Part shown: piece after piece, positions 1 to 64,000 of the stretch
Layout of the letters: each line of letters opens with the position of its first letter
How positions within the stretch are numbered: position 1 is the first letter of the stretch
NCBI RefSeq assembly: GCF_030548465.1
Contig: NZ_JAUOSF010000004.1
Coordinates: forward strand, 372,001-436,000
Origin: Tamlana sp. 2_MG-2023
Lineage (GTDB): Bacteria; Bacteroidota; Bacteroidia; Flavobacteriales; Flavobacteriaceae
DNA length: 64,000 nt
Direction of reading: 5' to 3'
Program-made: the position numbers and the translations under genes
Notes under the pieces: generated by a model
What the model was told of the DNA's origin: nothing
The model's input: the letters and a program-made list of their open reading frames with translations, nothing else
The model's database searches: none

Positions 1-2424
1 TGCTAAAGACAAAGTACCATTTAAAGATACTCTAACAACTTCGCCATTCACATCTCCAGCATTAATAGTTACTGAAGGTGATGGTGGATTAGCTACTGTT
101 TGTGAAAACGTCGTATTTCCATTACTGTCAATTACAGAAACTGTGAAATTTGACAATCTATTTGAACAACAGTTATCTGTTCTGTTGTAAATCACAATAT
201 CACCGATGCTTTGTGTTTGACCTAAATCAACTTGCCACCAAGCATCTGTTCCAGCCGAAGTATGAGTTACAGAACCACCCGACCAATTACCAGCAGTATT
301 TCCATCAATCGCTCTAGATGGTATTCCTCCATAGCCCACAGAGGACTGCGTTGCTGTACCGCTAAGTGCTAAGTTAGATCCTTCACCTGTGTTCGCTTCA
401 TTAACCGTCACGCTAGTGGTATCGGTATGATTACCATCATCAGTAGTTACAGTAATTGTAGCGTTACCTGCTGCATTAGCAGTAACAACGCCACTTGAGT
501 TTACTGATGCTACCGAAGTATTACTAGAACTATAGCTCACATCGGTATTTGAAGCATTTGATGGGCTAAGTGACACCGATAATTGCTGAGTTGCTCCTAT
601 AGAAAGACTCGTAGAACTTGGCGATAATGACACACTTGAAACGTTTATTGTTGAAGATGCCGCACCTTCTTGGCTCACGTTAATCGTCTGACTTGAAACT
701 CCAGAACCACTTACCGTAACTGTTCCTGATCTATCAGAATCACTTGTGTTTTCAGAAACTGTAATTGAAAAACTACCATTACTAGAACCTGAAGTAGGCG
801 AAATAGTAATCCACGATTGGTTATCGCTAACCGACCAACTTACGTTAGAAGATACATTTACGGTTTTCGTAGCGCCATCTGAAGCAAAATCACTAACCGA
901 AGAAACCGTTAAATAGTCCCCAGACGAACCATTTCCTGTAGCATCTAAGAAACTCGCTCCAACCGAAACACCAACCATACTATTTGTATGTGGTGAAAAT
1001 ATTGCTGAACCATTACCACCACTAACTTCATGAGCACCGGCATCCATATTAGAATTTGGCCTTGTGCGTCCTTCTATATCATTATTAACTGTAGAACTGT
1101 AACTGCTACCTGCTGCATTTGCTGCAGGTCCTGAAGCACTAGGTTTAAAAATCTCTCCACTTGCAGAAAAATTAGCATTGGCCTGAGAAATTCCAGAATC
1201 AGAAATACCAATAGTAGCACCTCCAAAAATATTACCTTCATAAGTCATGCCTTGACCTGTTCCAGAAATATCACCGCTAACAATATCAGTACGATCTGTA
1301 TAAACAACGTTATAGGCTAACACCCCTGTTGGGTCATAACTTGAACGGTCGTTATAAAAAATTGGAGAATCTACATTATATAAGGTGTTAAAAGCAACAA
1401 CGATACCATCTACTTTTTGGTAACCATTTGTTATACCACCAGAAGTATCTGAACCACCAACTAAGGTGATTCCGTTATTCCATTTATCCCCAGCACTTAC
1501 TAAGTCTTGAAAATAGTTATTAGTAATCACGTGGTAACTATCGGTAATTCTAATACCACCAGTACCTTCAACGTTTTCGCCTAAAAAGTAGTTTCCTTCC
1601 ACTGTGGCACGCGCACCATGTCTCATCACTAAAGAACCTCTACAGCTTCTAAAGGTGTTGTTTCGGTACGTGTTATCAGCACTTTTATTAGTGATAATTT
1701 CATTCTCGCCATCGGCTTTGTAGAAATAGTTTCCTTCTACAGTTACGCTTGCACTTTTATCTTGAAATTCGCTTGTACCAACACGAATAGTTTCACTATC
1801 ACCAGAGTGCGTCGTAGAGGGATCACGCTTAATATAATTGTAGAAATAATTATTTCTAATAATATGTCCAACAGGGTTAAAGTCATTATACTCTAACTCC
1901 ACAAGCACTAAAGCTCCTGGGCTATTTTTGTTCAGAAAAGAACAATTTTCAACCACGTTATTTGTACCGTAAAGTACTATCCAGCGGTGCTTGTCTGTTC
2001 CGCTTGGCGTTAAGTTGTTAAAACCACAGTTTCTAATTGTAGAATGATTGGCGTAAGCGCTACCCTTTCTAAATTGAATGTGGTTGTTACTTCCTGCTCC
2101 ACCGTTCCAGTAAAAGCCATCAATAATCACATAATCTCCAGAAATATCCATGTTGGTTAATCCTGTAAAAATTACACCACCTGGTGTTTCGGCTCTCAAA
2201 GTAATTGGATTGGAAGCCGTTCCATTTGCTGTAAAGTTGATACGTTGTTCAGCGCTATATGAACCGTTGGTCCAAGTAACCACATCTCCAGGAGATAGGC
2301 TTAAGCTGTTAAACTCATCTGCTGAGCTTACGGTGTAATCTGCACCAAAAGTTTGGAGGGCGCACAAAAAAGTCATCACGCACAGTGCCATATGGCCTAT
2401 CCGCTTAAATAAAACATGTTTCAT
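1..2424 (-). CDS. Secreted polysaccharide lyase family 6 (alginate/chondroitin lyase type), multidomain, 3' end outside window
   Basis: The first 808 codons are visible and the frame runs off the left edge. ATG at 2424 is followed by a signal peptide (about residues 1-27). Residues about 28-470 form a right-handed beta-helix of the PL6/chondroitinase B type: GDSETIRVG, then NEIITNKS with Lys247, then VMRHG with Arg268. The 21-residue spacing matches the catalytic Lys250/Arg271 of Pedobacter chondroitinase B. Next come a BACON-like Ig domain (about 500-586), a Big_2 Ig-like domain (about 592-672) and an F5/8-type-C / fucolectin-like carbohydrate-binding domain (about 678-808; motifs AIDGNT, AWWQVDLG, IYNRTDNCC). 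A C-terminal secretion domain is probably beyond the edge. Beta-elimination of alginate is the likeliest activity in a marine flavobacterium, but PL6 also contains chondroitin lyases, so the substrate is inferred. Confidence 0.9.
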   Translation of the reverse strand, partial: MKHVLFKRIGHMALCVMTFLCALQTFGADYTVSSADEFNSLSLSPGDVVTWTNGSYSAEQRINFTANGTASNPITLRAETPGGVIFTGLTNMDISGDYVIIDGFYWNGGAGSNNHIQFRKGSAYANHSTIRNCGFNNLTPSGTDKHRWIVLYGTNNVVENCSFLNKNSPGALVLVELEYNDFNPVGHIIRNNYFYNYIKRDPSTTHSGDSETIRVGTSEFQDKSASVTVEGNYFYKADGENEIITNKSADNTYRNNTFRSCRGSLVMRHGARATVEGNYFLGENVEGTGGIRITDSYHVITNNYFQDLVSAGDKWNNGITLVGGSDTSGGITNGYQKVDGIVVAFNTLYNVDSPIFYNDRSSYDPTGVLAYNVVYTDRTDIVSGDISGTGQGMTYEGNIFGGATIGISDSGISQANANFSASGEIFKPSASGPAANAAGSSYSSTVNNDIEGRTRPNSNMDAGAHEVSGGNGSAIFSPHTNSMVGVSVGASFLDATGNGSSGDYLTVSSVSDFASDGATKTVNVSSNVSWSVSDNQSWITISPTSGSSNGSFSITVSENTSDSDRSGTVTVSGSGVSSQTINVSQEGAASSTINVSSVSLSPSSTSLSIGATQQLSVSLSPSNASNTDVSYSSSNTSVASVNSSGVVTANAAGNATITVTTDDGNHTDTTSVTVNEANTGEGSNLALSGTATQSSVGYGGIPSRAIDGNTAGNWSGGSVTHTSAGTDAWWQVDLGQTQSIGDIVIYNRTDNCCSNRLSNFTVSVIDSNGNTTFSQTVANPPSPSVTINAGDVNGEVVRVSLNGTLSLA

Positions 2425-2475
2425 TTAGTTTAGTTTAATTTGTTAATTAATAAAATGGTTTAATTGGTAAATCAC

Positions 2476-2502
2476 TTTGGTATATCAATCTGGTTAACCA
2501 AA
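2476..2502 (-). promoter_or_regulatory. Operator-like double dyad upstream of the PL6 lyase
   Basis: A perfect 10-bp palindrome TGGTTAACCA (2491-2500) lies next to a near-palindrome TTGGTATATCAA (2477-2488), so the stretch opens with TTTGGT and closes with ACCAAA. It sits 52-78 bases before the lyase start codon. Paired TGGT/ACCA half-sites resemble sites of GntR/FadR-type regulators, and an AusR-type GntR regulator is known in marine flavobacterial alginate loci. No such regulator is in the window. The rest of 2425-2850 is AT-rich and shows no gene. Confidence 0.4.
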
Positions 2503-2846
2503 ATAATCGTACGGCAATGTAGAAGAAATCTTATCAACTAACAACTGAAAATCAATATTTTAGATAAAATACCCTTGTTAAAATCGATAAAATGCATTCG
2601 GTGAACGGCTGATTTTAAAGGATAAAATGAACCTAAATACACCGAAAACCATTGCTATATCTATAAAATTGGATAAATAAAAATGCTAAATACTTAAAAA
2701 AACAGCTAAAATTATAAACATTTAAAATCGGTTGTTTTTTATTAAAATTGAAATTTTGATATTCTAAAAAGTGACACAACAGTACTTTTTAGATTTTAAA
2801 ACAGAAATCCGACATAAACTCTAAGGCTATTACTAAAATTAACGAT

Positions 2847-2877
2847 AAAAAAAACCGCTACTCAAATAAGTAACGGT
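2847..2877 (-). terminator. Rho-independent terminator of the PhoD gene
   Basis: Hairpin ACCGcTACT / AGTAaCGGT with a 6-nt loop. Read leftward it is followed by a T-run (the A-run at 2847-2854). It lies about 30 bases past the phosphatase stop codon. Confidence 0.7.
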
Positions 2878-2904
2878 ATTTTATATCAGCTCGTAAAAAG
2901 ACTT

Positions 2905-4602
2905 CTATGCAAATGTAGCCGTATGGCCAATAGTGGTTGTATAAGATTCAGATAAAATAGTGTCTAGAAAAATCCATTCTGATTTCACTTCAGTTGAAGT
3001 AAAAGTAGCCATCATAAAGCCCCGCCTAGAAGCATCAAAATAACTTAAACCATCTACTAAAGTGGTCATAGCTTGCTCAAAACCTGCAATCATCTCTGGA
3101 CTTGTTGCTCCTAAGTAAGTTTCAAAACCAGGAGAACTTACACCTGCGGTTGCCAATTCAACCCCAACTTCAGTTCCTTGCTGACTTGTTAAAACATTAT
3201 GCCATGCATTATGGGTATCACCAGCTAGTGTCACCAGTTTTTTTCCGCTTAAAGCGTTATAAATAATTTCACGATCAACAGGATAACCATCCCAAGCATC
3301 TAAATTATAAGGAATAACCGTATTCACTCGAGCTTTTTCTGCATCTGTTAATGTAGGGTCACCTTGTTGTAACCTAACCTTGATAGTTGTTAATTCTGTA
3401 AGTGTTGTTGCAAAATTTTCAGACCCGAAAGCCATGAGTAATTCTGCTGGAATATACATATTCCCCATTAATACTTGCTGACCTAAAACTTGCCATTTGG
3501 CGTTATTGCCTTGCAATTGATTCGTTACCCAACTGAGTTGCTCTGCACCAAGTAGGGAACGCGAAGGATCACTTAAGGCGGTTTGAAAAGCTAACCCGTC
3601 AAATCCTGTGGCTGTAAAATAATCGGCTATATTTAATTGTTTATCACGTCCAATCACACGTGTGTCAAGCATAACAAGATTAACCAAGTTTCCTATATTA
3701 ATGCTACGATAAATAATATCATTTTTACCTGCGGACAACTGAGAAAAAGGCAAAAACTCGCTATAAGCTTGAAGGGCATTTTGTTTACGTGTTTCAAAAG
3801 AACCTTCGGTCGCTTCATCGTGATTTTCAGCACCATCTTTATACGTATCATTAGCAATTTCATGATCATCCCAAACACAAATAAAAGGTTTCTTTTGATG
3901 CGCTAATTGCAAAGACTTATCTGAACGGTATTGTTTATAACGTGTTCTATAATCTTCTAATGATAAAATTTCATGAGCAGGCTCATGTAGGCGGTTTAAG
4001 AAAGCATTCTCTACAGATGCACCATATCCGCCAGCTTCATATTCGTAAAAGTAATCCCCTAAATGCACGATGATATCAGCTTCGGAAGTCGCCATTGCAT
4101 CATAAGCATTAAATAATCCTGCTTGATAATTAGAACACGAGCAAACAGCCAACTTCACTTCTGAAGCTTGTTCTGGCAATGTAATGGTTTCTCCAACCAC
4201 TGAAATCGCATTGTCATCGCTATTTATAAAGCGGTAATACAATTTTTGATCTGGTTCCAATTCTGCTAACTCTACAGCAATAGTTAAATCACGAGAAGTC
4301 TCTGTGATTATTTTTCCAGATCTTAAAGTGGTATCAAAAGTAGCATCGGTTGATACCTCCCAAATAATTTCGCTATTTGCATTGGCATAGCGTGTCCAAA
4401 TAATAACACTTGAACTTGTTGGATCAAAACTTGCGACCCCTTGATCAAAGTTTTTGTTTGTTAGTTGTGATTCGTCATAGTCTTCTTGAAAACTGTCGTC
4501 GTCATTACTACAACTAATGAAATTTGGAGCTAGAATAATACCTCCTGTTGCTATTAGAGCCTTTTTTATAAAACCTCTTCTACCTGTGTTATTTTGTGCC
4601 AT
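2905..4602 (-). CDS. phoD: PhoD-type alkaline phosphatase / phosphodiesterase, Tat-exported lipoprotein
   Basis: 565 residues, normal for PhoD-like metallophosphatases. The N-terminus carries a twin-arginine motif RRGFIKK (residues 8-14), a hydrophobic stretch and a lipobox-like ISCS with Cys31 followed by an acidic DDD tether. This suggests Tat export and lipid anchoring. A PhoD N-terminal fibronectin-like domain covers about residues 45-145. Metal-binding motifs follow in order: HLGDYFYEY, WDDHEIANDTY, MLDTR, and LAGDTHNAWHN near the C-terminus. The enzyme is expected to release phosphate from phosphomono- or diesters outside the cytoplasm, using Ca/Fe. It is a single gene with its own terminator; no Pho box was identified. 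Confidence 0.9.
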   Translation of the reverse strand: MAQNNTGRRGFIKKALIATGGIILAPNFISCSNDDDSFQEDYDESQLTNKNFDQGVASFDPTSSSVIIWTRYANANSEIIWEVSTDATFDTTLRSGKIITETSRDLTIAVELAELEPDQKLYYRFINSDDNAISVVGETITLPEQASEVKLAVCSCSNYQAGLFNAYDAMATSEADIIVHLGDYFYEYEAGGYGASVENAFLNRLHEPAHEILSLEDYRTRYKQYRSDKSLQLAHQKKPFICVWDDHEIANDTYKDGAENHDEATEGSFETRKQNALQAYSEFLPFSQLSAGKNDIIYRSINIGNLVNLVMLDTRVIGRDKQLNIADYFTATGFDGLAFQTALSDPSRSLLGAEQLSWVTNQLQGNNAKWQVLGQQVLMGNMYIPAELLMAFGSENFATTLTELTTIKVRLQQGDPTLTDAEKARVNTVIPYNLDAWDGYPVDREIIYNALSGKKLVTLAGDTHNAWHNVLTSQQGTEVGVELATAGVSSPGFETYLGATSPEMIAGFEQAMTTLVDGLSYFDASRRGFMMATFTSTEVKSEWIFLDTILSESYTTTIGHTATFA

Positions 4603-4752
4603 TTGTCTTTTTGTTCAAATTTGCTCCAATAAAAACACACCGAGGTTAGAAAATCTTTAATTGTATGTTACTTTATATTGGATGATTTATATCATTAAAA
4701 ATGAAAAGTTATAAAAAATTTAAAACATTAGGCATAGTCTATGAAAACAAAA

Positions 4753-4779
4753 AACCCGAAGCCTAAGAGCTTCGGGTTT
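4753..4779 (-). terminator. Rho-independent terminator of trxB
   Basis: Strong hairpin ACCCGAAGC / GCTTCGGGT with a 5-6 nt loop. A-rich flank on the left gives the T-tract for leftward transcription. It lies 26 bases beyond the trxB stop codon. Confidence 0.8.
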
Positions 4780-4804
4780 AATATATATCTAAAAATATAT
4801 TGTA

Positions 4805-5785
4805 TTAATTGTAAGTCGACGTTGCTACTTCAAAATTAGCATCTTTAGAAGCTAAATAACGTTCAGCATCTAGAGCAGCCATACATCCAGTACCAGCAGC
4901 CGTAATAGCTTGTCTGTAAACATGATCGGCAGCATCACCAGACACAAATACGCCCTCGACATTAGTTTTAGCTGTTCCTGGTACATTGATAATATAACCA
5001 GTTTCATCTAATTCCAAGAAACCTTTAAAGATATCGGTGTTTGGCTTATGACCAATAGCCACAAAAAATCCAGTTGCTGGAATATCTTGTTTTTCTTTAG
5101 TTTCTTTATTGTAAACACGTACCCCGTGAACCACTTGCCCGTCACCTAAAACTTCATCAGTTTCAGTATTGAAAAGGATTTCAATGTTTTCGGTGTTTTT
5201 CACACGGTCTGCCATGATTTTAGAGGCTCTAAACTCATCTCTACGCACAAGCATCGTAACTTTTTTACAAAGTTTCGATAAATAATGTGCTTCTTCACAT
5301 GCAGAATCTCCGGCACCTACGATAACCACTTCTTGGTTTCTGTAGAAGAACCCATCACATACGGCACAAGCAGAAACTCCACCACCAAGTTTTAAATATT
5401 TTTGCTCAGAATCTAATCCTAAATATTTGGCAGAAGCTCCTGTAGAAATAATCACTGTATCAGCGTGTATCTCTTTCTCTCCATTAACCCAAACCTTATG
5501 TACATCTCCAGAAAAATCAACTTTAGTAACCCAGCCATCACGAACATCTGCTTCGAAGCGTTCCGCTTGTTTTTGCAGTTCCATCATCATTTCTGGCCCA
5601 GTTACGCCTTCTGGATAACCTGGGAAATTCTCAACTTCATTAGTTGTTGTTAATTGACCTCCAGGTTGCGTACCTTGATATAAAACAGGACTCATATTCG
5701 CTCTTGCCGCATAAATCGCTGCGGTATAACCTGCAGGTCCCGAACCTATAATTAGGCATTTTACTTTTTCTATTGTATCAGACAT
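4805..5785 (-). CDS. trxB: Thioredoxin-disulfide reductase
   Basis: 326 residues, a typical low-molecular-weight TrxR. FAD-binding GSGPAGYTAAIYAA (about 15-28), redox-active CAVCDG with Cys140/Cys143, NADPH-binding GAGDSACEEA and the C-terminal FAD motif FVSGDAAD are all present. It transfers electrons from NADPH to thioredoxin in the cytoplasm, keeping ribonucleotide reductase and peroxiredoxins reduced. The gene is transcribed alone, with terminators on both sides (4753 and 5885). Start ATG at 5785 precedes a usual N-terminus. Nothing is anomalous. Confidence 0.97.
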   Translation of the reverse strand: MSDTIEKVKCLIIGSGPAGYTAAIYAARANMSPVLYQGTQPGGQLTTTNEVENFPGYPEGVTGPEMMMELQKQAERFEADVRDGWVTKVDFSGDVHKVWVNGEKEIHADTVIISTGASAKYLGLDSEQKYLKLGGGVSACAVCDGFFYRNQEVVIVGAGDSACEEAHYLSKLCKKVTMLVRRDEFRASKIMADRVKNTENIEILFNTETDEVLGDGQVVHGVRVYNKETKEKQDIPATGFFVAIGHKPNTDIFKGFLELDETGYIINVPGTAKTNVEGVFVSGDAADHVYRQAITAAGTGCMAALDAERYLASKDANFEVATSTYN

Positions 5786-5884
5786 AATCTTAACTTTTTA
5801 ACATCACAAAAGTAGGTTTTTTGTTAGAAAACTTACAGTTAAGTTATCAACAGTTTTTATAAAGTCATAAAATTTAACTATATA

Positions 5885-5912
5885 AAAAAAGCCTCGACAA
5901 ACGAGGCTTTAA
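5885..5912 (-). terminator. Rho-independent terminator of the PPIase gene
   Basis: Hairpin AAGCCTCG / CGAGGCTT with a 5-nt loop, A-run to the left, 24 bases past the stop codon of the leftward SurA/PpiD-like gene. Confidence 0.75.
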
Positions 5913-5935
5913 TTTTAATCTATGTTTTTAAACGC

Positions 5936-8065
5936 TTATTGAATTTGCGTTGCAGCTCTATTATCTTCAATTTCTGCAGATTCTTTTAAGGCATTGTATA
6001 ATCTAGAATTTACAATACCTGTTTTTTGTTGCTCTACACGGTTAGCAGCAGCTTGGTAGTTATCTAATTTCACTGCTGGAGTTACCTTAGTTACTTGCAC
6101 CGCATACACACCTTTTACACCTTCTAATAAACCAGAAGTTTCTCCTTCATTTAATCCGAAAGCCGCTCCAACAACGTATGGCTCTCTTCCTGCCCCAGAA
6201 ATTGTTGGGTTTTTCATATTAACTCCTGTAGCAGCTTTTACTGTAGTTTTTTCAGCTGCAGCGATATCTTCTAAACTTTCAACAGAAATTCTATCTTTAA
6301 TCATTTCAGCTTTTTTCTCTTTTCTAAGAATTGGTAAAACTGTCGCAGTAGCATCATCAACAGACATTAACCCTGCTTCGTTTTGCGCTACTACTTGAGC
6401 AATTACATAACCCCCAGGAATGTTGAAACGTTTGATGTCACCAACTTCAACTTGTTCTTCAAAAGCCCAACGTACAATTGGTCTTTGGTTTCCAACACCA
6501 GGAATACTTTCATCTAAAACTTTAATTCCATTTACTGGTCTCACAGTAAATTTGTTTTCTTTTGCTACTGCTTCAAAATCACCTTCTCCAGCATTAATTT
6601 CAAAGTTAGAAGCATCTCTAAATACTTTATCGGTTGTAGCTTCAGATGGCTCGATTCTTCTAGCAATCGTTCCAACCTGCACTGCTTTTTTAGGATCTGT
6701 AAGCCCTTCGATTTCGATAATATGAAAACCAAATACAGTTTTAACAACTCCTAAATCTCCAACTTCTCCACCAAATTCAAAATCGTTAAATTCTGGAACC
6801 ATGCTGTTATATGGATGCCAGTCGTAACGCCCTTCATTAGTAACACTTCCTTGATCTGAAGAATATTCAGTAACAAATTCAGAAAATTTAGAACGATCCG
6901 TTTTTAATACTGTCAATAAACTATCAGCAAGTGTTTTAGCTTGTTCCTGTGTTTTAGTTACTTCTGGAGTTGCACTTTGCGCACCTAAGTGAGGAATTAA
7001 AATGTGTCTCACTTTAGCTGAGTCTGGAATTTGCTTTACAGCAATTACTTTAGATATCTTAAAGAATCCTGCTTCTTTATAAGGACCATATACTTCTCCT
7101 TCATTTAGGTTAAAAATATCGTCAGCAAACTCAGATGTTAAACCTCCTTTGAATACAAAATTATCATTGAATTTAATATCTGATGCTGCAACAGAGTTGA
7201 TATAATCTTCATTATCTGTAGCTTCAGAAAAAGCCGTAATCACGTTTTTTCTCCCGTCTGCATCAACTAATTGTCCCTTTTTGTATCTGTTTAATTCAGC
7301 TTTTATACTCTTTTCATCTTCTATAGAAGCTTCTTCTTTAAATTCTACAAAACGAATATCTCTTGAAGCTTCAACTTCAAATTGATTTTTGTGTTCATTG
7401 ATATAATCTGAAATATCAGATTTTGATACTTTAACTAAGCTATCTGAAATTGTAGAATAAGCAATTTGAACATATTTAAGATCCACTTTGTTTCCTTCTA
7501 AATTATGCTCTAATTCACCTTCAGCAAGCGTACCTACTAAACCAGCTTTAACCATATTGTAATAATTTTGGTTAAGTGCGTTGGAAGCGATTTGCTTTTC
7601 GTAGTTTACCCAACTTTCAAATCCTGCTGGAGAAGTTTCTTTTAAGTTAGCAATGTATTCGTTCAATTTATTTTCGTCGAATAAACCAGCTTCATTTAAA
7701 AACTCAGGACTTGTAGCTAAAGATGTTCTCAATAAATCTCTCATTTGATCTTTCTCTACAGTAATTCCAAGCTCTTCAAATTGAGTTTCCATAATGGCTT
7801 GTCTTACTTCTTGCTCCCATACACGGTTCATCACCTGAGTATTTGTTGCAGAGGGTCCAGCTTGTCTTTGAGCTATCTCAACCTTTTGTAAAAAGGCTTC
7901 ACGCGTAATTTCTTTACCGTTAACCGTAGCTATAACGTTTTGCGATTTTGCTGTAAGTGCATCTGAGTTTTTGAACAAATCTGCCAATACAAAAGCAAAA
8001 AGCGCTAACGCAATAATTAATATTAAGAATAGTGAACGTTGTCTAATCTTGTTTAAAACTGCCAT
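5936..8065 (-). CDS. PpiD-like membrane-anchored peptidyl-prolyl cis-trans isomerase / chaperone
   Basis: 709 residues. One N-terminal membrane segment (about 11-30, after a KIRQR basic start) anchors a periplasmic body. A SurA_N-like helical chaperone domain follows to about residue 230, then a parvulin rotamase domain starting near KVRHILIPH (about 345-460) with the usual WHPYNSMVPEF/GVVKTVFGFHIIEI elements, then a long C-terminal region seen in the Bacteroidota form. The architecture is that of PpiD: folding assistance for exported outer-membrane proteins at the periplasmic face of the inner membrane. It lies downstream of the CorC-type gene (131-base gap) and may share its transcript. Confidence 0.88.
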   Translation of the reverse strand: MAVLNKIRQRSLFLILIIALALFAFVLADLFKNSDALTAKSQNVIATVNGKEITREAFLQKVEIAQRQAGPSATNTQVMNRVWEQEVRQAIMETQFEELGITVEKDQMRDLLRTSLATSPEFLNEAGLFDENKLNEYIANLKETSPAGFESWVNYEKQIASNALNQNYYNMVKAGLVGTLAEGELEHNLEGNKVDLKYVQIAYSTISDSLVKVSKSDISDYINEHKNQFEVEASRDIRFVEFKEEASIEDEKSIKAELNRYKKGQLVDADGRKNVITAFSEATDNEDYINSVAASDIKFNDNFVFKGGLTSEFADDIFNLNEGEVYGPYKEAGFFKISKVIAVKQIPDSAKVRHILIPHLGAQSATPEVTKTQEQAKTLADSLLTVLKTDRSKFSEFVTEYSSDQGSVTNEGRYDWHPYNSMVPEFNDFEFGGEVGDLGVVKTVFGFHIIEIEGLTDPKKAVQVGTIARRIEPSEATTDKVFRDASNFEINAGEGDFEAVAKENKFTVRPVNGIKVLDESIPGVGNQRPIVRWAFEEQVEVGDIKRFNIPGGYVIAQVVAQNEAGLMSVDDATATVLPILRKEKKAEMIKDRISVESLEDIAAAEKTTVKAATGVNMKNPTISGAGREPYVVGAAFGLNEGETSGLLEGVKGVYAVQVTKVTPAVKLDNYQAAANRVEQQKTGIVNSRLYNALKESAEIEDNRAATQIQ

Positions 8066-8196
8066 TTGTAAATTAAATTTTTAATATCCTTTTGGGGATT
8101 TCTAGTTAAGTTGCTGTCAATTACACGCTAACTGACAAAAATATCGTGCGCGAAAATACCATTTTCCTTTTAATAATAAAAATAGAACTATGTATT

Positions 8197-9486
8197 TTAA
8201 TCGTCATCTAACACAATAAGTTCGACCAAATCAATTTTAGTATTTGACACCTCTAAAATGGTGAATTGAAAGTTGTCTATTTTAACGATATCGTTTTGAG
8301 TAGGAATTTCTTCGGTGTGGTTTACGATTAAACCACCAAGTGTTTCATAATTCTCACTATCAGGCAGTTCAAGCTTATAAGTTTCATTAATATAATCGAC
8401 TTCCAAGCGGGCTGAAAACTTATAGGTTTCATCATCAAGAATATCTTCAATCAAATCTACCGAATCATGTTCATCTTCAATTTCTCCAAAAAGTTCCTCT
8501 ACAATATCCTCAACGGTCATGATGCCTGATGTTCCTCCATATTCATCTAAAACTACAGCAATACTGCGTCGTTTTTTAGTGAGTACACTAAGTACATCTT
8601 TAACTAATACTGTTTCCGGAACAAATTCTACAGGCGTTATCATAGCCTTGATGTTACTTGCTTTTTTGAATAACTCGAAAGAATGCACATAGCCAATCAC
8701 ATCGTCGATCGTTTCTTTATAAACGAGTATTTTAGTACGGCCTGTTTCGGTAAATAAAGCATTTAGCGATTTTATAGAATCGTTAATTTCAACGGCAATG
8801 ATTTCAGTTCGAGGAATCATCACTTCTCGCGCTTTAACTTCTGAAAACTCTAAAGCGTTTTGAAAGATTTGAATTTCACTATCTACATCGTCATGAGATT
8901 CTACAGATTGCATTTGCTCACTAATATAGTTTCCTAGTTCAACCTTGGTAAAGGCTAATTGAATTTGGTCACCTTCTGTTTTAAAAAATACTTTTAAAAG
9001 AAAATCGGAGATCCAAATCACAAAATCTGATACCAATGAAAAAAGAATATAGAAGAAGTACGCCGGAATCGCCAAAGCTTTAATCAGGCTATTGGCATAA
9101 ATTTGAAAAAATACTTTAGGAAGAAATTCGGCCGTAATTAATATGACTAATGTTGAAATAATAGTCTGTGAAAGCAAGCTTAAATCGGTTAATAAATAAT
9201 CGATAAAAGCATAAGATGTTGGCACTAATGACTGAAACCAGTCTACCAATAAATCGCCCATAAAAAACCCATAAATAACCAAGGCAATATTATTACCTAT
9301 AAGCATTGTGGTTATAAATTTTGAAGGTTTTGCGGTAAGCTTACTTAAGGCTTTTGCCAGTAAACCATCTTGTTTTTTTTCAATTTCAATATGAATTTTG
9401 TTGGAAGACACATAAGCGATTTCCATTCCTGAAAAAAAAGCAGAAAGAATTAAAGTCACTACTATTATAACAACAAAGGCACTCAT
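8197..9486 (-). CDS. CNNM/CorC-family membrane protein (DUF21, tandem CBS, CorC_HlyC)
   Basis: 429 residues. The N-terminal DUF21/CNNM domain has about four membrane segments (about 3-25, 55-80, 95-120, 130-155) including FFSGMEIAYVSSN. A tandem CBS pair covers about 205-335, with VMIPRTEI, VVLDEYGGTSGIMTVEDIVEE and FGEIEDEHD, and a CorC_HlyC domain ends the protein. Family members are linked to Mg/Co efflux or ion homeostasis. GldE of gliding flavobacteria has the same architecture, but it usually lies beside gldD, which is absent here. The start ATG overlaps the preceding stop as TAATG, implying translational coupling with the 64-residue gene. Confidence 0.85.
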   Translation of the reverse strand: MSAFVVIIVVTLILSAFFSGMEIAYVSSNKIHIEIEKKQDGLLAKALSKLTAKPSKFITTMLIGNNIALVIYGFFMGDLLVDWFQSLVPTSYAFIDYLLTDLSLLSQTIISTLVILITAEFLPKVFFQIYANSLIKALAIPAYFFYILFSLVSDFVIWISDFLLKVFFKTEGDQIQLAFTKVELGNYISEQMQSVESHDDVDSEIQIFQNALEFSEVKAREVMIPRTEIIAVEINDSIKSLNALFTETGRTKILVYKETIDDVIGYVHSFELFKKASNIKAMITPVEFVPETVLVKDVLSVLTKKRRSIAVVLDEYGGTSGIMTVEDIVEELFGEIEDEHDSVDLIEDILDDETYKFSARLEVDYINETYKLELPDSENYETLGGLIVNHTEEIPTQNDIVKIDNFQFTILEVSNTKIDLVELIVLDDD

Positions 9487-9680
9487 TAGTTTGAATTGTC
9501 TTTATCTTGATATTTCTTTCTAAATTTTGTTCTAAAGAAATACATAAAAATAGCCAAGCCAGCTAAGGCCAAAGACAAATAAGCTTGTCCTGGATCTTTA
9601 TTCCATTTTGAAACGCCATCATATATAAAAAGTACTGCGAATACTAAATAAGCAATGTGAAAAATCTTAGAATATTTCAT
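9486..9680 (-). CDS. Small two-helix membrane protein, unknown function
   Basis: 64 residues with two hydrophobic segments (about 7-20 and 33-49) separated by a short polar loop (SKWNKDPGQ) and a basic C-terminal tail. I do not recognise a named family. It is joined to the CorC-type gene by a TAATG stop/start overlap and lies 65 bases after lptC, within the leftward coaX-to-CorC block, so it is a real gene and probably works at the inner membrane. Confidence 0.75.
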   Translation of the reverse strand: MKYSKIFHIAYLVFAVLFIYDGVSKWNKDPGQAYLSLALAGLAIFMYFFRTKFRKKYQDKDNSN

Positions 9681-9745
9681 TGGGTTTGTGTAATTTACTA
9701 AATGTAAAGATAATTAAAATTGAGAAGCTGATTATAATAATAGAA

Positions 9746-10300
9746 TTATTCTTCTAGAGTAATAATTCCAGTAACTTCTAGAACTTCGGCGTTCGTGAAT
9801 TTTGTATTTGAATCAAAGCCATGACCATTAATAAGGTCTTGCTCAGATTTAAATGAAACCGCTTCATTGGTATAAAGCCATTCATTTTTTTGATCGTAAA
9901 ACAACTGATTGGTTTTTAAAACTCGATTATCATGCGTTGTTATTACCACATTGTTTTGCATATCGATGAGACCAGTTTCGGTATAAATAATAGCATAATC
10001 TGCTAAGACAATACTTTTTTTATTATTATCATCGAAAATATCCAATTCTACACCGTCTACAAATTCCCTGTAAGGAAAATCCCTGTTTGAATAATCTAAC
10101 GCTTTGGTACTAATTAAATTAGCTGTTATTCGCCCAGAATCGGTATATTTTAAATTGAGGTTATAATCTACAGTGAAGGGTTCATTTTCTGAAATCCCTA
10201 TCTTCTGTACTTGATCGAAATTGTCATTACAAGAAAAAAACATAGCCACAGTAAAGACCGTGACTATGTTATAAAATTTATTTGTAATACTTTTTTTCAT
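9746..10300 (-). CDS. lptC: LptC, LPS export bridge protein
   Basis: 184 residues, the usual LptC length. A hydrophobic N-terminus ends in MFFSCND, so this LptC is probably a lipoprotein rather than the membrane-anchored form of E. coli. The remainder is a beta-jellyroll pattern: repeated short strands such as LADYAIIYTETGLIDMQNNVVITTHDN and LKTNQLFYDQKNEWLYT describe the LptA/LptC fold. The protein would relay LPS from the LptBFG transporter towards LptA/LptDE. Its ATG overlaps the TPR-gene stop by one base (TAATG). Confidence 0.88.
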   Translation of the reverse strand: MKKSITNKFYNIVTVFTVAMFFSCNDNFDQVQKIGISENEPFTVDYNLNLKYTDSGRITANLISTKALDYSNRDFPYREFVDGVELDIFDDNNKKSIVLADYAIIYTETGLIDMQNNVVITTHDNRVLKTNQLFYDQKNEWLYTNEAVSFKSEQDLINGHGFDSNTKFTNAEVLEVTGIITLEE

Positions 10301-11679
10301 TAAATATTTGGCACCTTAACAGAAGATCCAATCCAACAACCAATGCTAATAGTTTGACCTGCTCTTCCTGAACTAAAGATTTCAGCTTTTTGAGGCGCTT
10401 TATGTTCATAACTTGCTGCAGATTTCGATGCTGCACTGTTCATAGTTGGGTCTACACGAGCTGCTTTTTTAGCTTCATCGGCAGCTAGCCAGTACACGGC
10501 TCTTTTATCAAAATTGCTTTCTCCACAGTTGTTTGCACTTGCGGCATACATGGCTGCGATAGCGATATGAGGTCTTCCGTTTGACGGGTTAAGGTTTAGT
10601 GCTTTTCTGTAATAATCTCTTGCCTTAGAATAACTATGCTTAGCCTTAAACTTTGTAGCTACTCTATAGTAAAGTTTAGACTTTTTAAAGCTATCTTTTT
10701 CTAAGCTAATCGCTTGCTCATAAAATTTAATAGCTTCATTCGTTTTACCTTCTTTGTCTTTTAAGATCCCTAAGTAATATGCTGAATTTGCTGAAGGACT
10801 TATATCATGGTAAGCATTAACTAACTTAAAGAATAAAGGATCTGATGTACATTCTTTCTCAGACATTTTCCCTGCTGCTCTTTGTAACCATACAGCATTA
10901 GTTTTATTCGCTTCAAAATCTTTAGTGTATAAAGGAATTAAGTTTTCACAATTTGCTCTATCCCCTAATTTTTGATCTATACCAGAAGCAATTTGATCGT
11001 AAGCTTTTAAATAGCTCTCGTAATACTTCTTGTATTTAGCTTCCTTTTTAGTTAAAGCAGTTCCAGCTTCTTCTTTTTCAATAATTTTATTTAAGTCTTC
11101 AGAGTAATTCTCAACCTCGTCTTCTACTTTCTCAGCAATATCATCGTATTTGTTAAATAAATCTGCTGCTGGTTTTTTTCCAGCATCATATAAATCAACC
11201 ATTAAAGAGAAATAAGTGTATAAACTTTTCGGATTTGAAAACGTTTCTTTGTCTAAGTTGTAAGCATCGTCAAAACATTTATATAATTCTTCATCCGTTT
11301 TCTTTAAAGCGGCTCTATTGTCGTACATTAACTGACAAGATTTCGCTGCATATTCACCTTTTGGTGTTTTAGATCCAAAATTTAAAGCTCTTTCGTCCCA
11401 AAGTTTCACAAGGTCGTTAATAAACGCCACCTGTTCTGCCCCAGTACTGTTATCAATCTTATGATTTAAGATTTTTTCCCCATCTGCATAGATAGCATTA
11501 CTGTATTTTGGGCATTTTTTTCTTACAGCCATCCAAGGCTCATAAGCAGCATCATAATTTTTAGACTTTGCATACTCATGAAATATTGAAAGTTTTGAAA
11601 TGCACTCTTCATCTTGCTGTGCAAAACCAAAATTTACTCCAATAAACAATAGTAATAATAATGTGATTTTTGTTTTCAT
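10300..11679 (-). CDS. Exported TPR protein
   Basis: 459 residues with a signal peptide (KITLLLLLFIGVNFGFAQQ). A helical, Lys/Tyr/Ala-rich body has recognisable tetratricopeptide repeats at about 295-385 (AYYLGILKDKEGKTNEAIKFYE, then KARDYYRKALNLNPSNGRPH). The tail contains AGQTISIGCWIG and no other domain. It probably acts as a periplasmic scaffold. It is the second gene of the coaX block, starts 16 bases after the beta-barrel gene and is fused to lptC by TAATG, suggesting a shared role in outer-membrane assembly. No specific partner can be named. Confidence 0.82.
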   Translation of the reverse strand: MKTKITLLLLLFIGVNFGFAQQDEECISKLSIFHEYAKSKNYDAAYEPWMAVRKKCPKYSNAIYADGEKILNHKIDNSTGAEQVAFINDLVKLWDERALNFGSKTPKGEYAAKSCQLMYDNRAALKKTDEELYKCFDDAYNLDKETFSNPKSLYTYFSLMVDLYDAGKKPAADLFNKYDDIAEKVEDEVENYSEDLNKIIEKEEAGTALTKKEAKYKKYYESYLKAYDQIASGIDQKLGDRANCENLIPLYTKDFEANKTNAVWLQRAAGKMSEKECTSDPLFFKLVNAYHDISPSANSAYYLGILKDKEGKTNEAIKFYEQAISLEKDSFKKSKLYYRVATKFKAKHSYSKARDYYRKALNLNPSNGRPHIAIAAMYAASANNCGESNFDKRAVYWLAADEAKKAARVDPTMNSAASKSAASYEHKAPQKAEIFSSGRAGQTISIGCWIGSSVKVPNI

Positions 11680-11695
11680 AGTTAATTAATTCAGT

Positions 11696-13006
11696 TTAAT
11701 CATATTTTCTTTTCTGAAACCATCTATCGTTCAAAGATAGACTTATTTGGAAATTTATAAAATTCTCTTGTATCAAATTACTTTCAGTGGTTCCGCGCTG
11801 ACCAAATTCAAATCCTAAATTCGCATTAGATAACAATCTAGATTCTCCTACAGGTAGTCCTACTCCAAAAGATATGCCAAACTCATCTATGGACTGATTG
11901 TTAATGTTTAACCCTGTTTCCTCAAACCTTACACCTGCTCTATAAACAATACGTTTATAGTAGCTTGAAAATGAATTATATTGAGGAATAAAAAATCCTC
12001 CTACAGATAATCTTGAACTGTTTTCATATACCGTTCCAGAGCTTCTATATAAAGGGTTTGAAAAATCACTTGTGTTTTGAATCATGTATTCAGCTCCAAG
12101 AAACCAACTTCTTGGCTGACCTATTCCAAGACCATAAGTTATTTTAAATGGCAAAGTTAATTCTGTTTCTTTTAACCCTGTTGCTTCTAAATCGGAATCA
12201 ACCGTATTAAAAACAGATTCCACGTTAGTACTAGAATTAATTGTTATAGTAGAATAACTACGTTCGTTATCAGAGTTTAAATTACTCTGTGCTGTATAGG
12301 TTAAACCAGAAACTACTTCTAATCTTTCGGTGATCATCTTCTTAAAAGAAGCTCCAATAGTTGTGCTAAAACCACTTAAGTTAGATCTGTTATTTTCGCG
12401 CGTTTGATACTGTACAGGGATATCTCCATCGTATTGAAACTCTATAATACTACTTTGAATATTTCCAAAATTATATTGAAGATCAACTCCAATAGACAGT
12501 TCTTTTATAATCTGATAACCAGCTCCTAAAAACACCTTGTTCAAACCTCCTTCTCCACTAAACCTATTACCTATGACGCCTTCTCCATTTAAATTATCTA
12601 ATTTATAACCAACAGAAGTATAAGGCATAATACCAAAACCAATACCTAATTTACCTATAGGAAATGACATGGCTAAATAATTAAATGTCGTAGCTGAAGT
12701 GTTTGCCTGGCTATTTTCACTTTTCAAATTGGCATTTTGGTAGCCACCACCCACAGTATAAATAACTGGCCTACTCTCGCCGCCCCAAGATGCTAAATTA
12801 TTACCACCATACGATGCAGGATTGCGTAAATTAACGTGGATACTATCATTATATATACTCAAACCACCCATGCTCCTATTTTCAACAGTACCTTTGAAGT
12901 TTAAACTTCCAATACCATAATAAGAATATGGTGATGCTGTGGATTGCTGGCTATGACCTTTAATTGCAAAAATTACAATAAAAACTAATACAAGTTTTTT
13001 TATCAT
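11696..13006 (-). CDS. Outer-membrane beta-barrel protein
   Basis: 436 residues with a signal peptide ending near KGHSQQ, followed by SPYSYYGIGSLNFKGTVENR, a beginning seen in many Bacteroidota porin-like proteins, and alternating amphipathic strands to the end (SLSLNDRWFQKRKYD). The fold resembles FadL/OmpP1-type or PorV-like barrels, but no signature decides which. It overlaps coaX by four bases (13003-13006) and precedes the TPR gene by 16, so it belongs to one leftward operon with LPS-export and envelope genes. The cargo is unknown. Confidence 0.78.
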   Translation of the reverse strand: MIKKLVLVFIVIFAIKGHSQQSTASPYSYYGIGSLNFKGTVENRSMGGLSIYNDSIHVNLRNPASYGGNNLASWGGESRPVIYTVGGGYQNANLKSENSQANTSATTFNYLAMSFPIGKLGIGFGIMPYTSVGYKLDNLNGEGVIGNRFSGEGGLNKVFLGAGYQIIKELSIGVDLQYNFGNIQSSIIEFQYDGDIPVQYQTRENNRSNLSGFSTTIGASFKKMITERLEVVSGLTYTAQSNLNSDNERSYSTITINSSTNVESVFNTVDSDLEATGLKETELTLPFKITYGLGIGQPRSWFLGAEYMIQNTSDFSNPLYRSSGTVYENSSRLSVGGFFIPQYNSFSSYYKRIVYRAGVRFEETGLNINNQSIDEFGISFGVGLPVGESRLLSNANLGFEFGQRGTTESNLIQENFINFQISLSLNDRWFQKRKYD

Positions 13007-13734
13007 TCGTTTGAGTTAAGTTGTAAAATATAGTTTAATCCTTCTAATAAAAAATTAGAATTGGCAAATATGCTACTTTTTAATTGTTTAGACAAGAATT
13101 TAGCATCGCCTCCTGTTAAAATAACTGTTAAATCTGAAAATTTAGTTTTATACTGTGTAATTATTCCATCTACTTCATTTATAACCCCGTTAACAACCCC
13201 GGAGTGTATGGAATTAGCTGTAGAGTTTCCTATAATGTTTTTTGGAACAGATAATTCTAACAACGGTAATTTCGCCGTTAAATTATTCAATGATTTGTAA
13301 CGCATAGCTAATCCAGGTGAAATCGCACCTCCCAAATACTTATTTTCCTGCGTGACAAAATCGTAAGTAATACAAGTACCAGCATCAATGATTAAAACAT
13401 TTTTGCCCGAAAACTGTTTTACCGAAGCACAAACTAAACCTATTCTATCGACACCCAACGTTTCTGGTGTCGAATAACCATTAATAAAAGGTAATTTTGT
13501 ATCAATATCTAAAACTAATAAATTGAACTCTTTTTTAATATTTTCAACTTGATCAATATTTAAATGCCCTACAGAAGAAATAATGACATTTTTTAATAAT
13601 GGAAAATCTGTTTTTAAAAGCGATATAGCCTCTAAAAGTTTTTTCAACTCTACAATTCTTCTTTCCTGAAGCTTATCTGCGCTAAAAACAGCTAATTTCA
13701 CAAAAGAATTTCCTACATCAATGATTAAATTCAT
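13003..13734 (-). CDS. coaX: Type III pantothenate kinase
   Basis: 243 residues, typical CoaX. The ASKHA-fold motifs are present: IDVGNSFVKLAVF at the N-terminus (phosphate 1), GVDRIGLVCAS, the DAGTCITYDFV phosphate-2 loop, GGAISPGLAMR and ILTGGDAKFL (adenosine). It phosphorylates pantothenate, the first step of coenzyme A synthesis, and needs a monovalent cation. It leads the leftward block whose next genes serve the outer membrane. An AT-rich region separates it from tRNA-Phe. Start ATG at 13734. Confidence 0.95.
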   Translation of the reverse strand: MNLIIDVGNSFVKLAVFSADKLQERRIVELKKLLEAISLLKTDFPLLKNVIISSVGHLNIDQVENIKKEFNLLVLDIDTKLPFINGYSTPETLGVDRIGLVCASVKQFSGKNVLIIDAGTCITYDFVTQENKYLGGAISPGLAMRYKSLNNLTAKLPLLELSVPKNIIGNSTANSIHSGVVNGVINEVDGIITQYKTKFSDLTVILTGGDAKFLSKQLKSSIFANSNFLLEGLNYILQLNSNE

Positions 13735-13868
13735 CTATTTTTAAAAAAAGGATAAATTTACAAAAGAAGAAGCAATAACAAAGCATTACCGTATTTAATT
13801 AACATTAAATTAGTTAGCTTTGTTTTTGAAAAAAAAATAAAAATATTTCATTTTTTTAGCCATTAGAT

Positions 13869-13899
13869 TTGGCAGAATCTAAAATAGGATATATATTTG
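13869..13899 (+). promoter_or_regulatory. Flavobacterial housekeeping promoter of tRNA-Phe
   Basis: TATATTTG (13892-13899) matches the Bacteroidota -7 element TAnnTTTG perfectly. TTG at 13869-13871 is 20 bases upstream, within the usual 17-23 spacing. The mature tRNA starts 16 bases downstream. This is the cleanest promoter in the window. Confidence 0.75.
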
Positions 13900-13914
13900 C
13901 AACCGCTTTAGCGA

Positions 13915-13987
13915 GGTACCTTAGCTCAGTTGGTAGAGCAAAGGACTGAAAATCCTTGTGTCCCTGGTTCGATTCCTGGAGGTACCA
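13915..13987 (+). tRNA. tRNA-Phe (GAA)
   Basis: 73 nt. Acceptor stem GGTACCT pairs with AGGTACC, discriminator A at 13987, D arm AGCTCAGTTGGTAGAGC, and anticodon arm AAGGA-CTGAAAA-TCCTT gives GAA. The T arm has TTCGATT with one T-T mismatch in its stem. CCA is not encoded. The promoter lies at 13869-13899 and a terminator follows directly. Confidence 0.95.
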
Positions 13988-13996
13988 CACAAGTAA

Positions 13997-14027
13997 AAAC
14001 CCTGAAAATTAATTTTCAGGGTTTTTT
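13997..14027 (+). terminator. Bidirectional terminator after tRNA-Phe
   Basis: Long perfect inverted repeat AACCCTGAAAATT / AATTTTCAGGGTT followed by a T-run. It ends tRNA-Phe and, on the other strand, lies 17 bases beyond the GH25 lysozyme stop codon, so it probably serves both. Confidence 0.85.
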
Positions 14028-14043
14028 ATTTTTATACTTATTA

Positions 14044-15024
14044 CTATCTATAATTTTTCCAATAATTTTTGGAATGGTGATCCTCCCCGATACACATACG
14101 TTTTAAGTCTTCTATAGTTAAATTAAAACTATTACCATCTACAGCTGTATCGATACCCGCAACATTAACTTCCTCGGAGAATTGATGAAACGTCCACTCC
14201 ACATCACTCACTCTACTTTTTCCTGAATATGCTGCAATCCATAATGGGTAACCTTCTAGATAGCCTTTTAAACGTGTATCATAAAAATGTTTCCCGGTAT
14301 AAACCACAGGTTTGATTCCATATTTAGCTTCTGCCAATTTTAACCAGTTTAAAACACCTTCTCTTAATTTCTTGTCACCAAATCTACTTGGCTCCTCAAT
14401 ATCTAAGATTGGAGGAAAATCACCTTTTACAAGAGTTACTGTCGAAGCGAAGTTCTCAAACTGTTCGGTTGAGTTCTCATTCGGACGATAATAATGGTAA
14501 GCACCTCTTATATATTCGTGTGCTTTTGCATCTACCCAATTAGTATGATAGTGCGTATCTTTTCCATCTACTCCCATGGTTGATCTAATAAAAACAAATT
14601 CAATTGGATGCTCTGAAGCCTTCACTTTATGCCATTTAATTTCACCTTGATAATGAGAAACATCAATTCCGAAAAGATAATGCGAATTATCATGTGCTAC
14701 ATGCTCTAAACTTTCAATAGCCTCAATCTCCTCTATACTCTTTATACCTGTAACTTCATCTAAGCTATTTCCATCAATAAAAACCTCCGACTGGCTATTT
14801 AATTCTAAAGCAAAAACTCCAGAAATAAGCGCTACGCCGATTATTAATGTTGAATAAATCACGGTATGCGTCTTCTTTACAGCCACATGTCGCTTACTGT
14901 ACTTTTTCCCGGTTCTTAATGTGACCAAAAAGAGCAGAAACACAACCATTAATACTATAAAAAACCACATTAAAAATTTAACAGAATCTTCGACACCTAC
15001 TAAACTACCCACTAAAAATTTCAT
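14044..15024 (-). CDS. GH25 (Chalaropsis-type) lysozyme, membrane-anchored
   Basis: 326 residues. Two membrane segments (about 17-36 and 55-73) precede a linker and a GH25 domain (about 116-305). Signature residues are DVSHYQG (121-127), FVFIRSTMGVDG, RGAYHYYRP and the catalytic acidic pair in PPILDIEEP (Asp208, Glu210). It cleaves beta-1,4 bonds between MurNAc and GlcNAc. Membrane anchoring and lack of phage genes nearby favour a cell-wall remodelling role over a phage lysin. A monocistronic gene converging on tRNA-Phe. Confidence 0.88.
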   Translation of the reverse strand: MKFLVGSLVGVEDSVKFLMWFFIVLMVVFLLFLVTLRTGKKYSKRHVAVKKTHTVIYSTLIIGVALISGVFALELNSQSEVFIDGNSLDEVTGIKSIEEIEAIESLEHVAHDNSHYLFGIDVSHYQGEIKWHKVKASEHPIEFVFIRSTMGVDGKDTHYHTNWVDAKAHEYIRGAYHYYRPNENSTEQFENFASTVTLVKGDFPPILDIEEPSRFGDKKLREGVLNWLKLAEAKYGIKPVVYTGKHFYDTRLKGYLEGYPLWIAAYSGKSRVSDVEWTFHQFSEEVNVAGIDTAVDGNSFNLTIEDLKRMCIGEDHHSKNYWKNYR

Positions 15025-15227
15025 GATTTCATCATTTTACCTAAACAAAATTAGATCAAATAACGCATTAAGAATACGACACATCATGTCTTTCCTTAAC
15101 TAAAGAAGATCAAAATATTAACCTTTAAAAACTAAACACAAAACCTATTTCACCATAAACAGTTGCATTAAAGTAATCTACTTAAACTTAAAAATTATTT
15201 CCGAAAAGCTATTCAGGCAAAGACATA

Positions 15228-15259
15228 AAAAAAGCTTTGCATACCCTGCAAAGCTTTTT
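15228..15259 (-). terminator. Terminator of the DUF1328 gene
   Basis: Inverted repeat AAAAAGCTTTGC / GCAAAGCTTTTT with a 7-nt loop and A/T flanks on both sides, 30 bases beyond the DUF1328 stop codon. It also isolates the lysozyme promoter region (15025-15227), where I see no gene. Confidence 0.75.
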
Positions 15260-15288
15260 GAGTTATATATTTATAGTAAGATTAAAGA

Positions 15289-15450
15289 CTATTTTTTCAC
15301 TAAGCCTTTAAGAAGTGATAATACAAATAGCACTAAAAAGACAAAGAATAAAATTTTTGCTATTCCTGCAGACGCGCCTGCAATGCCTCCAAAGCCTAAA
15401 ACGGCTGCAATTAATGCTATAACAATAAAAGTGATGGTCCAACGTAACAT
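15289..15450 (-). CDS. DUF1328 small membrane protein
   Basis: 53 residues. Begins [16 protein letters not shown], then [18 protein letters not shown] and a second hydrophobic helix before the LKGLVKK end. This is the DUF1328 (YtjA-like) family of two-helix inner-membrane peptides, often induced by stress, with no established biochemical role. A -7-like element (CATATTTG on the minus strand, 15511-15518) lies about 60 bases upstream. It is one of several short envelope-stress proteins in the 14-39 kb stretch. Confidence 0.85.
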
Positions 15451-15605
15451 AATATTTTTAGTTTTATGATTATTATTTTTTAAAAGAACTGACTTTCAAT
15501 CCTTCTTATACAAATATGCCATCTTATACTAGACTTCATTACCCCATAAAGCAACCATGTTAACTCATTCAAAAAACACAAAACCAACAGATTACAAATA
15601 CGCAT

Positions 15606-15646
15606 AAAAAAAGACCCCAGCTTTAAAGAATAAGCCAAGGTCTTTT
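15606..15646 (-). terminator. Terminator downstream of hemerythrin gene
   Basis: Nested hairpin: AAAAAGACC / GGTCTTTTT outside and GCTT / AAGC inside. A/T flanks on both sides allow use in either direction. It lies about 95 bases beyond the hemerythrin stop codon. Confidence 0.6.
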
Positions 15647-15740
15647 TAACTAACCAACCAAGTCAAAGATATAATTCGTATATCCAGTTTATGTTCTCAA
15701 TACATTAAATACTTAACTGCATTGCTTTTTATGTAAATCA

Positions 15741-16178
15741 TTAAACATTTTCAGCCATGTAAGCCTGATAATCTTTAGCTAAATCTACTTTTTGTTTTTC
15801 TGTAAACACCTTACCTGCCAACTGAAAAAAGGCATGCTCTTCATCTTCTAGGTGGTGTTCTACTTTATGTTTTAAGTCTTTTGCCGTTTTTAACCAGGCA
15901 GAAGACGTATAATCTGTTTTTTCTAGCGCTTCAATTAATTCATCAATCTCATGATGTTCTGCGATACCGTGTCTTGCTTTTTCCTGCATCATATCACTAG
16001 TAATTAATGGTTTATAAAAGTGACGTTCCTCTGCATTAGCATGCATATCAAGCTCATGTTTTAATTGCTTAAAAATAGTATCTCTCGATTCGGTATCTCC
16101 AGAAGTAGCTACTAAACGTTCTAATAAATTTCGTTGAGTATCGTGATCTTTTCTTAAAGCTTCAAATATTGTTGTCAT
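15741..16178 (-). CDS. Hemerythrin HHE-domain protein
   Basis: 145 residues, two HHE cation-binding halves. Metal ligands are visible as RKDHDTQRN (His12 region), ELDMHANAEERHFY, IAEHHEIDEL and KVEHHLEDEEHAFF, the arrangement of a di-iron four-helix bundle. No signal peptide, so cytoplasmic. Family members bind oxygen or nitric oxide, or take part in repair of nitrosative and oxidative damage. It lies just after the YtxH/holin-X/66-residue operon but a hairpin at 16206 separates them, so it probably has its own or read-through expression. Confidence 0.88.
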   Translation of the reverse strand: MTTIFEALRKDHDTQRNLLERLVATSGDTESRDTIFKQLKHELDMHANAEERHFYKPLITSDMMQEKARHGIAEHHEIDELIEALEKTDYTSSAWLKTAKDLKHKVEHHLEDEEHAFFQLAGKVFTEKQKVDLAKDYQAYMAENV

Positions 16179-16205
16179 TCTTTTGTGGGTATTTAGATGT
16201 TAGAT

Positions 16206-16236
16206 AAAAAAGGCTCCATATGTTGAAGCCTTTTCT
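16206..16236 (-). terminator. Terminator or attenuator between the 66-residue gene and hemerythrin
   Basis: Hairpin AAAAGGCT / AGCCTTTT with a short AT loop, 12 bases past the stop codon of the 66-residue gene and 28 upstream of the hemerythrin start. Confidence 0.6.
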
Positions 16237-16247
16237 CAAGTTAGTCA

Positions 16248-16448
16248 CTACTTTATAATTTTCTTTAACAGCATAAAAACGCCATACTTACCTGCGAAAT
16301 TTAGTCCTGTTTGTATCCAGTGGGCTGGCTTAAGATCTTCTGCATAATCATCCTTCAAACCTTTAATTTCTTCCCATGCGATTTGGCGTTCTAAATTTAA
16401 TATTTTTAGCTCGCGCTCTACATCTTTCATATTCTTGTACATCTTCAT
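16248..16448 (-). CDS. Small conserved-looking protein of the YtxH operon
   Basis: 66 residues. A charged, probably coiled-coil N-terminal half (KDVERELKILNLERQIAWEEIKGLKDD) is followed by a weakly hydrophobic C-terminus (GLNFAGKYGVFMLLKKIIK). I do not recognise a family. It begins two bases after the holin-X-like gene stop, so the two are almost certainly translated together. The helical body suggests a peripheral partner of the two small membrane proteins upstream. Confidence 0.7.
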   Translation of the reverse strand: MKMYKNMKDVERELKILNLERQIAWEEIKGLKDDYAEDLKPAHWIQTGLNFAGKYGVFMLLKKIIK

Positions 16449-16449
16449 A

Positions 16450-16797
16450 CTAATCGAAAAAAAAGTTAGACAATTTCTTAATAACCATATTATTTATTGT
16501 GCCCCTAAAAAGGTAAGCTATAATTGATAACACCATAAAACCAACACCTACTAATAAAAAGCCTAAAGGATAATTTCCTGTTAATTCTCCAATATACAAG
16601 GCCAGTGCCACAGCACTAAGCATCGCACACATAAGCACCAAACTCCCAACAATTATTGTCTTAAAGAGTAAACTAACAGATATTGAAAAATGCTTAAAAA
16701 ACTTTAATCGGTAGAATTTATAAGACGAATCAATATAGCGTTCACTAACATTTACCGCCTTTGTGTTTGTTTCATTTATAGCGTCTATCAATCCCAT
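16450..16797 (-). CDS. Holin-X / DUF1469-like small membrane protein
   Basis: 115 residues with an amphipathic N-terminal helix and two closely spaced membrane segments (about 43-68 and 78-95), the pattern of putative Actinobacterial Holin-X / DUF1469 (YqjE-like) proteins. Despite the name there is no phage context. In many bacteria such proteins are paired with YtxH- or ElaB-type proteins and induced under stress. It lies four bases after the YtxH stop codon in a three-gene operon. Confidence 0.75.
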   Translation of the reverse strand: MGLIDAINETNTKAVNVSERYIDSSYKFYRLKFFKHFSISVSLLFKTIIVGSLVLMCAMLSAVALALYIGELTGNYPLGFLLVGVGFMVLSIIAYLFRGTINNMVIKKLSNFFFD

Positions 16798-16800
16798 ATA

Positions 16801-17172
16801 TTACGATGTTTTTTGCAACTTCTTGTTTTTAGCTTTTAATTCTGTTAGTTTCTTTTCTAAAGTACTAATCACATCATCTGCCTTATGAGTTGCATCCAGA
16901 ACAATATCATCTAACTGCTCTTCAATAGTTTGCTTTTTAGATGCTGTACTAGCGATCACTCTATCTTTTAAATCGATAGTCGTTTGCGCGATAATATCTT
17001 TTGCCGTAGCCATTTCAGACTCTAATTTATTTTTCGCTAAAACAGCTTCATCTGCAATAATTTGTCTAGTCTTACTTCCTTTATATGGAGCAAACAACAC
17101 ACCTACAGCAGCACCTACTAATGTTCCTGCTATAATTCCTAATGCTGTACTTTCATTATTATTCATACTCAT
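16801..17172 (-). CDS. YtxH-domain stress protein
   Basis: 123 residues. The N-terminus has a glycine-rich membrane segment and the family signature (GIIAGTLVGAAVGVLFAPYKGSKTR, about 13-37). The rest is a long charged helix rich in Lys, Glu and Ala that resembles LEA/apolipoprotein-like coiled coil. YtxH proteins of Gram-positive bacteria belong to the general stress regulon. Leads the leftward operon with the holin-X-like and 66-residue genes. A perfect TAACTTTG -7 element sits 43-50 bases upstream of the start. Confidence 0.85.
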   Translation of the reverse strand: MSMNNNESTALGIIAGTLVGAAVGVLFAPYKGSKTRQIIADEAVLAKNKLESEMATAKDIIAQTTIDLKDRVIASTASKKQTIEEQLDDIVLDATHKADDVISTLEKKLTELKAKNKKLQKTS

Positions 17173-17214
17173 AATGTTATTTTATTTAAAGGTTAAACTT
17201 ATATTTTGTTGTCA

Positions 17215-17222
17215 CAAAGTTA
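17215..17222 (-). promoter_or_regulatory. -7 element upstream of the YtxH operon
   Basis: Minus-strand TAACTTTG fits TAnnTTTG exactly and lies 43 bases before the YtxH start. The nearest TTG (17249-17251) is 26 bases upstream, longer than the usual 17-23, so the -33 assignment is doubtful. Confidence 0.45.
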
Positions 17223-17373
17223 ACCACACACTACACGTTTCATTGACTCAATGCATTAGATTATTAGCTGTTATGAAAAAACTTAAAAACGCTCATGTTT
17301 TTAGTAATCGCATTAAACAGTACTAGTGCAAATAGCTATCTTTATAAATATTTTTTTTGACCATGAATTTACT

Positions 17374-18735
17374 ATGAAGAAAGACATTACTACAACAAAC
17401 CCATATACCAACAAAGTTATAGAGTCCTATACTTATTTTACCGATGAAGAAATTTCGGAAACATTATTACACGCCGATAAAACATTTCAAATCTGGAAAA
17501 CAAAAGGACTTTCTAAAAAGACAAGTTTAGTAAAAAAAGTTGCCGATAACTTGTGGGATAACAGAGAAAAATACGCTAAATTGATTTCTTCTGAAATGGG
17601 CAAACCTATTAATGAAAGCTTAGCTGAAATTGATAAATGCATGTATTTATGTGATTTCTATGCTAAAACCTCATCCGATTTACTAGCCGATGCCCTTATT
17701 GAAACCGATGCTCAAGAAAGTTTTATATCATACGACCCATTAGGTGTTATACTAGGTATCATGCCATGGAACTATCCGTTTTGGCAGGTTTTAAGATTTG
17801 CCATTCCAACATTAACAGCTGGAAACACCGTAGTTTTAAAACATGCATCAAATGTTACAGGTTGTGCCTTGGCGCTTCAAGATGTCTTTGAAGATGCTGG
17901 TTACCCTATGGGTTGCTTCGCAACAATTCTAGCCGATCACGATGCTATAGAAAGCATTATAAAAAACGACATCGTTAAAGCAATTTCCCTTACTGGTAGT
18001 GAAAAAGCTGGTAGGAAAATAGCAGAAATTGCAGGCTCTCAATTAAAAAAACTGGTTTTAGAACTGGGCGGTAACAATGCCTGTATCGTGCTTAATGATG
18101 CCGATTTAGACACACATTTACCAACCATGGTAAAAGCACGTATGTCAAATACCGGACAAAGTTGTATTGCAGCCAAACGTTTTATTGTTGAAGCTGGAAT
18201 TTACGACAGCTTCTTAGAGAAATTCACTAAAAAAGTAGCTGCTCTAAAATCAGGTGATCCACTTATGGAGGATACTGAAATAGGCACTTTAGCCAGACCC
18301 GATTTGGCAGATATTTTAGAAGAACAAGTAAATCGCTCGGTTGAACAAGGTGCTCACATTCATTATGGTAATACACGTAATCATGCTTATTACCAACCTA
18401 CTATTATTACAGAAGTCACTCCAGAAATAGCTGTATTTACAGAGGAAACTTTTGGTCCTGTAGCAGCAATTATAAAAGTATCTAACAAAGAAGAAGCCTA
18501 TAAACTAACTAGTGACACGGCTTTCGGTTTAGGCACTATGATATTCACAGAAGATATTGAAGACGCCAAACAACACATCATTCACATTGAAGATGGTGCA
18601 TTTTTCATCAACGAAATGGTGAAGTCTGATCCGCGATTGCCTTTTGGTGGCACGAAAAACTCTGGTTATGGTCGTGAGCTTTCCAAGGAAGGTTTATTAG
18701 CGTTCACAAACAAAAAAACAGTTTACATTAAATAA
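17374..18735 (+). CDS. NAD(P)-dependent aldehyde dehydrogenase, succinate-semialdehyde type
   Basis: 453 residues from the ATG at 17374. An in-frame GTG at 17326 would add 16 residues, but homologues begin at the MKKDITTTNPYT-like sequence. Motifs: PWNYPFWQVLRFAIP (about 145), the NAD loop SLTGSEKAG, catalytic Glu in LELGGNNACIVL, catalytic Cys in NTGQSCIAAKRF, and PFGGTKNSGYGREL at the C-terminus. This is the Sad/GabD-like class oxidising succinate semialdehyde or similar aldehydes. It lies 39 bases upstream of the GH3-family gene on the same strand, so the two are probably co-transcribed. Confidence 0.92.
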   Translation: MKKDITTTNPYTNKVIESYTYFTDEEISETLLHADKTFQIWKTKGLSKKTSLVKKVADNLWDNREKYAKLISSEMGKPINESLAEIDKCMYLCDFYAKTSSDLLADALIETDAQESFISYDPLGVILGIMPWNYPFWQVLRFAIPTLTAGNTVVLKHASNVTGCALALQDVFEDAGYPMGCFATILADHDAIESIIKNDIVKAISLTGSEKAGRKIAEIAGSQLKKLVLELGGNNACIVLNDADLDTHLPTMVKARMSNTGQSCIAAKRFIVEAGIYDSFLEKFTKKVAALKSGDPLMEDTEIGTLARPDLADILEEQVNRSVEQGAHIHYGNTRNHAYYQPTIITEVTPEIAVFTEETFGPVAAIIKVSNKEEAYKLTSDTAFGLGTMIFTEDIEDAKQHIIHIEDGAFFINEMVKSDPRLPFGGTKNSGYGRELSKEGLLAFTNKKTVYIK

Positions 18736-18774
18736 CGATTAATACGCAACTTACATTAACGAAAACAACAATCC

Positions 18775-20298
18775 ATGGCTATAATTGGTAATATTATAAA
18801 AGGCGTAATTAACATAAAAGGCGCCATTACTTTTGAAACAAACCCTGTTGAAGAACAACAAAAAGTTTTAAAGGAACTTCTCGAAAAAGCTAAAGATACC
18901 GCATTTGGTAAACACTATAATTTTCAAAATATTTTAGACAGTGAAAACCCAGCTGAAGCTTTTACCCAAAGCATTCCGTATCATGATTATGACAAGATGA
19001 GTGGCGAATGGTGGCATAAACTGTTAGACGGAGAAACAGATATCACTTGGCCAGGAAAACCAGATTATTTTGCTCTAAGCTCTGGAACCACTGGAAAAAC
19101 AAGCAAGCGCATTCCAGTAACTAACGCCATGGTAGAAGCCATTCAACAAGCAGGCATAAAACAAGTTTTCGCATTGAGCAACTTTGATTTACCTGCCGAT
19201 TTTTTTGAAAAGGAAATCATGATGCTAGGAAGCTCTACCGATTTAAACCAAAATAAAGACCATTTAGAAGGTGAAATTAGCGGTATTAGCGCGAGTCAGA
19301 TTCCAGATTGGTTTAGAGGTTACTACAAACCGGGAGAAAAAATTGCAAAAATTGACGATTGGGATGAGCGCGTTAAACACATTGCCGAAAAAGCTAAAAG
19401 TTGGGACATTGGCGCTTTAAGCGGAATCCCTTCTTGGTTAGAATTGATGCTTGCTGAAGTTATAAAATATCATGACGCTAAAACCATACACGACATTTGG
19501 CCAAACCTACAAGTGTACACTTCTGGAGGTGTAGCTTTCGGTCCGTATGAAAAGAGTTTTAATGCGTTACTGGAAAAACCAATAACCATTATTGACACCT
19601 ATTTAGCTTCTGAAGGTTTTATAGCCTATCAAGAGCGCCCGGAAACGAAATCCATGAAACTTATTGTAGATAATGGCATCTATTTCGAATTTGTACCCTT
19701 CAATCCAGATTACATCAATCAAGATGGTTCAATTAAAGAAAGTGCGCCTTGTTTAACTTTGGCAGATGTTAAGTTGGATCAAGACTACGTTCTTATCATG
19801 TCTACCGTAAGTGGTGCTTGGCGCTATTTAATTGGCGACACCATTGCTTTTACTGATCTCGAACGTGCCGAAATCAAAATTACAGGACGCACAAAGTTTT
19901 TCTTAAACACTGTAGGATCGCAGCTTTCTGTAAATAAAATGGATGATGCCGTTCAATATTTAGAAGAAAAACTAGATGTAAAAATTCCAGAATACACCCT
20001 GGCAGCAAAACGATTTGACGACGAGTTTTACCACAGTTGGTACTTAGGATCTGATATCAAAAACGCGGATGCCAAGAAAATCGCAGACTTGCTAGACAAC
20101 TTTCTAGCTGATGCCAATAAAAACTACAAAGTAGCACGATCGAAAGCCTTAAAAGGCGTTAAAGTTACCGTAATCGATCCATCAATTTTTCATGAATGGA
20201 GTGGGGCAAATAAAAAGAAAGGTGGCCAAGTTAAAATGGAACGCGTTATGAACGAAGAGAAGTTTGAAGCATGGGAAACCTTTGTAAAGGAAAACTAA
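18775..20298 (+). CDS. GH3-family acyl-acid amido synthetase-like protein
   Basis: 507 residues with the adenylate-forming motif LSSGTTGKTSKRIPVT (about 101-116), then YTSGGVAFGPYE, TYLASEGFIAYQ and GRTKFFLNTVGSQLS, as in plant GH3/JAR1 proteins, which activate carboxylic acids with ATP and conjugate them to amino acids. Bacterial members are common in Bacteroidota but their substrates are unknown. It follows an aldehyde dehydrogenase, which could supply a carboxylate; this is an inference. Its stop codon overlaps that of the convergent gene by four bases. Confidence 0.85.
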   Translation: MAIIGNIIKGVINIKGAITFETNPVEEQQKVLKELLEKAKDTAFGKHYNFQNILDSENPAEAFTQSIPYHDYDKMSGEWWHKLLDGETDITWPGKPDYFALSSGTTGKTSKRIPVTNAMVEAIQQAGIKQVFALSNFDLPADFFEKEIMMLGSSTDLNQNKDHLEGEISGISASQIPDWFRGYYKPGEKIAKIDDWDERVKHIAEKAKSWDIGALSGIPSWLELMLAEVIKYHDAKTIHDIWPNLQVYTSGGVAFGPYEKSFNALLEKPITIIDTYLASEGFIAYQERPETKSMKLIVDNGIYFEFVPFNPDYINQDGSIKESAPCLTLADVKLDQDYVLIMSTVSGAWRYLIGDTIAFTDLERAEIKITGRTKFFLNTVGSQLSVNKMDDAVQYLEEKLDVKIPEYTLAAKRFDDEFYHSWYLGSDIKNADAKKIADLLDNFLADANKNYKVARSKALKGVKVTVIDPSIFHEWSGANKKKGGQVKMERVMNEEKFEAWETFVKEN

Positions 20299-20990
20299 CT
20301 GGCCTTATCCTCAGTTTCCTTTTCGTTTGCTTTTTCAACCATTTCCATGATTTCTTCTGGAGAGAGGTAATACTTTTTAATTCTTAACTTATAAGTATTT
20401 TCAATATCGGCATGGTTTAATATAAAGTTTTTAGTCGCTAAAATATATTCAGCCATGCCGTGAGAAACTGCAAAAGTATCTGCTGCTCTTTCAGCCTCTA
20501 TAATATGACTATCAGACAATAGATAATTCACACCAAACCACATAAGTTCTGAATTACTCATTCGCTGATAATCCATAACATGACCTAGCTCATGACCTAT
20601 CCAGCCAACCATAACATCTTCAGGAACATCCTCAGTTTTAAAAATTCGATCGGCAATTTTTATTTTTTCACTAATGCGTATTACATAAGAACGATTTTTT
20701 CTGCTCTTAAAAAAGCTACCAAATAATGGCTGTGCCTGCATGGTTGATTTTTTAATATTTGACTTGAATCGAAATTCTATAGATACATCACTAAGCTCTG
20801 GATAATAGGACAAGGCCTTACTAACCTCTTTAGCGATACTGTTTGGAATAACGTGTTTAATATTTTGTGACATAGATTGGTTTGGAAGTAAACATATAAA
20901 AATGATTGAGAATTTTAAAATTATACTCTGAAAACTCCTCGGTAAACCGACAAATAGCGCTTTCGAAAAAAACTTAAAAGTGTTCAACAT
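20295..20990 (-). CDS. Putative exported zincin-like metalloprotease, unassigned
   Basis: 231 residues. A hydrophobic stretch ending at NQSMSQ (about 23-42) looks like a signal peptide; the true start may be internal. The core has GWIGHELGHVMDYQRM, an HExxH-like HELGH zinc motif, and a downstream AERAADTFAVSHGM that could supply the third ligand (Glu), as in gluzincin/M48-like peptidases. I cannot assign a family. It converges on the GH3 gene with a four-base overlap of stop codons and no room for a terminator. Confidence 0.7.
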   Translation of the reverse strand: MLNTFKFFSKALFVGLPRSFQSIILKFSIIFICLLPNQSMSQNIKHVIPNSIAKEVSKALSYYPELSDVSIEFRFKSNIKKSTMQAQPLFGSFFKSRKNRSYVIRISEKIKIADRIFKTEDVPEDVMVGWIGHELGHVMDYQRMSNSELMWFGVNYLLSDSHIIEAERAADTFAVSHGMAEYILATKNFILNHADIENTYKLRIKKYYLSPEEIMEMVEKANEKETEDKAS

Positions 20991-21049
20991 TTTTACAATT
21001 TACATTTTAAAAGAAATAGATGCAATAAAGCTAATCATAATAAATACAA

Positions 21050-21367
21050 TTAAACCATATGCACACGACATTCTTGAGCACATTTTACACAAGATTCTGC
21101 GCAAACTTGGCAATGTTCATCTTCATGTTGCTGACATTGTTCTGCACACCATTCACAAATTTCTGCACATAATCTGCAATACTTTTTAGCGAAAACACTG
21201 TCTGCTATCATAAATTTTATACAAACCAAACAGGCTTCTATACAGAGCATACAACAGGTTGGGCAATCATTATTACTGTCTTTACCCATCATTTCAGAAA
21301 GGCATTTTTGACAATCTATTAAGCATTTTTGACATGCTTCAATACAACTTTCATAGCTACGTACCAT
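21050..21367 (-). CDS. Csp1-like four-helix-bundle copper-storage protein (DUF326)
   Basis: 105 residues with 21 cysteines, arranged as repeated CxxxC and CxxC pairs down four helices (ESCIEACQKC, CMLCIEACLVC, CRLCAEICEWCAEQC, CQVCAESCVKCAQEC). This is the Csp/DUF326 pattern, in which a Cys-lined core stores many Cu(I) ions. There is no signal peptide, so a cytosolic Csp3-like form is likely. It stands alone, with no copper ATPase, CopZ or MerR regulator nearby. Confidence 0.88.
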   Translation of the reverse strand: MVRSYESCIEACQKCLIDCQKCLSEMMGKDSNNDCPTCCMLCIEACLVCIKFMIADSVFAKKYCRLCAEICEWCAEQCQQHEDEHCQVCAESCVKCAQECRVHMV

Positions 21368-21632
21368 AATTTTTAAGTTTTAATTCATACTCAATATTTT
21401 CGTTCTATTTTTTATTCAAACGTATCTAAATATAAGCACCAAACTTAACTTACTTTAACTCTAAAACTAAATTAGTTAACCCTTACAGTATTAATTTACA
21501 ACACATTAAGACTACAACAAATGAGTCAACATTCTTTTTATAAGCGTTAATCCTAAGGGAGACTATTTTATACCTTGTACTCACATCAAAGCGATGTCTT
21601 AGAAACCTATTAACAGTGTAAAACATAAAAAA

Positions 21633-21776
21633 ATGGGAGATATTAAAGATAAAAAGAAATTTAAATCAAAAATTGAACAAAAACACCCAACAAATCCTAA
21701 TGGCAATACAGATGTTAAAAACAACACTTTTGACATTGATAAGAAAACCATAAAGGATCAGCAAAACAAAAAATAA
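21633..21776 (+). CDS. Small hydrophilic Lys/Asn-rich protein, hypothetical
   Basis: 47 residues starting MGDIKDKKKFKSK and ending QQNKK. It is highly charged (about one quarter Lys), with no hydrophobic segment, so it is probably disordered and cytosolic. An A-rich stretch precedes the ATG, as is common in this genome. I recognise no family. Support is the intact frame alone, between the Csp-like and peroxiredoxin genes, so confidence is moderate. Confidence 0.5.
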   Translation: MGDIKDKKKFKSKIEQKHPTNPNGNTDVKNNTFDIDKKTIKDQQNKK

Positions 21777-21827
21777 AATTAGTTTATTTCACTAATAACT
21801 CGAGACGATCTACTATAGTAAAACTTA

Positions 21828-21911
21828 CGTCAACATGACCTTGTTTCTGGTGCTCATCCTACTAAGTTATCATTAGAATGAAGTTCTAAAAACAAGCTCA
21901 ATATGACCCAA
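21828..21911 (+). repeat. Degenerate palindromic intergenic repeat, copy 1
   Basis: Two hairpin-like units joined by a linker: a TTGTTTCTGG part and an AGTTATC...ATGAAGTTCTAAAAACAAGCTCAATATGACC part. It aligns with copy 2 (22497-22618) through AGTTATC, ATGAARTTCT and an A-rich centre in the same orientation. An overlapping imperfect inverted repeat (21877-21943) leads up to the peroxiredoxin gene. Confidence 0.5.
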
Positions 21912-21969
21912 TTTCATGTTTTGTTTTAGAAAGTCTCTTCATTTATACAACATTTAAAGAAAAAGAAAA

Positions 21970-22479
21970 ATGATATTACCAAATACAGAAGTACCCGCAT
22001 TAAGTTTACCTTTAACCGATGGATCTACTTGGGATCTTAAATCTCAAAAAAGTGAAGCCTTTACTATTTTAGTATTCTACAGAGGCTTACATTGCCCTGT
22101 GTGTAAAAAACAATTACAAGAAATAGAGGAAATTCTCCCTAAGTTTAAGGATCGTGGCGTTGATATCATATCTATTAGCTGTGATACCGAAAAACGCGCA
22201 AATCTTTCAGCTGAAAAATGGGAGATTTCTAAATTACCTATAGCTTATAATTTGTCGATAGAAGAAGCTAGAAAATGGGGGTTATATGTTTCTGAAGCGA
22301 TTTCAGACAAAGAACCAGAGCAATTCTCTGAGCCTGGAATATTCATAATTCGCCCTGATTTTTCACTTTATGCGAGCTCTATTCAAACCATGCCGTTTGC
22401 AAGACCTCAAATGGAAGACATTTTAAAAGCCCTCGATTTTGTTACTGAAAATGACTACCCAGCACGTGGTAGCAAATAA
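21970..22479 (+). CDS. AhpC/TSA-family peroxiredoxin-like protein
   Basis: 169 residues, thioredoxin fold. FYRGLHCPVCKKQLQEIEE gives a CPVC motif at the peroxidatic position, with ISISCDTEKRA further on, and PGIFIIRPDFSLYASSIQTMPFARP typical of the family's C-terminal half. It probably reduces peroxides or acts as a thiol oxidoreductase in the cytoplasm, with electrons from the thioredoxin system. It is transcribed alone, and both flanks carry the same degenerate palindromic repeat. Confidence 0.85.
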   Translation: MILPNTEVPALSLPLTDGSTWDLKSQKSEAFTILVFYRGLHCPVCKKQLQEIEEILPKFKDRGVDIISISCDTEKRANLSAEKWEISKLPIAYNLSIEEARKWGLYVSEAISDKEPEQFSEPGIFIIRPDFSLYASSIQTMPFARPQMEDILKALDFVTENDYPARGSK

Positions 22480-22496
22480 CAACACCCCTTAAGAAG

Positions 22497-22618
22497 CTGT
22501 TTAAAAGTACATCATTTTTCGCTCCTGAACGTGTTTCGGGTTTTCACAACGACCAGTTATCCATGTGATGAAATTCTGAAATAAATTTATACTGATGAAT
22601 TTACTACTTTTTAAACAG
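22497..22618 (+). repeat. Degenerate palindromic intergenic repeat, copy 2, with 13-bp terminal inverted repeats
   Basis: CTGTTTAAAAGTA (22497-22509) and TACTTTTTAAACAG (22605-22618) form an inverted repeat with one bulged base, followed by nine T. Inside are the hairpin CCTGAA-CGTGT-TTCGGG and the unit AGTTATCCATGTGATGAAATTCTG shared with copy 1. As RNA the whole would fold into a branched stem ending in a T-run, so it could also terminate the peroxiredoxin transcript. Confidence 0.55.
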
Positions 22619-22667
22619 TTTTTTTTTAAACCTGAAACATACACTCAAAAAATTAAAGTTTTAAACC

Positions 22668-23120
22668 ATGAAAAATATGTCAATTTTAGCAAGAGATAAA
22701 AAACAACTCACCTATATATACAGTTCTAAATCACACCTTGGAAAACAAGTGCTTGGATACATTCAAGGCATTGATAAAAAAGTAGAAACCATAGACATCA
22801 ACAAAGAAAAACTTGGCGATACTATTTGGGTGGAGATTTCAGACCAATTAAATGTACCAATAAACAAGTTGTTTTCTATTGAAGGCGCCGATTATGGTAA
22901 CACAGAAGATTTTGACACCGAAGACTGGCTTAAAATTCTAAACAAAAACACAGAACTATTGCAAAAACCAATTGCCATCGTAGGCAAAGACGTAAAACAA
23001 ATAGTAAACCGTTCAGAAATACTTGAATTCTTTGGAGTAGATTCCGCAGGGCTTGAAAAAAAATCGAGTGGCGAATTACCAACAACATCATCTACAACAA
23101 GTGATGAAAAATTTATATAA
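22668..23120 (+). CDS. ArsC/Spx-like thioredoxin-fold protein without catalytic cysteine
   Basis: 150 residues. The N-terminal pattern (LTYIYSSKSHLGKQVLGYIQ, then a DINKEKLGDTIWVEISDQLNVPINKLF segment) follows the arsenate reductase/Spx family fold, and RP.AIVGK-like KPIAIVGKDVKQI matches its C-terminal part. The usual active-site CxxxxxR is replaced by SSKSHLGKQ, with no cysteine anywhere in the protein, so reductase activity is unlikely. A Ser/Thr-rich tail follows residue about 132. ATG at 22668 or 22677 is possible. A strong terminator follows. Confidence 0.7.
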   Translation: MKNMSILARDKKQLTYIYSSKSHLGKQVLGYIQGIDKKVETIDINKEKLGDTIWVEISDQLNVPINKLFSIEGADYGNTEDFDTEDWLKILNKNTELLQKPIAIVGKDVKQIVNRSEILEFFGVDSAGLEKKSSGELPTTSSTTSDEKFI

Positions 23121-23141
23121 TTAACGGTTTAAAACTTCAAA

Positions 23142-23183
23142 AAAGCGCCCTAAAGATGTAACATCTTTAGGGCGCTTTTTTTG
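23142..23183 (+). terminator. Strong Rho-independent terminator
   Basis: Perfect 13-bp stem GCGCCCTAAAGAT / ATCTTTAGGGCGC with a GTAAC-type loop, followed by T7, 25 bases after the ArsC-like gene. Confidence 0.9.
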
Positions 23184-23574
23184 TTTCATCATTAGAACAG
23201 CTGCACAGCAACTACTATTCTATCGAATTGAATTTATAAATTAACATAATATTAAACGTTTAAAAACGGCTTTTATTCGACAAAGCGCATAATTACGTAA
23301 GACAAAACCTACTGCATCTACTTCTTAAAAACTGGTTTTTTGGGTACAAAAGCGACATAATATTAAGACCCTAGTAAATTTAATCGGTGATTCCTTCCAA
23401 CATCATAATTTTTCCCTCTCAAAATTAAATCTTTCGCATAAATTATTTTCAAATAGTTATGCATGCATAGAATATATATTTTTGTTCCTGCTTTTTTAAT
23501 AGAACTCATATTAAATACTAAAGAACCTACTTGTTTGTTAAAAAATTAACACTGAAAAAACCAAATTATTAACT
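23184..23574 (+). promoter_or_regulatory. Intergenic region with putative promoter for the DUF547/TonB receptor operon
   Basis: 390 bases without a gene. TATTTTTG at 23477-23484 matches TAnnTTTG perfectly, about 90 bases before the DUF547 start; no clear TTG lies 17-23 bases upstream. Nothing else stands out. Confidence 0.4.
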
Positions 23575-24291
23575 ATGAACTTAAAACGAAAATTAACAAG
23601 CCTACTAATCATACTTTTCTGCTGCTTGGGACATTCACAATCCATTGATAATTCTGAGCTAAAGGATTTTCTAAAGAAACATGTGTCGAATGAAGGGTTT
23701 ATTAATTATGAAAAATTAGTAAGAAATAAGGAATCTCTAAGCGAGATTGTTCTAGGATTATCTAAGTTAACACCTAACACAACTTGGTCTAAACCAGAAA
23801 CTAAAGCTTATTGGATTAACGTGTATAATTTTAATATGCTCAAATTAGTATCGGACTACTACCCGTTTAAATCTATAAAATACATCCAAGCTCCTTTCAA
23901 CGTCGAATTCATTAATGTTAATGGGCAAAAAGTTTCTTTAGACGATGTTGAAAACATCATAATCGAAGAAATTGGAGACCCTAGAATGTATTTTGCATTA
24001 AATAACACTTCTATATCCGCTCCAATATTAAGTAGAGAGCCTTACGCTGCAGAAACAATAGACACCCAGTTAGAATTTGCAGTAAAGAACTTTATAAACG
24101 ATCCGAGTAAAAACTATTTTTCAAAAACTACCAATGAAGCGATACTTTCTCCATTATTTAAATGGCATGCTTCACATTTTGAAAACTTAAGTTCTTTTAT
24201 AAATAAATATTTAGAAGGTAAACAAATAACGAACCAAACAGAAATTACTTATTCTAGCTTTGATTGGACCTTAAGCAAAGAATCGTATTAA
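23575..24291 (+). CDS. DUF547-domain exported protein
   Basis: 238 residues with a signal peptide (about 1-21, ending GHSQS). The DUF547 core contains TKAYWINVYNFNMLKLVSDYYPFKSI (about 77-102), VENIIIEEIGDPRMYFALNN and a C-terminal DWTLSKES. The family resembles a cysteine-protease/transglutaminase fold, but its function is not established. It precedes the TonB receptor gene by 20 bases, so the two form one operon, and the protein may serve the same uptake process. Confidence 0.85.
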   Translation: MNLKRKLTSLLIILFCCLGHSQSIDNSELKDFLKKHVSNEGFINYEKLVRNKESLSEIVLGLSKLTPNTTWSKPETKAYWINVYNFNMLKLVSDYYPFKSIKYIQAPFNVEFINVNGQKVSLDDVENIIIEEIGDPRMYFALNNTSISAPILSREPYAAETIDTQLEFAVKNFINDPSKNYFSKTTNEAILSPLFKWHASHFENLSSFINKYLEGKQITNQTEITYSSFDWTLSKESY

Positions 24292-24311
24292 ACAACAACA
24301 ACTTAGTCACT

Positions 24312-27128
24312 ATGAAAATCAAAATTACCGCCTTACTAGTATTAGTAGGACTCTCAGCATTCTCTCAAAATTTTATAAAAGGAAAGATCATTGGAACTGA
24401 TGGAACTCCATTAATTGGAGTAGATGTATTTATTAACAATACACTAATGGCTTCATCAGACTTTACCGGTGAGTTTAGTACTGACTACACTGGGAGTTAT
24501 CCCGTTGAAGTTACTTTTAATTATATTGAATATAATGAATTATCAAAAACTTTATTTGAACCAGCAAACGGACGTAATTTACTTGTTCAAATGACGAAGG
24601 AAAAAATAACCGACTTAACACAAGTCGTAGTTGCCGCTTCTAGAACAACAGAAAAAAAGATTGAAACACCTGTTACTATTGAAACGTTTTCACAAAAAGA
24701 TGTTTTAAATGGAACTAGTCCTAACTTTTATGATGAATTAACTAATGTAAAAGAGGTTCAGTTTAATGGGACGAACTTAATTAGTAAGTCTATAAACACG
24801 CGTGGTTTCGGTCAAGCAACCAACACTAGATTTTTACAATTAGCAGATGGTGCTGAATTCACAATTCCGGTATTTAACGCCTCTATTGGAAACTCCCTAG
24901 GAGTTAATCAATTAGATGTTAAAAACATTGAAATCTTACCTGGAGCTTCCTCTGCACTTTATGGCGCCAATGCTTTTAATGGTATCATGTTTATTAATAG
25001 TAAAAGTCCGTTTGAAGACACCGGTATTTCTGTATACTACAACCATGGTTATACCGATCAAAATGCTGCAGGTGTGAATGCATTTAATGATTTAGGTATG
25101 AGATGGGCTTTAAAGATGAGCAACTCTACAGCATTAAAGATTAACCTGAGTTATTTTACAGGAACCGATTGGGAAGCGAATGACACTAACAGTAAAACTT
25201 CGGTGGATAGAGGCTTATCTCCGATTCAATATTTTGATGCCGTTAATATTTATGGTGACGAAATTGTAGGAAACAGTATGGCTGCTGGTGGACCAGTAAG
25301 TAGAACAGGTTATAACGATAGTGATTTAAATGAAGGAAAAGTTGAAAACTTCAATGGCGATATCTCATTTCATATCAAGCCTAATGAAGATTCTGAAATT
25401 AAACTACAACAAAAAATCTCTTACGGAACTACAAACTTTAGTGGTACGAACACGCGAGTAACATTAAAAAACTTCTTAATTTTACAATCGAACATTTCTT
25501 ATACGACTAAAAATTTAACGTTTAGAACTTACTTTACTATGGATGATGCTGGCGATTCTTACGACATGGTAAGAACAGCAATTAACATCAACAAGCAAGC
25601 TAAAAACAATGGACAATGGTATACTGATTATGACAATTCATTGAGCATGTTCAAGTCTGACAATCCGAGTTTAAACAATAACACTTTATTAGCAATGGCT
25701 CGTGAGTTTGCAGATTATAGTACAGTTGCTGGATATAACGGAAACTTACCTAACTCTGTAGGAGGTGTAGCTCATTTCAATCCAGGATCGAATGGATTTA
25801 ATCAAGCTTTTGATGCTGTAACGACTAGCACTGACTTAACAACAGGTTCTAGGATTCAAGATAATTCATACACGATACAAAGTGATATCAATTATAACTT
25901 TCAAGACATTGTAAAATTTGCAGAACTTCAATTGGGAGGTACTTTTAAAAGATATGTACTTAATTCTAGTGGTACTGTTTTTAACGATGCTAATGAAAAA
26001 ATCGATTATGATGTTTATGGTTTTTACGGGCAACTTCAAAAGAAATTAATTGATGACCGTTTAAAATTATCAGGATCTGTTCGATACGATAAGCTATCGG
26101 AGTTAGAAGGTAACTTTTCACCAAGATTATCTGTTAACTACGCCTTAGGAAAAAAGAAAACACGTAATATTAGAGCTTCTTTTCAAACTGGTTTTAGAAA
26201 CCCAACATCAAGTGATTTATACAATGGTGCGAATTACGGGTTTCTTAGTTTAGTAGGTTCTGCTCAAGACAACTTAGACAACTATAGTAATATTGTGACT
26301 TTTTCGACACCGTTATTAGGTCCAGATGCGCAAACCGTTAATCTAACTGGTAATTACATCTACGAAAACTCATTCTCTATAGGGTCTGTACAAAATTTTG
26401 TTAATAGCTTTAACCCTGCAAATAACCCTCAAGATGCTATAGATTTACTGCAAGTTAAAAAAGTAGAGACTGTAAAAGCTGAAAAAGTAGAATCTTTCGA
26501 GCTAGGTTATAGAGCTGATATCGCAAAATTCACTTTCGACATCAATGGTTACTATAATAAGTATACTGATTTTATTTACACAAAAAAGGTAATTACACCT
26601 TACTTTGTAAACCCTACAATAGCTCCGGAATACGGAGGAATAGGTGCGGCCATTTTAACGCAAAACTACTTAACACATCAAGTTTATACTAATGCAGAGG
26701 TACCTATCGAAACTGTTGGTTTTGGATTTGGAGTTGAAAGACGTTTCAAAAAGTTTTTTATAAACGGCGCGTACAATCACACCAAACTATTAGATTATAA
26801 TAAAGCTACAGATCCCGATTTCGTTCCTGAGTTTAACACTCCTGAACATGCCGCAAAATTTGCTATTGGAGCAAATGACTTGTTCAGAAATTTCGGATTT
26901 ACAACTAAGGTAAGATATAATTCTGAATATGAATGGATTTCTCCTTTTGCTAACGGTACCATTGCTGAAGGCACAGTTTTAGACGCTCAAATTAGCTACG
27001 GGATTCCTTCAATTAAATCAACCATAAAAGCTTCAGCTAACAACTTATTTGGAGAAGAGTATATACAAGTTATCGGTTCAGGAAGCATAGGACAAACCTA
27101 TTTCCTATCGTTAATCTTCAACCCATAA
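24312..27128 (+). CDS. TonB-dependent receptor with carboxypeptidase-regulatory N-terminal domain
   Basis: 938 residues from ATG at 24312; an in-frame TTG at 24264 lies inside the previous gene and is rejected because the signal peptide KIKITALLVLVGLSAFSQ starts at 24312. A CarboxypepD_reg-like domain (about 20-100) is followed by a plug domain (about 110-240; KKIETPVTIETFSQKDV, LPGASSALYGANAFNGIMF) and a 22-strand barrel ending YFLSLIFNP. It is shorter than SusC proteins and lacks a SusD neighbour, so the ligand is probably a small molecule such as a siderophore or cofactor rather than a glycan. Operon partner is the DUF547 gene. Confidence 0.9.
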   Translation: MKIKITALLVLVGLSAFSQNFIKGKIIGTDGTPLIGVDVFINNTLMASSDFTGEFSTDYTGSYPVEVTFNYIEYNELSKTLFEPANGRNLLVQMTKEKITDLTQVVVAASRTTEKKIETPVTIETFSQKDVLNGTSPNFYDELTNVKEVQFNGTNLISKSINTRGFGQATNTRFLQLADGAEFTIPVFNASIGNSLGVNQLDVKNIEILPGASSALYGANAFNGIMFINSKSPFEDTGISVYYNHGYTDQNAAGVNAFNDLGMRWALKMSNSTALKINLSYFTGTDWEANDTNSKTSVDRGLSPIQYFDAVNIYGDEIVGNSMAAGGPVSRTGYNDSDLNEGKVENFNGDISFHIKPNEDSEIKLQQKISYGTTNFSGTNTRVTLKNFLILQSNISYTTKNLTFRTYFTMDDAGDSYDMVRTAININKQAKNNGQWYTDYDNSLSMFKSDNPSLNNNTLLAMAREFADYSTVAGYNGNLPNSVGGVAHFNPGSNGFNQAFDAVTTSTDLTTGSRIQDNSYTIQSDINYNFQDIVKFAELQLGGTFKRYVLNSSGTVFNDANEKIDYDVYGFYGQLQKKLIDDRLKLSGSVRYDKLSELEGNFSPRLSVNYALGKKKTRNIRASFQTGFRNPTSSDLYNGANYGFLSLVGSAQDNLDNYSNIVTFSTPLLGPDAQTVNLTGNYIYENSFSIGSVQNFVNSFNPANNPQDAIDLLQVKKVETVKAEKVESFELGYRADIAKFTFDINGYYNKYTDFIYTKKVITPYFVNPTIAPEYGGIGAAILTQNYLTHQVYTNAEVPIETVGFGFGVERRFKKFFINGAYNHTKLLDYNKATDPDFVPEFNTPEHAAKFAIGANDLFRNFGFTTKVRYNSEYEWISPFANGTIAEGTVLDAQISYGIPSIKSTIKASANNLFGEEYIQVIGSGSIGQTYFLSLIFNP

Positions 27129-27170
27129 GCCGCTATTTACTTTTAAAATAACGACAAATCATAAAAAAGG

Positions 27171-27202
27171 TCATCTAAATTAATTTAGATGACCTTTTTT
27201 TA
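27171..27202. terminator. Bidirectional terminator between TonB receptor and AraC gene
   Basis: Perfect inverted repeat AAAGGTCATCTAAATT / AATTTAGATGACCTTT with A-run on the left and T7 on the right, placed between convergent genes. Confidence 0.85.
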
Positions 27203-27245
27203 TATCACTATAACTTTAAATATAATCCTAAAACACTTATAAACC

Positions 27246-28274
27246 CTATGCAGATATAGGCAACTCACGTTGTGCCATTTTATATTCGCTTGGGCTACAG
27301 TTATAACTTTCTTTAAAAATCTTAGAAAAATAACTTCTACTAGAAAAGCCAATACTGTACACCACTTCAGATATATTCATATCTGTGTTTTTTAAGTAAT
27401 TCTCTGCCTTTTGAACACGTACCGTTCTAAGATGATCGGTTACCGTTCTACCGTGCATTAATTTAAATCCTTCTTGTAATTTTGAAGGTGAAATTCCAAA
27501 TTCTGAACACAACTGCGATATTGAAATCTGGCTATCAAAATTTTCGTCAATATAAGCTGAAGCTTCTTTAATTGCACTCATTTCACGAGTGGTTAAGGTT
27601 CCTAATTGTGTTTCATTATTTTTTGAATCTTCTGTATGTTGCTCAATTTCTAAGGCTAAAATAACATGAACTAAACCTTGCAATAAAAGGCTTTTAACTA
27701 AACCTTCTTGCTTAATTGCACTTATTTGTTGCACTTTCTCAGCAATTTTCAAATTTTGAGAACCTACATATACGAAATTGTTCAACGTATCATCTTTGAA
27801 AAACGTGTTGAATAACTTTCCTTTTAAACCTTCTTTTTTAGAATTTTGAGCTTGTTTTGTAGTTTGAACTGTAATTAAAGCGACTTTTAAACGTTCGTCC
27901 TTCTTAAAATAAAGCACGTTTTCATCTCCTGTTGGACTGGCTATAATCCCTGTTTGAAAACTCTCTAATTCGCTTTTATCACCATTTATTCCAAAACTAT
28001 GTTCCATGCTTCCTGCCGAGCAATAAGCAAAATAGATTGGGTTTTTGTTGGGTGTATTTATCGACAATGTGATGTCTTCAGCGAAGGTCATGTCAAAATC
28101 CACATAAGAAATCCCGCCAGCAAGCGCAATTCCCTGAATACGCCCTACTCCTATTTCATTATTCATCTCCAAAATATATTCCTTAGAATCTTTTACAACA
28201 GATCCTCCAAAATTATATTTTAACTGGTTAAACATCGCGTCGATTGTGTTTGTATTTAGGTGTGTGGTTTTCAT
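27246..28274 (-). CDS. AraC-family transcriptional regulator
   Basis: 342 residues. The N-terminal two thirds look like a ligand-sensing beta-rich domain (YFAYCSAGSMEHSFG, TGIIASPTG). The C-terminus carries two helix-turn-helix motifs: ISQLCSEFGISPSKLQEGFK and MNISEVVYSIGFSSRSYFSKIFK with CSPSEYK. It lies downstream of two tiny genes on the same strand (gaps of 32 and 18 bases), so it is probably the last gene of a three-gene operon. A tandem 13-bp repeat of 21-bp period upstream of that operon has the geometry of an AraC-family site, suggesting autoregulation. Confidence 0.9.
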   Translation of the reverse strand: MKTTHLNTNTIDAMFNQLKYNFGGSVVKDSKEYILEMNNEIGVGRIQGIALAGGISYVDFDMTFAEDITLSINTPNKNPIYFAYCSAGSMEHSFGINGDKSELESFQTGIIASPTGDENVLYFKKDERLKVALITVQTTKQAQNSKKEGLKGKLFNTFFKDDTLNNFVYVGSQNLKIAEKVQQISAIKQEGLVKSLLLQGLVHVILALEIEQHTEDSKNNETQLGTLTTREMSAIKEASAYIDENFDSQISISQLCSEFGISPSKLQEGFKLMHGRTVTDHLRTVRVQKAENYLKNTDMNISEVVYSIGFSSRSYFSKIFKESYNCSPSEYKMAQRELPISA

Positions 28275-28306
28275 GAGATTATATTTTAAGTTTGATTTTT
28301 TCGTTT

Positions 28307-28450
28307 TTAGTTTTCAAGCACTTTTTTAGAAGCTACAACTACGGCTACAAGCAATAACAGATGAATGACCAACCCTACACTAAAGATAAAAAAGCCGATA
28401 GCCCAAGCGATTAAACATAATATGATTATTAAACCTGTTGTTCTTAACAT
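28307..28450 (-). CDS. lmo0937-like (DUF5670-type) tiny membrane protein
   Basis: 47 residues, MLRTTGLIIILCLIAWAIGFF then VGLVIHLLLLVAVVVASKKVLEN: two membrane helices separated by FSVG. This is the pattern of the lmo0937 / DUF5670 family of stress-associated membrane peptides. It lies 32 bases upstream of the AraC gene and 18 bases downstream of another 47-residue gene, on the same strand. Confidence 0.8.
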   Translation of the reverse strand: MLRTTGLIIILCLIAWAIGFFIFSVGLVIHLLLLVAVVVASKKVLEN

Positions 28451-28468
28451 GGTAATTGTTTTTTTATT

Positions 28469-28612
28469 CTACTTCTCTTCTGGGATAGCTTGGTTCCCTG
28501 TAACTTTCAGTAAAAGATTTTTTAGAAAGTTAGTTTTCATTAACCCTGTACTCGGCCACGATTTGCCAACTCGGGCAAATTGTTTCGTTGGTGCTTTTAT
28601 AGTCCTTTCCAT
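28469..28612 (-). CDS. Small basic protein, hypothetical, first gene of the AraC operon
   Basis: 47 residues beginning MERTIKAPTKQFARVG and ending QAIPEEK. It is basic, without a membrane segment, and unlike any family I know. The frame is intact between a probable promoter region and the lmo0937-like gene 18 bases on, and the same strand and tight spacing favour a real gene. An overlapping plus-strand frame in the same region lacks any recognisable content. Confidence 0.5.
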   Translation of the reverse strand: MERTIKAPTKQFARVGKSWPSTGLMKTNFLKNLLLKVTGNQAIPEEK

Positions 28613-28686
28613 AACCTTTTATTTTAATTGTTAATAGACTTGTATTAAATCTACATGGCAAAGATCGATAGGAACACCAGCTTTTA

Positions 28687-28720
28687 TGTTATGCAACTTT
28701 GGGATTGTGTTATACAACTT
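28687..28720 (-). promoter_or_regulatory. Tandem 13-bp direct repeat, 21-bp period (AraC-type operator candidate)
   Basis: On the plus strand TGTTATGCAACTT (28687-28699) and TGTTATACAACTT (28708-28720) differ at one position and start exactly 21 bases apart. Two direct half-sites two helical turns apart is the classical AraC-family arrangement. The site lies about 75-108 bases upstream of the 47-residue gene that begins the AraC operon; 28613-28883 holds no gene. Confidence 0.5.
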
Positions 28721-28883
28721 CGGGTTTTTGATGTTTTAGCTGTTAAAAAGCGTTAAAACATCCTATTAAGAAGTCGTTTAAGAAGCGTATAGGGAAGATC
28801 TAGACTATAATTATAGTTGTGCATGCTAGCACTATATTAGCAGAATAGCCTCAAAAAAAGAACGCTGATATTTTTTATAAAGA

Positions 28884-31478
28884 TTAAGCTGGTAGGTAAA
28901 CTATAAATTCGGCCCCCTTACCAGGGTTTCCTTTGGCGTAGATATAACCATTATGGTTTTCAACTATTTTTTTGCAAATAGCTAAACCGATACCATTACC
29001 AGAATATTCGTTTTTTTGATGTAGCCGTTGAAAAACTTCGAATATCTTTTCGGCATACTGAGAATCGAAACCGATACCATTATCTTTAAAAGTAAGTTTA
29101 TGATAGCGTTTTTTAATTGTAACAAATTGACCTGGCAGTTTCGTAGCACTTACTCTTTTGTAGCGAATTTCTACTTGAGGGCGTTCATTAAGATTTTTAT
29201 ACTTTAAAGCATTCGATATTAAATTAGCGAATAACTGCTCCATTTGAAAAACAACACCTTTTATTTTTGGTAGCTTATCGGCGAGAACCTCAGCACCAGA
29301 ATCATTTATACGCGTCGCTAAATCATCTTCAGTTTTTAAAAGTATGTCGTTTAAATCGATTTTCTCAAAATCTGTTTTACTACTATCTATTCTGGAATAC
29401 GCTAACAAGTTCTTTATCAACGACTGCATACGTTTTACACCATTGGTCACTTTTTCAAAATACAATTTACCTTTATCTGAAAACTGCTCGCCTTCCCGAT
29501 CTTCAATTCTGGAAATAAACAATTGTATTTTTCGCAGAGGCTCTTGTAAATCGTGACTCGCTACGCGGTTAAACGATTCTAACTCGGCATTACTTTGTTT
29601 TAATCGCAAGTTGCTTTTTACCAGACGTTCTTCAGCTTCTATACTTTCGGTAACATCTTGTACCACGCCAATCATTACTTTTCTAGCGTTTTTAGTTACA
29701 AACTGGCCATTAGATTTAAAATGTTTTACCTTCCCTTGTTTTGTTACAATACGGTAGGTATGCTCGGCAGTTTCAGAATCGTCGAGAATACTAGCGCCTC
29801 TTTTCTCATAAAGTTCCAAATCATCAGGATGAACAAAATCTTTATATCGTAGCAAGGAGGATTTAAATTCGTTAGGTTCACAACCTAACATGGCATAAAA
29901 ATTATCGGAAAGCTCGGAAGTATCCGATTCCATATCCCAAACAAAGCTTCCAATTTTAGCTAAACTTTCAGCATCAGATAATATGGAGTTTTGAATGGTA
30001 AGATCTTCATTGAGCTTAATGAGTTCATCAGATTTTTTCTTTTCTTCGGTAACATCTCTTGCCGTCAATGTGACACCATCTCCTAATTTTATGGCGGTAG
30101 AGCTAAACCAATGCTTCTTATTATTGTTGTAGTAAGGTACTTCATACTGAACAGGCGTATTGTTTTCTACGGCATTAACCCATTTGTCTAAAACGCCAAT
30201 TTCAATCATTTCTGGATATGCTTCAGAAATTTTCTTATGCTTTAAATCCTGCGGGAGATCTCCTGTTACTGGGCTAATTCTTTCATTTGCAAAAAGAATT
30301 TCAAAATCAACAATTTTACCATTTTCATCTCTAATACTCTTAAAGTGCATCACAATATGAGAGATACTTTTAAAAATATTTCCTAAAAAAGCACGGCTAT
30401 CTAACAACTCAAGGTTCTGATTCTCTAAACGTTTTTTAAATACTTGCTGTGCCGCATTCGATTCTTTCTCTAAAGTTATGTTTCGAGCTGTTAACAAAAC
30501 CCCTTCAGTTAATGACGTAGCTAAACAATTGAACCACATTTTTTTGTCGCCTACAACAACCTCTTTTTCAAAATCTACTTTGGACTGATCGTTATAAGCG
30601 TTTGTAAGCCCTATGAACTCACCATCAGCCATCAAAAAAGGAAAAGTTTCAGACACTAATTGCCCTGTAATAACGTCTGGATCTAACCCTAAGTAATCAC
30701 GATTACAGTCGTTAGCATATATGACTTTGAAATCTACAATGGCTTCATTAGCATCAAAAACAGGTTCAAAATAATTTATAATGTTATCTGTGGTTGCTAA
30801 TATGTTCCTAAGAAATGCTTCAGATTGCTTTAATCGGAGTTTGTTTTTATAAACCCTCAAAAAAGAGAGCACACAGATAAAGAGTGCCAAAAAGGCTAAA
30901 AACAATGAGGTTACCGGTGCAAGGAATTTATAAGAAGCATAATTGGCTTGCCTTTCTTGCATGAGATATTTTTCATTTGCAAGCATTTGATTTTTAAGAA
31001 TACGAATACTCGCAATGGTTTTATCTATTTTATTTTTCTGAGCTTCTTTTGTTTCAAAAAACTCCTGATCGTTTTCAATGTTTAGCGTATCCAGAACATG
31101 AAGCTGATTATTCATTTTAAGCAACAAGGACTCCAGGGGTTCTAGTCGGGCTTGTTGTAAATCATTATCTAAAGTGAGCACTTTTAAACTATCAAGTACT
31201 GCTTTCCCCTCTATTTTGTAATTTTTAAGGGCATGACTCAGGTAGACATCTTCTAAAAGTTCAGATCTAAATTCTTCGGAGTCTGCTCGGGTATAATGTT
31301 CTGTTAAGCCCCCAATGGCATTGTAAACATGTAGGGTTTTCGCAACTGTTTCGGCCGATTCCTGCATGCGCATAATCTGCTTATACGCCATACTTGCTAT
31401 AAATAAAAGCAGTGCAAGTGCTGCTATCAATAAGATGATATAGGTTTTTGTGGAAGTGTATACTCTTTTAAAATCCAT
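28884..31478 (-). CDS. Membrane-bound PAS-domain sensor histidine kinase
   Basis: 864 residues. Membrane segments at about 13-30 and 186-208 enclose a helical periplasmic CHASE3-like sensor. Three PAS domains follow in the cytoplasm (about 220-330, 355-465, 500-615; the last with a PAC segment). HisKA has VASHDLQEPLRK carrying the phospho-acceptor His, and HATPase_c has NALKYKN, DNGIGFD, FQRLHQ and GNGIGLAICKKIVENH. It lies five bases downstream of a lone receiver-domain gene, which is its likely partner. The signal sensed is unknown. Confidence 0.93.
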   Translation of the reverse strand: MDFKRVYTSTKTYIILLIAALALLLFIASMAYKQIMRMQESAETVAKTLHVYNAIGGLTEHYTRADSEEFRSELLEDVYLSHALKNYKIEGKAVLDSLKVLTLDNDLQQARLEPLESLLLKMNNQLHVLDTLNIENDQEFFETKEAQKNKIDKTIASIRILKNQMLANEKYLMQERQANYASYKFLAPVTSLFLAFLALFICVLSFLRVYKNKLRLKQSEAFLRNILATTDNIINYFEPVFDANEAIVDFKVIYANDCNRDYLGLDPDVITGQLVSETFPFLMADGEFIGLTNAYNDQSKVDFEKEVVVGDKKMWFNCLATSLTEGVLLTARNITLEKESNAAQQVFKKRLENQNLELLDSRAFLGNIFKSISHIVMHFKSIRDENGKIVDFEILFANERISPVTGDLPQDLKHKKISEAYPEMIEIGVLDKWVNAVENNTPVQYEVPYYNNNKKHWFSSTAIKLGDGVTLTARDVTEEKKKSDELIKLNEDLTIQNSILSDAESLAKIGSFVWDMESDTSELSDNFYAMLGCEPNEFKSSLLRYKDFVHPDDLELYEKRGASILDDSETAEHTYRIVTKQGKVKHFKSNGQFVTKNARKVMIGVVQDVTESIEAEERLVKSNLRLKQSNAELESFNRVASHDLQEPLRKIQLFISRIEDREGEQFSDKGKLYFEKVTNGVKRMQSLIKNLLAYSRIDSSKTDFEKIDLNDILLKTEDDLATRINDSGAEVLADKLPKIKGVVFQMEQLFANLISNALKYKNLNERPQVEIRYKRVSATKLPGQFVTIKKRYHKLTFKDNGIGFDSQYAEKIFEVFQRLHQKNEYSGNGIGLAICKKIVENHNGYIYAKGNPGKGAEFIVYLPA

Positions 31479-31483
31479 AAAAT

Positions 31484-31930
31484 TTAAATACGAAACAGAA
31501 AAGTGTCTTTGTTTAAGTTAGAGGTATGGTATTGCCAATTAAGCTGTAATACCTTCTCTACCGATTCTCGCAATTTACTGTAGTTATTGGGCTTATTTAC
31601 ATAAATATTTGCCCCATTTAAAAATGTTTCTTCAATATCAACTTCTGATGAAGAGGTGGAATAAATTGCTACGCATAAATCTTTTAGCAAAGGGTTGCTT
31701 CGTATTTCTTTTAAACATTGTAAGCCATTTTTAATTGGCATATTAAGGTCTAAAAAGATTAAATTAGGAAGCACAATTTCGGCAGAAGTAAGATAATCCA
31801 TAAGCTCTTGACCATGATTAAATAACATCAATTTTGTTTGAATAGCAATCTCGTCTATAGCTTCGCTAAATAACATTCTGTCATCATCATCATCATCAGC
31901 TAGAACAATGTTTAAAGGGAATTCACTCAT
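31484..31930 (-). CDS. Single-domain response regulator (CheY-like)
   Basis: 148 residues: NIVLADDDDDDRMLFSEA at the N-terminus (acidic triad), phospho-acceptor Asp in LIFLDLNMPIKNG (about residue 58), conserved Ser/Thr in IYSTSSSE and Lys in YVNKPNNY. No output domain. It sits between a kinase gene (five bases after) and an AraC-type HTH gene (15 bases before), so it probably forms a phosphorelay with the kinase or is a phosphate sink; how it couples to transcription is unclear. Confidence 0.92.
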   Translation of the reverse strand: MSEFPLNIVLADDDDDDRMLFSEAIDEIAIQTKLMLFNHGQELMDYLTSAEIVLPNLIFLDLNMPIKNGLQCLKEIRSNPLLKDLCVAIYSTSSSEVDIEETFLNGANIYVNKPNNYSKLRESVEKVLQLNWQYHTSNLNKDTFLFRI

Positions 31931-31945
31931 TTACTATGGTCGTAT

Positions 31946-32503
31946 TTAATTCGTTTGGGAATGGATTATTTTCTTTTTCATGATACGTTGAAACGCACTA
32001 GGTGTTAGCCCTGTGGTTTTTTTAAACTGTCCAGATAAATGTGCGACACTACTATAATTTAATTTAAAGGCTATTTCCGTTAAGGTTAAATTGGTATTAC
32101 ACAAATACTCTTTTACAATATCTACGCGCCTAAGAATGGCGTAATTCTCTATGGATGTATAGGTGTTTTCAGAAAAAACAGCCGATAAATGCGCATAAGA
32201 ATAATGCAAAGTATCCGCTAAATAAGCCGAAAGTTTCACCGAAGTATTCGCTTGATCACGCAGCATGCTATCTACAGCGTTTTTAATACGCTCTACTAAA
32301 GTTGATTTCTGATTGGTTTCAAGTTCAATACCATATTTCCTTAAAGCCTCAGTTAAGGCATTTTGCTTTTCTGGAGATAATTCTTCGGTAATTGAAATCT
32401 CGTTGGTACTGTTTAATGTGTATGAAATATCTAAGGCATTAAGATGCTCTTTTAAGAAAGTCTTACACATGATATTGAAATCATATTTTACAAAAAACGT
32501 CAT
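31946..32503 (-). CDS. AraC-type HTH protein of the signalling cassette
   Basis: 185 residues. The N-terminal part (FLKEHLNALDISYTLNSTNEISI, then ELSPEKQNALTEALRKYGIEL) is a small unrecognised domain that resembles the N-terminus of short Bacteroidota AraC proteins. The C-terminus is an AraC DNA-binding domain (VKLSAYLADTLHYSYAHLSAVF; LTLTEIAFKLNYSSVAHLSGQFKKTTGLTPSAFQ). It is first in the operon with the lone receiver and the kinase, so it is the candidate output factor. A GAAAGATA (TATCTTTC on the coding strand) resembling the -7 box lies about 40 bases upstream. Confidence 0.85.
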   Translation of the reverse strand: MTFFVKYDFNIMCKTFLKEHLNALDISYTLNSTNEISITEELSPEKQNALTEALRKYGIELETNQKSTLVERIKNAVDSMLRDQANTSVKLSAYLADTLHYSYAHLSAVFSENTYTSIENYAILRRVDIVKEYLCNTNLTLTEIAFKLNYSSVAHLSGQFKKTTGLTPSAFQRIMKKKIIHSQTN

Positions 32504-32662
32504 TTAAACCAAGCCCTTTTCACGTTATACTTAAGCCCACGAAAGATATACCAAAATATTTTAAAAATTAATATTTTAAGCCAGAATCAGCATTTTGTCA
32601 CTCCGTTTGGGTTATTTTATAGCTTTTAGCTGAATAAAACAGGGTTTTCGATTGCCTTAGAA

Positions 32663-32711
32663 AACAAAAAAAACTCACCTTATTTCTCTTTAAAAGAAAC
32701 AAGATGAGCAT
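32663..32711 (-). terminator. Putative terminator of the 109-residue gene
   Basis: Long imperfect stem CTCAcCTTaTTTCT / AGAAAcAAGaTGAG with a short loop; an A-run on the left gives the T-tract for leftward reading. About 55 bases beyond the 109-residue stop codon. Confidence 0.5.
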
Positions 32712-32766
32712 ATTGTTAGACATGCTATTAATCTAGAACTCATGAAAACTCTAAAATTTATCTAAC

Positions 32767-33096
32767 TTAGTTATTAATATTTTTACTGTTTGAAATGTTT
32801 GATTCAGGCACTTTGTTAAAAAAATCTGCGACTTCAGTTTCAGCATTTGGACCGTAAGCCATTAAAAAAGTTCCTTTCTCTTCTTTATTTGTTTCAATAA
32901 CATAGAGTATGGACATATCCGACGGGTTACTCATCCCTTCATACCTATGCTCTGCAACAATGTGAATTTCTTCAGGGCTAAACTCGTTTTTAGTGTCGCC
33001 GTTTATCAGCTTTTCATTTTGAACACGAAAATTAGATTTGTATCCCTTTTCTTCATAAATTCTTATATAATCCTTTTCATTCTTTGCTAATTCCAT
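32767..33096 (-). CDS. Small conserved-looking cytosolic protein, unknown function
   Basis: 109 residues, a mixed alpha/beta pattern (KNEKDYIRIYEEKGYKSNFRVQ, then FSPEEIHIVAEHRYEGMSNPSDMSILYVIE, ending in a Ser/Asn-rich tail). Proteins of this sort in Bacteroidota have been annotated as phosphoribosylpyrophosphate synthetase, but no PRPP-synthase motif (no PRPP-binding loop) is visible, so I do not adopt that name. No signal peptide. It sits 112 bases downstream of MscS on the same strand. Confidence 0.7.
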   Translation of the reverse strand: MELAKNEKDYIRIYEEKGYKSNFRVQNEKLINGDTKNEFSPEEIHIVAEHRYEGMSNPSDMSILYVIETNKEEKGTFLMAYGPNAETEVADFFNKVPESNISNSKNINN

Positions 33097-33208
33097 CTCT
33101 ATATATCTTTTAATTTGTACCCAATTCTATATTAAGCAAGTTCTAATAAAAGCCTGATATAGGTTAACTCAACACATTTTTTGATTAACGCTATCGCTGA
33201 AACTAGCA

Positions 33209-34102
33209 TTATTCTTCACTTTGCTCCCTGTTGATTTGAAGGTTGTTTTTACCAAAATCCAAAGTGCGTATAGGAAAAGGAATATTAATACCGTGTTCGT
33301 TAAATTGCGATTTAATCAGTTTGATAGCCTTATGCTTCCCTTCATATTCTTCTTTGTTTTTTACTAAATCAATCCAAAAACGGGTCATAAAGTTGATAGA
33401 ACTGTCTCCAAATTCCGTAAAGAAAAACTCTACAGACTCCCCCGACTGCTGTTCAAAATTCTCTGAAATCACTTTAACCACAAGATCTTCAACTTCCTGC
33501 AGGTCGCTTTCATACCCTACCCCGCAGCTTACACTAATTCTACTGCGTTTACTTAATGAATAATTAGTAAACGAATTATCTACAAATTTGGAATTGGGAA
33601 CAATCGTATAGTTATTATCTGGTCTACGCAACACGATGCTACGCAAGCTAATTTCTGAAACAAAACCTTTAGCTTCACTAGTTTCAATGTAATCGTTAAT
33701 ACGAATTTTAGGCATAAAAGAAAGCACCAAACCACCAACGGTATTACTTAGTGTGCCCTGAAGCGCCAAACCTACAGCAAGTCCAACAACACCAGCACCC
33801 GCAAGAATACTTGTAAGTACTTTATTGAGCTCTAAAACCCCCAACGCAATAAAAAAACCAATTAAAATAACAGTAACGAAAACCATTTTAGCAATGATAT
33901 CCTGAATGGATTTCTGACTTATCCGCCCGAGTAAAAACTTGCGCAATAAGTTTCGTACACCTCGTGCTATAAAGTAAAATGTGAACATGATTAAAACTGC
34001 CAAAACAAAATTTGGCAATCTTAAAATGATGGCATCCATCCAACCATCTAACTTGTCCCATAATTTATTGACGGCTTCGCCAATTTTGAATTTTTCTTCC
34101 AT
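33209..34102 (-). CDS. Small-conductance mechanosensitive channel (MscS family)
   Basis: 297 residues with three membrane segments (about 28-48, 68-88, 95-120). The pore-lining third helix reads LTSILAGAGVVGLAVGLALQGTLSN, the Gly/Ala-packed signature of MscS, followed by a beta domain with RINDYIETSEAKGFVSEISLRS and VPNSKF, and a C-terminal alpha/beta domain. It opens under membrane tension to relieve hypo-osmotic shock. It begins ten bases after the SLC13-family gene, so the two are probably co-transcribed. Confidence 0.93.
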   Translation of the reverse strand: MEEKFKIGEAVNKLWDKLDGWMDAIILRLPNFVLAVLIMFTFYFIARGVRNLLRKFLLGRISQKSIQDIIAKMVFVTVILIGFFIALGVLELNKVLTSILAGAGVVGLAVGLALQGTLSNTVGGLVLSFMPKIRINDYIETSEAKGFVSEISLRSIVLRRPDNNYTIVPNSKFVDNSFTNYSLSKRSRISVSCGVGYESDLQEVEDLVVKVISENFEQQSGESVEFFFTEFGDSSINFMTRFWIDLVKNKEEYEGKHKAIKLIKSQFNEHGINIPFPIRTLDFGKNNLQINREQSEE

Positions 34103-34112
34103 AATTAAAAGT

Positions 34113-35945
34113 TTATAACATTCTTGTAAGTAGAAAGGTTGCCGTAATCCAAAGTATTAAACTTAATAGACCTCCTATGAACAAAAAATGTTTGAATTTA
34201 TAGTTACCTATACTGTATATTAAAGTGTTTGTTTGATAGCCAACAGGGGTAAAAAAGCTGAAATTGGCAGCAAATAACACCGACAAAATAAATGGTTTAA
34301 AATCTAAATTCAAACCTTGAGCCACAGCAATGGCAATGGGTGTCATAATAATAGCCGTCGCATTATTACTAATTACACCACTTAGCAGCATGGTTGTTAA
34401 AAACAATACACCAATAATAACATAATTAGGCTGATCGCTTAAAAAGCTCAATAATTGCTTTGAAATCCACATATCTGCTCCCGTATTATGCATCGCAATA
34501 CCTAAAGGAATCATACCAGCTAACAAGAAAAATATTTGCCAGTTTACTTTTTTATAGACTTTAGCCAAATCTAAGTTTTTGGTTACCAACAACAAACCAA
34601 CCCCAGTCAAAGCACTAACCATAATACTTAACAAGCCTGAAGCTGCCATGCCTACGACCAATATTAAAACGGCTAGTGAAAAATATCTCTTAGATTTTGA
34701 CTGATTACCAGCCACATCAAATTCTTGTAGTAAAACAATGTTTTCCATGCTTTTAAGTGCATACATTTTTTCCTTAGAAATTTCTACAAGCAATCGATCG
34801 CCTGTCTTCAACACCAGTTTATCCTTGCTGTTGCGAACCATTCTTTCTTTAAGATTCGTTAATGTTTTTCTCTTTTTTATAGCTATAGGAATGGCATCCT
34901 GAAGCATAAAACGCCGTAAATCGCCTAAAGTCTTCCCCAGAAAACTAGCACCAGGAAGCATTAAGAGCTCAACAAAAACGCGTTCTTCTAAATCATTTTC
35001 TTCTTCATTTTCAGCTTCTGATAATGCTTCACCTTGATTGAAAGAGCGTTCAACTTTACTATCACTATAAATCTCCAAACCTTCAGACTGATTAATGCGA
35101 GATAAATTCTCTAGATCGCAAACAATAACCAATTCATCATTCGTCTTAAGTGTAATATATTTTCCAGGAGCGTTATGCGCCCAGTGGTTTCGTATCAGTT
35201 TTAAAAGTGACACATCCGGATTATCATACAGAAAACTTTCACTAATCTTCTGTCCCACTAACGCTGATTCTGGCTTAATTTTAACGTGGGTTACATATTC
35301 CTCTATATTATAATTCTCATTTAAATTTGTCTGTTTTTCTCTCGGCAACCATCTAACAGCGATTGTAAGATACACCATGGATATGCCTAGAAATATAAGT
35401 CCCAACCCTGTAAACTCGAAAAAACCTAAGCGCTCTGCTCCTAAGTTTTTAGATACTGAATTCACAATTAAGTTTGTTGACGTCCCCATTAAAGTACAAG
35501 ACCCACCTAAAATACCTGCAAAAGATATAGGTAATAGTAGTTTTGACTGAGGAACGTTAAATTTTTCAGATAACTGATTTACAATTTTTATAAACACAAT
35601 AACAACCGCTGTCGTACTTATAAATGCTGAAATCCCTGCACTTACAAACATAAATACAGGAGCCATAATGGCCAATGGCAAGGACTTGACTTTGCCCATC
35701 CCTGAGGTTAACCAATTGATAACGCCATTTTCTTCCATGGCAATGGCTAAAATCATGAGCGCTAAAACTGCAATAGTGGCACCATTTGAAAACCCACTAA
35801 TGCCTTCTTCTGGAGTTACTAACCCCAATAAAATAAGAGAAATAATAATTAGAAAAGCTATTTTATCAACGGGGAAAACTTCAAATACAAACAATAGTAT
35901 CGTAACCAGAAGTACAATGAACATTAAAATAATTTCCCAAGTCAT
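34113..35945 (-). CDS. SLC13/DASS-family permease with two RCK_C domains
   Basis: 610 residues. Membrane-spanning halves at about 1-200 and 415-610 (CitT/ArsB-like fold: GVTPEEGISGFSNGATIAVLALMIL; TGVGLLLVTKNLDLAKVY; NNATAIIMTPIAIAVAQG) flank two cytoplasmic TrkA-C/RCK_C domains (about 215-295 and 320-400; VGQKISESFLYDNPDVSLLKL, GKTLGDLRRFMLQDA). Family members carry sulfate, dicarboxylates or other anions with Na+. The substrate is not evident. Position upstream of mscS suggests an osmolyte or anion role, by inference. Confidence 0.9.
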   Translation of the reverse strand: MTWEIILMFIVLLVTILLFVFEVFPVDKIAFLIIISLILLGLVTPEEGISGFSNGATIAVLALMILAIAMEENGVINWLTSGMGKVKSLPLAIMAPVFMFVSAGISAFISTTAVVIVFIKIVNQLSEKFNVPQSKLLLPISFAGILGGSCTLMGTSTNLIVNSVSKNLGAERLGFFEFTGLGLIFLGISMVYLTIAVRWLPREKQTNLNENYNIEEYVTHVKIKPESALVGQKISESFLYDNPDVSLLKLIRNHWAHNAPGKYITLKTNDELVIVCDLENLSRINQSEGLEIYSDSKVERSFNQGEALSEAENEEENDLEERVFVELLMLPGASFLGKTLGDLRRFMLQDAIPIAIKKRKTLTNLKERMVRNSKDKLVLKTGDRLLVEISKEKMYALKSMENIVLLQEFDVAGNQSKSKRYFSLAVLILVVGMAASGLLSIMVSALTGVGLLLVTKNLDLAKVYKKVNWQIFFLLAGMIPLGIAMHNTGADMWISKQLLSFLSDQPNYVIIGVLFLTTMLLSGVISNNATAIIMTPIAIAVAQGLNLDFKPFILSVLFAANFSFFTPVGYQTNTLIYSIGNYKFKHFLFIGGLLSLILWITATFLLTRML

Positions 35946-36026
35946 ACGATTTATTTTAACTGCGTTGATTTATGGCAAATGCTAACAGCAAAAGCTTTTT
36001 AAAAGATAATATTTTTTTTGATTATT

Positions 36027-36668
36027 TTAAAAAGTTCGTATGGAATTGACTAAGCGTTTCATCTCATCTCGTTCTAAAGACTTTCTATAGATGGCTTGGT
36101 TAGGATCCATAATATTGGTATCACTTAAATCGCCTATATAAAAAGCTTCAAAACCTATATCTTGAATGAGTTGTTTTGCTATTTTCTTACTTTCTAAATC
36201 TTGTGATGCATAAGGAATTGCTAATTTATGTTGACTTCGGAAGGCTCGATTTTGCAAATCTTCAGGCGTTATGGTATTAAAGGCTTTTACGGTTTTAGCG
36301 GTAGAAAATTTCACAGCCGTGTATTCTGAAGCATTGTAATTGGCTTTTAAAACTTCATTAGCAATATCTCCATCTCTTTCAGGCACAGGATTTGTAGCAT
36401 CTATAACAATTTTATTATCGTAAGCACCGGCATATAATTCGGCTAATTCTTCAATAGCTTTGAATGGCATGGCTAGTAAAAAAGCATCTGCATTAGCATT
36501 AAAAACACCATTTAAATTTAAAACTGCAGCATTTTTTCCGATTTCCACCATTAAAGCATTAAGTTTCTCTGGCTCTTTCACCCCAAACAGCACTTCATGA
36601 CCAGCCTTAGCCCAATGTTTACCTAAACTTCCTGCAATTTTCCCGCTTCCAATAATTCCTATTTTCAT
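36027..36668 (-). CDS. NADP-dependent F420-reductase-like oxidoreductase
   Basis: 213 residues. Rossmann-fold N-terminus KIGIIGSGKIAGSLGKHWAKAGHEV (2-26), then the F420_oxidored pattern LLAMPFKAIEELAELY, KIVIDATNPVPERDGD and KAFNTITPEDL. Bacteroidota do not make F420, so it probably uses NADP(H) on an unknown substrate; the same fold is found in FNO and in eukaryotic STEAP reductases. A single gene, with 195 and 81 bases of noncoding sequence on its sides. Confidence 0.83.
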   Translation of the reverse strand: MKIGIIGSGKIAGSLGKHWAKAGHEVLFGVKEPEKLNALMVEIGKNAAVLNLNGVFNANADAFLLAMPFKAIEELAELYAGAYDNKIVIDATNPVPERDGDIANEVLKANYNASEYTAVKFSTAKTVKAFNTITPEDLQNRAFRSQHKLAIPYASQDLESKKIAKQLIQDIGFEAFYIGDLSDTNIMDPNQAIYRKSLERDEMKRLVNSIRTF

Positions 36669-36863
36669 AATTACTTGTCCTTAATTTGACTGGTATAAAA
36701 GTCACTTGATTTGATGTCATCGATTAATAAAACGCTATAATCAAGTTTAAAACTTACCCGGTACGATTTGTATTAAAGTACAGTATTAAACCATTAAGCA
36801 TTAACTTGATTCATTAAAGCTTTAATTCAAAAAAATAAACAATTAAGATAAGAGATGTAACAA

Positions 36864-37889
36864 TTAAAGCGCCTGGCCATCACCTCGGCTGTATTCCTTT
36901 TTATAAATACGCACAATGATTAAAAACAAACTGATAAGTAAAGGTCCAAATATCAAGCCTACAAAACCAAATAAAGGCAAACCAACAATAACACCTAAAA
37001 GCGTGATTAACGGATGAACATCATCCAATTTTCGAAGTACAAATAAGCGAATAAGATTATCTGTTGACCCCACAACCACAAGACCGTAGATCAAAACACC
37101 CCAAGCCTGAAACGTGTTACCCTGCGATAGCATTAATATAAAAACAGGAAGCGTACCTAGCATACTACCCACAAATGGTATCATAGAACCAAAGGTGACT
37201 ATGGCCGACCAAAAAAACGGATCTTCAACTCCAAAAATCAAAAACCCAATTAAAGCCACAACCCCCTGAGCTAAAGCTACCAAGGGAATACCTAAAGCAT
37301 TTGCACGTACCATTTGTCGTGTTTCCGTTCCTATGATTTTTAAACTGGGTTCACTTATGGGAATGTAATCAAACAAAGATTCTTTTAATTGTTTGCGGTT
37401 GGTAAGCATATAGTATAATAAAAAGTACATGATCGAAATCGTTATAAAAGTGTTGAATGTACCACCTACAAGACCTTGTAAATTTTCAGAAACCCAACCA
37501 GAAATCGCCTCTGTATCTAATTGCGTTGTTAAATCATAGCCAAATCGCTCTTCAACATAATCTAATTTTGATTGGATAGCACTCATCACCTTTTCAGAAT
37601 TATCAACCGCGATCCCAATTTTATTTCCTAACATCATAACAATTCCTGCAATTGGCAGTAAAATCACGATAAAAGACATAAACATTAAAAGCCCTGCCGC
37701 CCAATTTGGTGACCATCCTCGCTTTTTCACTAAATTAGACATGAGCTTTCTTAATAGCACATGCATAATTATTGCACCAAGAACACCAGACAAATAAGGT
37801 GCCATTTCTTTGAAAATTAAACCTCCAATAAGCCCTATTAAAAGCAATATAAAGATTTGACGTATAATTTTAGGAGCGATGGTATTCAT
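36864..37889 (-). CDS. AI-2E family transporter (YdiK/TqsA-like)
   Basis: 341 residues with about seven to eight membrane segments. It shows the family core: LLRKLMSNLVKKRGWSPNWAAGLLM, FNTFITISIMYFLLYYMLTN, GVEDPFFWSAIVTFGSMIPFVGSMLGTLPVF and LPLFGFVGLIFGPLLISLFLII. Characterised members export AI-2 or act as Na+/H+ antiporters, so the cargo is uncertain. It lies 24 bases downstream of the KGG/Rho-N-like gene and they share a strand, so the two are likely an operon. Confidence 0.88.
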   Translation of the reverse strand: MNTIAPKIIRQIFILLLIGLIGGLIFKEMAPYLSGVLGAIIMHVLLRKLMSNLVKKRGWSPNWAAGLLMFMSFIVILLPIAGIVMMLGNKIGIAVDNSEKVMSAIQSKLDYVEERFGYDLTTQLDTEAISGWVSENLQGLVGGTFNTFITISIMYFLLYYMLTNRKQLKESLFDYIPISEPSLKIIGTETRQMVRANALGIPLVALAQGVVALIGFLIFGVEDPFFWSAIVTFGSMIPFVGSMLGTLPVFILMLSQGNTFQAWGVLIYGLVVVGSTDNLIRLFVLRKLDDVHPLITLLGVIVGLPLFGFVGLIFGPLLISLFLIIVRIYKKEYSRGDGQAL

Positions 37890-37913
37890 ATAAATGGGTT
37901 GATTATGTGTTAA

Positions 37914-38150
37914 TTAATTATTTCTTAATGCGGCTATAAGTTCGGATTTATTCATTTTAGAACGGCCTTCAATCCCGACTTTTTTTGCTTGCTCATATAA
38001 ATTCTCTTTTGTGCGTTCTTCATAAGCTTTTGCTTTTCCACCTTTTTTACCAGAATCGGGTGTATTAGCTATTCGCGCTGATTTCTCTTTGCTATAACCT
38101 TTCTCTCGAAGGGCCTCGTATTGTTCTTCATTTTTTATATCTGCTGCCAT
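37914..38150 (-). CDS. KGG/Rho-N-like small stress protein
   Basis: 78 residues, fully hydrophilic. The N-terminal half has a ChaB-like YSKEKSARIANTPD element and the KGG stretch DSGKKGGKAKA. The C-terminal half (LYEQAKKVGIEGRSKMNKSELIAALRN) is a Rho_N/SAP-type helix-extended-loop-helix. Such DUF7218-like proteins often accompany CsbD and other stress peptides, and CsbD is encoded divergently 204 bases away. Nucleic-acid binding is plausible but unproven. Confidence 0.8.
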   Translation of the reverse strand: MAADIKNEEQYEALREKGYSKEKSARIANTPDSGKKGGKAKAYEERTKENLYEQAKKVGIEGRSKMNKSELIAALRNN

Positions 38151-38354
38151 TATTTTAATATTTAGATTACATAACTACAAATATTCAAATAAAGACCTTA
38201 TAAGCTTAACCTAATAAGATAAATTATTAACTGTTGGCAACAATCTGTTTATTAATTTATTACATCAATATATTATTTTTTTGAGTTAATACATCAACTA
38301 CAACTCATGTAATTTAGCAACAGAAATAAATATTAAACTTAAACTTTAGAAATT

Positions 38355-38540
38355 ATGAATAAGGATCAATTAGAAGGTAAATGGAAACAAGTAAAAGGTA
38401 GTTTCAAACAGAAATATGGTGAACTTACCGATGATGATATCACGTACTCTGAAGGTAAATTTGATGAAATGTTAGGTAAACTTCAAGAGAAAACCGGAAA
38501 AGAAAGAGAAGAATTAGAGAGAGAAATCTCTGAATGGTAG
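38355..38540 (+). CDS. CsbD-family stress protein
   Basis: 61 residues: MNKDQLEGKWKQVKGSFKQ, then YGELTDDDITYSEGKFDEMLGKLQEKTGKEREELEREISEW, the full CsbD-like domain. The family is a general-stress hallmark in many bacteria, but its molecular function is unknown. It is divergent from the KGG gene. Two TACATCAA repeats (38261-38268 and 38290-38297) lie in the shared 204-base upstream region. A terminator follows at 38573. Confidence 0.9.
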   Translation: MNKDQLEGKWKQVKGSFKQKYGELTDDDITYSEGKFDEMLGKLQEKTGKEREELEREISEW

Positions 38541-38572
38541 TCACTCTCGAACATAATGCAAATTAATTAATC

Positions 38573-38609
38573 CATACCCTCAATGTTAAGTTGAGGGTAT
38601 TTTTTTTTA
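38573..38609 (+). terminator. Terminator of CsbD gene
   Basis: Stem ATACCCTCAA / TTGAGGGTAT with a short loop, then T9. It also lies past the end of the convergent BrkB gene. Confidence 0.85.
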
Positions 38610-38655
38610 CATAAATTTAAAGTAATCTTACCTAAAAACCCCGTTGGCTAAGAAC

Positions 38656-39546
38656 TCATTTACCATCAGGAATTCCATGTCCGTACCTTTTAGCATAAAC
38701 ATAAGTAAACTCGGCTCCAAAAAATAAAATTAAGCAAGAATAAGATACCCAAAGCAATATCAAAACAATAGTTCCTGCCGCCCCATAAGTAGAACCTGGA
38801 TTTGCTTTACCTAAATAGAGTCCTAAAAGAAATTCACCAAAAACAAATAGTATGGCAGTAATTAATCCGCCAACCCAAACTGTTTTCCACCTAATGCGCA
38901 CATCGGGTAAGTATCTAAAAATCAATGCAAACAATACAGTAATAATAGAAATAGAAACCAAAACATCAAATACAAAGGCAATATAAACCACAAATTCAGG
39001 AAATATGCTTTGTATATAATTATTTAGGGATGAAATCGCTGTTGTTACTAAGAAACTTATTAGTAACAAGAAACCAATAACTAAAATAAAAGCAAAACTT
39101 CTTGTACGGTCTAGCAACATTTTAGTGAAACCTGACTTATTATTAGGGTCAATATCCCAAATTTGATTAAGTGATAATTGTAAATGATAAAACACTCCTG
39201 TTGCACCAAACAACAAGGTAGCTACACCTATTATGGTAGCCATAGTGCTTTTTTCTTTGTTTTGGGTTTCAATCATCATGGTTCTAATAGAATCTGCTGC
39301 ATCATGTCCCAAAGCACTGGAAATCTCACTAGTTAACTGCCCTTGAACAATTTCGGCGCCCCAAACGGAACCTACCAAGTTCACAATGATAACTAAAAGC
39401 CCAGGCATAGAAAGCACTGCATAATAAGCTACAACAGCACTCAGTCGAAAAGGATCATCGGCACTCCAATTCTTGTAAGTCTCGACAATAAGCGAGGGTA
39501 AATCTTTAATCTTAAATGTATTATTGGTTGCGCGTGTTTGAGTCAT
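38656..39546 (-). CDS. YihY/BrkB-family membrane protein
   Basis: 296 residues with about six membrane segments. Family signatures: RLSAVVAYYAVLSMPGLLVIIVNLVG (about 37-62), TLLFGATGVFYHLQLSLNQIWDI, and AGTIVLILLWVSYSCLILFFGAEFTYVYAKRYG near the C-terminus. Function is unclear (once mis-annotated as RNase BN; BrkB-like proteins affect serum resistance). It lies three bases after the oxidoreductase gene, so they are co-transcribed. Confidence 0.9.
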   Translation of the reverse strand: MTQTRATNNTFKIKDLPSLIVETYKNWSADDPFRLSAVVAYYAVLSMPGLLVIIVNLVGSVWGAEIVQGQLTSEISSALGHDAADSIRTMMIETQNKEKSTMATIIGVATLLFGATGVFYHLQLSLNQIWDIDPNNKSGFTKMLLDRTRSFAFILVIGFLLLISFLVTTAISSLNNYIQSIFPEFVVYIAFVFDVLVSISIITVLFALIFRYLPDVRIRWKTVWVGGLITAILFVFGEFLLGLYLGKANPGSTYGAAGTIVLILLWVSYSCLILFFGAEFTYVYAKRYGHGIPDGK

Positions 39547-39549
39547 CTA

Positions 39550-40890
39550 TTACAACATATATTTTACATCATTAGACCATGAAGGATAGATAAAAATCAT
39601 CTTTTTCACAGCCTCAGTGGTTAATTTTAAATTAATAGCCAAGGTAAATAAATTGATGGTTTCAGCCGCTTGAGGTCCTAGAATGTGCGCTCCAACAATT
39701 TCATTAGTACGCTCATTAATAATAATTTTATAACCGTAAGCTTTTTCATTACTACGCTTCACATTATACCATTTTGAAGGAAATTCATGCTTCACAATAA
39801 CATTTTTATATCTTTTTTTAGCTTCGGCTTCAGATAAACCAACCATAGCCAAATTTGGAATTGTGAATACTGCTGAAGGCACAAGTGGCACATCTATTTC
39901 TTCCTTATTGCCATTTATAATATTATCTGAAACCACCTTAGCTTCTATACTCGACAAAGGCGTCAATGGGACACTATGACTAGAAACATCACCACAAGCA
40001 TAAACATCATCATTTGAAGTACTTTGTAGGTATTTATTAACGGTCACACCCTTTTCTGAAAACGTCACCTCTCCTTTATCTAGGTTTAGTGCATCAATTG
40101 CCGGTACTCTTCCGGCGGTATTAAAAATTAAGCGCGCCTTTATTTTCTCATTACTGTTTCCTTGTTTATAATTGACACGGTAATTTTTACTAAGCTTCTC
40201 AATGTTTTTTATTTCTGAATTGAAAATAAATTTGATCCCCATTTCTTCTGAAGCTCTAACTAGTTCTGAAGCCAAATCGGCATCAAAGGCATCTAAAGCA
40301 CGCTCCCCGCGATCTATAACAGTCACTTTACTCCCATATCTGGCCGCCATGTGTGCAAATTCCAGACCTACATACCCTGCTCCAATAAAAATCATGCTTT
40401 TAGGCATTTTTTTCAGCTTTAGGAAATCATCACTGGTTCGAAGAAACTTAGCGCCATCTAAATCCAACGACCTCGGAATTTGTCCCGTAGCAATCACTAT
40501 CTTTTTTGCTTTAATAGTTTTCCCTTCTACCAAAAGCGTGTTTTTATCAAGAAACTTGGGCGATTGATGGTAAAGTTCAACCCCTAAATCCTTTAATTTG
40601 TTCTCGATTCCAGGCGGAACTTTATCGGTAAATCTCTTCTTAAATTTCTGATTTTTTTTCCAACTCAATTTGGGTAGTTTAGCAATACCTTTGCCTTCTA
40701 GATTTTCGGCAAGATCGTAAACCTCAGTAGGCCCCATCACTATTTTTTTAGGGTCACAACCTCTATTGGCACAGGTGCCTCCATATTCGCGATTATCGGC
40801 AATAGCCACAGTTAACCCAGCTTGGGCACAAGTTTTAGCAACATAGCGTCCTGCTACTCCACTGCCTATTATAAAAACATCATATTCCAT
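39550..40890 (-). CDS. Pyridine nucleotide-disulfide oxidoreductase (class I) with altered C-terminal active site
   Basis: 446 residues: FAD-binding FIIGSGVAGRYVAKTCA (7-23), redox CANRGC with Cys40/Cys45, NAD(P)-binding FIGAGYVGLEFAHMA, FAD motif VYACGDVS and a dimerisation domain. Glutathione and lipoamide reductases end with a HPTxxE catalytic His-Glu; here the corresponding stretch is FIYPSWSND with Tyr435 instead of His and no Glu. The disulfide pair remains, so the enzyme may use a different acid or substrate. Other bacterial class I paralogues also carry Tyr there. Operon with BrkB. Confidence 0.87.
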   Translation of the reverse strand: MEYDVFIIGSGVAGRYVAKTCAQAGLTVAIADNREYGGTCANRGCDPKKIVMGPTEVYDLAENLEGKGIAKLPKLSWKKNQKFKKRFTDKVPPGIENKLKDLGVELYHQSPKFLDKNTLLVEGKTIKAKKIVIATGQIPRSLDLDGAKFLRTSDDFLKLKKMPKSMIFIGAGYVGLEFAHMAARYGSKVTVIDRGERALDAFDADLASELVRASEEMGIKFIFNSEIKNIEKLSKNYRVNYKQGNSNEKIKARLIFNTAGRVPAIDALNLDKGEVTFSEKGVTVNKYLQSTSNDDVYACGDVSSHSVPLTPLSSIEAKVVSDNIINGNKEEIDVPLVPSAVFTIPNLAMVGLSEAEAKKRYKNVIVKHEFPSKWYNVKRSNEKAYGYKIIINERTNEIVGAHILGPQAAETINLFTLAINLKLTTEAVKKMIFIYPSWSNDVKYML

Positions 40891-40968
40891 AAATTTAAAG
40901 GTAAGATGTTCTGTTGTTAGTCCTTAACTCAAACACAGTTAAATCTAACTTGATAAGATGGTCTAAGG

Positions 40969-41976
40969 TTATTTAGATTTCTCGAAAGGTAGCTTCAGTT
41001 TTTTATTTGAATTTATGCGATAACCAAATGAAATTTTGGCTTTGGTATTTCCAAAAAGATAGTTAAGACCATCATTTAAACGCGTTGTGTAAAGCCCATT
41101 TCCGTAGGTTAAAGTCACATAAAAACGTTTATAAGCATAACCAACACCTGCATTATAATCTAATTTATATAGCAAGGGATTATCAACTTTCTGTTTACCA
41201 GAATCGTTGTAGGCTGACTTTGACATTAATCCAATACCCGGAGTTATATCCAAATTAATAAAAAAGTTCGCTGGAAGCACAAAAACGGAAATAACCCCTG
41301 CTGAAACACCAAGACCTAAGCCTTTAAACTTATTAAGTTGTTTATTTTCATCAAAATCGCTTTCAATAGGAACAACAGTATCGTCACCTGAAAACTTATC
41401 GTAAACCATAAAACCACCAACACCAAAGGTTATAAAATGTTTTTTTTCTTCTTTAATTAGACCAGCTCTTAAAGTCGCTCTAGAAAAAGAGAGTTTTTCA
41501 AAAGTATATAAGTAATTAAGGCCCATAGAAAAGGACTCAATATCATCTCTAAAAAATTCAGGTTTACCAAAGTTATTTTCAACATTAAAACCTGAATAAT
41601 GCTGAACATATAAACCAACCAAATTGTGATCTCCAACAATCACAGCACCTTGCATATCGAAACGCTTCGTTGGGTTTTCCCTTTCTCCACTTAAATTAAT
41701 AGCGATATCTATTATTGCTTTACTGGTTCCTAAACCAACCCCTATGCCTGGGCTACTATTAGGTTTAAAAGATAATTTATCATCACTATCAACTAAATTA
41801 AAACTTTGCCCTTTATAGTTAGTAAACAACCTAATAGACCAATTATTGATATCCCTATCAATAAGTAAAGTATCAATTACCTGCGTTGCGTTTAAGGAAT
41901 CTAAACGCCTTGTTTTTTGAGCATAGGCAGCTAGGCTGACACATAAAAAACAAATAATAAGAGATTTTTTCAGCAT
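40969..41976 (-). CDS. DUF4421-like outer-membrane beta-barrel protein
   Basis: 335 residues with a signal peptide (about 1-19, ending AAYAQ). A DUF4421-like start (NNWSIRLFTNYKGQSFNLVDSDDKLSFKPNSSPGIGVGLG) is followed by alternating beta strands, ending KLKLPFEKSK. A porin-like or structural outer-membrane role is probable. It lies 78 bases upstream of the oxidoreductase gene on the same strand; the connection, if any, is unknown. Confidence 0.75.
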   Translation of the reverse strand: MLKKSLIICFLCVSLAAYAQKTRRLDSLNATQVIDTLLIDRDINNWSIRLFTNYKGQSFNLVDSDDKLSFKPNSSPGIGVGLGTSKAIIDIAINLSGERENPTKRFDMQGAVIVGDHNLVGLYVQHYSGFNVENNFGKPEFFRDDIESFSMGLNYLYTFEKLSFSRATLRAGLIKEEKKHFITFGVGGFMVYDKFSGDDTVVPIESDFDENKQLNKFKGLGLGVSAGVISVFVLPANFFINLDITPGIGLMSKSAYNDSGKQKVDNPLLYKLDYNAGVGYAYKRFYVTLTYGNGLYTTRLNDGLNYLFGNTKAKISFGYRINSNKKLKLPFEKSK

Positions 41977-42351
41977 AAAGATTAAAGATAATCATTTAAA
42001 TATTGAATGAATTTAATGTAATTCTAAAATAAATTCAAATTTACCATAAATCTATTCTACTCTACAAAATTAGGTCTAACTTATTCTAAATCCTTCCTCT
42101 ATCGATTTTTTTTATGACTAATTAACTAGCATCTTACACCCTCCTTCTAAAAATAAATATTGTATTGTGTATCTTGTGCTTTATTAATAGTGCCTGAACT
42201 CAGATTTTCTTAATAAATTGTATTTTTAATTCTGTATTGAGAATCAAAACGCTTTATTTCGAAACTGAACACCTCATTATAAGCTAGGTTGGATTTAAAA
42301 AAGAGAAATATTACAGCATAACAATAAAAACTATTAAAATAAAACAAAAAT
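41977..42351 (+). other. Intergenic region upstream of KDG kinase
   Basis: 375 AT-rich bases between divergent genes. I see no coding frame, hairpin or clear TAnnTTTG box. It must hold the kdgK and DUF4421 promoters. Confidence 0.5.
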
Positions 42352-43356
42352 ATGGCTAAAAAACTGGTAACATTTGGAGAAGTAATGATGCGTTTATCAC
42401 CTCCTGGATATTTAAAGTTTTCACAAGCAAATTCGTTTGATCTTGTTTATGGTGGTGGTGAGGCTAACGTCGCTATTTCATGTGCATACTTAGGCATGAA
42501 AGCGGCTCACATGACACGATTTCCTGACAATGCCTTAGGAAAAGCCGCAACTCAATTTTTACGTAAAAACTGGTTGAGTAGCGATCAAATAATTTATGGC
42601 GATAATAAGCTAGGCATGTATTTTCTTGAAAAAGGTGCCGTACACAGACCAAGTGTCGTGGTTTATGAAAGAGAAGGCTCTGCTTTTTCATTAATACAAC
42701 CTGGTATGATTGATTGGGAAGATGTTCTAAAAGACGCCGATTGGTTTCACTGGACTGGCATTACTCCTGCCATTTCAGAAGGTGCTGCTTTGTCTTGCTT
42801 AGAAGCTATTAAAACAGCCAACAAAATGGGGATTATGGTTTCAGGCGATATTAATTCACGAAAAAACATGTGGAAATACGGACAAACTATGCAAGAAGTG
42901 ATGCCTAAACTGGTAGAACACTGTGACATTGTGATTTCGAGTCCGCGAGGTATCAATGAAATGTTTGGCTTAGGTGAAGTAGGCGGAAAACTTAAGGACT
43001 CAGCAAAAGAACTTATGAAAGCTTATCCTAGAATCAAAAAGGTTGTTGGTAAGAAAAGAAAATCTGTAAGTGCTTCTGAACAGGAAATACAAGGACGCAT
43101 GTGGACGGGCACTGAATACATTAAAACGGAAACCTTAAATATTTCTCATGTTATTGACCGCGTTGGTACTGGTGATGCCTTTGCTGCTGGTTTAATTTAT
43201 GGCTTGTTACATTATGATACTGACATGGAAGCGCTTGATTTTGCTACAGCCGCTTGTGCCTTAAAACACACCGTGATGGGTGATGTGAATATGGTGTCTT
43301 TAGAAAACATTACCAGCCTTATGGACGGTAATACTTCGGGGGCATTGAAGCGGTAG
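42352..43356 (+). CDS. kdgK: 2-keto-3-deoxygluconate kinase (PfkB family)
   Basis: 334 residues, ribokinase fold. TFGEVMMRLSPPGYLKFSQA at the N-terminus and YGGGEANVAISCAYLGM are typical of KDG kinases. The C-terminal ATP/catalytic motif is DRVGTGDAFAAGLIYG (catalytic Asp in GTGD). It phosphorylates KDG to KDPG, the step after alginate or pectin monomers have been reduced or isomerised. Next to it there is no KDPG aldolase, DEH reductase or SusCD pair, so it stands apart from the PL6 lyase 40 kb away. Terminator follows. Confidence 0.88.
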   Translation: MAKKLVTFGEVMMRLSPPGYLKFSQANSFDLVYGGGEANVAISCAYLGMKAAHMTRFPDNALGKAATQFLRKNWLSSDQIIYGDNKLGMYFLEKGAVHRPSVVVYEREGSAFSLIQPGMIDWEDVLKDADWFHWTGITPAISEGAALSCLEAIKTANKMGIMVSGDINSRKNMWKYGQTMQEVMPKLVEHCDIVISSPRGINEMFGLGEVGGKLKDSAKELMKAYPRIKKVVGKKRKSVSASEQEIQGRMWTGTEYIKTETLNISHVIDRVGTGDAFAAGLIYGLLHYDTDMEALDFATAACALKHTVMGDVNMVSLENITSLMDGNTSGALKR

Positions 43357-43400
43357 TTTGAGTAATTCAATCCCGAATTACCTTAATGAAATAAGATTAT

Positions 43401-43439
43401 AAAAACTCCAATGTTCAAAATGAGCATTGGAGTTTTTTT
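43401..43439 (+). terminator. Terminator of kdgK
   Basis: Stem AAAACTCCAATG / CATTGGAGTTTT with an 11-nt loop, followed by T7-8, 45 bases beyond the stop codon. Confidence 0.9.
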
Positions 43440-43564
43440 CTAGAAGCTCATGTTTCTCTAGATTGCTCGCTCCAATTTAAAAACACAATACTTACTTAAA
43501 CAACAGACATTTATTAGTTATAAACACCATTATATTTCCCTATATTTGTGTAAAACCACCAAGC

Positions 43565-44011
43565 ATGAATCCATATCCCTCCAAGAAGTTCCGCATTAGT
43601 GTTTTATTTTTTTTACTTCCCCTTTTTGTCTTAGCTAAAGAACATGAAAGCGGATTTGAAGATTCCGTTGCTGAAGTTATTAGCTGGGTAGCACTTATAA
43701 TAGCTCCAATTGCATGTATTGGTTTATTCCTTTTTGTTCACGTACTTCCTGAACGCGTTGCAGAAAAGAGAAATCACCCTCAAGCAGAAGCTATAAAAAT
43801 ATTATGCATTCTATCTTTATTTTTTGGCGGCTTGCTTTGGCCTTTAGCCTGGTTATGGGCTTATAGCAAACCTGTTTTCTACAAAATGGCCTATGGCACC
43901 GATAAAGGCGATTATCATGAGCCTACTATAAAAGAGTTTAAAGAACAAAATCAACCTCAGCCTGACGCACCCCAAAACACCCCTGAACAGCCAGAAAACA
44001 AAAACCAATAA
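43565..44011 (+). CDS. DUF3302 inner-membrane protein (YiaW-like)
   Basis: 148 residues. After a probable signal/anchor segment (about 10-24) come two membrane helices (about 38-60 and 80-100; WVALIIAPIACIGLFLFVHVLPERVAEKR, CILSLFFGGLLWPLAWLWAYSKPVFYKM) and a Gln/Pro-rich tail (QPQPDAPQNTPEQPENKNQ). This is DUF3302, the E. coli YiaW family, which pairs with the HlyD-type YiaV. The HlyD gene follows 23 bases on. Function is unknown. Confidence 0.82.
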   Translation: MNPYPSKKFRISVLFFLLPLFVLAKEHESGFEDSVAEVISWVALIIAPIACIGLFLFVHVLPERVAEKRNHPQAEAIKILCILSLFFGGLLWPLAWLWAYSKPVFYKMAYGTDKGDYHEPTIKEFKEQNQPQPDAPQNTPEQPENKNQ

Positions 44012-44034
44012 CCACCCTCTAAAACATAAAATAA

Positions 44035-45216
44035 ATGGAAATATTATTACTTCTTATTTATAGCGGTATTGTATGGCTTATCTTTTTTAAGTTTAAATTA
44101 TTACCATGGAACACTATAACCCAAGTTATTGTTTACATTATTCCGGTTGTAGCCATTACAATGCTCATTCTTTTACTTAATATTTTCGCACCCTCATCTC
44201 ACGATGTTCGTGTTATGAATTACAATGTTTCAGTGGTTCCTGCGGTTACTGGTCTGGTTACAGAAGTTCCAATTGAGCCCAATCAACATGTAAAAAAAGG
44301 GGAAGTCTTATTCAAAATTGACCCAGAACCATTCAAACTTCAAGTTAATAATCTTAAATCTAGAATCCCTTTATTAGAAGCTAAAGTAGTGAGTGCTAAA
44401 GCTTACGACAGAGAACTCGAAGATCAAATCTCAACGGCAAGCAATAGAATTCAAGTTATAGATGCGCAACTCGACTTAGCAATTAAAAGACAGCAACAAA
44501 CTAAAGAATTAGCCGATTTAGGTGCAGGCTCCAAATTCGATTACGAACAAGCACAAGCCAACCTCAGCAATTTACAAGCACAAAGAGCAGTTGCTCAATC
44601 GGAGAAATCTCAATATTTACAAAAAGTTTCAGCCGTTTCTTCGGAAGGTGAATTATCTGAAATCACACAAGCTAGAGCAGACCTCGAGCAAGCAAAAGCA
44701 CAACTGAAAGAAGCACAGTGGCGTTTAGATCAAACCGTATACCGAGCCCCTGCTGATGGTCGGGTGGTTAATTTACAATTACGACCAGGCGCTATGGCCG
44801 TTCAATTTCCTATTACACCAGTTTTAACTTTTATTGAAGACGAGCAATGGCTTATTGCCTTGTATAAACAAAATGAAATTAGATATGTTCAAGATGGCGA
44901 CCCAGCCGAAGTCGCTCTAAAAACATATCCTAACAGAATTATTAAATGTGAAGTAGACCATATCGTTTGGGCCAATGCGCAAGGCCAATTAACCGTTAGC
45001 GGAAAATTACCAGACACTCAAGAAACACATTTTGAAGAAGGCCGATTTGCTGTAAGATTGAAGGTTTCTGATGCAGATAAAGACTTATTTCTAGCACCTG
45101 GCGCTGTAGGTATGGGTGCTATATATACTGAAAAAGGCAGCATCATTCATTTGGTTAGAAAGGTTATTATTCGAGTAGGCACGAAACTAGATTGGGTAGT
45201 CCCTAAACTACATTAG
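44035..45216 (+). CDS. HlyD/EmrA-type membrane fusion protein (YiaV-like)
   Basis: 393 residues. Two N-terminal membrane segments (about 5-20 and 28-50) replace the usual single anchor. A biotinyl-lipoyl domain (VPAVTGLVTEVPIEPNQHVKKGEVLFKIDPEPF, about 68-100), long coiled-coil hairpin (about 110-225) and beta-barrel domain (YRAPADGRVVNLQLRPG onward) follow. It would bridge the inner membrane and the outer-membrane channel encoded next. E. coli YiaV/YibH are the closest architecture. Gap to the channel gene is two bases. Confidence 0.88.
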   Translation: MEILLLLIYSGIVWLIFFKFKLLPWNTITQVIVYIIPVVAITMLILLLNIFAPSSHDVRVMNYNVSVVPAVTGLVTEVPIEPNQHVKKGEVLFKIDPEPFKLQVNNLKSRIPLLEAKVVSAKAYDRELEDQISTASNRIQVIDAQLDLAIKRQQQTKELADLGAGSKFDYEQAQANLSNLQAQRAVAQSEKSQYLQKVSAVSSEGELSEITQARADLEQAKAQLKEAQWRLDQTVYRAPADGRVVNLQLRPGAMAVQFPITPVLTFIEDEQWLIALYKQNEIRYVQDGDPAEVALKTYPNRIIKCEVDHIVWANAQGQLTVSGKLPDTQETHFEEGRFAVRLKVSDADKDLFLAPGAVGMGAIYTEKGSIIHLVRKVIIRVGTKLDWVVPKLH

Positions 45217-45218
45217 GC

Positions 45219-46610
45219 ATGAAAGACTATTTTAGAAACATCTTTTGGTTGATTATCCTCTCGCTAAGTCTTGGCGTAACACAAAGTTGTGCTGTTAAAG
45301 CGCCTACTTCTGGAGAAAAATTTCAAGAGGAAGCCTTTGCCAATTTCATTCTGCCTTCAACTTGGCAAAATAGCATAGACACAACCGCTGTAAAAGACAA
45401 TTGGCTAAGCACTTTTAACGACCCTATTTTAGATACCTTAGTCAAAGAAGCTCTAGTATTTAATCCTGACTTACGCATAAGTAGTGCTCGAATAGAAGAA
45501 GCTCATGGTTATGTGAATGTCGCCCAAGCTGCATTACGCCCAGCACTTTCAATTTTAGGAAGAGAAACAACCAAGCTAGGCGGGAATCTCGGCGGCGGAC
45601 TAAATGGCGCCGTTTTTTCAGCATCATGGGAAATTGATATCTGGGGAAAACTACGCAATGCTAGAAATGCAGCGGAAGCTAATTTAGCCGCAACACAAAG
45701 TGAATATTCTTTTGCCCAACTCTCGATTGCAGCAAACGTGACAAGATCTTACTTTTTGGCTTCTGAAAACTATTTACAATTACAACTTGCTGAACAGATG
45801 ATTACATCGTCTGAAAACCTAAAAACCATTTCGCAACAAAGAGTCGATATAGGCATTGGTACAGAAATAGATGTTGTCATGTCTAATGCTAATTTAAACA
45901 CCCTCAAGGATGCGCACAAAAAATTAGAATTGTCTTATAACAACCAATTACGAGCCCTAGAGTTGCTACTAGGCAGATATCCGCACGCTGAAATAGCCGT
46001 AAAAAACCAACTCATTGATATTAATTCTCAAACCCCTACTGGAATCCCTTTGCAACTTTTAGAACGTAGACCAGATGTTTTAGCAGCACAACAACAATTT
46101 AATGCGGCCTTCTATCGCGTAGGCGAAGCCAATGCGGCAAAATTACCAAGTCTTAGCTTAACCGCTGGTTTTGGGGTGTTAGATAGCCCTTTAATACAAC
46201 TCACCGATGATTTTTCTAACCCCATTAGAAGTATTGGCGGCGAATTAATAGCCCCAGTTTATATGGGTGGTCAATTAAACGCCAATGTTTACATAAGAAC
46301 AGCTCAACAAAAACAGGCTGTTGAAAATTACGCAAAAACAGTTCTATACGCTATGAACGATGTTGAAAGCACTTTAGATGCTGTAAAAATTATTGACGAA
46401 CGTGAGCATTTTATTTTGGAAGCCACAAACAGTAACCAACGTGCCTTTGAACTGGAAGAAATCCGCTTCAAAGTTGGAAAAAGTGACATGAGAGATCTTC
46501 TTGATCAACAAATGGATTTGTATCAAACGCAAACCGATTTACTTCACATTCAAACGCAAAAAATCATTCAGCGTATTAATCTTTTTGTAGCCTTGGGAGG
46601 AAGCTTTTAG
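45219..46610 (+). CDS. TolC-like outer-membrane efflux lipoprotein (NodT/OprM type)
   Basis: 463 residues; lipobox-type signal (GVTQSCAVKAP, Cys about 25) and two OEP (outer membrane efflux) repeats with long helices. Conserved features include NWLSTFNDPILDTLVKEALVFNPDLRISSARIEEA, ERRPDVLAAQQQFNAAFYRVGEANAAKLPSLSLTAGFG and a VGKSDMRDLLDQQMDLYQTQ end. It forms a trimeric channel with the HlyD partner two bases upstream. The third component, a pump, is not in the operon. Confidence 0.92.
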   Translation: MKDYFRNIFWLIILSLSLGVTQSCAVKAPTSGEKFQEEAFANFILPSTWQNSIDTTAVKDNWLSTFNDPILDTLVKEALVFNPDLRISSARIEEAHGYVNVAQAALRPALSILGRETTKLGGNLGGGLNGAVFSASWEIDIWGKLRNARNAAEANLAATQSEYSFAQLSIAANVTRSYFLASENYLQLQLAEQMITSSENLKTISQQRVDIGIGTEIDVVMSNANLNTLKDAHKKLELSYNNQLRALELLLGRYPHAEIAVKNQLIDINSQTPTGIPLQLLERRPDVLAAQQQFNAAFYRVGEANAAKLPSLSLTAGFGVLDSPLIQLTDDFSNPIRSIGGELIAPVYMGGQLNANVYIRTAQQKQAVENYAKTVLYAMNDVESTLDAVKIIDEREHFILEATNSNQRAFELEEIRFKVGKSDMRDLLDQQMDLYQTQTDLLHIQTQKIIQRINLFVALGGSF

Positions 46611-47386
46611 AATCAATAGCTTACCCATATCTAAATATAATACATCATCACTATTAACAACAGTAACTAAAAATTCACGAAAGATCATTCCTTCGCCTAA
46701 GAAAACAGGACATAACAAGGAGAAACATTAAAACTGTCTTCACCTAATTAATGATCTCTTTTTTAATCTACTTTCTTCCATCAATTTAAAAAACAAAACG
46801 CCTACCAAGATATAAACATTCGTACAAATTTTGCGTCTACCGCATGATAACCAGATATGACTATCATATGTGCATCCGGAGAATGCTTAAGCAAGCCTAC
46901 TTTTTTTGTAACCTATCTACAAAATAATTAATTTAACATAAGAATTACGTGAAGAACTAAATTTAATCTAAATCAAAAGATTTAAAAAATACGCCAACAT
47001 GAACATCATTAAACAGAGCGATCTAGAATACAATCATAAATTCTTTTTTTTCATGAATGACATTAGTTTTCCAAAATATGAATAAAATAAACTTACGTGA
47101 ATCTATGAGCAAGAAGAAAAAACAGAATAAGCCCCTATCAGATAAGTAAAAAGACTTCCAAGGAAGTTTATTAGATGAATTCATTCCTTTTTAATACTCT
47201 AATCTCACGAACAATAAGATAGTTTTACATAAAATGTTAAAAAATAAAAAAAATAAAAAAAAAATTAACATTTTAATTTAAAATTGTATTTTAGATTACC
47301 CTTATCATCCATGATAATTTACATATTATTATTGTGTTTGGCAGGAATTTTTTATAAAACTATCATAACCCCTCAATAGTATAGTA
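46611..47386 (+). other. Long intergenic region with small-frame relics and an A-rich inverted repeat
   Basis: 776 bases without a convincing gene. A 23-codon frame (47078-47149; MNKINLRESMSKKKKQNKPLSDK-like, too long to assign) and a 28-codon frame start nearby and stop early. A small palindrome ACTTCC-AA-GGAAGT lies at 47154-47167 and an A-rich inverted repeat at 47231-47274. Around 46838-46905 there is weak similarity to the palindromic repeat near 22.5 kb. Probably decayed sequence plus the promoter of the DUF1254 operon. Confidence 0.45.
47231..47274. repeat. Inverted repeat with 24-nt A-rich loop
   Basis: AAAATGTTAA (47231-47240) and TTAACATTTT (47265-47274) are perfect inverses around an almost pure-A loop. 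It sits 113 bases upstream of the first DUF1254 gene. It could be a terminator, bent DNA or a regulator site. Confidence 0.5.
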
Positions 47387-48868
47387 ATGAAAAAAGGATT
47401 ATTCTACATCACTAGCTGTATTCTTATACTTAGCACTAGTTGTACTCAGCAACAACAATCACAAAGCTCAAAAGAAACGCAGAATGCCGTTTCAAAAACA
47501 GGTGATAAAAAAGCCATAACTATGGATGGCGAATTACCAGACAGATCATCTCTTCCTGCTGTTTTTGATGAAATGGATTATCAACAAGCAACACAAACCT
47601 ACTTATGGGCGTTGCCACTAGTATCCTTCGCCGAATGGCAATATGTTCAAGAGCAATATGGTGCAACTAATAACGATTTGGTTATGTATGATACATACAT
47701 GAACAAATTAGCAATAGTTACCGCAAATGCTACAACACCTTATGTAATGGCTTTAATGGACTTATCAAAAACAGGTCCAATGGTTATAGAAATGCCTGCA
47801 GGACATACTGCTGGAGGCTTAGCCGATTTTTGGCAACGAGAGTTAGCGGCCATTGGCGAGGTAGGTGCAGATAAAGGCAAGGGAGGTAAATACTTATTAA
47901 TTCCTCCAGGACATGAAGCTATTAATGCGCCAGGATATTACACCATAAAATGTAATATGATGAATATTTTCTTTGGTTTTAGAGCTTTAGACCCTGATCC
48001 AAAAGCTGCGGAAGAATTAATTCGGTCTGTGAAATTGTATTCTTATGAAGATAGAAATAATCCTCCTCCAACAAAAGTAGTTTCCCCGAACGGTAATAGA
48101 ATGACCGCTAATCCTAAAGACGGTATGGCGTATTGGGAAAGATTACATAAAATTATTCAAAATGAACCAGTCCAAGAACGCGATCGCTTTTTTATGGCAT
48201 GGTTGCATAATTTAGGGATTAGTAAAGGAGAACCATTCCAACCAACCGCAAGGCAAAAGAAGATTTTATTAGAAGGTGCAAGTCAAGGTAAGATGATGGC
48301 ATATGCTAATTCATTTGATAAGAGATTTAAAAACAATAAACACTGGCCAGACAAAAATTGGGATTACGTGATGGTCATGACCAATTCGGCACAAAGAGCA
48401 GAAAACTACGATGAATTCTACAGAAGAACCTCTTACTTTTTTGAAGCCGTAACTTTCTCAAAAGCCATGATTACCAAAGTGCCAAATGTGGGTCAAGCTT
48501 ATTTAGGTAGTTATACAGATAGCGATGGTGAGTGGTTCGATGGTGAAGAATCTTACACTTTAAATGTTCCTGCAAATCCTCCAGCCCTAAATTTTTGGTC
48601 ATTGACAGTTTATGATGGGAATACACGCTGTCTCATTCAAAATGAGCAGAAGAATGCAGATTTATCCTCTCGTAAAGACTTAATTAAAAACGAAGATGGC
48701 TCCGTAGATCTTTATTTCGGGCCAACCGCTCCTGAAGGAAAAGAACAAAATTGGGTACAGACCATACCTGGAAAACATTGGTTTGCTTATATGCGCTTTT
48801 ATGCGCCAACCGAAGCCTATTTCGACAAAAGTTGGAAAATGGATGACATTAACAAAATGAAAAACTAA
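47387..48868 (+). CDS. DUF1254/DUF1214 lipoprotein, first copy
   Basis: 493 residues. Signal peptide with lipobox LSTSCTQQQQ (Cys about 20) and a Gln/Ser-rich tether. DUF1254 is seen at QQATQTYLWALPLVSFAEWQ through TPYVMALMDLSKTGPMVIEMPAG. DUF1214 is at the C-terminus (NFWSLTVYDGNTRCLIQN, NEDGSVDLYFGPTAPEG, NWVQTIPGKHWFAYMRFYAP). The function of this pair of domains is unknown; they recur in envelope-associated proteins of marine bacteria. First gene of a probable operon with a second DUF1254 gene seven bases on. Confidence 0.9.
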   Translation: MKKGLFYITSCILILSTSCTQQQQSQSSKETQNAVSKTGDKKAITMDGELPDRSSLPAVFDEMDYQQATQTYLWALPLVSFAEWQYVQEQYGATNNDLVMYDTYMNKLAIVTANATTPYVMALMDLSKTGPMVIEMPAGHTAGGLADFWQRELAAIGEVGADKGKGGKYLLIPPGHEAINAPGYYTIKCNMMNIFFGFRALDPDPKAAEELIRSVKLYSYEDRNNPPPTKVVSPNGNRMTANPKDGMAYWERLHKIIQNEPVQERDRFFMAWLHNLGISKGEPFQPTARQKKILLEGASQGKMMAYANSFDKRFKNNKHWPDKNWDYVMVMTNSAQRAENYDEFYRRTSYFFEAVTFSKAMITKVPNVGQAYLGSYTDSDGEWFDGEESYTLNVPANPPALNFWSLTVYDGNTRCLIQNEQKNADLSSRKDLIKNEDGSVDLYFGPTAPEGKEQNWVQTIPGKHWFAYMRFYAPTEAYFDKSWKMDDINKMKN

Positions 48869-48875
48869 TTGAATC

Positions 48876-50276
48876 ATGAAAAACACACTAATTTTTTTTA
48901 TTAGCCTTTTGTTTCTTGCCTCTTGCAAAAACAATGACAAAAACGTTCCATCTAAAATAGAAAATACCGTCTCGGCAGATTCGGCTAGAGCCATAGCGAA
49001 GGAAGCCTGGATTTATGGGTTTTCGGTGTTTTATAATTACAAATCGCAATCTATTTATGCTTTGAATAAAGACCGTGCAGAATATGCTGGCGGTTTCAAT
49101 CGCTTCAAGCATTATTCCACAAGCTTTACAGCTTCAGATTCTACGGTAGTAACACCAAACAACGACACACCTTATTCATGGGCTATTTTAGATCTGTCTG
49201 ATGAACCTATGATTTTGGAAGTTCCAGAAATAGAAGACGATCGTTATTATGTGATGCAATTAGTAGACCTTTATACTTTTAATTTCGATTACATCGGATC
49301 ACGTGCTACAGGAAATAAAGCAGGTAAATATTTAATAGCTGGCCCAGATTGGGAAGGAAGCGTTCCTGAAGAAATCAACAAAGCTTTTACTTCTGAAACA
49401 AATTTAGTTACCATATTAGGACGTACAGAAATGGATGATCCAAGTGAATCGGCATTGATAGAAGAAATTCAAAAAGGTTATAAATTGATACCGTTGCACG
49501 AATACACGCAAACCGAGCCACCAAAAAACAAAACCTACAACCTGCCTCTACCTGTTTGGAATGAAGCAGATTATACATCCTTAGAATTTATAAATGTGCT
49601 CAATGCACTTTTGCAATATGTTAAGGTGGATGAAAGCGAAGTGGATTTATACAAACGTTTTGCAAAAATAGGCTTGGTACCTGGACAGAAATTTGATAAA
49701 AGTGAATATAGCGAAGAAGTGCTCGCAGGCATCAAAGCAGGAATTACCGATGGCGAAAAAGCACTGAAAGAAAACAGCGACAAGACCACAAGTTCATTGC
49801 ACTTATTTGGTAGTCGAAAAGAACTTGGTAATAATTATTTAGCTCGTGCCACTGCCGCTGCCATGGGACTTTTTGGAAACACCAAAGAAGAAGCTGTGTA
49901 CGTAGGAACGATGTTCGATAACGAGGGGAAAGACCTAATTGGTAGCAATAAATATATTTTGCATTTCAAAAAGGAAGAACTTCCTACAGTTGATTTTTTC
50001 TGGAGTCTGACCATGTATAACCTACCGAAAAGAGGCCTCGTTGCCAACCCTATAGATAGATATTCTATTGGAGACCGAACAAAAGGTTTGAAATACGAAG
50101 ATAATGGTGACTTAATTATTTACCTGCAAAGCGAATCTCCAGGAAAAGGAAAGGAGAGCAACTGGCTACCTACACCAAAAGAAGGCGGATTCAATATTAT
50201 CGTACGTATGTATGGTCCAGGAGAAGAAATCACCAGCGGAAATTGGAAAATGCCAATGCCGACACTTGTAAAATAA
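48876..50276 (+). CDS. DUF1254/DUF1214 lipoprotein, second copy
   Basis: 466 residues; lipobox LFLASCKNN (Cys about 17), DUF1254 (AIAKEAWIYGFSVFYNYKSQ, TPYSWAILDLSDEPMILEVPE) and DUF1214 (DFFWSLTMYNLPKRGLVANP, YLQSESPGKGKESNWLPTP). It is clearly homologous to the preceding gene but strongly diverged, so this is an old tandem duplication. Stop-to-start gaps are seven bases (upstream) and 24 bases (downstream), so one transcript is likely. Confidence 0.9.
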   Translation: MKNTLIFFISLLFLASCKNNDKNVPSKIENTVSADSARAIAKEAWIYGFSVFYNYKSQSIYALNKDRAEYAGGFNRFKHYSTSFTASDSTVVTPNNDTPYSWAILDLSDEPMILEVPEIEDDRYYVMQLVDLYTFNFDYIGSRATGNKAGKYLIAGPDWEGSVPEEINKAFTSETNLVTILGRTEMDDPSESALIEEIQKGYKLIPLHEYTQTEPPKNKTYNLPLPVWNEADYTSLEFINVLNALLQYVKVDESEVDLYKRFAKIGLVPGQKFDKSEYSEEVLAGIKAGITDGEKALKENSDKTTSSLHLFGSRKELGNNYLARATAAAMGLFGNTKEEAVYVGTMFDNEGKDLIGSNKYILHFKKEELPTVDFFWSLTMYNLPKRGLVANPIDRYSIGDRTKGLKYEDNGDLIIYLQSESPGKGKESNWLPTPKEGGFNIIVRMYGPGEEITSGNWKMPMPTLVK

Positions 50277-50300
50277 ATTTTAAAGAAATTAAACCAACAG

Positions 50301-51113
50301 ATGAAAAACTTTAAATACGGCGTACTCGCTATCGCACTTTTAGTTCTACTTGCTCCAGTAGCTTTGGTAGCTCAAGAAAAAACAGGAATAAGTTCGGAAG
50401 AAGTGGCTAAAGCCAATAATCCATTAGCTAATACAAAAGCCTTTAACATACAGAATTATTATGTTGGCTCCATCTATGACGATTCTGATTTAAAAGCTAA
50501 TACCATGTTATTACGTTATTCTATGCCATTAGCCAAAGGAAAAATTTTATTACGTGCTACTATGCCATTTAGTACGTTGCCTTCTGGATACGAAGCTACA
50601 GGTACACCTAAATACAGTTCTGGTACAGGCGACTTTAACTTTTTTGCAACTTACACACTTTCTAAACCAGAGTCTAAAACCTTGATTGGCGTTGGCCCGC
50701 AGGTAGTGATGCCGACAGCAACAAGCACACATACAGGAGCTGGAAAATGGCAAGCTGGTGCCGCATTGGTTATTTTTAATACGGCATCTCCTGTCGTGCA
50801 ATGGGGTGCTTTAATTACTTATCAGACATCTTTTGCGGGAGACAAAGATCGTTCTGATGTTAATTTACTTATTGCTCAACCTTTCGGGATTTTTCAGTTG
50901 GGTAAAGGTGCCTATCTGCGCTCAACAGCCTTATGGAATTTCAATATAGAAACAGAATCATACAATGTCCCTTTAGGGATTGGTGCTGGACACGTTTTAA
51001 AAGCTGGAGGAACTGTGATGAACATCTACCTAGAGCCACAATTTACCATGTTACATGAAGGTTATGGCCAGCCAGCATTCCAAGTATTTGGCGGTCTAAA
51101 TTTTCAGTTTTAA
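50301..51113 (+). CDS. Outer-membrane beta-barrel protein (MetA-pathway/porin-like), operon with DUF1254 genes
   Basis: 270 residues with a signal peptide ending VALVAQ. Alternating amphipathic strands follow (NIQNYYVGSIYDDSDLKANTMLLRYSMP; GTGDFNFFATYTLSKPESKTLIGVGPQVVMPT; ending AFQVFGGLNFQF with a C-terminal Phe, as in outer-membrane barrels). It resembles the phenol-degradation MetA-type 'transporter' family. A decayed copy of its last 27 codons occurs at 53025-53106. Confidence 0.8.
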   Translation: MKNFKYGVLAIALLVLLAPVALVAQEKTGISSEEVAKANNPLANTKAFNIQNYYVGSIYDDSDLKANTMLLRYSMPLAKGKILLRATMPFSTLPSGYEATGTPKYSSGTGDFNFFATYTLSKPESKTLIGVGPQVVMPTATSTHTGAGKWQAGAALVIFNTASPVVQWGALITYQTSFAGDKDRSDVNLLIAQPFGIFQLGKGAYLRSTALWNFNIETESYNVPLGIGAGHVLKAGGTVMNIYLEPQFTMLHEGYGQPAFQVFGGLNFQF

Positions 51114-51177
51114 GCTGAATATTACAAAATCTCAAATGGAACATATTTAATCACTATTAATCATAAATTAAAAAGCA

Positions 51178-52872
51178 ATGAAATCTATTAAAAAACTACT
51201 TCTGGCTGTAACCTTGGTTATGGTCTACACGACTTCTTGGGGGCAAGACAAACCAAATATTGTAGTTATTTGGGGTGATGATATTGGAATATCTAATATT
51301 AGTGCATATTCGCAAGGACTTATGGGCTACACCACGCCAAATATTGACAGAATAGCAGGCGAGGGAATAAAATTCCTGCATTATTATGGAGAACAAAGCT
51401 GTACAGCTGGTCGGTCGGCGTTTTTAACTGGTCAACACATTATTAGATCTGGCTTGAGTAAGGTAGGTTTCCCTGGTGCGCCTATGGGAATGAGCCAATT
51501 GGATCCTTCTATTGGCGGGTTGCTAAAGAACCTTGGTTATTCTACTGGACAATTTGGTAAAAACCATGTGGGAGACAGAAATGAATCATTACCAACCGTT
51601 AATGGGTTTGATGAGTTTTTTGGAAATCTATACCATTTAAATGCAGAAGAAGAACCAGAATTACCTGATTATCCAAAAGACCCTGAGTACATTAAAAAAT
51701 TTGGACCACGTGGAGTATTGAAAACTACAGCTACAAATGTTGATGATCCAACTGTTGATCCACGTTTCGGCAAAATTGGGAAGCAAAAAATTGAAGATAC
51801 AGGAGCGCTTACCAAAAAACGAATGGAAACCATAGATGATGAAACCTCAGCCGCAGCCATTGATTTTATGAAACGCAAGAACAATGACGATCAGCCGTTT
51901 TTTGTTTGGTTCAATGCTACACGTATGCATTTGCGCACACATGTTCGTGAGGAACACCGTGGCAGGTATAAACATGGGGACAGTGAATACATCGATGGTA
52001 TGATGGAACATGATGACATCGTAGGTGATATCCTAAATGCGCTTGATGACATGGGGATTTCTGAAAACACGATTGTAATTTATAGCACCGACAATGGCCC
52101 ACATATGAACACCTGGCCTGATGCTGCCATGACGCCATTTCGTTCTGAGAAAAACACAAACTGGGAAGGTGCCTTTAGAGTACCTTGTCTAGTAAGATGG
52201 CCTGAAAAAATTAAGCCAGGTACGGTTACAAATGAGATTATGTCGCACAACGATTGGATTCCAACTTTATGCCATGTAGCAGGTGAACCTGATATCGTAA
52301 ATAAATTAAAAGAAGGCTACAAGGCCAATGGGAATGAATATAAAGTTCACTTGGACGGTTTTGACCAATATGACTTCCTTACTAAGGTAGAAGGAACTGT
52401 AGGTAGGAACAATAACGTAAACAGCGCTCGTAATAATTTCTTTTATGCGGATGATGATGGATTGCTAGTAGCTTATAGACAAGGGGATTATAAATATGTG
52501 TTTTCAGAACAGCGTATGGCAGGAACAATGGGCTTGTGGGCAGAACCCTTTACCACACTTCGTCTGCAAAAAATATTTAACCTGATGCAAGACCCATATG
52601 AACGTGCCGACATTACATCAAACACCTATTGGGATTGGAATCTTAATCATATTGGTTCCGCTTATGGAATGATGCAAGATGTATTTGCGTTTGTGGGAAC
52701 ATTTAAAGAATATCCTCCTCGCTCTTACCCACCAAGTTTTAATCCTGCAAATATTATGGAAGAATATTTGAAAGCCAATAAGGCACTTAAAATGTTGGAA
52801 GAACACTTCCCAATGTTGCAGGAAGCAGCTAAAGAACAACAAGAAACTAAGAAATCCAATAAAAAGAAGTAG
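51178..52872 (+). CDS. Exported arylsulfatase (type I, formylglycine-dependent)
   Basis: 564 residues. Signal peptide (about 1-22, ending TSWGQ), metal-binding Asp34/Asp35 in IWGDDIG, active-site SCTAGRSAFLTGQ with Cys75 in a CTAGR motif (Ala in place of the common Pro), NATRMHLRTH, YSTDNGPHMNTWPD and RSEKNTNWEG. It removes sulfate esters in the periplasm after Cys75 is converted to formylglycine by FGE or anSME, neither visible here. It ends the operon; a terminator follows at 52926. The substrate is unknown; a sulfated glycan or aryl sulfate is possible. Confidence 0.92.
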   Translation: MKSIKKLLLAVTLVMVYTTSWGQDKPNIVVIWGDDIGISNISAYSQGLMGYTTPNIDRIAGEGIKFLHYYGEQSCTAGRSAFLTGQHIIRSGLSKVGFPGAPMGMSQLDPSIGGLLKNLGYSTGQFGKNHVGDRNESLPTVNGFDEFFGNLYHLNAEEEPELPDYPKDPEYIKKFGPRGVLKTTATNVDDPTVDPRFGKIGKQKIEDTGALTKKRMETIDDETSAAAIDFMKRKNNDDQPFFVWFNATRMHLRTHVREEHRGRYKHGDSEYIDGMMEHDDIVGDILNALDDMGISENTIVIYSTDNGPHMNTWPDAAMTPFRSEKNTNWEGAFRVPCLVRWPEKIKPGTVTNEIMSHNDWIPTLCHVAGEPDIVNKLKEGYKANGNEYKVHLDGFDQYDFLTKVEGTVGRNNNVNSARNNFFYADDDGLLVAYRQGDYKYVFSEQRMAGTMGLWAEPFTTLRLQKIFNLMQDPYERADITSNTYWDWNLNHIGSAYGMMQDVFAFVGTFKEYPPRSYPPSFNPANIMEEYLKANKALKMLEEHFPMLQEAAKEQQETKKSNKKK

Positions 52873-52925
52873 GTTTAGGCCGAATTATCTAGATTAAGCT
52901 AGAAATAATTGAATATTAAAAAGAA

Positions 52926-52962
52926 TCCATGCAATATATTTACTTTGTTGCATGGAGTTTTT
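52926..52962 (+). terminator. Terminator of DUF1254-sulfatase operon
   Basis: Stem TCCATGCAA / TTGCATGGA with a 13-nt loop, then GTTTTT, 54 bases past the sulfatase stop codon. Confidence 0.75.
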
Positions 52963-53024
52963 AGAAAAGCAATATTTCTCTTTGAATATTAAATCATCAT
53001 GGAATCATGAAAGCCAATTATCAC

Positions 53025-53106
53025 GAACCACAATTTACCACGTTTTATGAAGGTTATGGCCGGACCAGCATTCCAAGTATTTGGCAGTCTGAATTTTCAG
53101 TTTTAA
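53025..53106 (+). pseudogene. Decayed copy of the 3' end of the outer-membrane protein gene (50301-51113)
   Basis: Aligns with 51033-51113 from GAACCACAATTTACCA to CAGTTTTAA with about nine substitutions and one extra base (GGCCGGACC against GGCCAGCC), which shifts the frame. No start, no signal peptide and nothing recognisable upstream. A relic of a duplicated gene, lying directly after the operon terminator and before the DUF4136 gene. Confidence 0.85.
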
Positions 53107-53172
53107 ATATTCATAGACTATTACATTAAATTAAAAATTGGAATTTTAAAATTAATCTAAAATTTTAACTAA

Positions 53173-53748
53173 ATGAAAAATCAAATCACATTAGCAATTA
53201 TCGGCTTGTGTTTAATATTTAACACAAGCTGCGGTCCAACACTTAAAGTGACTACTGATTTCGATCGTCAAATCAATTTCAAAGAATATAAAACTTTTGA
53301 AGTATACGATTTAAAAGAACTAGAAGGGCAATTGAATCAATTAAATATTGAGAGAATAACTAATGCGATTCGAACAGAAATGATCGCTAAAGGATTTACT
53401 GAAAGTAGTGATAACCCAGATTTAAAAGTGAATGCAATTAGCATACAAAAAAATAAAGTGGCTGTTAGTGCTAATACAGACTTCTATGGTTATGGTGGTT
53501 TTTATAGACCATATGGTTACTGGGGAGCCGGTGGCGGTATGGTGTCTGGATCTACAACCTTTAATACTGATGATTATGTGGATGGCTCATTAATGATTGA
53601 TATTGTTTCTTCTAAGACCCAAAAACTAATATGGCAAGGTGTTGGAAATGCAACAATAGACAATAATGTTTCGAATCCTGATGAATTTGTTTCAAGTTCG
53701 ATCAAAAAGATTTTAAGTGGATTTCCTCCTGAACCAGCTGCGAAGTAA
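53173..53748 (+). CDS. DUF4136 lipoprotein
   Basis: 191 residues; signal peptide with lipobox NTSCGPTLK (Cys about 20). The DUF4136 core is visible: VTTDFDRQINFKEYKTFEVYD, IERITNAIRTEMIAKGFTESSDNPDLKVNAI and SLMIDIVSSKTQKLIWQGVGN. A Tyr/Gly-rich loop (YGYGGFYRPYGYWGAGGG) is typical. The protein is anchored to the outer or inner membrane; its role is unknown. The next barrel gene follows 28 bases later, so they are probably co-transcribed. Confidence 0.87.
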   Translation: MKNQITLAIIGLCLIFNTSCGPTLKVTTDFDRQINFKEYKTFEVYDLKELEGQLNQLNIERITNAIRTEMIAKGFTESSDNPDLKVNAISIQKNKVAVSANTDFYGYGGFYRPYGYWGAGGGMVSGSTTFNTDDYVDGSLMIDIVSSKTQKLIWQGVGNATIDNNVSNPDEFVSSSIKKILSGFPPEPAAK

Positions 53749-53776
53749 TATTTAATTTATTCTTAAATAAAAATAA

Positions 53777-54724
53777 ATGCGTAATTTAATCGTAATCACA
53801 TTTTTTTTAAGTTTTGGAGTGCTTTGTAATGCTCAATTAAAAGGTGATCACTTATTAGGATCTATGGGATTAAAATCGGGAACACAAGTTCCCGAAAACA
53901 CTCTTAGTATTTATATTCCAGCCTACCTATATAATGCATCTTCCCTTAAAGATGAGCATGGTAATTCAATAGCTCCAAACCCAGATTTCACAATGTTTTT
54001 AACTGGACTAGGAGGTAGTTGGGTTAGTGAACATAAAATATTTGGTGCCAATTGGGGAGCATCTATTTTGGTTCCTTTTGCTACGAATTATATTGAAGGT
54101 AATTTTACTAATACAGAGAGTCCTTTTGCTTTATCTGATATTTATATACAACCTATTCAACTTGGTTGGCATACTTCTAGAATGGATTATGTTTTTAGTT
54201 ATCAGATGTTTATTCCAACAGGTAAGTATGAATTAGGAGCATCCGACAACAGCGGTTTAGGTATGTTTATAAATGAATTATCTGGTGGTGCAACAGCATA
54301 TTTTGACTCCAAAAAAACGTTTCATTTCTCAACCTTATTTTCTTATGAAATGCATGGTAAGAAGAAAGACACAGATATAAAAACAGGAGATATTTTAACT
54401 ATTGAAGGCGGACTTGGAAAAACCTTTTATCTGTTAGATGAAAGTCAAAAAATTCCAAAGTCTTTAATTAATGCTGGAGTCGTTTACTATATGCAATATA
54501 AAGTTACTAAGGATGAAATACCTAATGAGTTAACTGGCAATTACATATATGGCATTAAGGACAAAATTATGGGCCTAGGTGTCGAAGCTAATTATTTCCA
54601 TATTTCTTCGAATATGTCAATTGGTTTGAGGTGGTTCAATGAGCTTAGTGCTGAAAGCAGATTCAAGGGGAATACTTTTTTTATAACCTTGGCTCATGTT
54701 TTTGGTCTAAAAAAGACAAAGTAA
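53777..54724 (+). CDS. Outer-membrane protein of the MetA-pathway (SphA-like) type
   Basis: 315 residues, signal peptide ending LCNAQ. A barrel pattern (HLLGSMGLKSGTQVPENTLSIYIPAYLYN; SDIYIQPIQLGWHTSRMDYVFSYQMFIPTGKYE; LGVEANYFHISSNMSIGLRWFNELSAE) matches 'protein involved in meta-pathway of phenol degradation' proteins, which are probably channels for small hydrophobic molecules. It follows the DUF4136 lipoprotein and is closed by a terminator. Distinct in sequence from the 50301 barrel, although related by fold. Confidence 0.8.
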   Translation: MRNLIVITFFLSFGVLCNAQLKGDHLLGSMGLKSGTQVPENTLSIYIPAYLYNASSLKDEHGNSIAPNPDFTMFLTGLGGSWVSEHKIFGANWGASILVPFATNYIEGNFTNTESPFALSDIYIQPIQLGWHTSRMDYVFSYQMFIPTGKYELGASDNSGLGMFINELSGGATAYFDSKKTFHFSTLFSYEMHGKKKDTDIKTGDILTIEGGLGKTFYLLDESQKIPKSLINAGVVYYMQYKVTKDEIPNELTGNYIYGIKDKIMGLGVEANYFHISSNMSIGLRWFNELSAESRFKGNTFFITLAHVFGLKKTK

Positions 54725-54738
54725 CTTTGTTATATTTA

Positions 54739-54776
54739 TAAAAAAAAGCATATGTTATTTGATGGCATATGCTTTT
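54739..54776 (+). terminator. Terminator of DUF4136 / barrel operon
   Basis: Stem AAAAGCATATG / CATATGCTTTT with an 11-nt loop and A-rich 5' flank, 15 bases after the stop codon. Confidence 0.8.
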
Positions 54777-54906
54777 CTTCCTTACCTCATAGCTAAATAT
54801 TAAATTTACTACGTAAGAAAATGAAGGATATTAAAATTTATCAATTTAATTTTAATCTATAAAACGGACTATTTCTATCACTTAAATTCTAATCATTGTA
54901 AATATT

Positions 54907-56058
54907 ATGGCTAAAAGAATTTGTTTTTTCGTTTTACAATTAGTCCTAGTGCTTTATAGTCAAATATTACAAAGTCAGAGCCATCATAAGAAAATAACTT
55001 TAAAAGATTCAATAGATGGAGCTATAGACTTAAGTGATTACATTATTTATGCCAACGGTTTTCTTGTAGTTCCAACCTTAATTACAGAACCCGCATTAGG
55101 TGGGGTTGGCGGTGCTTTAGTTCCTGTGTTTTTAAAAAAACATGCGCCAATTATAGATGAAAACGGAAAAAAAAGAAGGATAAACCCTGATATGACAGGA
55201 GCTTTAGCTATGTATACAGCAAATAAAAGTTGGTTAGCTGGAGGTTTTCGAGTAGGTACATTTATTAAACCTAGGATAAATTATAAAATAATGGCTGCTT
55301 ATGGACATTTGAACCTCTCATTTTATGAAACCCTACCCTTCAAAGGAGATCAAGAGTTTAAGTTCAATTTTAAATCGGCGTCTGTTTATGTTCAAGCTTT
55401 AAAGGAATTTAGAAATTTTAAATGGAGTGCTGGTCCTCAATACTTATTTTTAAATTCAGATATAACCCTACCCAATGATAACCTACCCAATTTTGTTACC
55501 GAAAAAGATTTAAAAAGTTCAGTTAGCCAGCTTGGAGGTGCGATACAGTTTGATGGTAGAGATAATGTTTTTACTCCAGATAAAGGTGTCCGTTTTCAAT
55601 CCGATTTTTTCTGGTCGAATTCAGCTATTGGAAGTGACTATTCCTACTGGCGTCTTAATTATTCTTTAATTGGGTACTATCCTATAACCAAGAAAATCAT
55701 TGCAGGAATTCGATTTGAAGGTGCTCAAGTTTTGAATGATCCTCCTTTTTATTTAAAACCAAGCATTAATTTACGAGGTGTGCCTGCTGGAAGATATCAA
55801 GGCAATGCGACCTTAGTTACTGAAGCTGAATTTAGATTCGATGTTTACAAGCGTTGGAGTGTAATGCTATATGGAGGAGTAGGAGATGCTTTTGATGAAT
55901 GGGATAATACTTTTAATAAATCTATAACGTATAATTATGGTTCTGGATTTCGATACTTAATTGCAAGAAAATTTAAGTTACGAATGGGGATGGATATAGC
56001 AAAAGGCCCCGAACAATGGGCATATTATGTGGTTTTTGGAAGCAATTGGATGCGTTAA
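54907..56058 (+). CDS. BamA/TamA-like D15 outer-membrane barrel (patatin- or surface-antigen type)
   Basis: 383 residues, signal peptide (about 1-22, ending ILQSQ). D15 surface-antigen barrel features: GALVPVFLKK, LGGAIQFDGRDNVFTPDKGVRFQSDFFWSN, PSINLRGVPAGRYQGNATLVTEAEFRF, VMLYGGVGDAFDEW and GSGFRYLIARKFKLRMGMDIAKGPEQWAYYVVFGSNW. No POTRA repeats are seen, so it is a barrel-only member, unlike true BamA. Separated by a terminator from the previous genes, with its own promoter region (54777-54906). Confidence 0.85.
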   Translation: MAKRICFFVLQLVLVLYSQILQSQSHHKKITLKDSIDGAIDLSDYIIYANGFLVVPTLITEPALGGVGGALVPVFLKKHAPIIDENGKKRRINPDMTGALAMYTANKSWLAGGFRVGTFIKPRINYKIMAAYGHLNLSFYETLPFKGDQEFKFNFKSASVYVQALKEFRNFKWSAGPQYLFLNSDITLPNDNLPNFVTEKDLKSSVSQLGGAIQFDGRDNVFTPDKGVRFQSDFFWSNSAIGSDYSYWRLNYSLIGYYPITKKIIAGIRFEGAQVLNDPPFYLKPSINLRGVPAGRYQGNATLVTEAEFRFDVYKRWSVMLYGGVGDAFDEWDNTFNKSITYNYGSGFRYLIARKFKLRMGMDIAKGPEQWAYYVVFGSNWMR

Positions 56059-56218
56059 CAACAAACCTTACTATTAAGATGTTAAAATGAATATGCGATT
56101 TGTAACCTAAAACCACTATTACTTTTAGGTTTAAGGTAGTTAAGTGTTAAGTCCGCCTTAAACCTTCCTCTTGAACAATAAACATTCAATACTTTTGTAT
56201 GAGTAAACACAAGTACCT

Positions 56219-57232
56219 ATGCAAAACAAAAACACTGCCTATTCTATATTAGATTTAGCTATTGTTTCAAAAGGAAATACTTTAGCGGAAACCTTTGAAA
56301 ATTCTCTAGCACTAGCGCAAGCTGCGGATGAAGTTGGATACCAACGCTATTGGTTAGCAGAGCATCATAATTCTGATGCTATTGGTAGTAGTGCCACTTC
56401 TATTTTAATTGGTAAAATTGCTGAAGGCACCAAACGCATAAAAGTAGGTTCCGGTGGTATCATGTTACCAAATCACTCTCCCTTAATAATTGCCGAACAA
56501 TTTGGAACTTTAGGTATTCTATACCCAAATCGCATAGATTTAGGCTTAGGAAGAGCTCCAGGAACAGATCGAGACACTGCTAACGCTATACGATCGGATT
56601 TTTACCAAGCAGCCATGTCTTTTCCTGAAGAAGTTCAAAAATTACAAGATTATTTTTCAATATATAGCGGATCAAATAAGGTTCGCGCCAATGTCGCTGA
56701 AGGTGTTAATGTGCCCTTATATATTTTAGGTTCTAGTCATGATAGTGCGCACCTTGCCGCTAAAAAAGGATTACCTTATGCTTTTGCTAGTCATTTTGCT
56801 ACACCTCTCCTACTGTCTGCATTGGCGGTTTACCGCGAAGAATTTCAACCTTCGGAAGTACTAGATGCACCTTACACCCTAGCTGGTGTTAATATTATTG
56901 TAGCAGATACCGATGAAGAAGCCGAGCACATATCAACGTCACTTTATAAAATGATTATTGGCCTTATTACAGGGAAAAGAGGACTCATGCAAGCCCCCGA
57001 AGCCATGACTAACGAGCTTCGTGAAATGAGTAAACACCCTTCTGTGCAGCAAATGCTTAAATATTCGTTTATTGGAAGCAAAGCCACTGTAAAAGAAAAA
57101 GTGAAAGCTTTTATTGAAGACACTCAGATCGATGAAATTATAGCTGTTACTAATATTTATGATAGCAAAGACCGTATTAAATCCTACCGTTTATTTGCTG
57201 AAATTATGCAAGAATTAAATAATGAAGCTTAG
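56219..57232 (+). CDS. Luciferase-like (LLM class) flavin-dependent oxidoreductase
   Basis: 337 residues, TIM barrel. SILDLAIVSKGNTLAETFENSLALAQAADEVGYQRYWLAEHHN (about 8-50) and GTKRIKVGSGGIMLPNHSPLIIAEQFGTLGILYPNRIDLGLGRAPGTD are signature stretches of the group that includes YwcH. It would use FMNH2 (or F420 in other phyla) and oxygen. Substrate unknown. The gene converges on the TonB receptor gene with a shared terminator at 57268. Confidence 0.9.
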   Translation: MQNKNTAYSILDLAIVSKGNTLAETFENSLALAQAADEVGYQRYWLAEHHNSDAIGSSATSILIGKIAEGTKRIKVGSGGIMLPNHSPLIIAEQFGTLGILYPNRIDLGLGRAPGTDRDTANAIRSDFYQAAMSFPEEVQKLQDYFSIYSGSNKVRANVAEGVNVPLYILGSSHDSAHLAAKKGLPYAFASHFATPLLLSALAVYREEFQPSEVLDAPYTLAGVNIIVADTDEEAEHISTSLYKMIIGLITGKRGLMQAPEAMTNELREMSKHPSVQQMLKYSFIGSKATVKEKVKAFIEDTQIDEIIAVTNIYDSKDRIKSYRLFAEIMQELNNEA

Positions 57233-57267
57233 TTGCCATAATCAAATATTTTTTCGAATACAGATAT

Positions 57268-57294
57268 AAAAAAAGGAGCCGAAGCTCCTTTTTA
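57268..57294. terminator. Bidirectional terminator between LLM oxidoreductase and TonB receptor
   Basis: Stem AAAAAGGAGC / GCTCCTTTTT with a CGAA tetraloop. It sits between the two convergent stop codons. Confidence 0.85.
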
Positions 57295-57316
57295 AAAATA
57301 TATCAACATTAAATGA

Positions 57317-59545
57317 TTAAAAACTTAAGGCTATTTTAGCTCGAATAAAAAATGGCGTTCCAGGGGTGAAATGAATTTCTTCCACCGGAGCTGGCTCATC
57401 ATACAATCGGCTTTCGGTAGCAAATTGGGTTTCATTCCATTCGGTATTAAATAGATTTTCTACAATGATACTGTAAGTCCAATTTTTACAGGTGTAATTC
57501 ACATTAAAATCGGTTACAAAATAACCTTCAGCTACAATAGAATTATCTTCATTTGCAGGTCTATCATCCACATACCTATAATTTAAACCTCCAGAAAACG
57601 CTCCTAAATTATCGACTAGAATTCCTCCAACAGTCGTGAAATCTGGCGCTAACGGAATGTAGTTCTCTCCAGACGGATCATCCACACTTCTACCATGCGC
57701 ATAATTAGCATCGGAATATAAGTACAACCAGTCTAAAGCTTGGTAACGAGCACCAACATCAACACCTAAGCGCTGAGTTCTTCCGCTAGGCTCTACAATT
57801 GCCGCATCGCCTACATACACAAATTCTTGTTCTAAAAACAAGTACCATAAACTGGCATTAATAGCCAATTTATCGGTAGGTTTTAAAATGGTTCCCAAAT
57901 CGGCGCCATAAGCTGCTGGTAAAATAGATTCGCCTTGATTAGCAATTACTACTCTTGAGTCATTTGAATGAAAACCCATACCTGTGTTTAAAAACAGTTG
58001 CACATCTTCATTTACAGAATATATGGTGTTTAATTTCGGACTCACACGCACTTTAGTTTCAGCGATATCGCTATAGGTAACCGACAGTTGATCTTCATAT
58101 TGAAACTTAAAATAATCAATTCTTGCCGATGGATTAAACGTCCATTTTCCGGTTTTAAATTCGGTATTTAAAAAAGCGTAAGTGTTTACCTCATCAACAT
58201 CACCAAGTGCTTTGTAATCTAAAACAGTCTTACGATTAAGCGTGTGAGATAACTCTACATCATCGGCATTATCATATCTAAAACCAATACCTGCTTGGTA
58301 TTTAAAGATTGTATTTTCCCCTAGTTCAATATTTCTATGTTCGTAAACGGTACTTGCTCCTGTAGTTAATCGGTTTTCAAATTGTTTAATTTGATCACCA
58401 TTTATAGGATCATCTAAGAAAAAGGTAAAATTAGAATACAACTCAAAATTGTACTGCGACACATAAGCTGTTGTTTCTAACGATTGGTTTGCATCAATAG
58501 CTTTAGTATGATTTACTAAAAGGTTTGTTCTACTTGTTTCTCCACCTTCGGTATCATCAATGGAACCGAACCGATCAATACTACCATCATCTACGGCACG
58601 TTGTGGAATTTGCCCCGAAGCATCCCATTTGCTTTGAAAATGTGATGCCGTAAAACTCACTTCTTGATCGCCAGCTAATTTGTAATTATAGCGTCCTAAA
58701 ATATTAAAACGGTTAAAATTTTGAGGTGAATCGAACGGGCCATCAGTTAAAGACAGCTCTGAAGCGATATAAGCACTGCTTTTTTCGGTATCTAAAACAT
58801 TAAACATCCCCATAAGGCGATTGCTATTAAATTGTCCAGCTTCTAACGATAAATAATTTTTATCAATAGATTTTTTAAGCCCTAGATTCACATAACCTGC
58901 GGTTGTAAAGTTTCCTTTATCGGCATAATAAGGCCCTTTTCCAAAGTCTATATTTTCGATAGTTTCAGGAATTACAAAGTGTAAATCGGAATACCCTTGT
59001 CCGTGTGCGTGCGACACCATATTTACAGGCAATCCGTCAACGGTAAGATTAATATCGGTTCCGTGATCAATATCAAATCCTCTTAAAAAAATCTGTTCTG
59101 CTTTTCCTCCTCCAGCATGTTGACCGATAATCAACCCTGGTACTTTTCTTAAAATTTCTTGGGATGATTTTACTGGATCCGTCTGAACATCTACAGCTAC
59201 AAATTTGCTTAATAGATCTATTTCAGCCAGTAACATCACTTGGTCTAAAGAAATGTTCGCAGGGTTTAAAGTAATAGTTAACGGCGCATTTAAATCATTC
59301 TCGTCAACGCGAATTATTTTAGCCTCGTACCCCAAACGCGAAATGTATAAGGTATCGTTTTCTTTTGTTTTGTTTAAAGTAAACACACCCGTTGATGATG
59401 TATGCGTATGAATTTCTGTGGTTTTGTTAAACACACTAACTTCTTCAATGGGTTTATTATCTGTGTTAATGATTTTTCCCGTAATATGCTGTGCAAAAAA
59501 CAGATTTGTGAGCAGCATAAAGCATGCTGATATAATATATTTCAT
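57317..59545 (-). CDS. TonB-dependent receptor, probably metal uptake
   Basis: 742 residues: signal peptide (about 1-18), CarboxypepD_reg-like domain (about 20-100), plug (about 115-235; QEILRKVPGLIIGQHAGGGKAEQIFLRGFDIDHGTD, VDGLPVNMVSHAHGQGYSDLHF with a His-rich loop) and a barrel ending with FFIRAKIALSF. HAHGQ/DIDHG His clusters in the plug and the His-rich gene upstream point to Zn, Cu or Ni uptake. That is inference. It is 154 bases downstream of the His-rich gene on the same strand. Confidence 0.9.
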   Translation of the reverse strand: MKYIISACFMLLTNLFFAQHITGKIINTDNKPIEEVSVFNKTTEIHTHTSSTGVFTLNKTKENDTLYISRLGYEAKIIRVDENDLNAPLTITLNPANISLDQVMLLAEIDLLSKFVAVDVQTDPVKSSQEILRKVPGLIIGQHAGGGKAEQIFLRGFDIDHGTDINLTVDGLPVNMVSHAHGQGYSDLHFVIPETIENIDFGKGPYYADKGNFTTAGYVNLGLKKSIDKNYLSLEAGQFNSNRLMGMFNVLDTEKSSAYIASELSLTDGPFDSPQNFNRFNILGRYNYKLAGDQEVSFTASHFQSKWDASGQIPQRAVDDGSIDRFGSIDDTEGGETSRTNLLVNHTKAIDANQSLETTAYVSQYNFELYSNFTFFLDDPINGDQIKQFENRLTTGASTVYEHRNIELGENTIFKYQAGIGFRYDNADDVELSHTLNRKTVLDYKALGDVDEVNTYAFLNTEFKTGKWTFNPSARIDYFKFQYEDQLSVTYSDIAETKVRVSPKLNTIYSVNEDVQLFLNTGMGFHSNDSRVVIANQGESILPAAYGADLGTILKPTDKLAINASLWYLFLEQEFVYVGDAAIVEPSGRTQRLGVDVGARYQALDWLYLYSDANYAHGRSVDDPSGENYIPLAPDFTTVGGILVDNLGAFSGGLNYRYVDDRPANEDNSIVAEGYFVTDFNVNYTCKNWTYSIIVENLFNTEWNETQFATESRLYDEPAPVEEIHFTPGTPFFIRAKIALSF

Positions 59546-59699
59546 TTATTTCATAATTTGATTAGCCTCAAAATTTTGAGGTGTTTCTATTTTTGAGCAG
59601 TCCATAAAAAATCGCTTTTAGCAATAAAAAGACAGCCTGCGTCGAAATGATTTTCATTTATATGAAAACATCCGGCAAGGTTTAATGAACTGAATGATG

Positions 59700-60206
59700 T
59701 TATGAAATATTCCTTGGAGGAGGGGAAAGTATTGGGAGATTAAAATCGTATTGCATTAATAAAGTATGCCATATTTTTTTTGAATCGCTTCGGAACATAC
59801 TCTTTTTCAGCACATAACCTGAAGCCACTAAATGTTTATCTAAATCGACTTTAAGCACTGGTTTTTGATGCTCATGATCGTCTTCTTCCGAAGAAATCAC
59901 TGAATCTAAAACAGCTAGTACATTATGTGAATGATTTGGAATGACTTTCCAAGTTGCTGAATGAGCATGATTCGCTAGTGCACGTTTTTCAGAAGTTACA
60001 TGCTCTCCATAAGCATCATGAGAATGCATTTCAAAAGTTGAAGCAGCATGAGTATGCTCTAAAAACAAATGATCTTCAACAAAGTGTGAAGCCACGTGAA
60101 GAATTTTAAACACAGAATCTTTTAAAGGCGAAATCACATAGCAAAAAGCAATGATAAAGATGAAGCCTCTAAAAAGTGTAGAGTTTAAAACTAACTGTGA
60201 TTTCAA
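59700..60206 (-). CDS. His-rich membrane-anchored protein, TTG start
   Basis: 168 residues with 16 histidines, many as HxH (HTH, HSH, HAH, HSH, HEH). One N-terminal hydrophobic segment (about 10-27) suggests anchoring with the His-rich part outside the cytoplasm. No ATG is available in frame near the N-terminus and upstream codons are ATA/TTA, so the start is TTG at 60206. I recognise no named family. It precedes the TonB receptor gene and is likely a metal-binding helper. Confidence 0.7.
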   Translation of the reverse strand: MKSQLVLNSTLFRGFIFIIAFCYVISPLKDSVFKILHVASHFVEDHLFLEHTHAASTFEMHSHDAYGEHVTSEKRALANHAHSATWKVIPNHSHNVLAVLDSVISSEEDDHEHQKPVLKVDLDKHLVASGYVLKKSMFRSDSKKIWHTLLMQYDFNLPILSPPPRNIS

Positions 60207-60294
60207 TAATATAAAATTAAGAAACGAAAATACAGATTATTTTAACGCTAATTGAGATCTAAGTCTTAAAAACAAGAGGATTTCTATAAACTAA

Positions 60295-60330
60295 AAAAAC
60301 CTTGTAAATCTTAATATTTACAAGGTTTTC
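60295..60330 (-). terminator. Terminator after tRNA-Pro
   Basis: Stem AAAACCTTGTAAAT / ATTTACAAGGTTTT with a 4-6 nt loop and A-run on its left. It lies 26 bases beyond the 3' end of the leftward tRNA. Confidence 0.8.
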
Positions 60331-60355
60331 GATGTCATTGTTATGACTCATGTAG

Positions 60356-60430
60356 TCGGGGTGGCAGGATTCGAACCTGCGACCTCCGCGTCCCAAACGC
60401 GGCGCGATAACCGGGCTACGCTACACCCCG
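60356..60430 (-). tRNA. tRNA-Pro (TGG)
   Basis: On the minus strand: acceptor CGGGGTG pairs with CACCCCG, D arm TAGCGTAGCCCGGTTA, anticodon arm CCGCG-TTTGGGA-CGCGG (anticodon TGG), T arm GCAGG-TTCGAAT-CCTGC, discriminator A at 60356. CCA is not encoded. Confidence 0.95.
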
Positions 60431-60621
60431 AATAATAGGTTATCTCTAACGGGATGCAAATATACCTTTTTTATTTATTCTACAAATGATTTTTGGGGAT
60501 TATTTTTTGGATTTGTAAATTTACACAACCGCTTCAACAGCATAAGATTGTTTTTGCTTCATATTCCTCAGGATTATTTTAGTAAATTGCTTATCATTCC
60601 GCAGACTCAATAAAAACCAAA

Positions 60622-61743
60622 ATGAAAAAGATTTATATTTCCCTTTTTATAATATTAACAACGCTTTCAGCCTGTTCGCAACAAAAAGAATCAATAGCTG
60701 CAACCTCTGCCAACTACAATTACAAAACCGAATTGGTTGTTCCCGATTTAGATATCCCTTGGGGCATGGCCTTTCTTCCCGATGGCAGTATTTTAATCAC
60801 AGAAAAATCTGGAGAGCTTATTCTGTTTAAAGATGGCAATAAACATACGATTTCTGGGCTTCCTGATGTTTATGTTCGTGGACAAGGCGGTTTATTGGAC
60901 ATTGCCTTGCACCCAAACTACGAAGAAACGGGGTGGATTTATTTTACTTACGCTTCCGCGGAAGGTGAAGATAAAGGCGGAAATACAGCGATTATGCGTG
61001 CTCGTTTAGACCAAACAGCACTAGTAGACAACGAACTCCTATACAAAGCTGAGCCTAACACAAGAAGTGGTAACCATTGGGGCTCGCGTATCACTTTTGA
61101 TAATAATGGTTATTTATATTTCTCAATTGGCGATCGTTACAGCCGAGATGTTAACCCACAAGATATCACTAGGGACTGCGGGAAAATTTATAGATTACAT
61201 GACGACGGAAGCATCCCGAAAGACAATCCTTTTGTTGATACAAAAAACGCAAAAAAAGCGATTTTCAGTTACGGACATAGAAATCCGCAAGGCCTCATTA
61301 AAAACCCAAATACGGGCAAAATCTGGGCACATGAACACGGTCCACAAGGTGGCGATGAAATCAACATCATTGAAATAGGCAAAAACTACGGTTGGCCAGT
61401 CATATCGTACGGTGTAAACTACGGTGGCACAACATTAACCGAATTAACACATAAGGAAGGTATGGAACAACCTTTCTTTTACTGGACACCTTCTATCGCA
61501 CCAAGTGGCATGGCCTATGTAACTTCCGATAAATACCCAGAATGGCAAAACAACCTACTCGTAGGCGCCTTAAAGTTTCAATATTTAGAACACCTTATTA
61601 TAAAAAACAACAAGGTTGTAAAACGCGAGAAACTATTTGAAAACATTGGCCGTTTAAGAAATGTTGTTCAAGCACCGGATGGCTACATTTACATTGCCGT
61701 AGAAGGCAAAGGCATTTACAAAATCGTTGCTAAAACCAAATAA
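60622..61743 (+). CDS. PQQ-dependent sugar dehydrogenase (soluble aldose/sorbosone type)
   Basis: 373 residues, lipobox-type signal (TTLSACSQQ, Cys about 18). Six-bladed propeller motifs: VPDLDIPWGMAFLPDGSILITEK, VRGQGGLLDIALHPNYEET, SGNHWGSRITFDNNGYLYFSIGDR (catalytic His) and HEHGPQGGDEINIIEIGKNYGWPVISYGVNYGG. It oxidises aldoses in the periplasm with PQQ and passes electrons on; the cytochrome c gene nine bases downstream is the likely acceptor. No PQQ biosynthesis genes are in the window, so PQQ may be imported. Confidence 0.92.
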   Translation: MKKIYISLFIILTTLSACSQQKESIAATSANYNYKTELVVPDLDIPWGMAFLPDGSILITEKSGELILFKDGNKHTISGLPDVYVRGQGGLLDIALHPNYEETGWIYFTYASAEGEDKGGNTAIMRARLDQTALVDNELLYKAEPNTRSGNHWGSRITFDNNGYLYFSIGDRYSRDVNPQDITRDCGKIYRLHDDGSIPKDNPFVDTKNAKKAIFSYGHRNPQGLIKNPNTGKIWAHEHGPQGGDEINIIEIGKNYGWPVISYGVNYGGTTLTELTHKEGMEQPFFYWTPSIAPSGMAYVTSDKYPEWQNNLLVGALKFQYLEHLIIKNNKVVKREKLFENIGRLRNVVQAPDGYIYIAVEGKGIYKIVAKTK

Positions 61744-61751
61744 TTCAACCT

Positions 61752-62153
61752 ATGAAATTACTACTTTTAAGCATTATTAGTATCACATCTTGCATTCTTT
61801 TTAACATTAAACCTCAGGATCCATTGCAAGAAAGCATCGACCGCGGCGAAGTTATTTATGCCGATTTTTGTGTGACTTGCCATCTACCAAACGGAGCGGG
61901 CGTAAAAAATGTTTATCCGCCATTAGCGAAATCAGATTATCTAATGGAAAAAAGAAACGCGAGCATTCATTTATTAAAATACGGCATCAATGAACCGATA
62001 GTCGTAAATAACATCACTTATAATGGAAACATGCCTGCCATGGGTTTAGACGACGATGAAATTGCCGATGTTATGAACTACATTACTAACGCATGGGGCA
62101 ATACCAATAAAAAAATGATTACCGAAAAAGAGGTGTCAGCTATTAAAAAATAA
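61752..62153 (+). CDS. Exported cytochrome c (class I)
   Basis: 133 residues with a signal peptide (about 1-19). One heme c site: DFCVTCHLPNGAG (CVTCH, about 36-40), distal Met in GNMPAMG near residue 96. Family Cytochrome_CBB3 pattern (YPPLAKSDYL, DDDEIADVMNYITNAWGN). It starts eight bases after the PQQ dehydrogenase gene and is presumably its electron acceptor. Located in the periplasm. Confidence 0.9.
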   Translation: MKLLLLSIISITSCILFNIKPQDPLQESIDRGEVIYADFCVTCHLPNGAGVKNVYPPLAKSDYLMEKRNASIHLLKYGINEPIVVNNITYNGNMPAMGLDDDEIADVMNYITNAWGNTNKKMITEKEVSAIKK

Positions 62154-62220
62154 ACATTTGCACGAAATCACTTTTACATTTAACTAACTTTGCAAAAGCG
62201 TTCAATAAAACAAACAAATC

Positions 62221-62826
62221 ATGCTTATTATAGGAATTGCAGGTGGTACTGGTTGCGGAAAAACAACCGTTGTCAATAAAATACTTAACGAACTTCCCGA
62301 AGGTGAAGTTGGTGTGATTTCGCAGGACTCCTATTATATGGACACCACACATTTAAGTTACGATGAACGTATAAAAATAAATTTTGATCATCCCAGATCG
62401 ATTGATTTTGAATTACTCACAGCTCACCTCAAAGATTTAAAAAGCAACAAAACCATAGAGCAGCCTGTATATTCCTTTGTAAAACACAACAGAACGGGTG
62501 ATGTTATTTTAACCCATCCGCGGAAAGTGATGATTGTTGAAGGCATTTTAATTCTAACAAATCCTGAACTTAGAGATTTATGTGATATTAAAATTTATGT
62601 ACACGCCGATAGTGATGAACGCCTAATTAGACGTTTAAAACGTGATATTGCAGAACGTGGTAGAGATTTAGATGAAGTTTTGGCTCGCTACCAAACCACC
62701 TTAAAACCGATGCACACCCAATTTATTGAGCCTACAAAAGAGTATGCCGATATTATAATACCTAACAACAAGCACAATGTTGTAGCTGTAGATATTATAA
62801 AAAATATTATCGCTCAAAAATTATAA
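62221..62826 (+). CDS. udk: Uridine kinase
   Basis: 201 residues. P-loop GGTGCGKTT (about 7-15), IDFELLTAHLKDLKSNKTIEQPVYSFVKHNRT, VIVEGILIL and the RRLKRDIAERGRDLDEVLARYQTTLKPMHTQFIEPTKEYADIIIP stretch identify a bacterial Udk. It phosphorylates uridine and cytidine in pyrimidine salvage. It is followed one base later by the DivIC-like gene. The order udk, divIC-like, mutA recurs in Flavobacteriia. Confidence 0.95.
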   Translation: MLIIGIAGGTGCGKTTVVNKILNELPEGEVGVISQDSYYMDTTHLSYDERIKINFDHPRSIDFELLTAHLKDLKSNKTIEQPVYSFVKHNRTGDVILTHPRKVMIVEGILILTNPELRDLCDIKIYVHADSDERLIRRLKRDIAERGRDLDEVLARYQTTLKPMHTQFIEPTKEYADIIIPNNKHNVVAVDIIKNIIAQKL

Positions 62827-62827
62827 C

Positions 62828-63151
62828 ATGAAATTCAAAAAGAACAAATATTTAAAACCTTTTAAGAACGTTTTTCTGCCTATTGGTGCAGGATTTATTG
62901 TTTGGATGCTTTTTTTTGATGCCAATTCATGGATTATTCACAGTGAATTAAACGGTGAAATTGACGCGCTTGAAAACGAAAAAGAATACTATAGAAAGGA
63001 AATTATTAAAGATAAAAAAGATCTTAAAATCCTAGAAACTAGTGAAGGCTTAGAAGAATTTGCTAGAGAAAAGTATTACATGAAATACCCCAACGAGGAA
63101 ATTTATATTATTGAATATGAAGACAGCCTAAAAACTGATGCAGATGACTAA
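62828..63151 (+). CDS. Septum formation initiator FtsB/DivIC-like protein
   Basis: 107 residues: one membrane segment (about 15-32), a coiled coil (ELNGEIDALENEKEYYRKEIIKDKKDLKILE) and the family tail EFAREKYYMKYPNEEIYIIEY. It would join the divisome as FtsB/DivIC does, next to FtsL. It sits one base after udk and overlaps the start of mutA by eight bases, so translation is probably coupled. Confidence 0.9.
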   Translation: MKFKKNKYLKPFKNVFLPIGAGFIVWMLFFDANSWIIHSELNGEIDALENEKEYYRKEIIKDKKDLKILETSEGLEEFAREKYYMKYPNEEIYIIEYEDSLKTDADD

Positions 63152-64000
63152 AGGTCTATTTAGCGAATTCAATCCTGTTTCCTCAAAACAATGGAAACAA
63201 AAAATACAGTACGATTTACAAGGTGCTGACTATAACAATACGCTTATTTGGAATTCCAATGAAGCTATTGCGGTTAAACCTTTTTATCATGTCGACGGTT
63301 TTAATGAATACCCTCAAACTTCAAACACCGAAGCAACACAATGGAAAATCTGTCAAACTATTTTTGTTGCCGATGTTGAAAAATCCAACCAACACGCCAT
63401 AGATATTCTAAATCGTGGCGCAGAAAGCATTAAGTTCATTTTACCATCTGAAGCCATTTCTATTGAAAAATTATTCAAGAATATTGACCCTAACACCAAT
63501 CAGTTCGTTTTCGAGCTTCAGTGTCTTTCAGAAACCCTTGTTCAAAATATATTAAAACATATTCCGAAAGCAATTATTGATCTTGATATCATTCATCAGC
63601 TTGCAAAAACTGGGAATTGGTTTAATAATATCCATACAGACTTTAAAAGTTACGAAAGCATAACTTCTGAAACTTCAACAATCACGGTTGATGTTTCGTT
63701 ATATCAAAATTCAGGAGCTACTATGGTCCAGCAACTCGCCTATGCCCTAGCCCATGCCAATGAATACGTGAACGCTTTAGAGAATCGCTCGATTAAATTA
63801 GCCCATTATCAAATGGTCTTTAACGTAGCTGTTGGAACAAATTACTTTTTTGAAATCGCCAAACTTAAAGCCTTGCGCATCCTTTGGGAAACTTTAGCCA
63901 CTGCATACGGCATGAATACCAACTGCCAAATTACAGCAACACCAACAAAACGCAATAAAACCATTTACGATGCTCATAACAACATGCTGCGAACCACTAC
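63144..64000 (+). CDS. mutA: Methylmalonyl-CoA mutase small subunit, 3' end outside window
   Basis: The first 285 codons are visible; the frame reaches the right edge. ATG at 63144 (MTKGLFSEFNPVS) is preferred, with ATG at 63138 also possible. Visible sequence contains SSKQWKQKIQYDLQGADYNNTLIWNSNEAI, RGAESIKFILPSEA and SGATMVQQLAYALAHANEYV followed by a KLKALRILW segment, the pattern of the non-catalytic beta subunit of heterodimeric MCM (TIM-barrel half that lacks cobalamin binding). It pairs with MutB to interconvert methylmalonyl-CoA and succinyl-CoA. Overlap of eight bases with the DivIC-like gene. Confidence 0.9.
   Translation, partial: MTKGLFSEFNPVSSKQWKQKIQYDLQGADYNNTLIWNSNEAIAVKPFYHVDGFNEYPQTSNTEATQWKICQTIFVADVEKSNQHAIDILNRGAESIKFILPSEAISIEKLFKNIDPNTNQFVFELQCLSETLVQNILKHIPKAIIDLDIIHQLAKTGNWFNNIHTDFKSYESITSETSTITVDVSLYQNSGATMVQQLAYALAHANEYVNALENRSIKLAHYQMVFNVAVGTNYFFEIAKLKALRILWETLATAYGMNTNCQITATPTKRNKTIYDAHNNMLRTT

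Follow-up and report, generated by a model that had tools for sequence, protein, structure and literature searches.

What does a pair of DUF1254/DUF1214 lipoproteins do beside an exported sulfatase? The question is raised by four adjacent genes in the window, the 64,000-nucleotide stretch of Tamlana sp. 2_MG-2023 DNA analyzed here. The literature and records searched contained solved structures of DUF1254/DUF1214 proteins and showed their wide spread, yet they held no established function, and no description of a DUF1254-sulfatase link was found in the literature searched, from which subscription papers mostly fell outside.

The four-gene set

The genes under study and the features around them are as follows.

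43565-46610, + strand: DUF3302 protein, HlyD adaptor and outer-membrane efflux protein, a possible upstream part of the island (Pfam)
47387-48868, + strand: D1, DUF1254+DUF1214 lipoprotein, 493 aa (Pfam; phmmer; lipobox by eye)
48876-50276, + strand: D2, DUF1254+DUF1214 lipoprotein, 466 aa (Pfam; phmmer; lipobox by eye)
50301-51113, + strand: OMP, predicted outer-membrane protein, 270 aa (plasmid relatives, many beside sulfatases or DUF1254)
51178-52872, + strand: exported type I (S1) sulfatase, 564 aa (PF00884; alignment to arylsulfatase A; motif positions)
52920-52962, + strand: intrinsic terminator hairpin with U tract (fold energy)
53025-53106, + strand: relic of the OMP gene 3′ end (direct repeats with 51033-51113; two stretches, 89% and 95% identical)
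53173-53748, + strand: DUF4136 protein (PF13590; 64-68% identity in five same-family blocks)
53777-54724, + strand: PF13557 outer-membrane protein (Pfam; 58-60% identity in four of five blocks)
54907-56058, + strand: Omp85-type barrel (Pfam; 63-68% identity in five blocks)

The sequence-only reading had proposed an operon of two diverged DUF1254/DUF1214 lipoproteins, a barrel channel and an exported type I sulfatase, and the ORF coordinates agree with this layout, since D1, D2, OMP and the sulfatase (47387-52872) lie head to tail on the + strand with gaps of 7, 24 and 64 bases. Each lipoprotein carries both Pfam domains above cut-off (D1: DUF1254 7.5e-21, DUF1214 6.4e-33; D2: DUF1254 2.9e-47, DUF1214 1.7e-34), and the two are indeed diverged, with 25-26% identity across ~390 residues. 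The lipoprotein signals of D1 and D2 and the export signals of OMP and the sulfatase were judged by eye from the N-termini. D1 matches VPA0735 (PDB 2p3y/3vb9; phmmer 1.6e-130 to 2p3y, residues 34-492) and D2 matches VPA0106 (PDB 3u07; phmmer 1.5e-45, residues 35-465), both of DUF1254/DUF1214 type and over nearly the full length; these are Vibrio parahaemolyticus proteins. The records of these solved structures label them hypothetical or uncharacterized; the window pair accompanies a sulfatase. The invariant residues of D1 include N114, R347, W404 and R470. An AlphaFold2 model of D1 from a 4-row alignment was poor, with a pLDDT of 47; a viral sequence scan for further D1 alignment rows returned no relative, and a single genome-contig scan yielded one locus.

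The sulfatase matches the type I (S1) domain PF00884 at 2.7e-46, as had been claimed, and carries CTAGR at residues 75-79, which fits the formylglycine motif consensus C/S-x-P/A-x-R; CTAGR is found in 30/30 fetched relatives scoring above 600 bits, the window sulfatase counted. Ten conserved residues (D34, D35, C75, R79, K128, H130, H251, D305, N306 and K325) align with metal-binding and sulfate-site positions of arylsulfatase A. Among solved S1 sulfatases, which have the fold family and catalytic residues in common with it and low overall similarity, the best match was PDB 7aj0, PsFucS1, followed by arylsulfatase A (1e33), whose motif is C-T-P-S-R rather than CTAGR (the solved chain is Cys-mutated). 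The candidate activator anSME was rejected because the window genome has no match above cut-off. PF03781 matches at four places in that genome, two of them probably the gliding proteins GldJ and GldK, and one a short frame that is 40% identical to rhizobial FGE over 121 residues.

The term barrel channel came from the look of the sequence, since searches of Pfam and NCBIfam gave nothing for OMP and it has no solved relative. Assignment of OMP to PF13557 was rejected on the same kind of search, which gave no Pfam match for the window protein or for five relatives.

The predicted terminator after the sulfatase was confirmed as a hairpin of -16.9 kcal/mol (z -5.5; 0/200 shuffles as good), which is missing from the terminator scan list because the scan had a loop limit of 8 and the loop is at least 9. 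Sigma-70-like sites on both strands of 46600-56200 numbered 27, below the shuffle mean of 36.6. The 64 bases that separate OMP from the sulfatase contain none of them, but on the + strand there are matches inside genes, at 47403, 48849, 49807, 51344 (11/12), 51718 and 51977. The Bacteroidota-type promoter pattern TTG-N17-23-TANNTTTG matched once in 46601-56300, at 54702, with ~1 match expected. A single transcript of D1, D2, OMP and the sulfatase is plausible.

Linkage of DUF1254 and OMP-family genes with sulfatases

DUF1254 genes are commoner near sulfatases than uniform placement gives. An S1 sulfatase lies in the fetched stretch of 10/35 DUF1254 loci (1.71 expected, P 2e-6) or, with five orthologous pairs merged, of 8/30 (1.59 expected, P 7e-5), under a chance model that uses uniform placement, rounded genome sizes and PF00884 counts and takes in loci found with D1 itself. 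Half of the ten sulfatase-bearing loci (L056, L063, L069, L073 and L083) hold a CTAGR-group sulfatase, and the remaining five hold other S1 sulfatases. In a phylum sample of 395 genomes, with statistics that ignore kinship, DUF1254 was present in 9/11 genomes carrying the close sulfatase group, the window's excluded, versus 16/394 overall; the group was set at ≥47% identity, with the best three candidates per genome scored. The close (CTAGR) sulfatase and DUF1254 occupy the same locus in three of the nine co-carrying genomes (G287, G432 and G240), while in the other six the sulfatase lies away from DUF1254.

The association is present on proteobacterial plasmids as well as within the phylum, as DUF1254 is found near an arylsulfatase on plasmids of Rhizobium, Sinorhizobium, Agrobacterium and Acinetobacter. 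Four plasmid DUF1254 loci were chosen with no prior knowledge of the genes around them; the Acinetobacter locus (L139) has a sulfatase, and those of Sinorhizobium (L054), Embleya (L055) and Microvirga (L138) have none. Class III alkyl sulfatases are linked too: in A. pusense a DUF1254 pair is directly upstream of an alkyl sulfatase, and the two genes share a locus in L088 and L068, although L089, orthologous to L088, is without the alkyl sulfatase. The chance model concerns S1 sulfatases, and the alkyl sulfatase links are individual cases. This clustering across groups suggests that DUF1254 proteins help to handle sulfated molecules.

In Pantoea, Citrobacter and Photobacterium the OMP family adjoins a class III alkyl sulfatase; in Persicobacter its neighbour is an arylsulfatase. 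A listing of OMP relatives matched 128 records, 15 of them from Pantoea, of which two were fetched. We considered 11 OMP loci picked without knowledge of nearby DUF1254 or sulfatase genes (L131, L133, L134, L135, L140, L141, L144, L145, L146, L147 and L148), leaving out L130, L132, L136, L142, L143 and L149, where such neighbours were known at choice. In 8/11, DUF1254 or one of the two sulfatase types lies ≤10 kb from the OMP gene, and in 5/11 that gene adjoins a sulfatase, both counts being descriptive since the subset was drawn up after the results were known. L146 has neither gene within 10 kb; HAD, FGE and PF13557 genes are found at L147 and, together with MscS, at L140. Identification at L144 and L145 was by tblastn or annotation only, and the L145 alkyl sulfatase consists of two overlapping tblastn pieces.

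The surrounding block and the proposed role of the module

Five genomes of the same family, from another genus, carry a block in the order sulfatase-HAD-OMP-(D1-D2)-DUF2252-DUF4136-AraC-PF13557-Omp85. D1-D2 is present in two of these blocks and absent from three, indicating that the sulfatase does not need it. Two genera combine orthologous D1-D2 pairs with an orthologous sulfatase block, the pair standing at a different place in each. The expected conserved synteny was found in gene content, which recurs, but not in gene order, which is shuffled. In the window, the DUF4136, PF13557 and Omp85 genes follow the terminator, beyond the OMP relic; DUF2252 has no match in the window genome. The proposal of a self-contained pathway for a sulfated or hydrophobic substrate is partly supported. 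Sulfate esters of an amphipathic or hydrophobic kind are a sensible guess at the substrate, but the pathway is not self-contained: the conserved block extends beyond the terminator as far as 56058, and the genome contains a HAD relative together with a MoxR gene at another site.

We tentatively favour, at somewhat below an even chance, the reading that this set forms the DUF1254-bearing portion of an envelope module, shuffled and probably spread horizontally, which captures amphipathic sulfate esters such as alkyl, aryl or lipid sulfates and strips them of sulfate. The substrate would enter the periplasm via OMP and the PF13557 barrel, and its sulfate would be removed by the exported sulfatase once Cys75 had been converted to formylglycine. 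As an accessory handling step, the paired lipoproteins may bind the sulfated substrate or the desulfated product, or process either of them further.

Among the nearest counterparts are rhizobial arylsulfatase-MoxR-VWA-BatD-FGE-HAD islands (for example pAtAF1_95, L132), in which the sulfatase is 55% and the OMP relative 41% identical to those of the window, and which contain DUF1254, DUF3302-HlyD and HAD genes, as do the window or its genome. Unlike these islands, the window has no local MoxR-VWA-BatD or HAD (relatives are at C45) and has Omp85 and DUF4136 in addition. At C45, five genes match DUF58-DUF4381-VWA-VWA-BatD in order and size. The DUF3302-HlyD pair of A. tumefaciens L132, each protein 29% identical to the window's, was rejected as a general partner, since it was placed between arylsulfatase and DUF1254 only there. 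Across 52 loci, at 1e-7, there was no match to DUF3302, rhizobial HlyD, MoxR, MscS or alpha/beta hydrolase, and the small gene preceding HlyD in L123 is not DUF3302.

The additional MoxR-DUF58-VWA-BatD, MscS channel, OmpA or HlyD genes of the rhizobial islands, the HAD-MoxR and BatD-type gene rows of the window genome, and the lack of a recognized carbon-catabolic gene among the ten proteins scanned could instead reflect envelope maintenance or stress, with the sulfatase and DUF1254 proteins targeting toxic amphiphiles or the envelope of the cell itself in a protective, not a nutritional, role. We consider this unlikely, as the papers examined described no stress phenotype and the alkyl sulfatase neighbours indicate a definite substrate chemistry.

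The slf operon on Psychrobacter plasmid pP62BP1 (PMC3346939) is a likewise sulfatase-centred, plasmid-borne gene set for organic sulfate, with a class III alkyl sulfatase, aldehyde dehydrogenase, GMC oxidoreductase and CoA ligase; the term DUF is absent from the text of that paper. The window, in contrast, has a type I sulfatase with none of the slf enzymes beside it: the ten proteins scanned (43565-56058) include no slf-type alkyl sulfatase or alcohol/aldehyde oxidation genes, and alkyl sulfatase PF14863 has no match in the window genome.

A polysaccharide-desulfating locus, in which the sulfatase would trim sulfated glycans and the DUF1214 jelly roll would be a glycan-active domain, is improbable. 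The same ten proteins include no SusC/SusD pair, as expected of a polysaccharide utilization locus, nor any glycoside hydrolase or lyase, and alkyl sulfatase partners are ill-suited to glycans, even though a glycosyl-hydrolase function was predicted for DUF1214 from a structural model (PMC4634964) and the window genome has 32 PF00884 matches. The related locus L088, with the order SusC-SusD-sulfatase-DUF1254, lends this reading some support and confines the earlier statement that the set lacks SusCD and TonB components to the proteins scanned. Equally doubtful is passive co-residence, the gathering of mobile accessory genes in the same islands without joint function, which would suit the many plasmid-borne cases, the shuffled order and the 25/35 DUF1254 loci (two samples) whose fetched stretch lacks an S1 sulfatase, but not the tight spacing in the window, the orthologous D1-D2 and sulfatase genes in two arrangements, or the links to two unrelated sulfatase folds.

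Beyond the proposed sulfate-ester module of the window, DUF1254/DUF1214 proteins might be general partners of sulfate-ester hydrolases that bind or chemically process sulfated amphiphiles, together with a new outer-membrane protein family for the same substrates, a broader view that we hold more loosely still. Because the sulfatase linkage spans two unrelated folds, it offers a first testable substrate class for DUF1254/DUF1214, and it marks the Pfam-less outer-membrane protein family as a probable partner.

On the broader view, paired periplasmic lipoproteins of this type would have been recruited beside sulfatases of both the S1 and class III folds. The rhizobial MoxR/VWA/BatD, MscS and OmpA neighbours are equally compatible with envelope maintenance.

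Gene content and bounds of the sulfatase gene set

Four open reading frames on the plus strand occupy 47387-52872 and match their earlier description from sequence alone; a fifth feature lies beyond them:

47387-48868, + strand, D1, lipoprotein with DUF1254 and DUF1214
48876-50276, + strand, D2, lipoprotein with DUF1254 and DUF1214
50301-51113, + strand, OMP, predicted outer-membrane protein
51178-52872, + strand, exported type I (S1) sulfatase, CTAGR motif
53025-53106, relic of the 3′ end of the OMP gene, past the terminator and ahead of the DUF4136 gene (stretches 89% and 95% identical)

Both domains were found in D1 and in D2 by Pfam, and in a sequence search of solved structures D1 matched VPA0735 (2p3y, 1.6e-130) and D2 matched VPA0106 (3u07, 1.5e-45), each over almost the whole mature length. 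The sulfatase matched PF00884 at 2.7e-46, and alignment placed arylsulfatase A-type residues at the matching positions, while no known family was found for the OMP in Pfam, NCBIfam or the solved structures. Promoter pattern scans detected no consensus promoter in the 64-base gap before the sulfatase. The gene set ends at 52962, as had been claimed, with a strong terminator hairpin and its U tract. The relic was left behind by a duplication or rearrangement at this site. The gene set at 47387-52872 is real, but its bounds had been drawn wrongly: it was considered self-contained, and the conserved block runs beyond the terminator, through DUF4136, PF13557 and Omp85 genes at 53173-56058.

Linkage of DUF1254 genes with sulfatases

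Every DUF1254 place listed for two samples, other than the window's own, was fetched, which gave 35 loci: 13 in 11 genomes from a family sample of 120 genomes (query D1) and 22 in 16 genomes from a phylum sample of 395 genomes (query PF06863). Expected counts were derived from the S1 sulfatase count of each genome. An S1 sulfatase lay within the fetched stretch at 10 of the 35 loci, compared to 1.71 expected (P 2e-6), and at most 1.5 kb away at six, compared to 0.60 expected (P 2e-5). The family sample alone gave 5/13 loci (1.02 expected) and the phylum sample 5/22 (0.69 expected), and merging five orthologous pairs left 8/30 (1.59 expected, P 7e-5). Five of the ten linked loci carried a CTAGR-group sulfatase, as in the window, and five other S1 sulfatases. 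In the phylum sample, a close sulfatase and DUF1254 occurred in one genome in 9 of 11 cases, with a common locus in three. On a separate MAG contig titled Bacteroidetes (L025), an apparent sulfatase C-terminus directly precedes a 60% relative of D1 and a second DUF1254-type gene. The linkage of the two orphan domains with sulfatases is well supported, and the sequence-only interpretation is right in part. Since no S1 sulfatase was present in the fetched stretch at 25 of the 35 loci, DUF1254 is not solely a sulfatase partner.

Outside the phylum, Rhizobium leguminosarum, R. johnstonii, R. indicum and Rhizobium sp. SU303 carry an arylsulfatase with 55-56% identity to the window's and, 4-9 kb away from it, DUF1254 genes and an OMP relative. 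The arylsulfatase of S. meliloti AK21 has two DUF1214-annotated genes immediately upstream. A row on both strands of A. tumefaciens pAtAF1_95 comprises an arylsulfatase, an alpha/beta hydrolase, DUF3302, HlyD, a transporter and three DUF1254/DUF1214 genes, and this island also holds OMP-MscS, HAD, FGE and MoxR-VWA-BatD. The very small Acinetobacter tandoii plasmid L139 (11,449 bases, 10 annotated genes) carries one DUF1254 gene (37% to D2) and one arylsulfatase (41%). No sulfatase was found within the fetched stretch beside DUF1214-DUF1254-OMP in Pukyongiella, or at three (L054, L055, L138) of the four plasmid DUF1254 loci that had been chosen without knowledge of their neighbors, and sulfatase loci of Leptolyngbya, Vibrio, Persicobacter JZB09, Methylobacterium and Rhodobacteraceae (L119-L123) gave no DUF1254 match.

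The consulted portions of the literature mentioning DUF1254 assign it no function. In the excerpts available, DUF1254 appears in a table row (PMC6710368), a fold table (PMC2744874) lists VPA0735, which also forms part of a proposed mobile cluster, VPA0713-VPA0735 (PMC10734457), and a Malassezia DUF1214 gene, regarded as horizontally acquired, has predicted glycosyl hydrolase activity (PMC4634964). The slf alkyl sulfate operon is described in PMC3346939, whose main text lacks the term DUF, and PMC6107682 concerns SDS-degrading Pseudomonas. The excerpts of these papers contain no DUF1254-sulfatase connection.

A larger sulfatase block in the same family

We take the window's genome to belong to Bacteroidota, probably to Flavobacteriaceae, judging for instance by the SusC-SusD pair of a genome in its family. 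We compared five genomes of one other genus (g120) in that family. Their block runs sulfatase, HAD-type lipoprotein, OMP, DUF2252, DUF4136, AraC regulator, PF13557 barrel and Omp85 barrel (HAD, DUF2252 and AraC named by Pfam on L069, the remaining genes by cluster or sequence reading). A pyruvate kinase gene precedes all five blocks, the sulfatases are 73-75% identical to the window's, the PF13557 barrel is present in four, and one block (L106) holds a second sulfatase. D1-D2, 63-67% identical to the window's, lie between OMP and DUF2252 in two blocks (L069, L073) and are missing from three (L103, L105, L106); in the window, D1-D2-OMP are upstream of the sulfatase, and DUF4136, PF13557 and Omp85 downstream. 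Because the pair is found with one sulfatase block in two arrangements and is absent from three of the five, it appears to be an optional cassette. The window's OMP is 41% identical to a Rhizobium OMP adjoining two DUF1254 genes, compared to 24-31% for the five g120-block OMPs.

HAD is absent from the window's block, and DUF2252 had no match anywhere in its genome. A HAD relative (48% identical) lies elsewhere in the genome, at C45, followed by a MoxR gene 59% identical to that of A. tumefaciens and by five genes with the order and size of their rhizobial-island counterparts (names by our reading):

L151 9486-16976 (G000:C45), HAD-MoxR and putative DUF58-DUF4381-VWA-VWA-BatD, in rhizobial sulfatase-island gene order

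Separately, this genome carries three tandem CTAGR sulfatases at C1 (L102 9225-14335), 43-52% identical to the window's, with no DUF1254 in the fetched stretch.

Alkyl sulfatases and a possible pathway

Class III alkyl sulfatase genes are directly beside the OMP family in Pantoea (L131, L144), Citrobacter (L133) and Photobacterium (L145); the two tested, from L131 and L133, match PF14863, PF14864 and PF00753. In Agrobacterium pusense such a gene directly follows a DUF1254 pair. Within the window's phylum, L088 comprises SusC, SusD, an S1 sulfatase, separate DUF1254 and DUF1214 open reading frames and an alkyl sulfatase, the last lacking from its orthologous locus L089, and L068 comprises DUF1254, a GMC oxidoreductase, a TonB receptor and an alkyl sulfatase. 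L088 and L068 repeat the pattern; the chance expectation given above covers the S1 link. Class III enzymes cleave alkyl sulfates such as SDS, according to the excerpt of PMC5426288. Mainly because two unrelated sulfate-ester hydrolases have these partners in common, we infer that the substrates are amphipathic sulfate esters.

Two side observations concern gene structure and neighbors. DUF1254 and DUF1214 have an open reading frame each at L088 9686-11227, in the SusC-SusD-sulfatase locus, and at L089 9149-10319 (87% identical between the two genomes), and may represent either a split or a decaying gene. At L074 8232-12863 a DUF1254 pair adjoins a PF01663 phosphodiesterase, another alkaline phosphatase superfamily enzyme.

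In a hypothetical mechanism, the OMP and PF13557 barrels would take up the substrate, the sulfatase would desulfate it, and D1 and D2 would handle it thereafter. Among 56 full-length DUF1254 proteins from the fetched loci, some of them close kin, N114, R347, Y390, W404 and R470 (D1 numbering) are invariant, and R199, Y372, Y409 and N455 are conserved at 98%; the invariant arginines, we speculate, would be well suited to an anionic ligand. An acidic run after the lipid cysteine bears on lipoprotein sorting in Bacteroidota, its absence speaking against surface export. Neither D1 nor D2 has such a run, and by these rules a periplasmic location is therefore favored over surface export.
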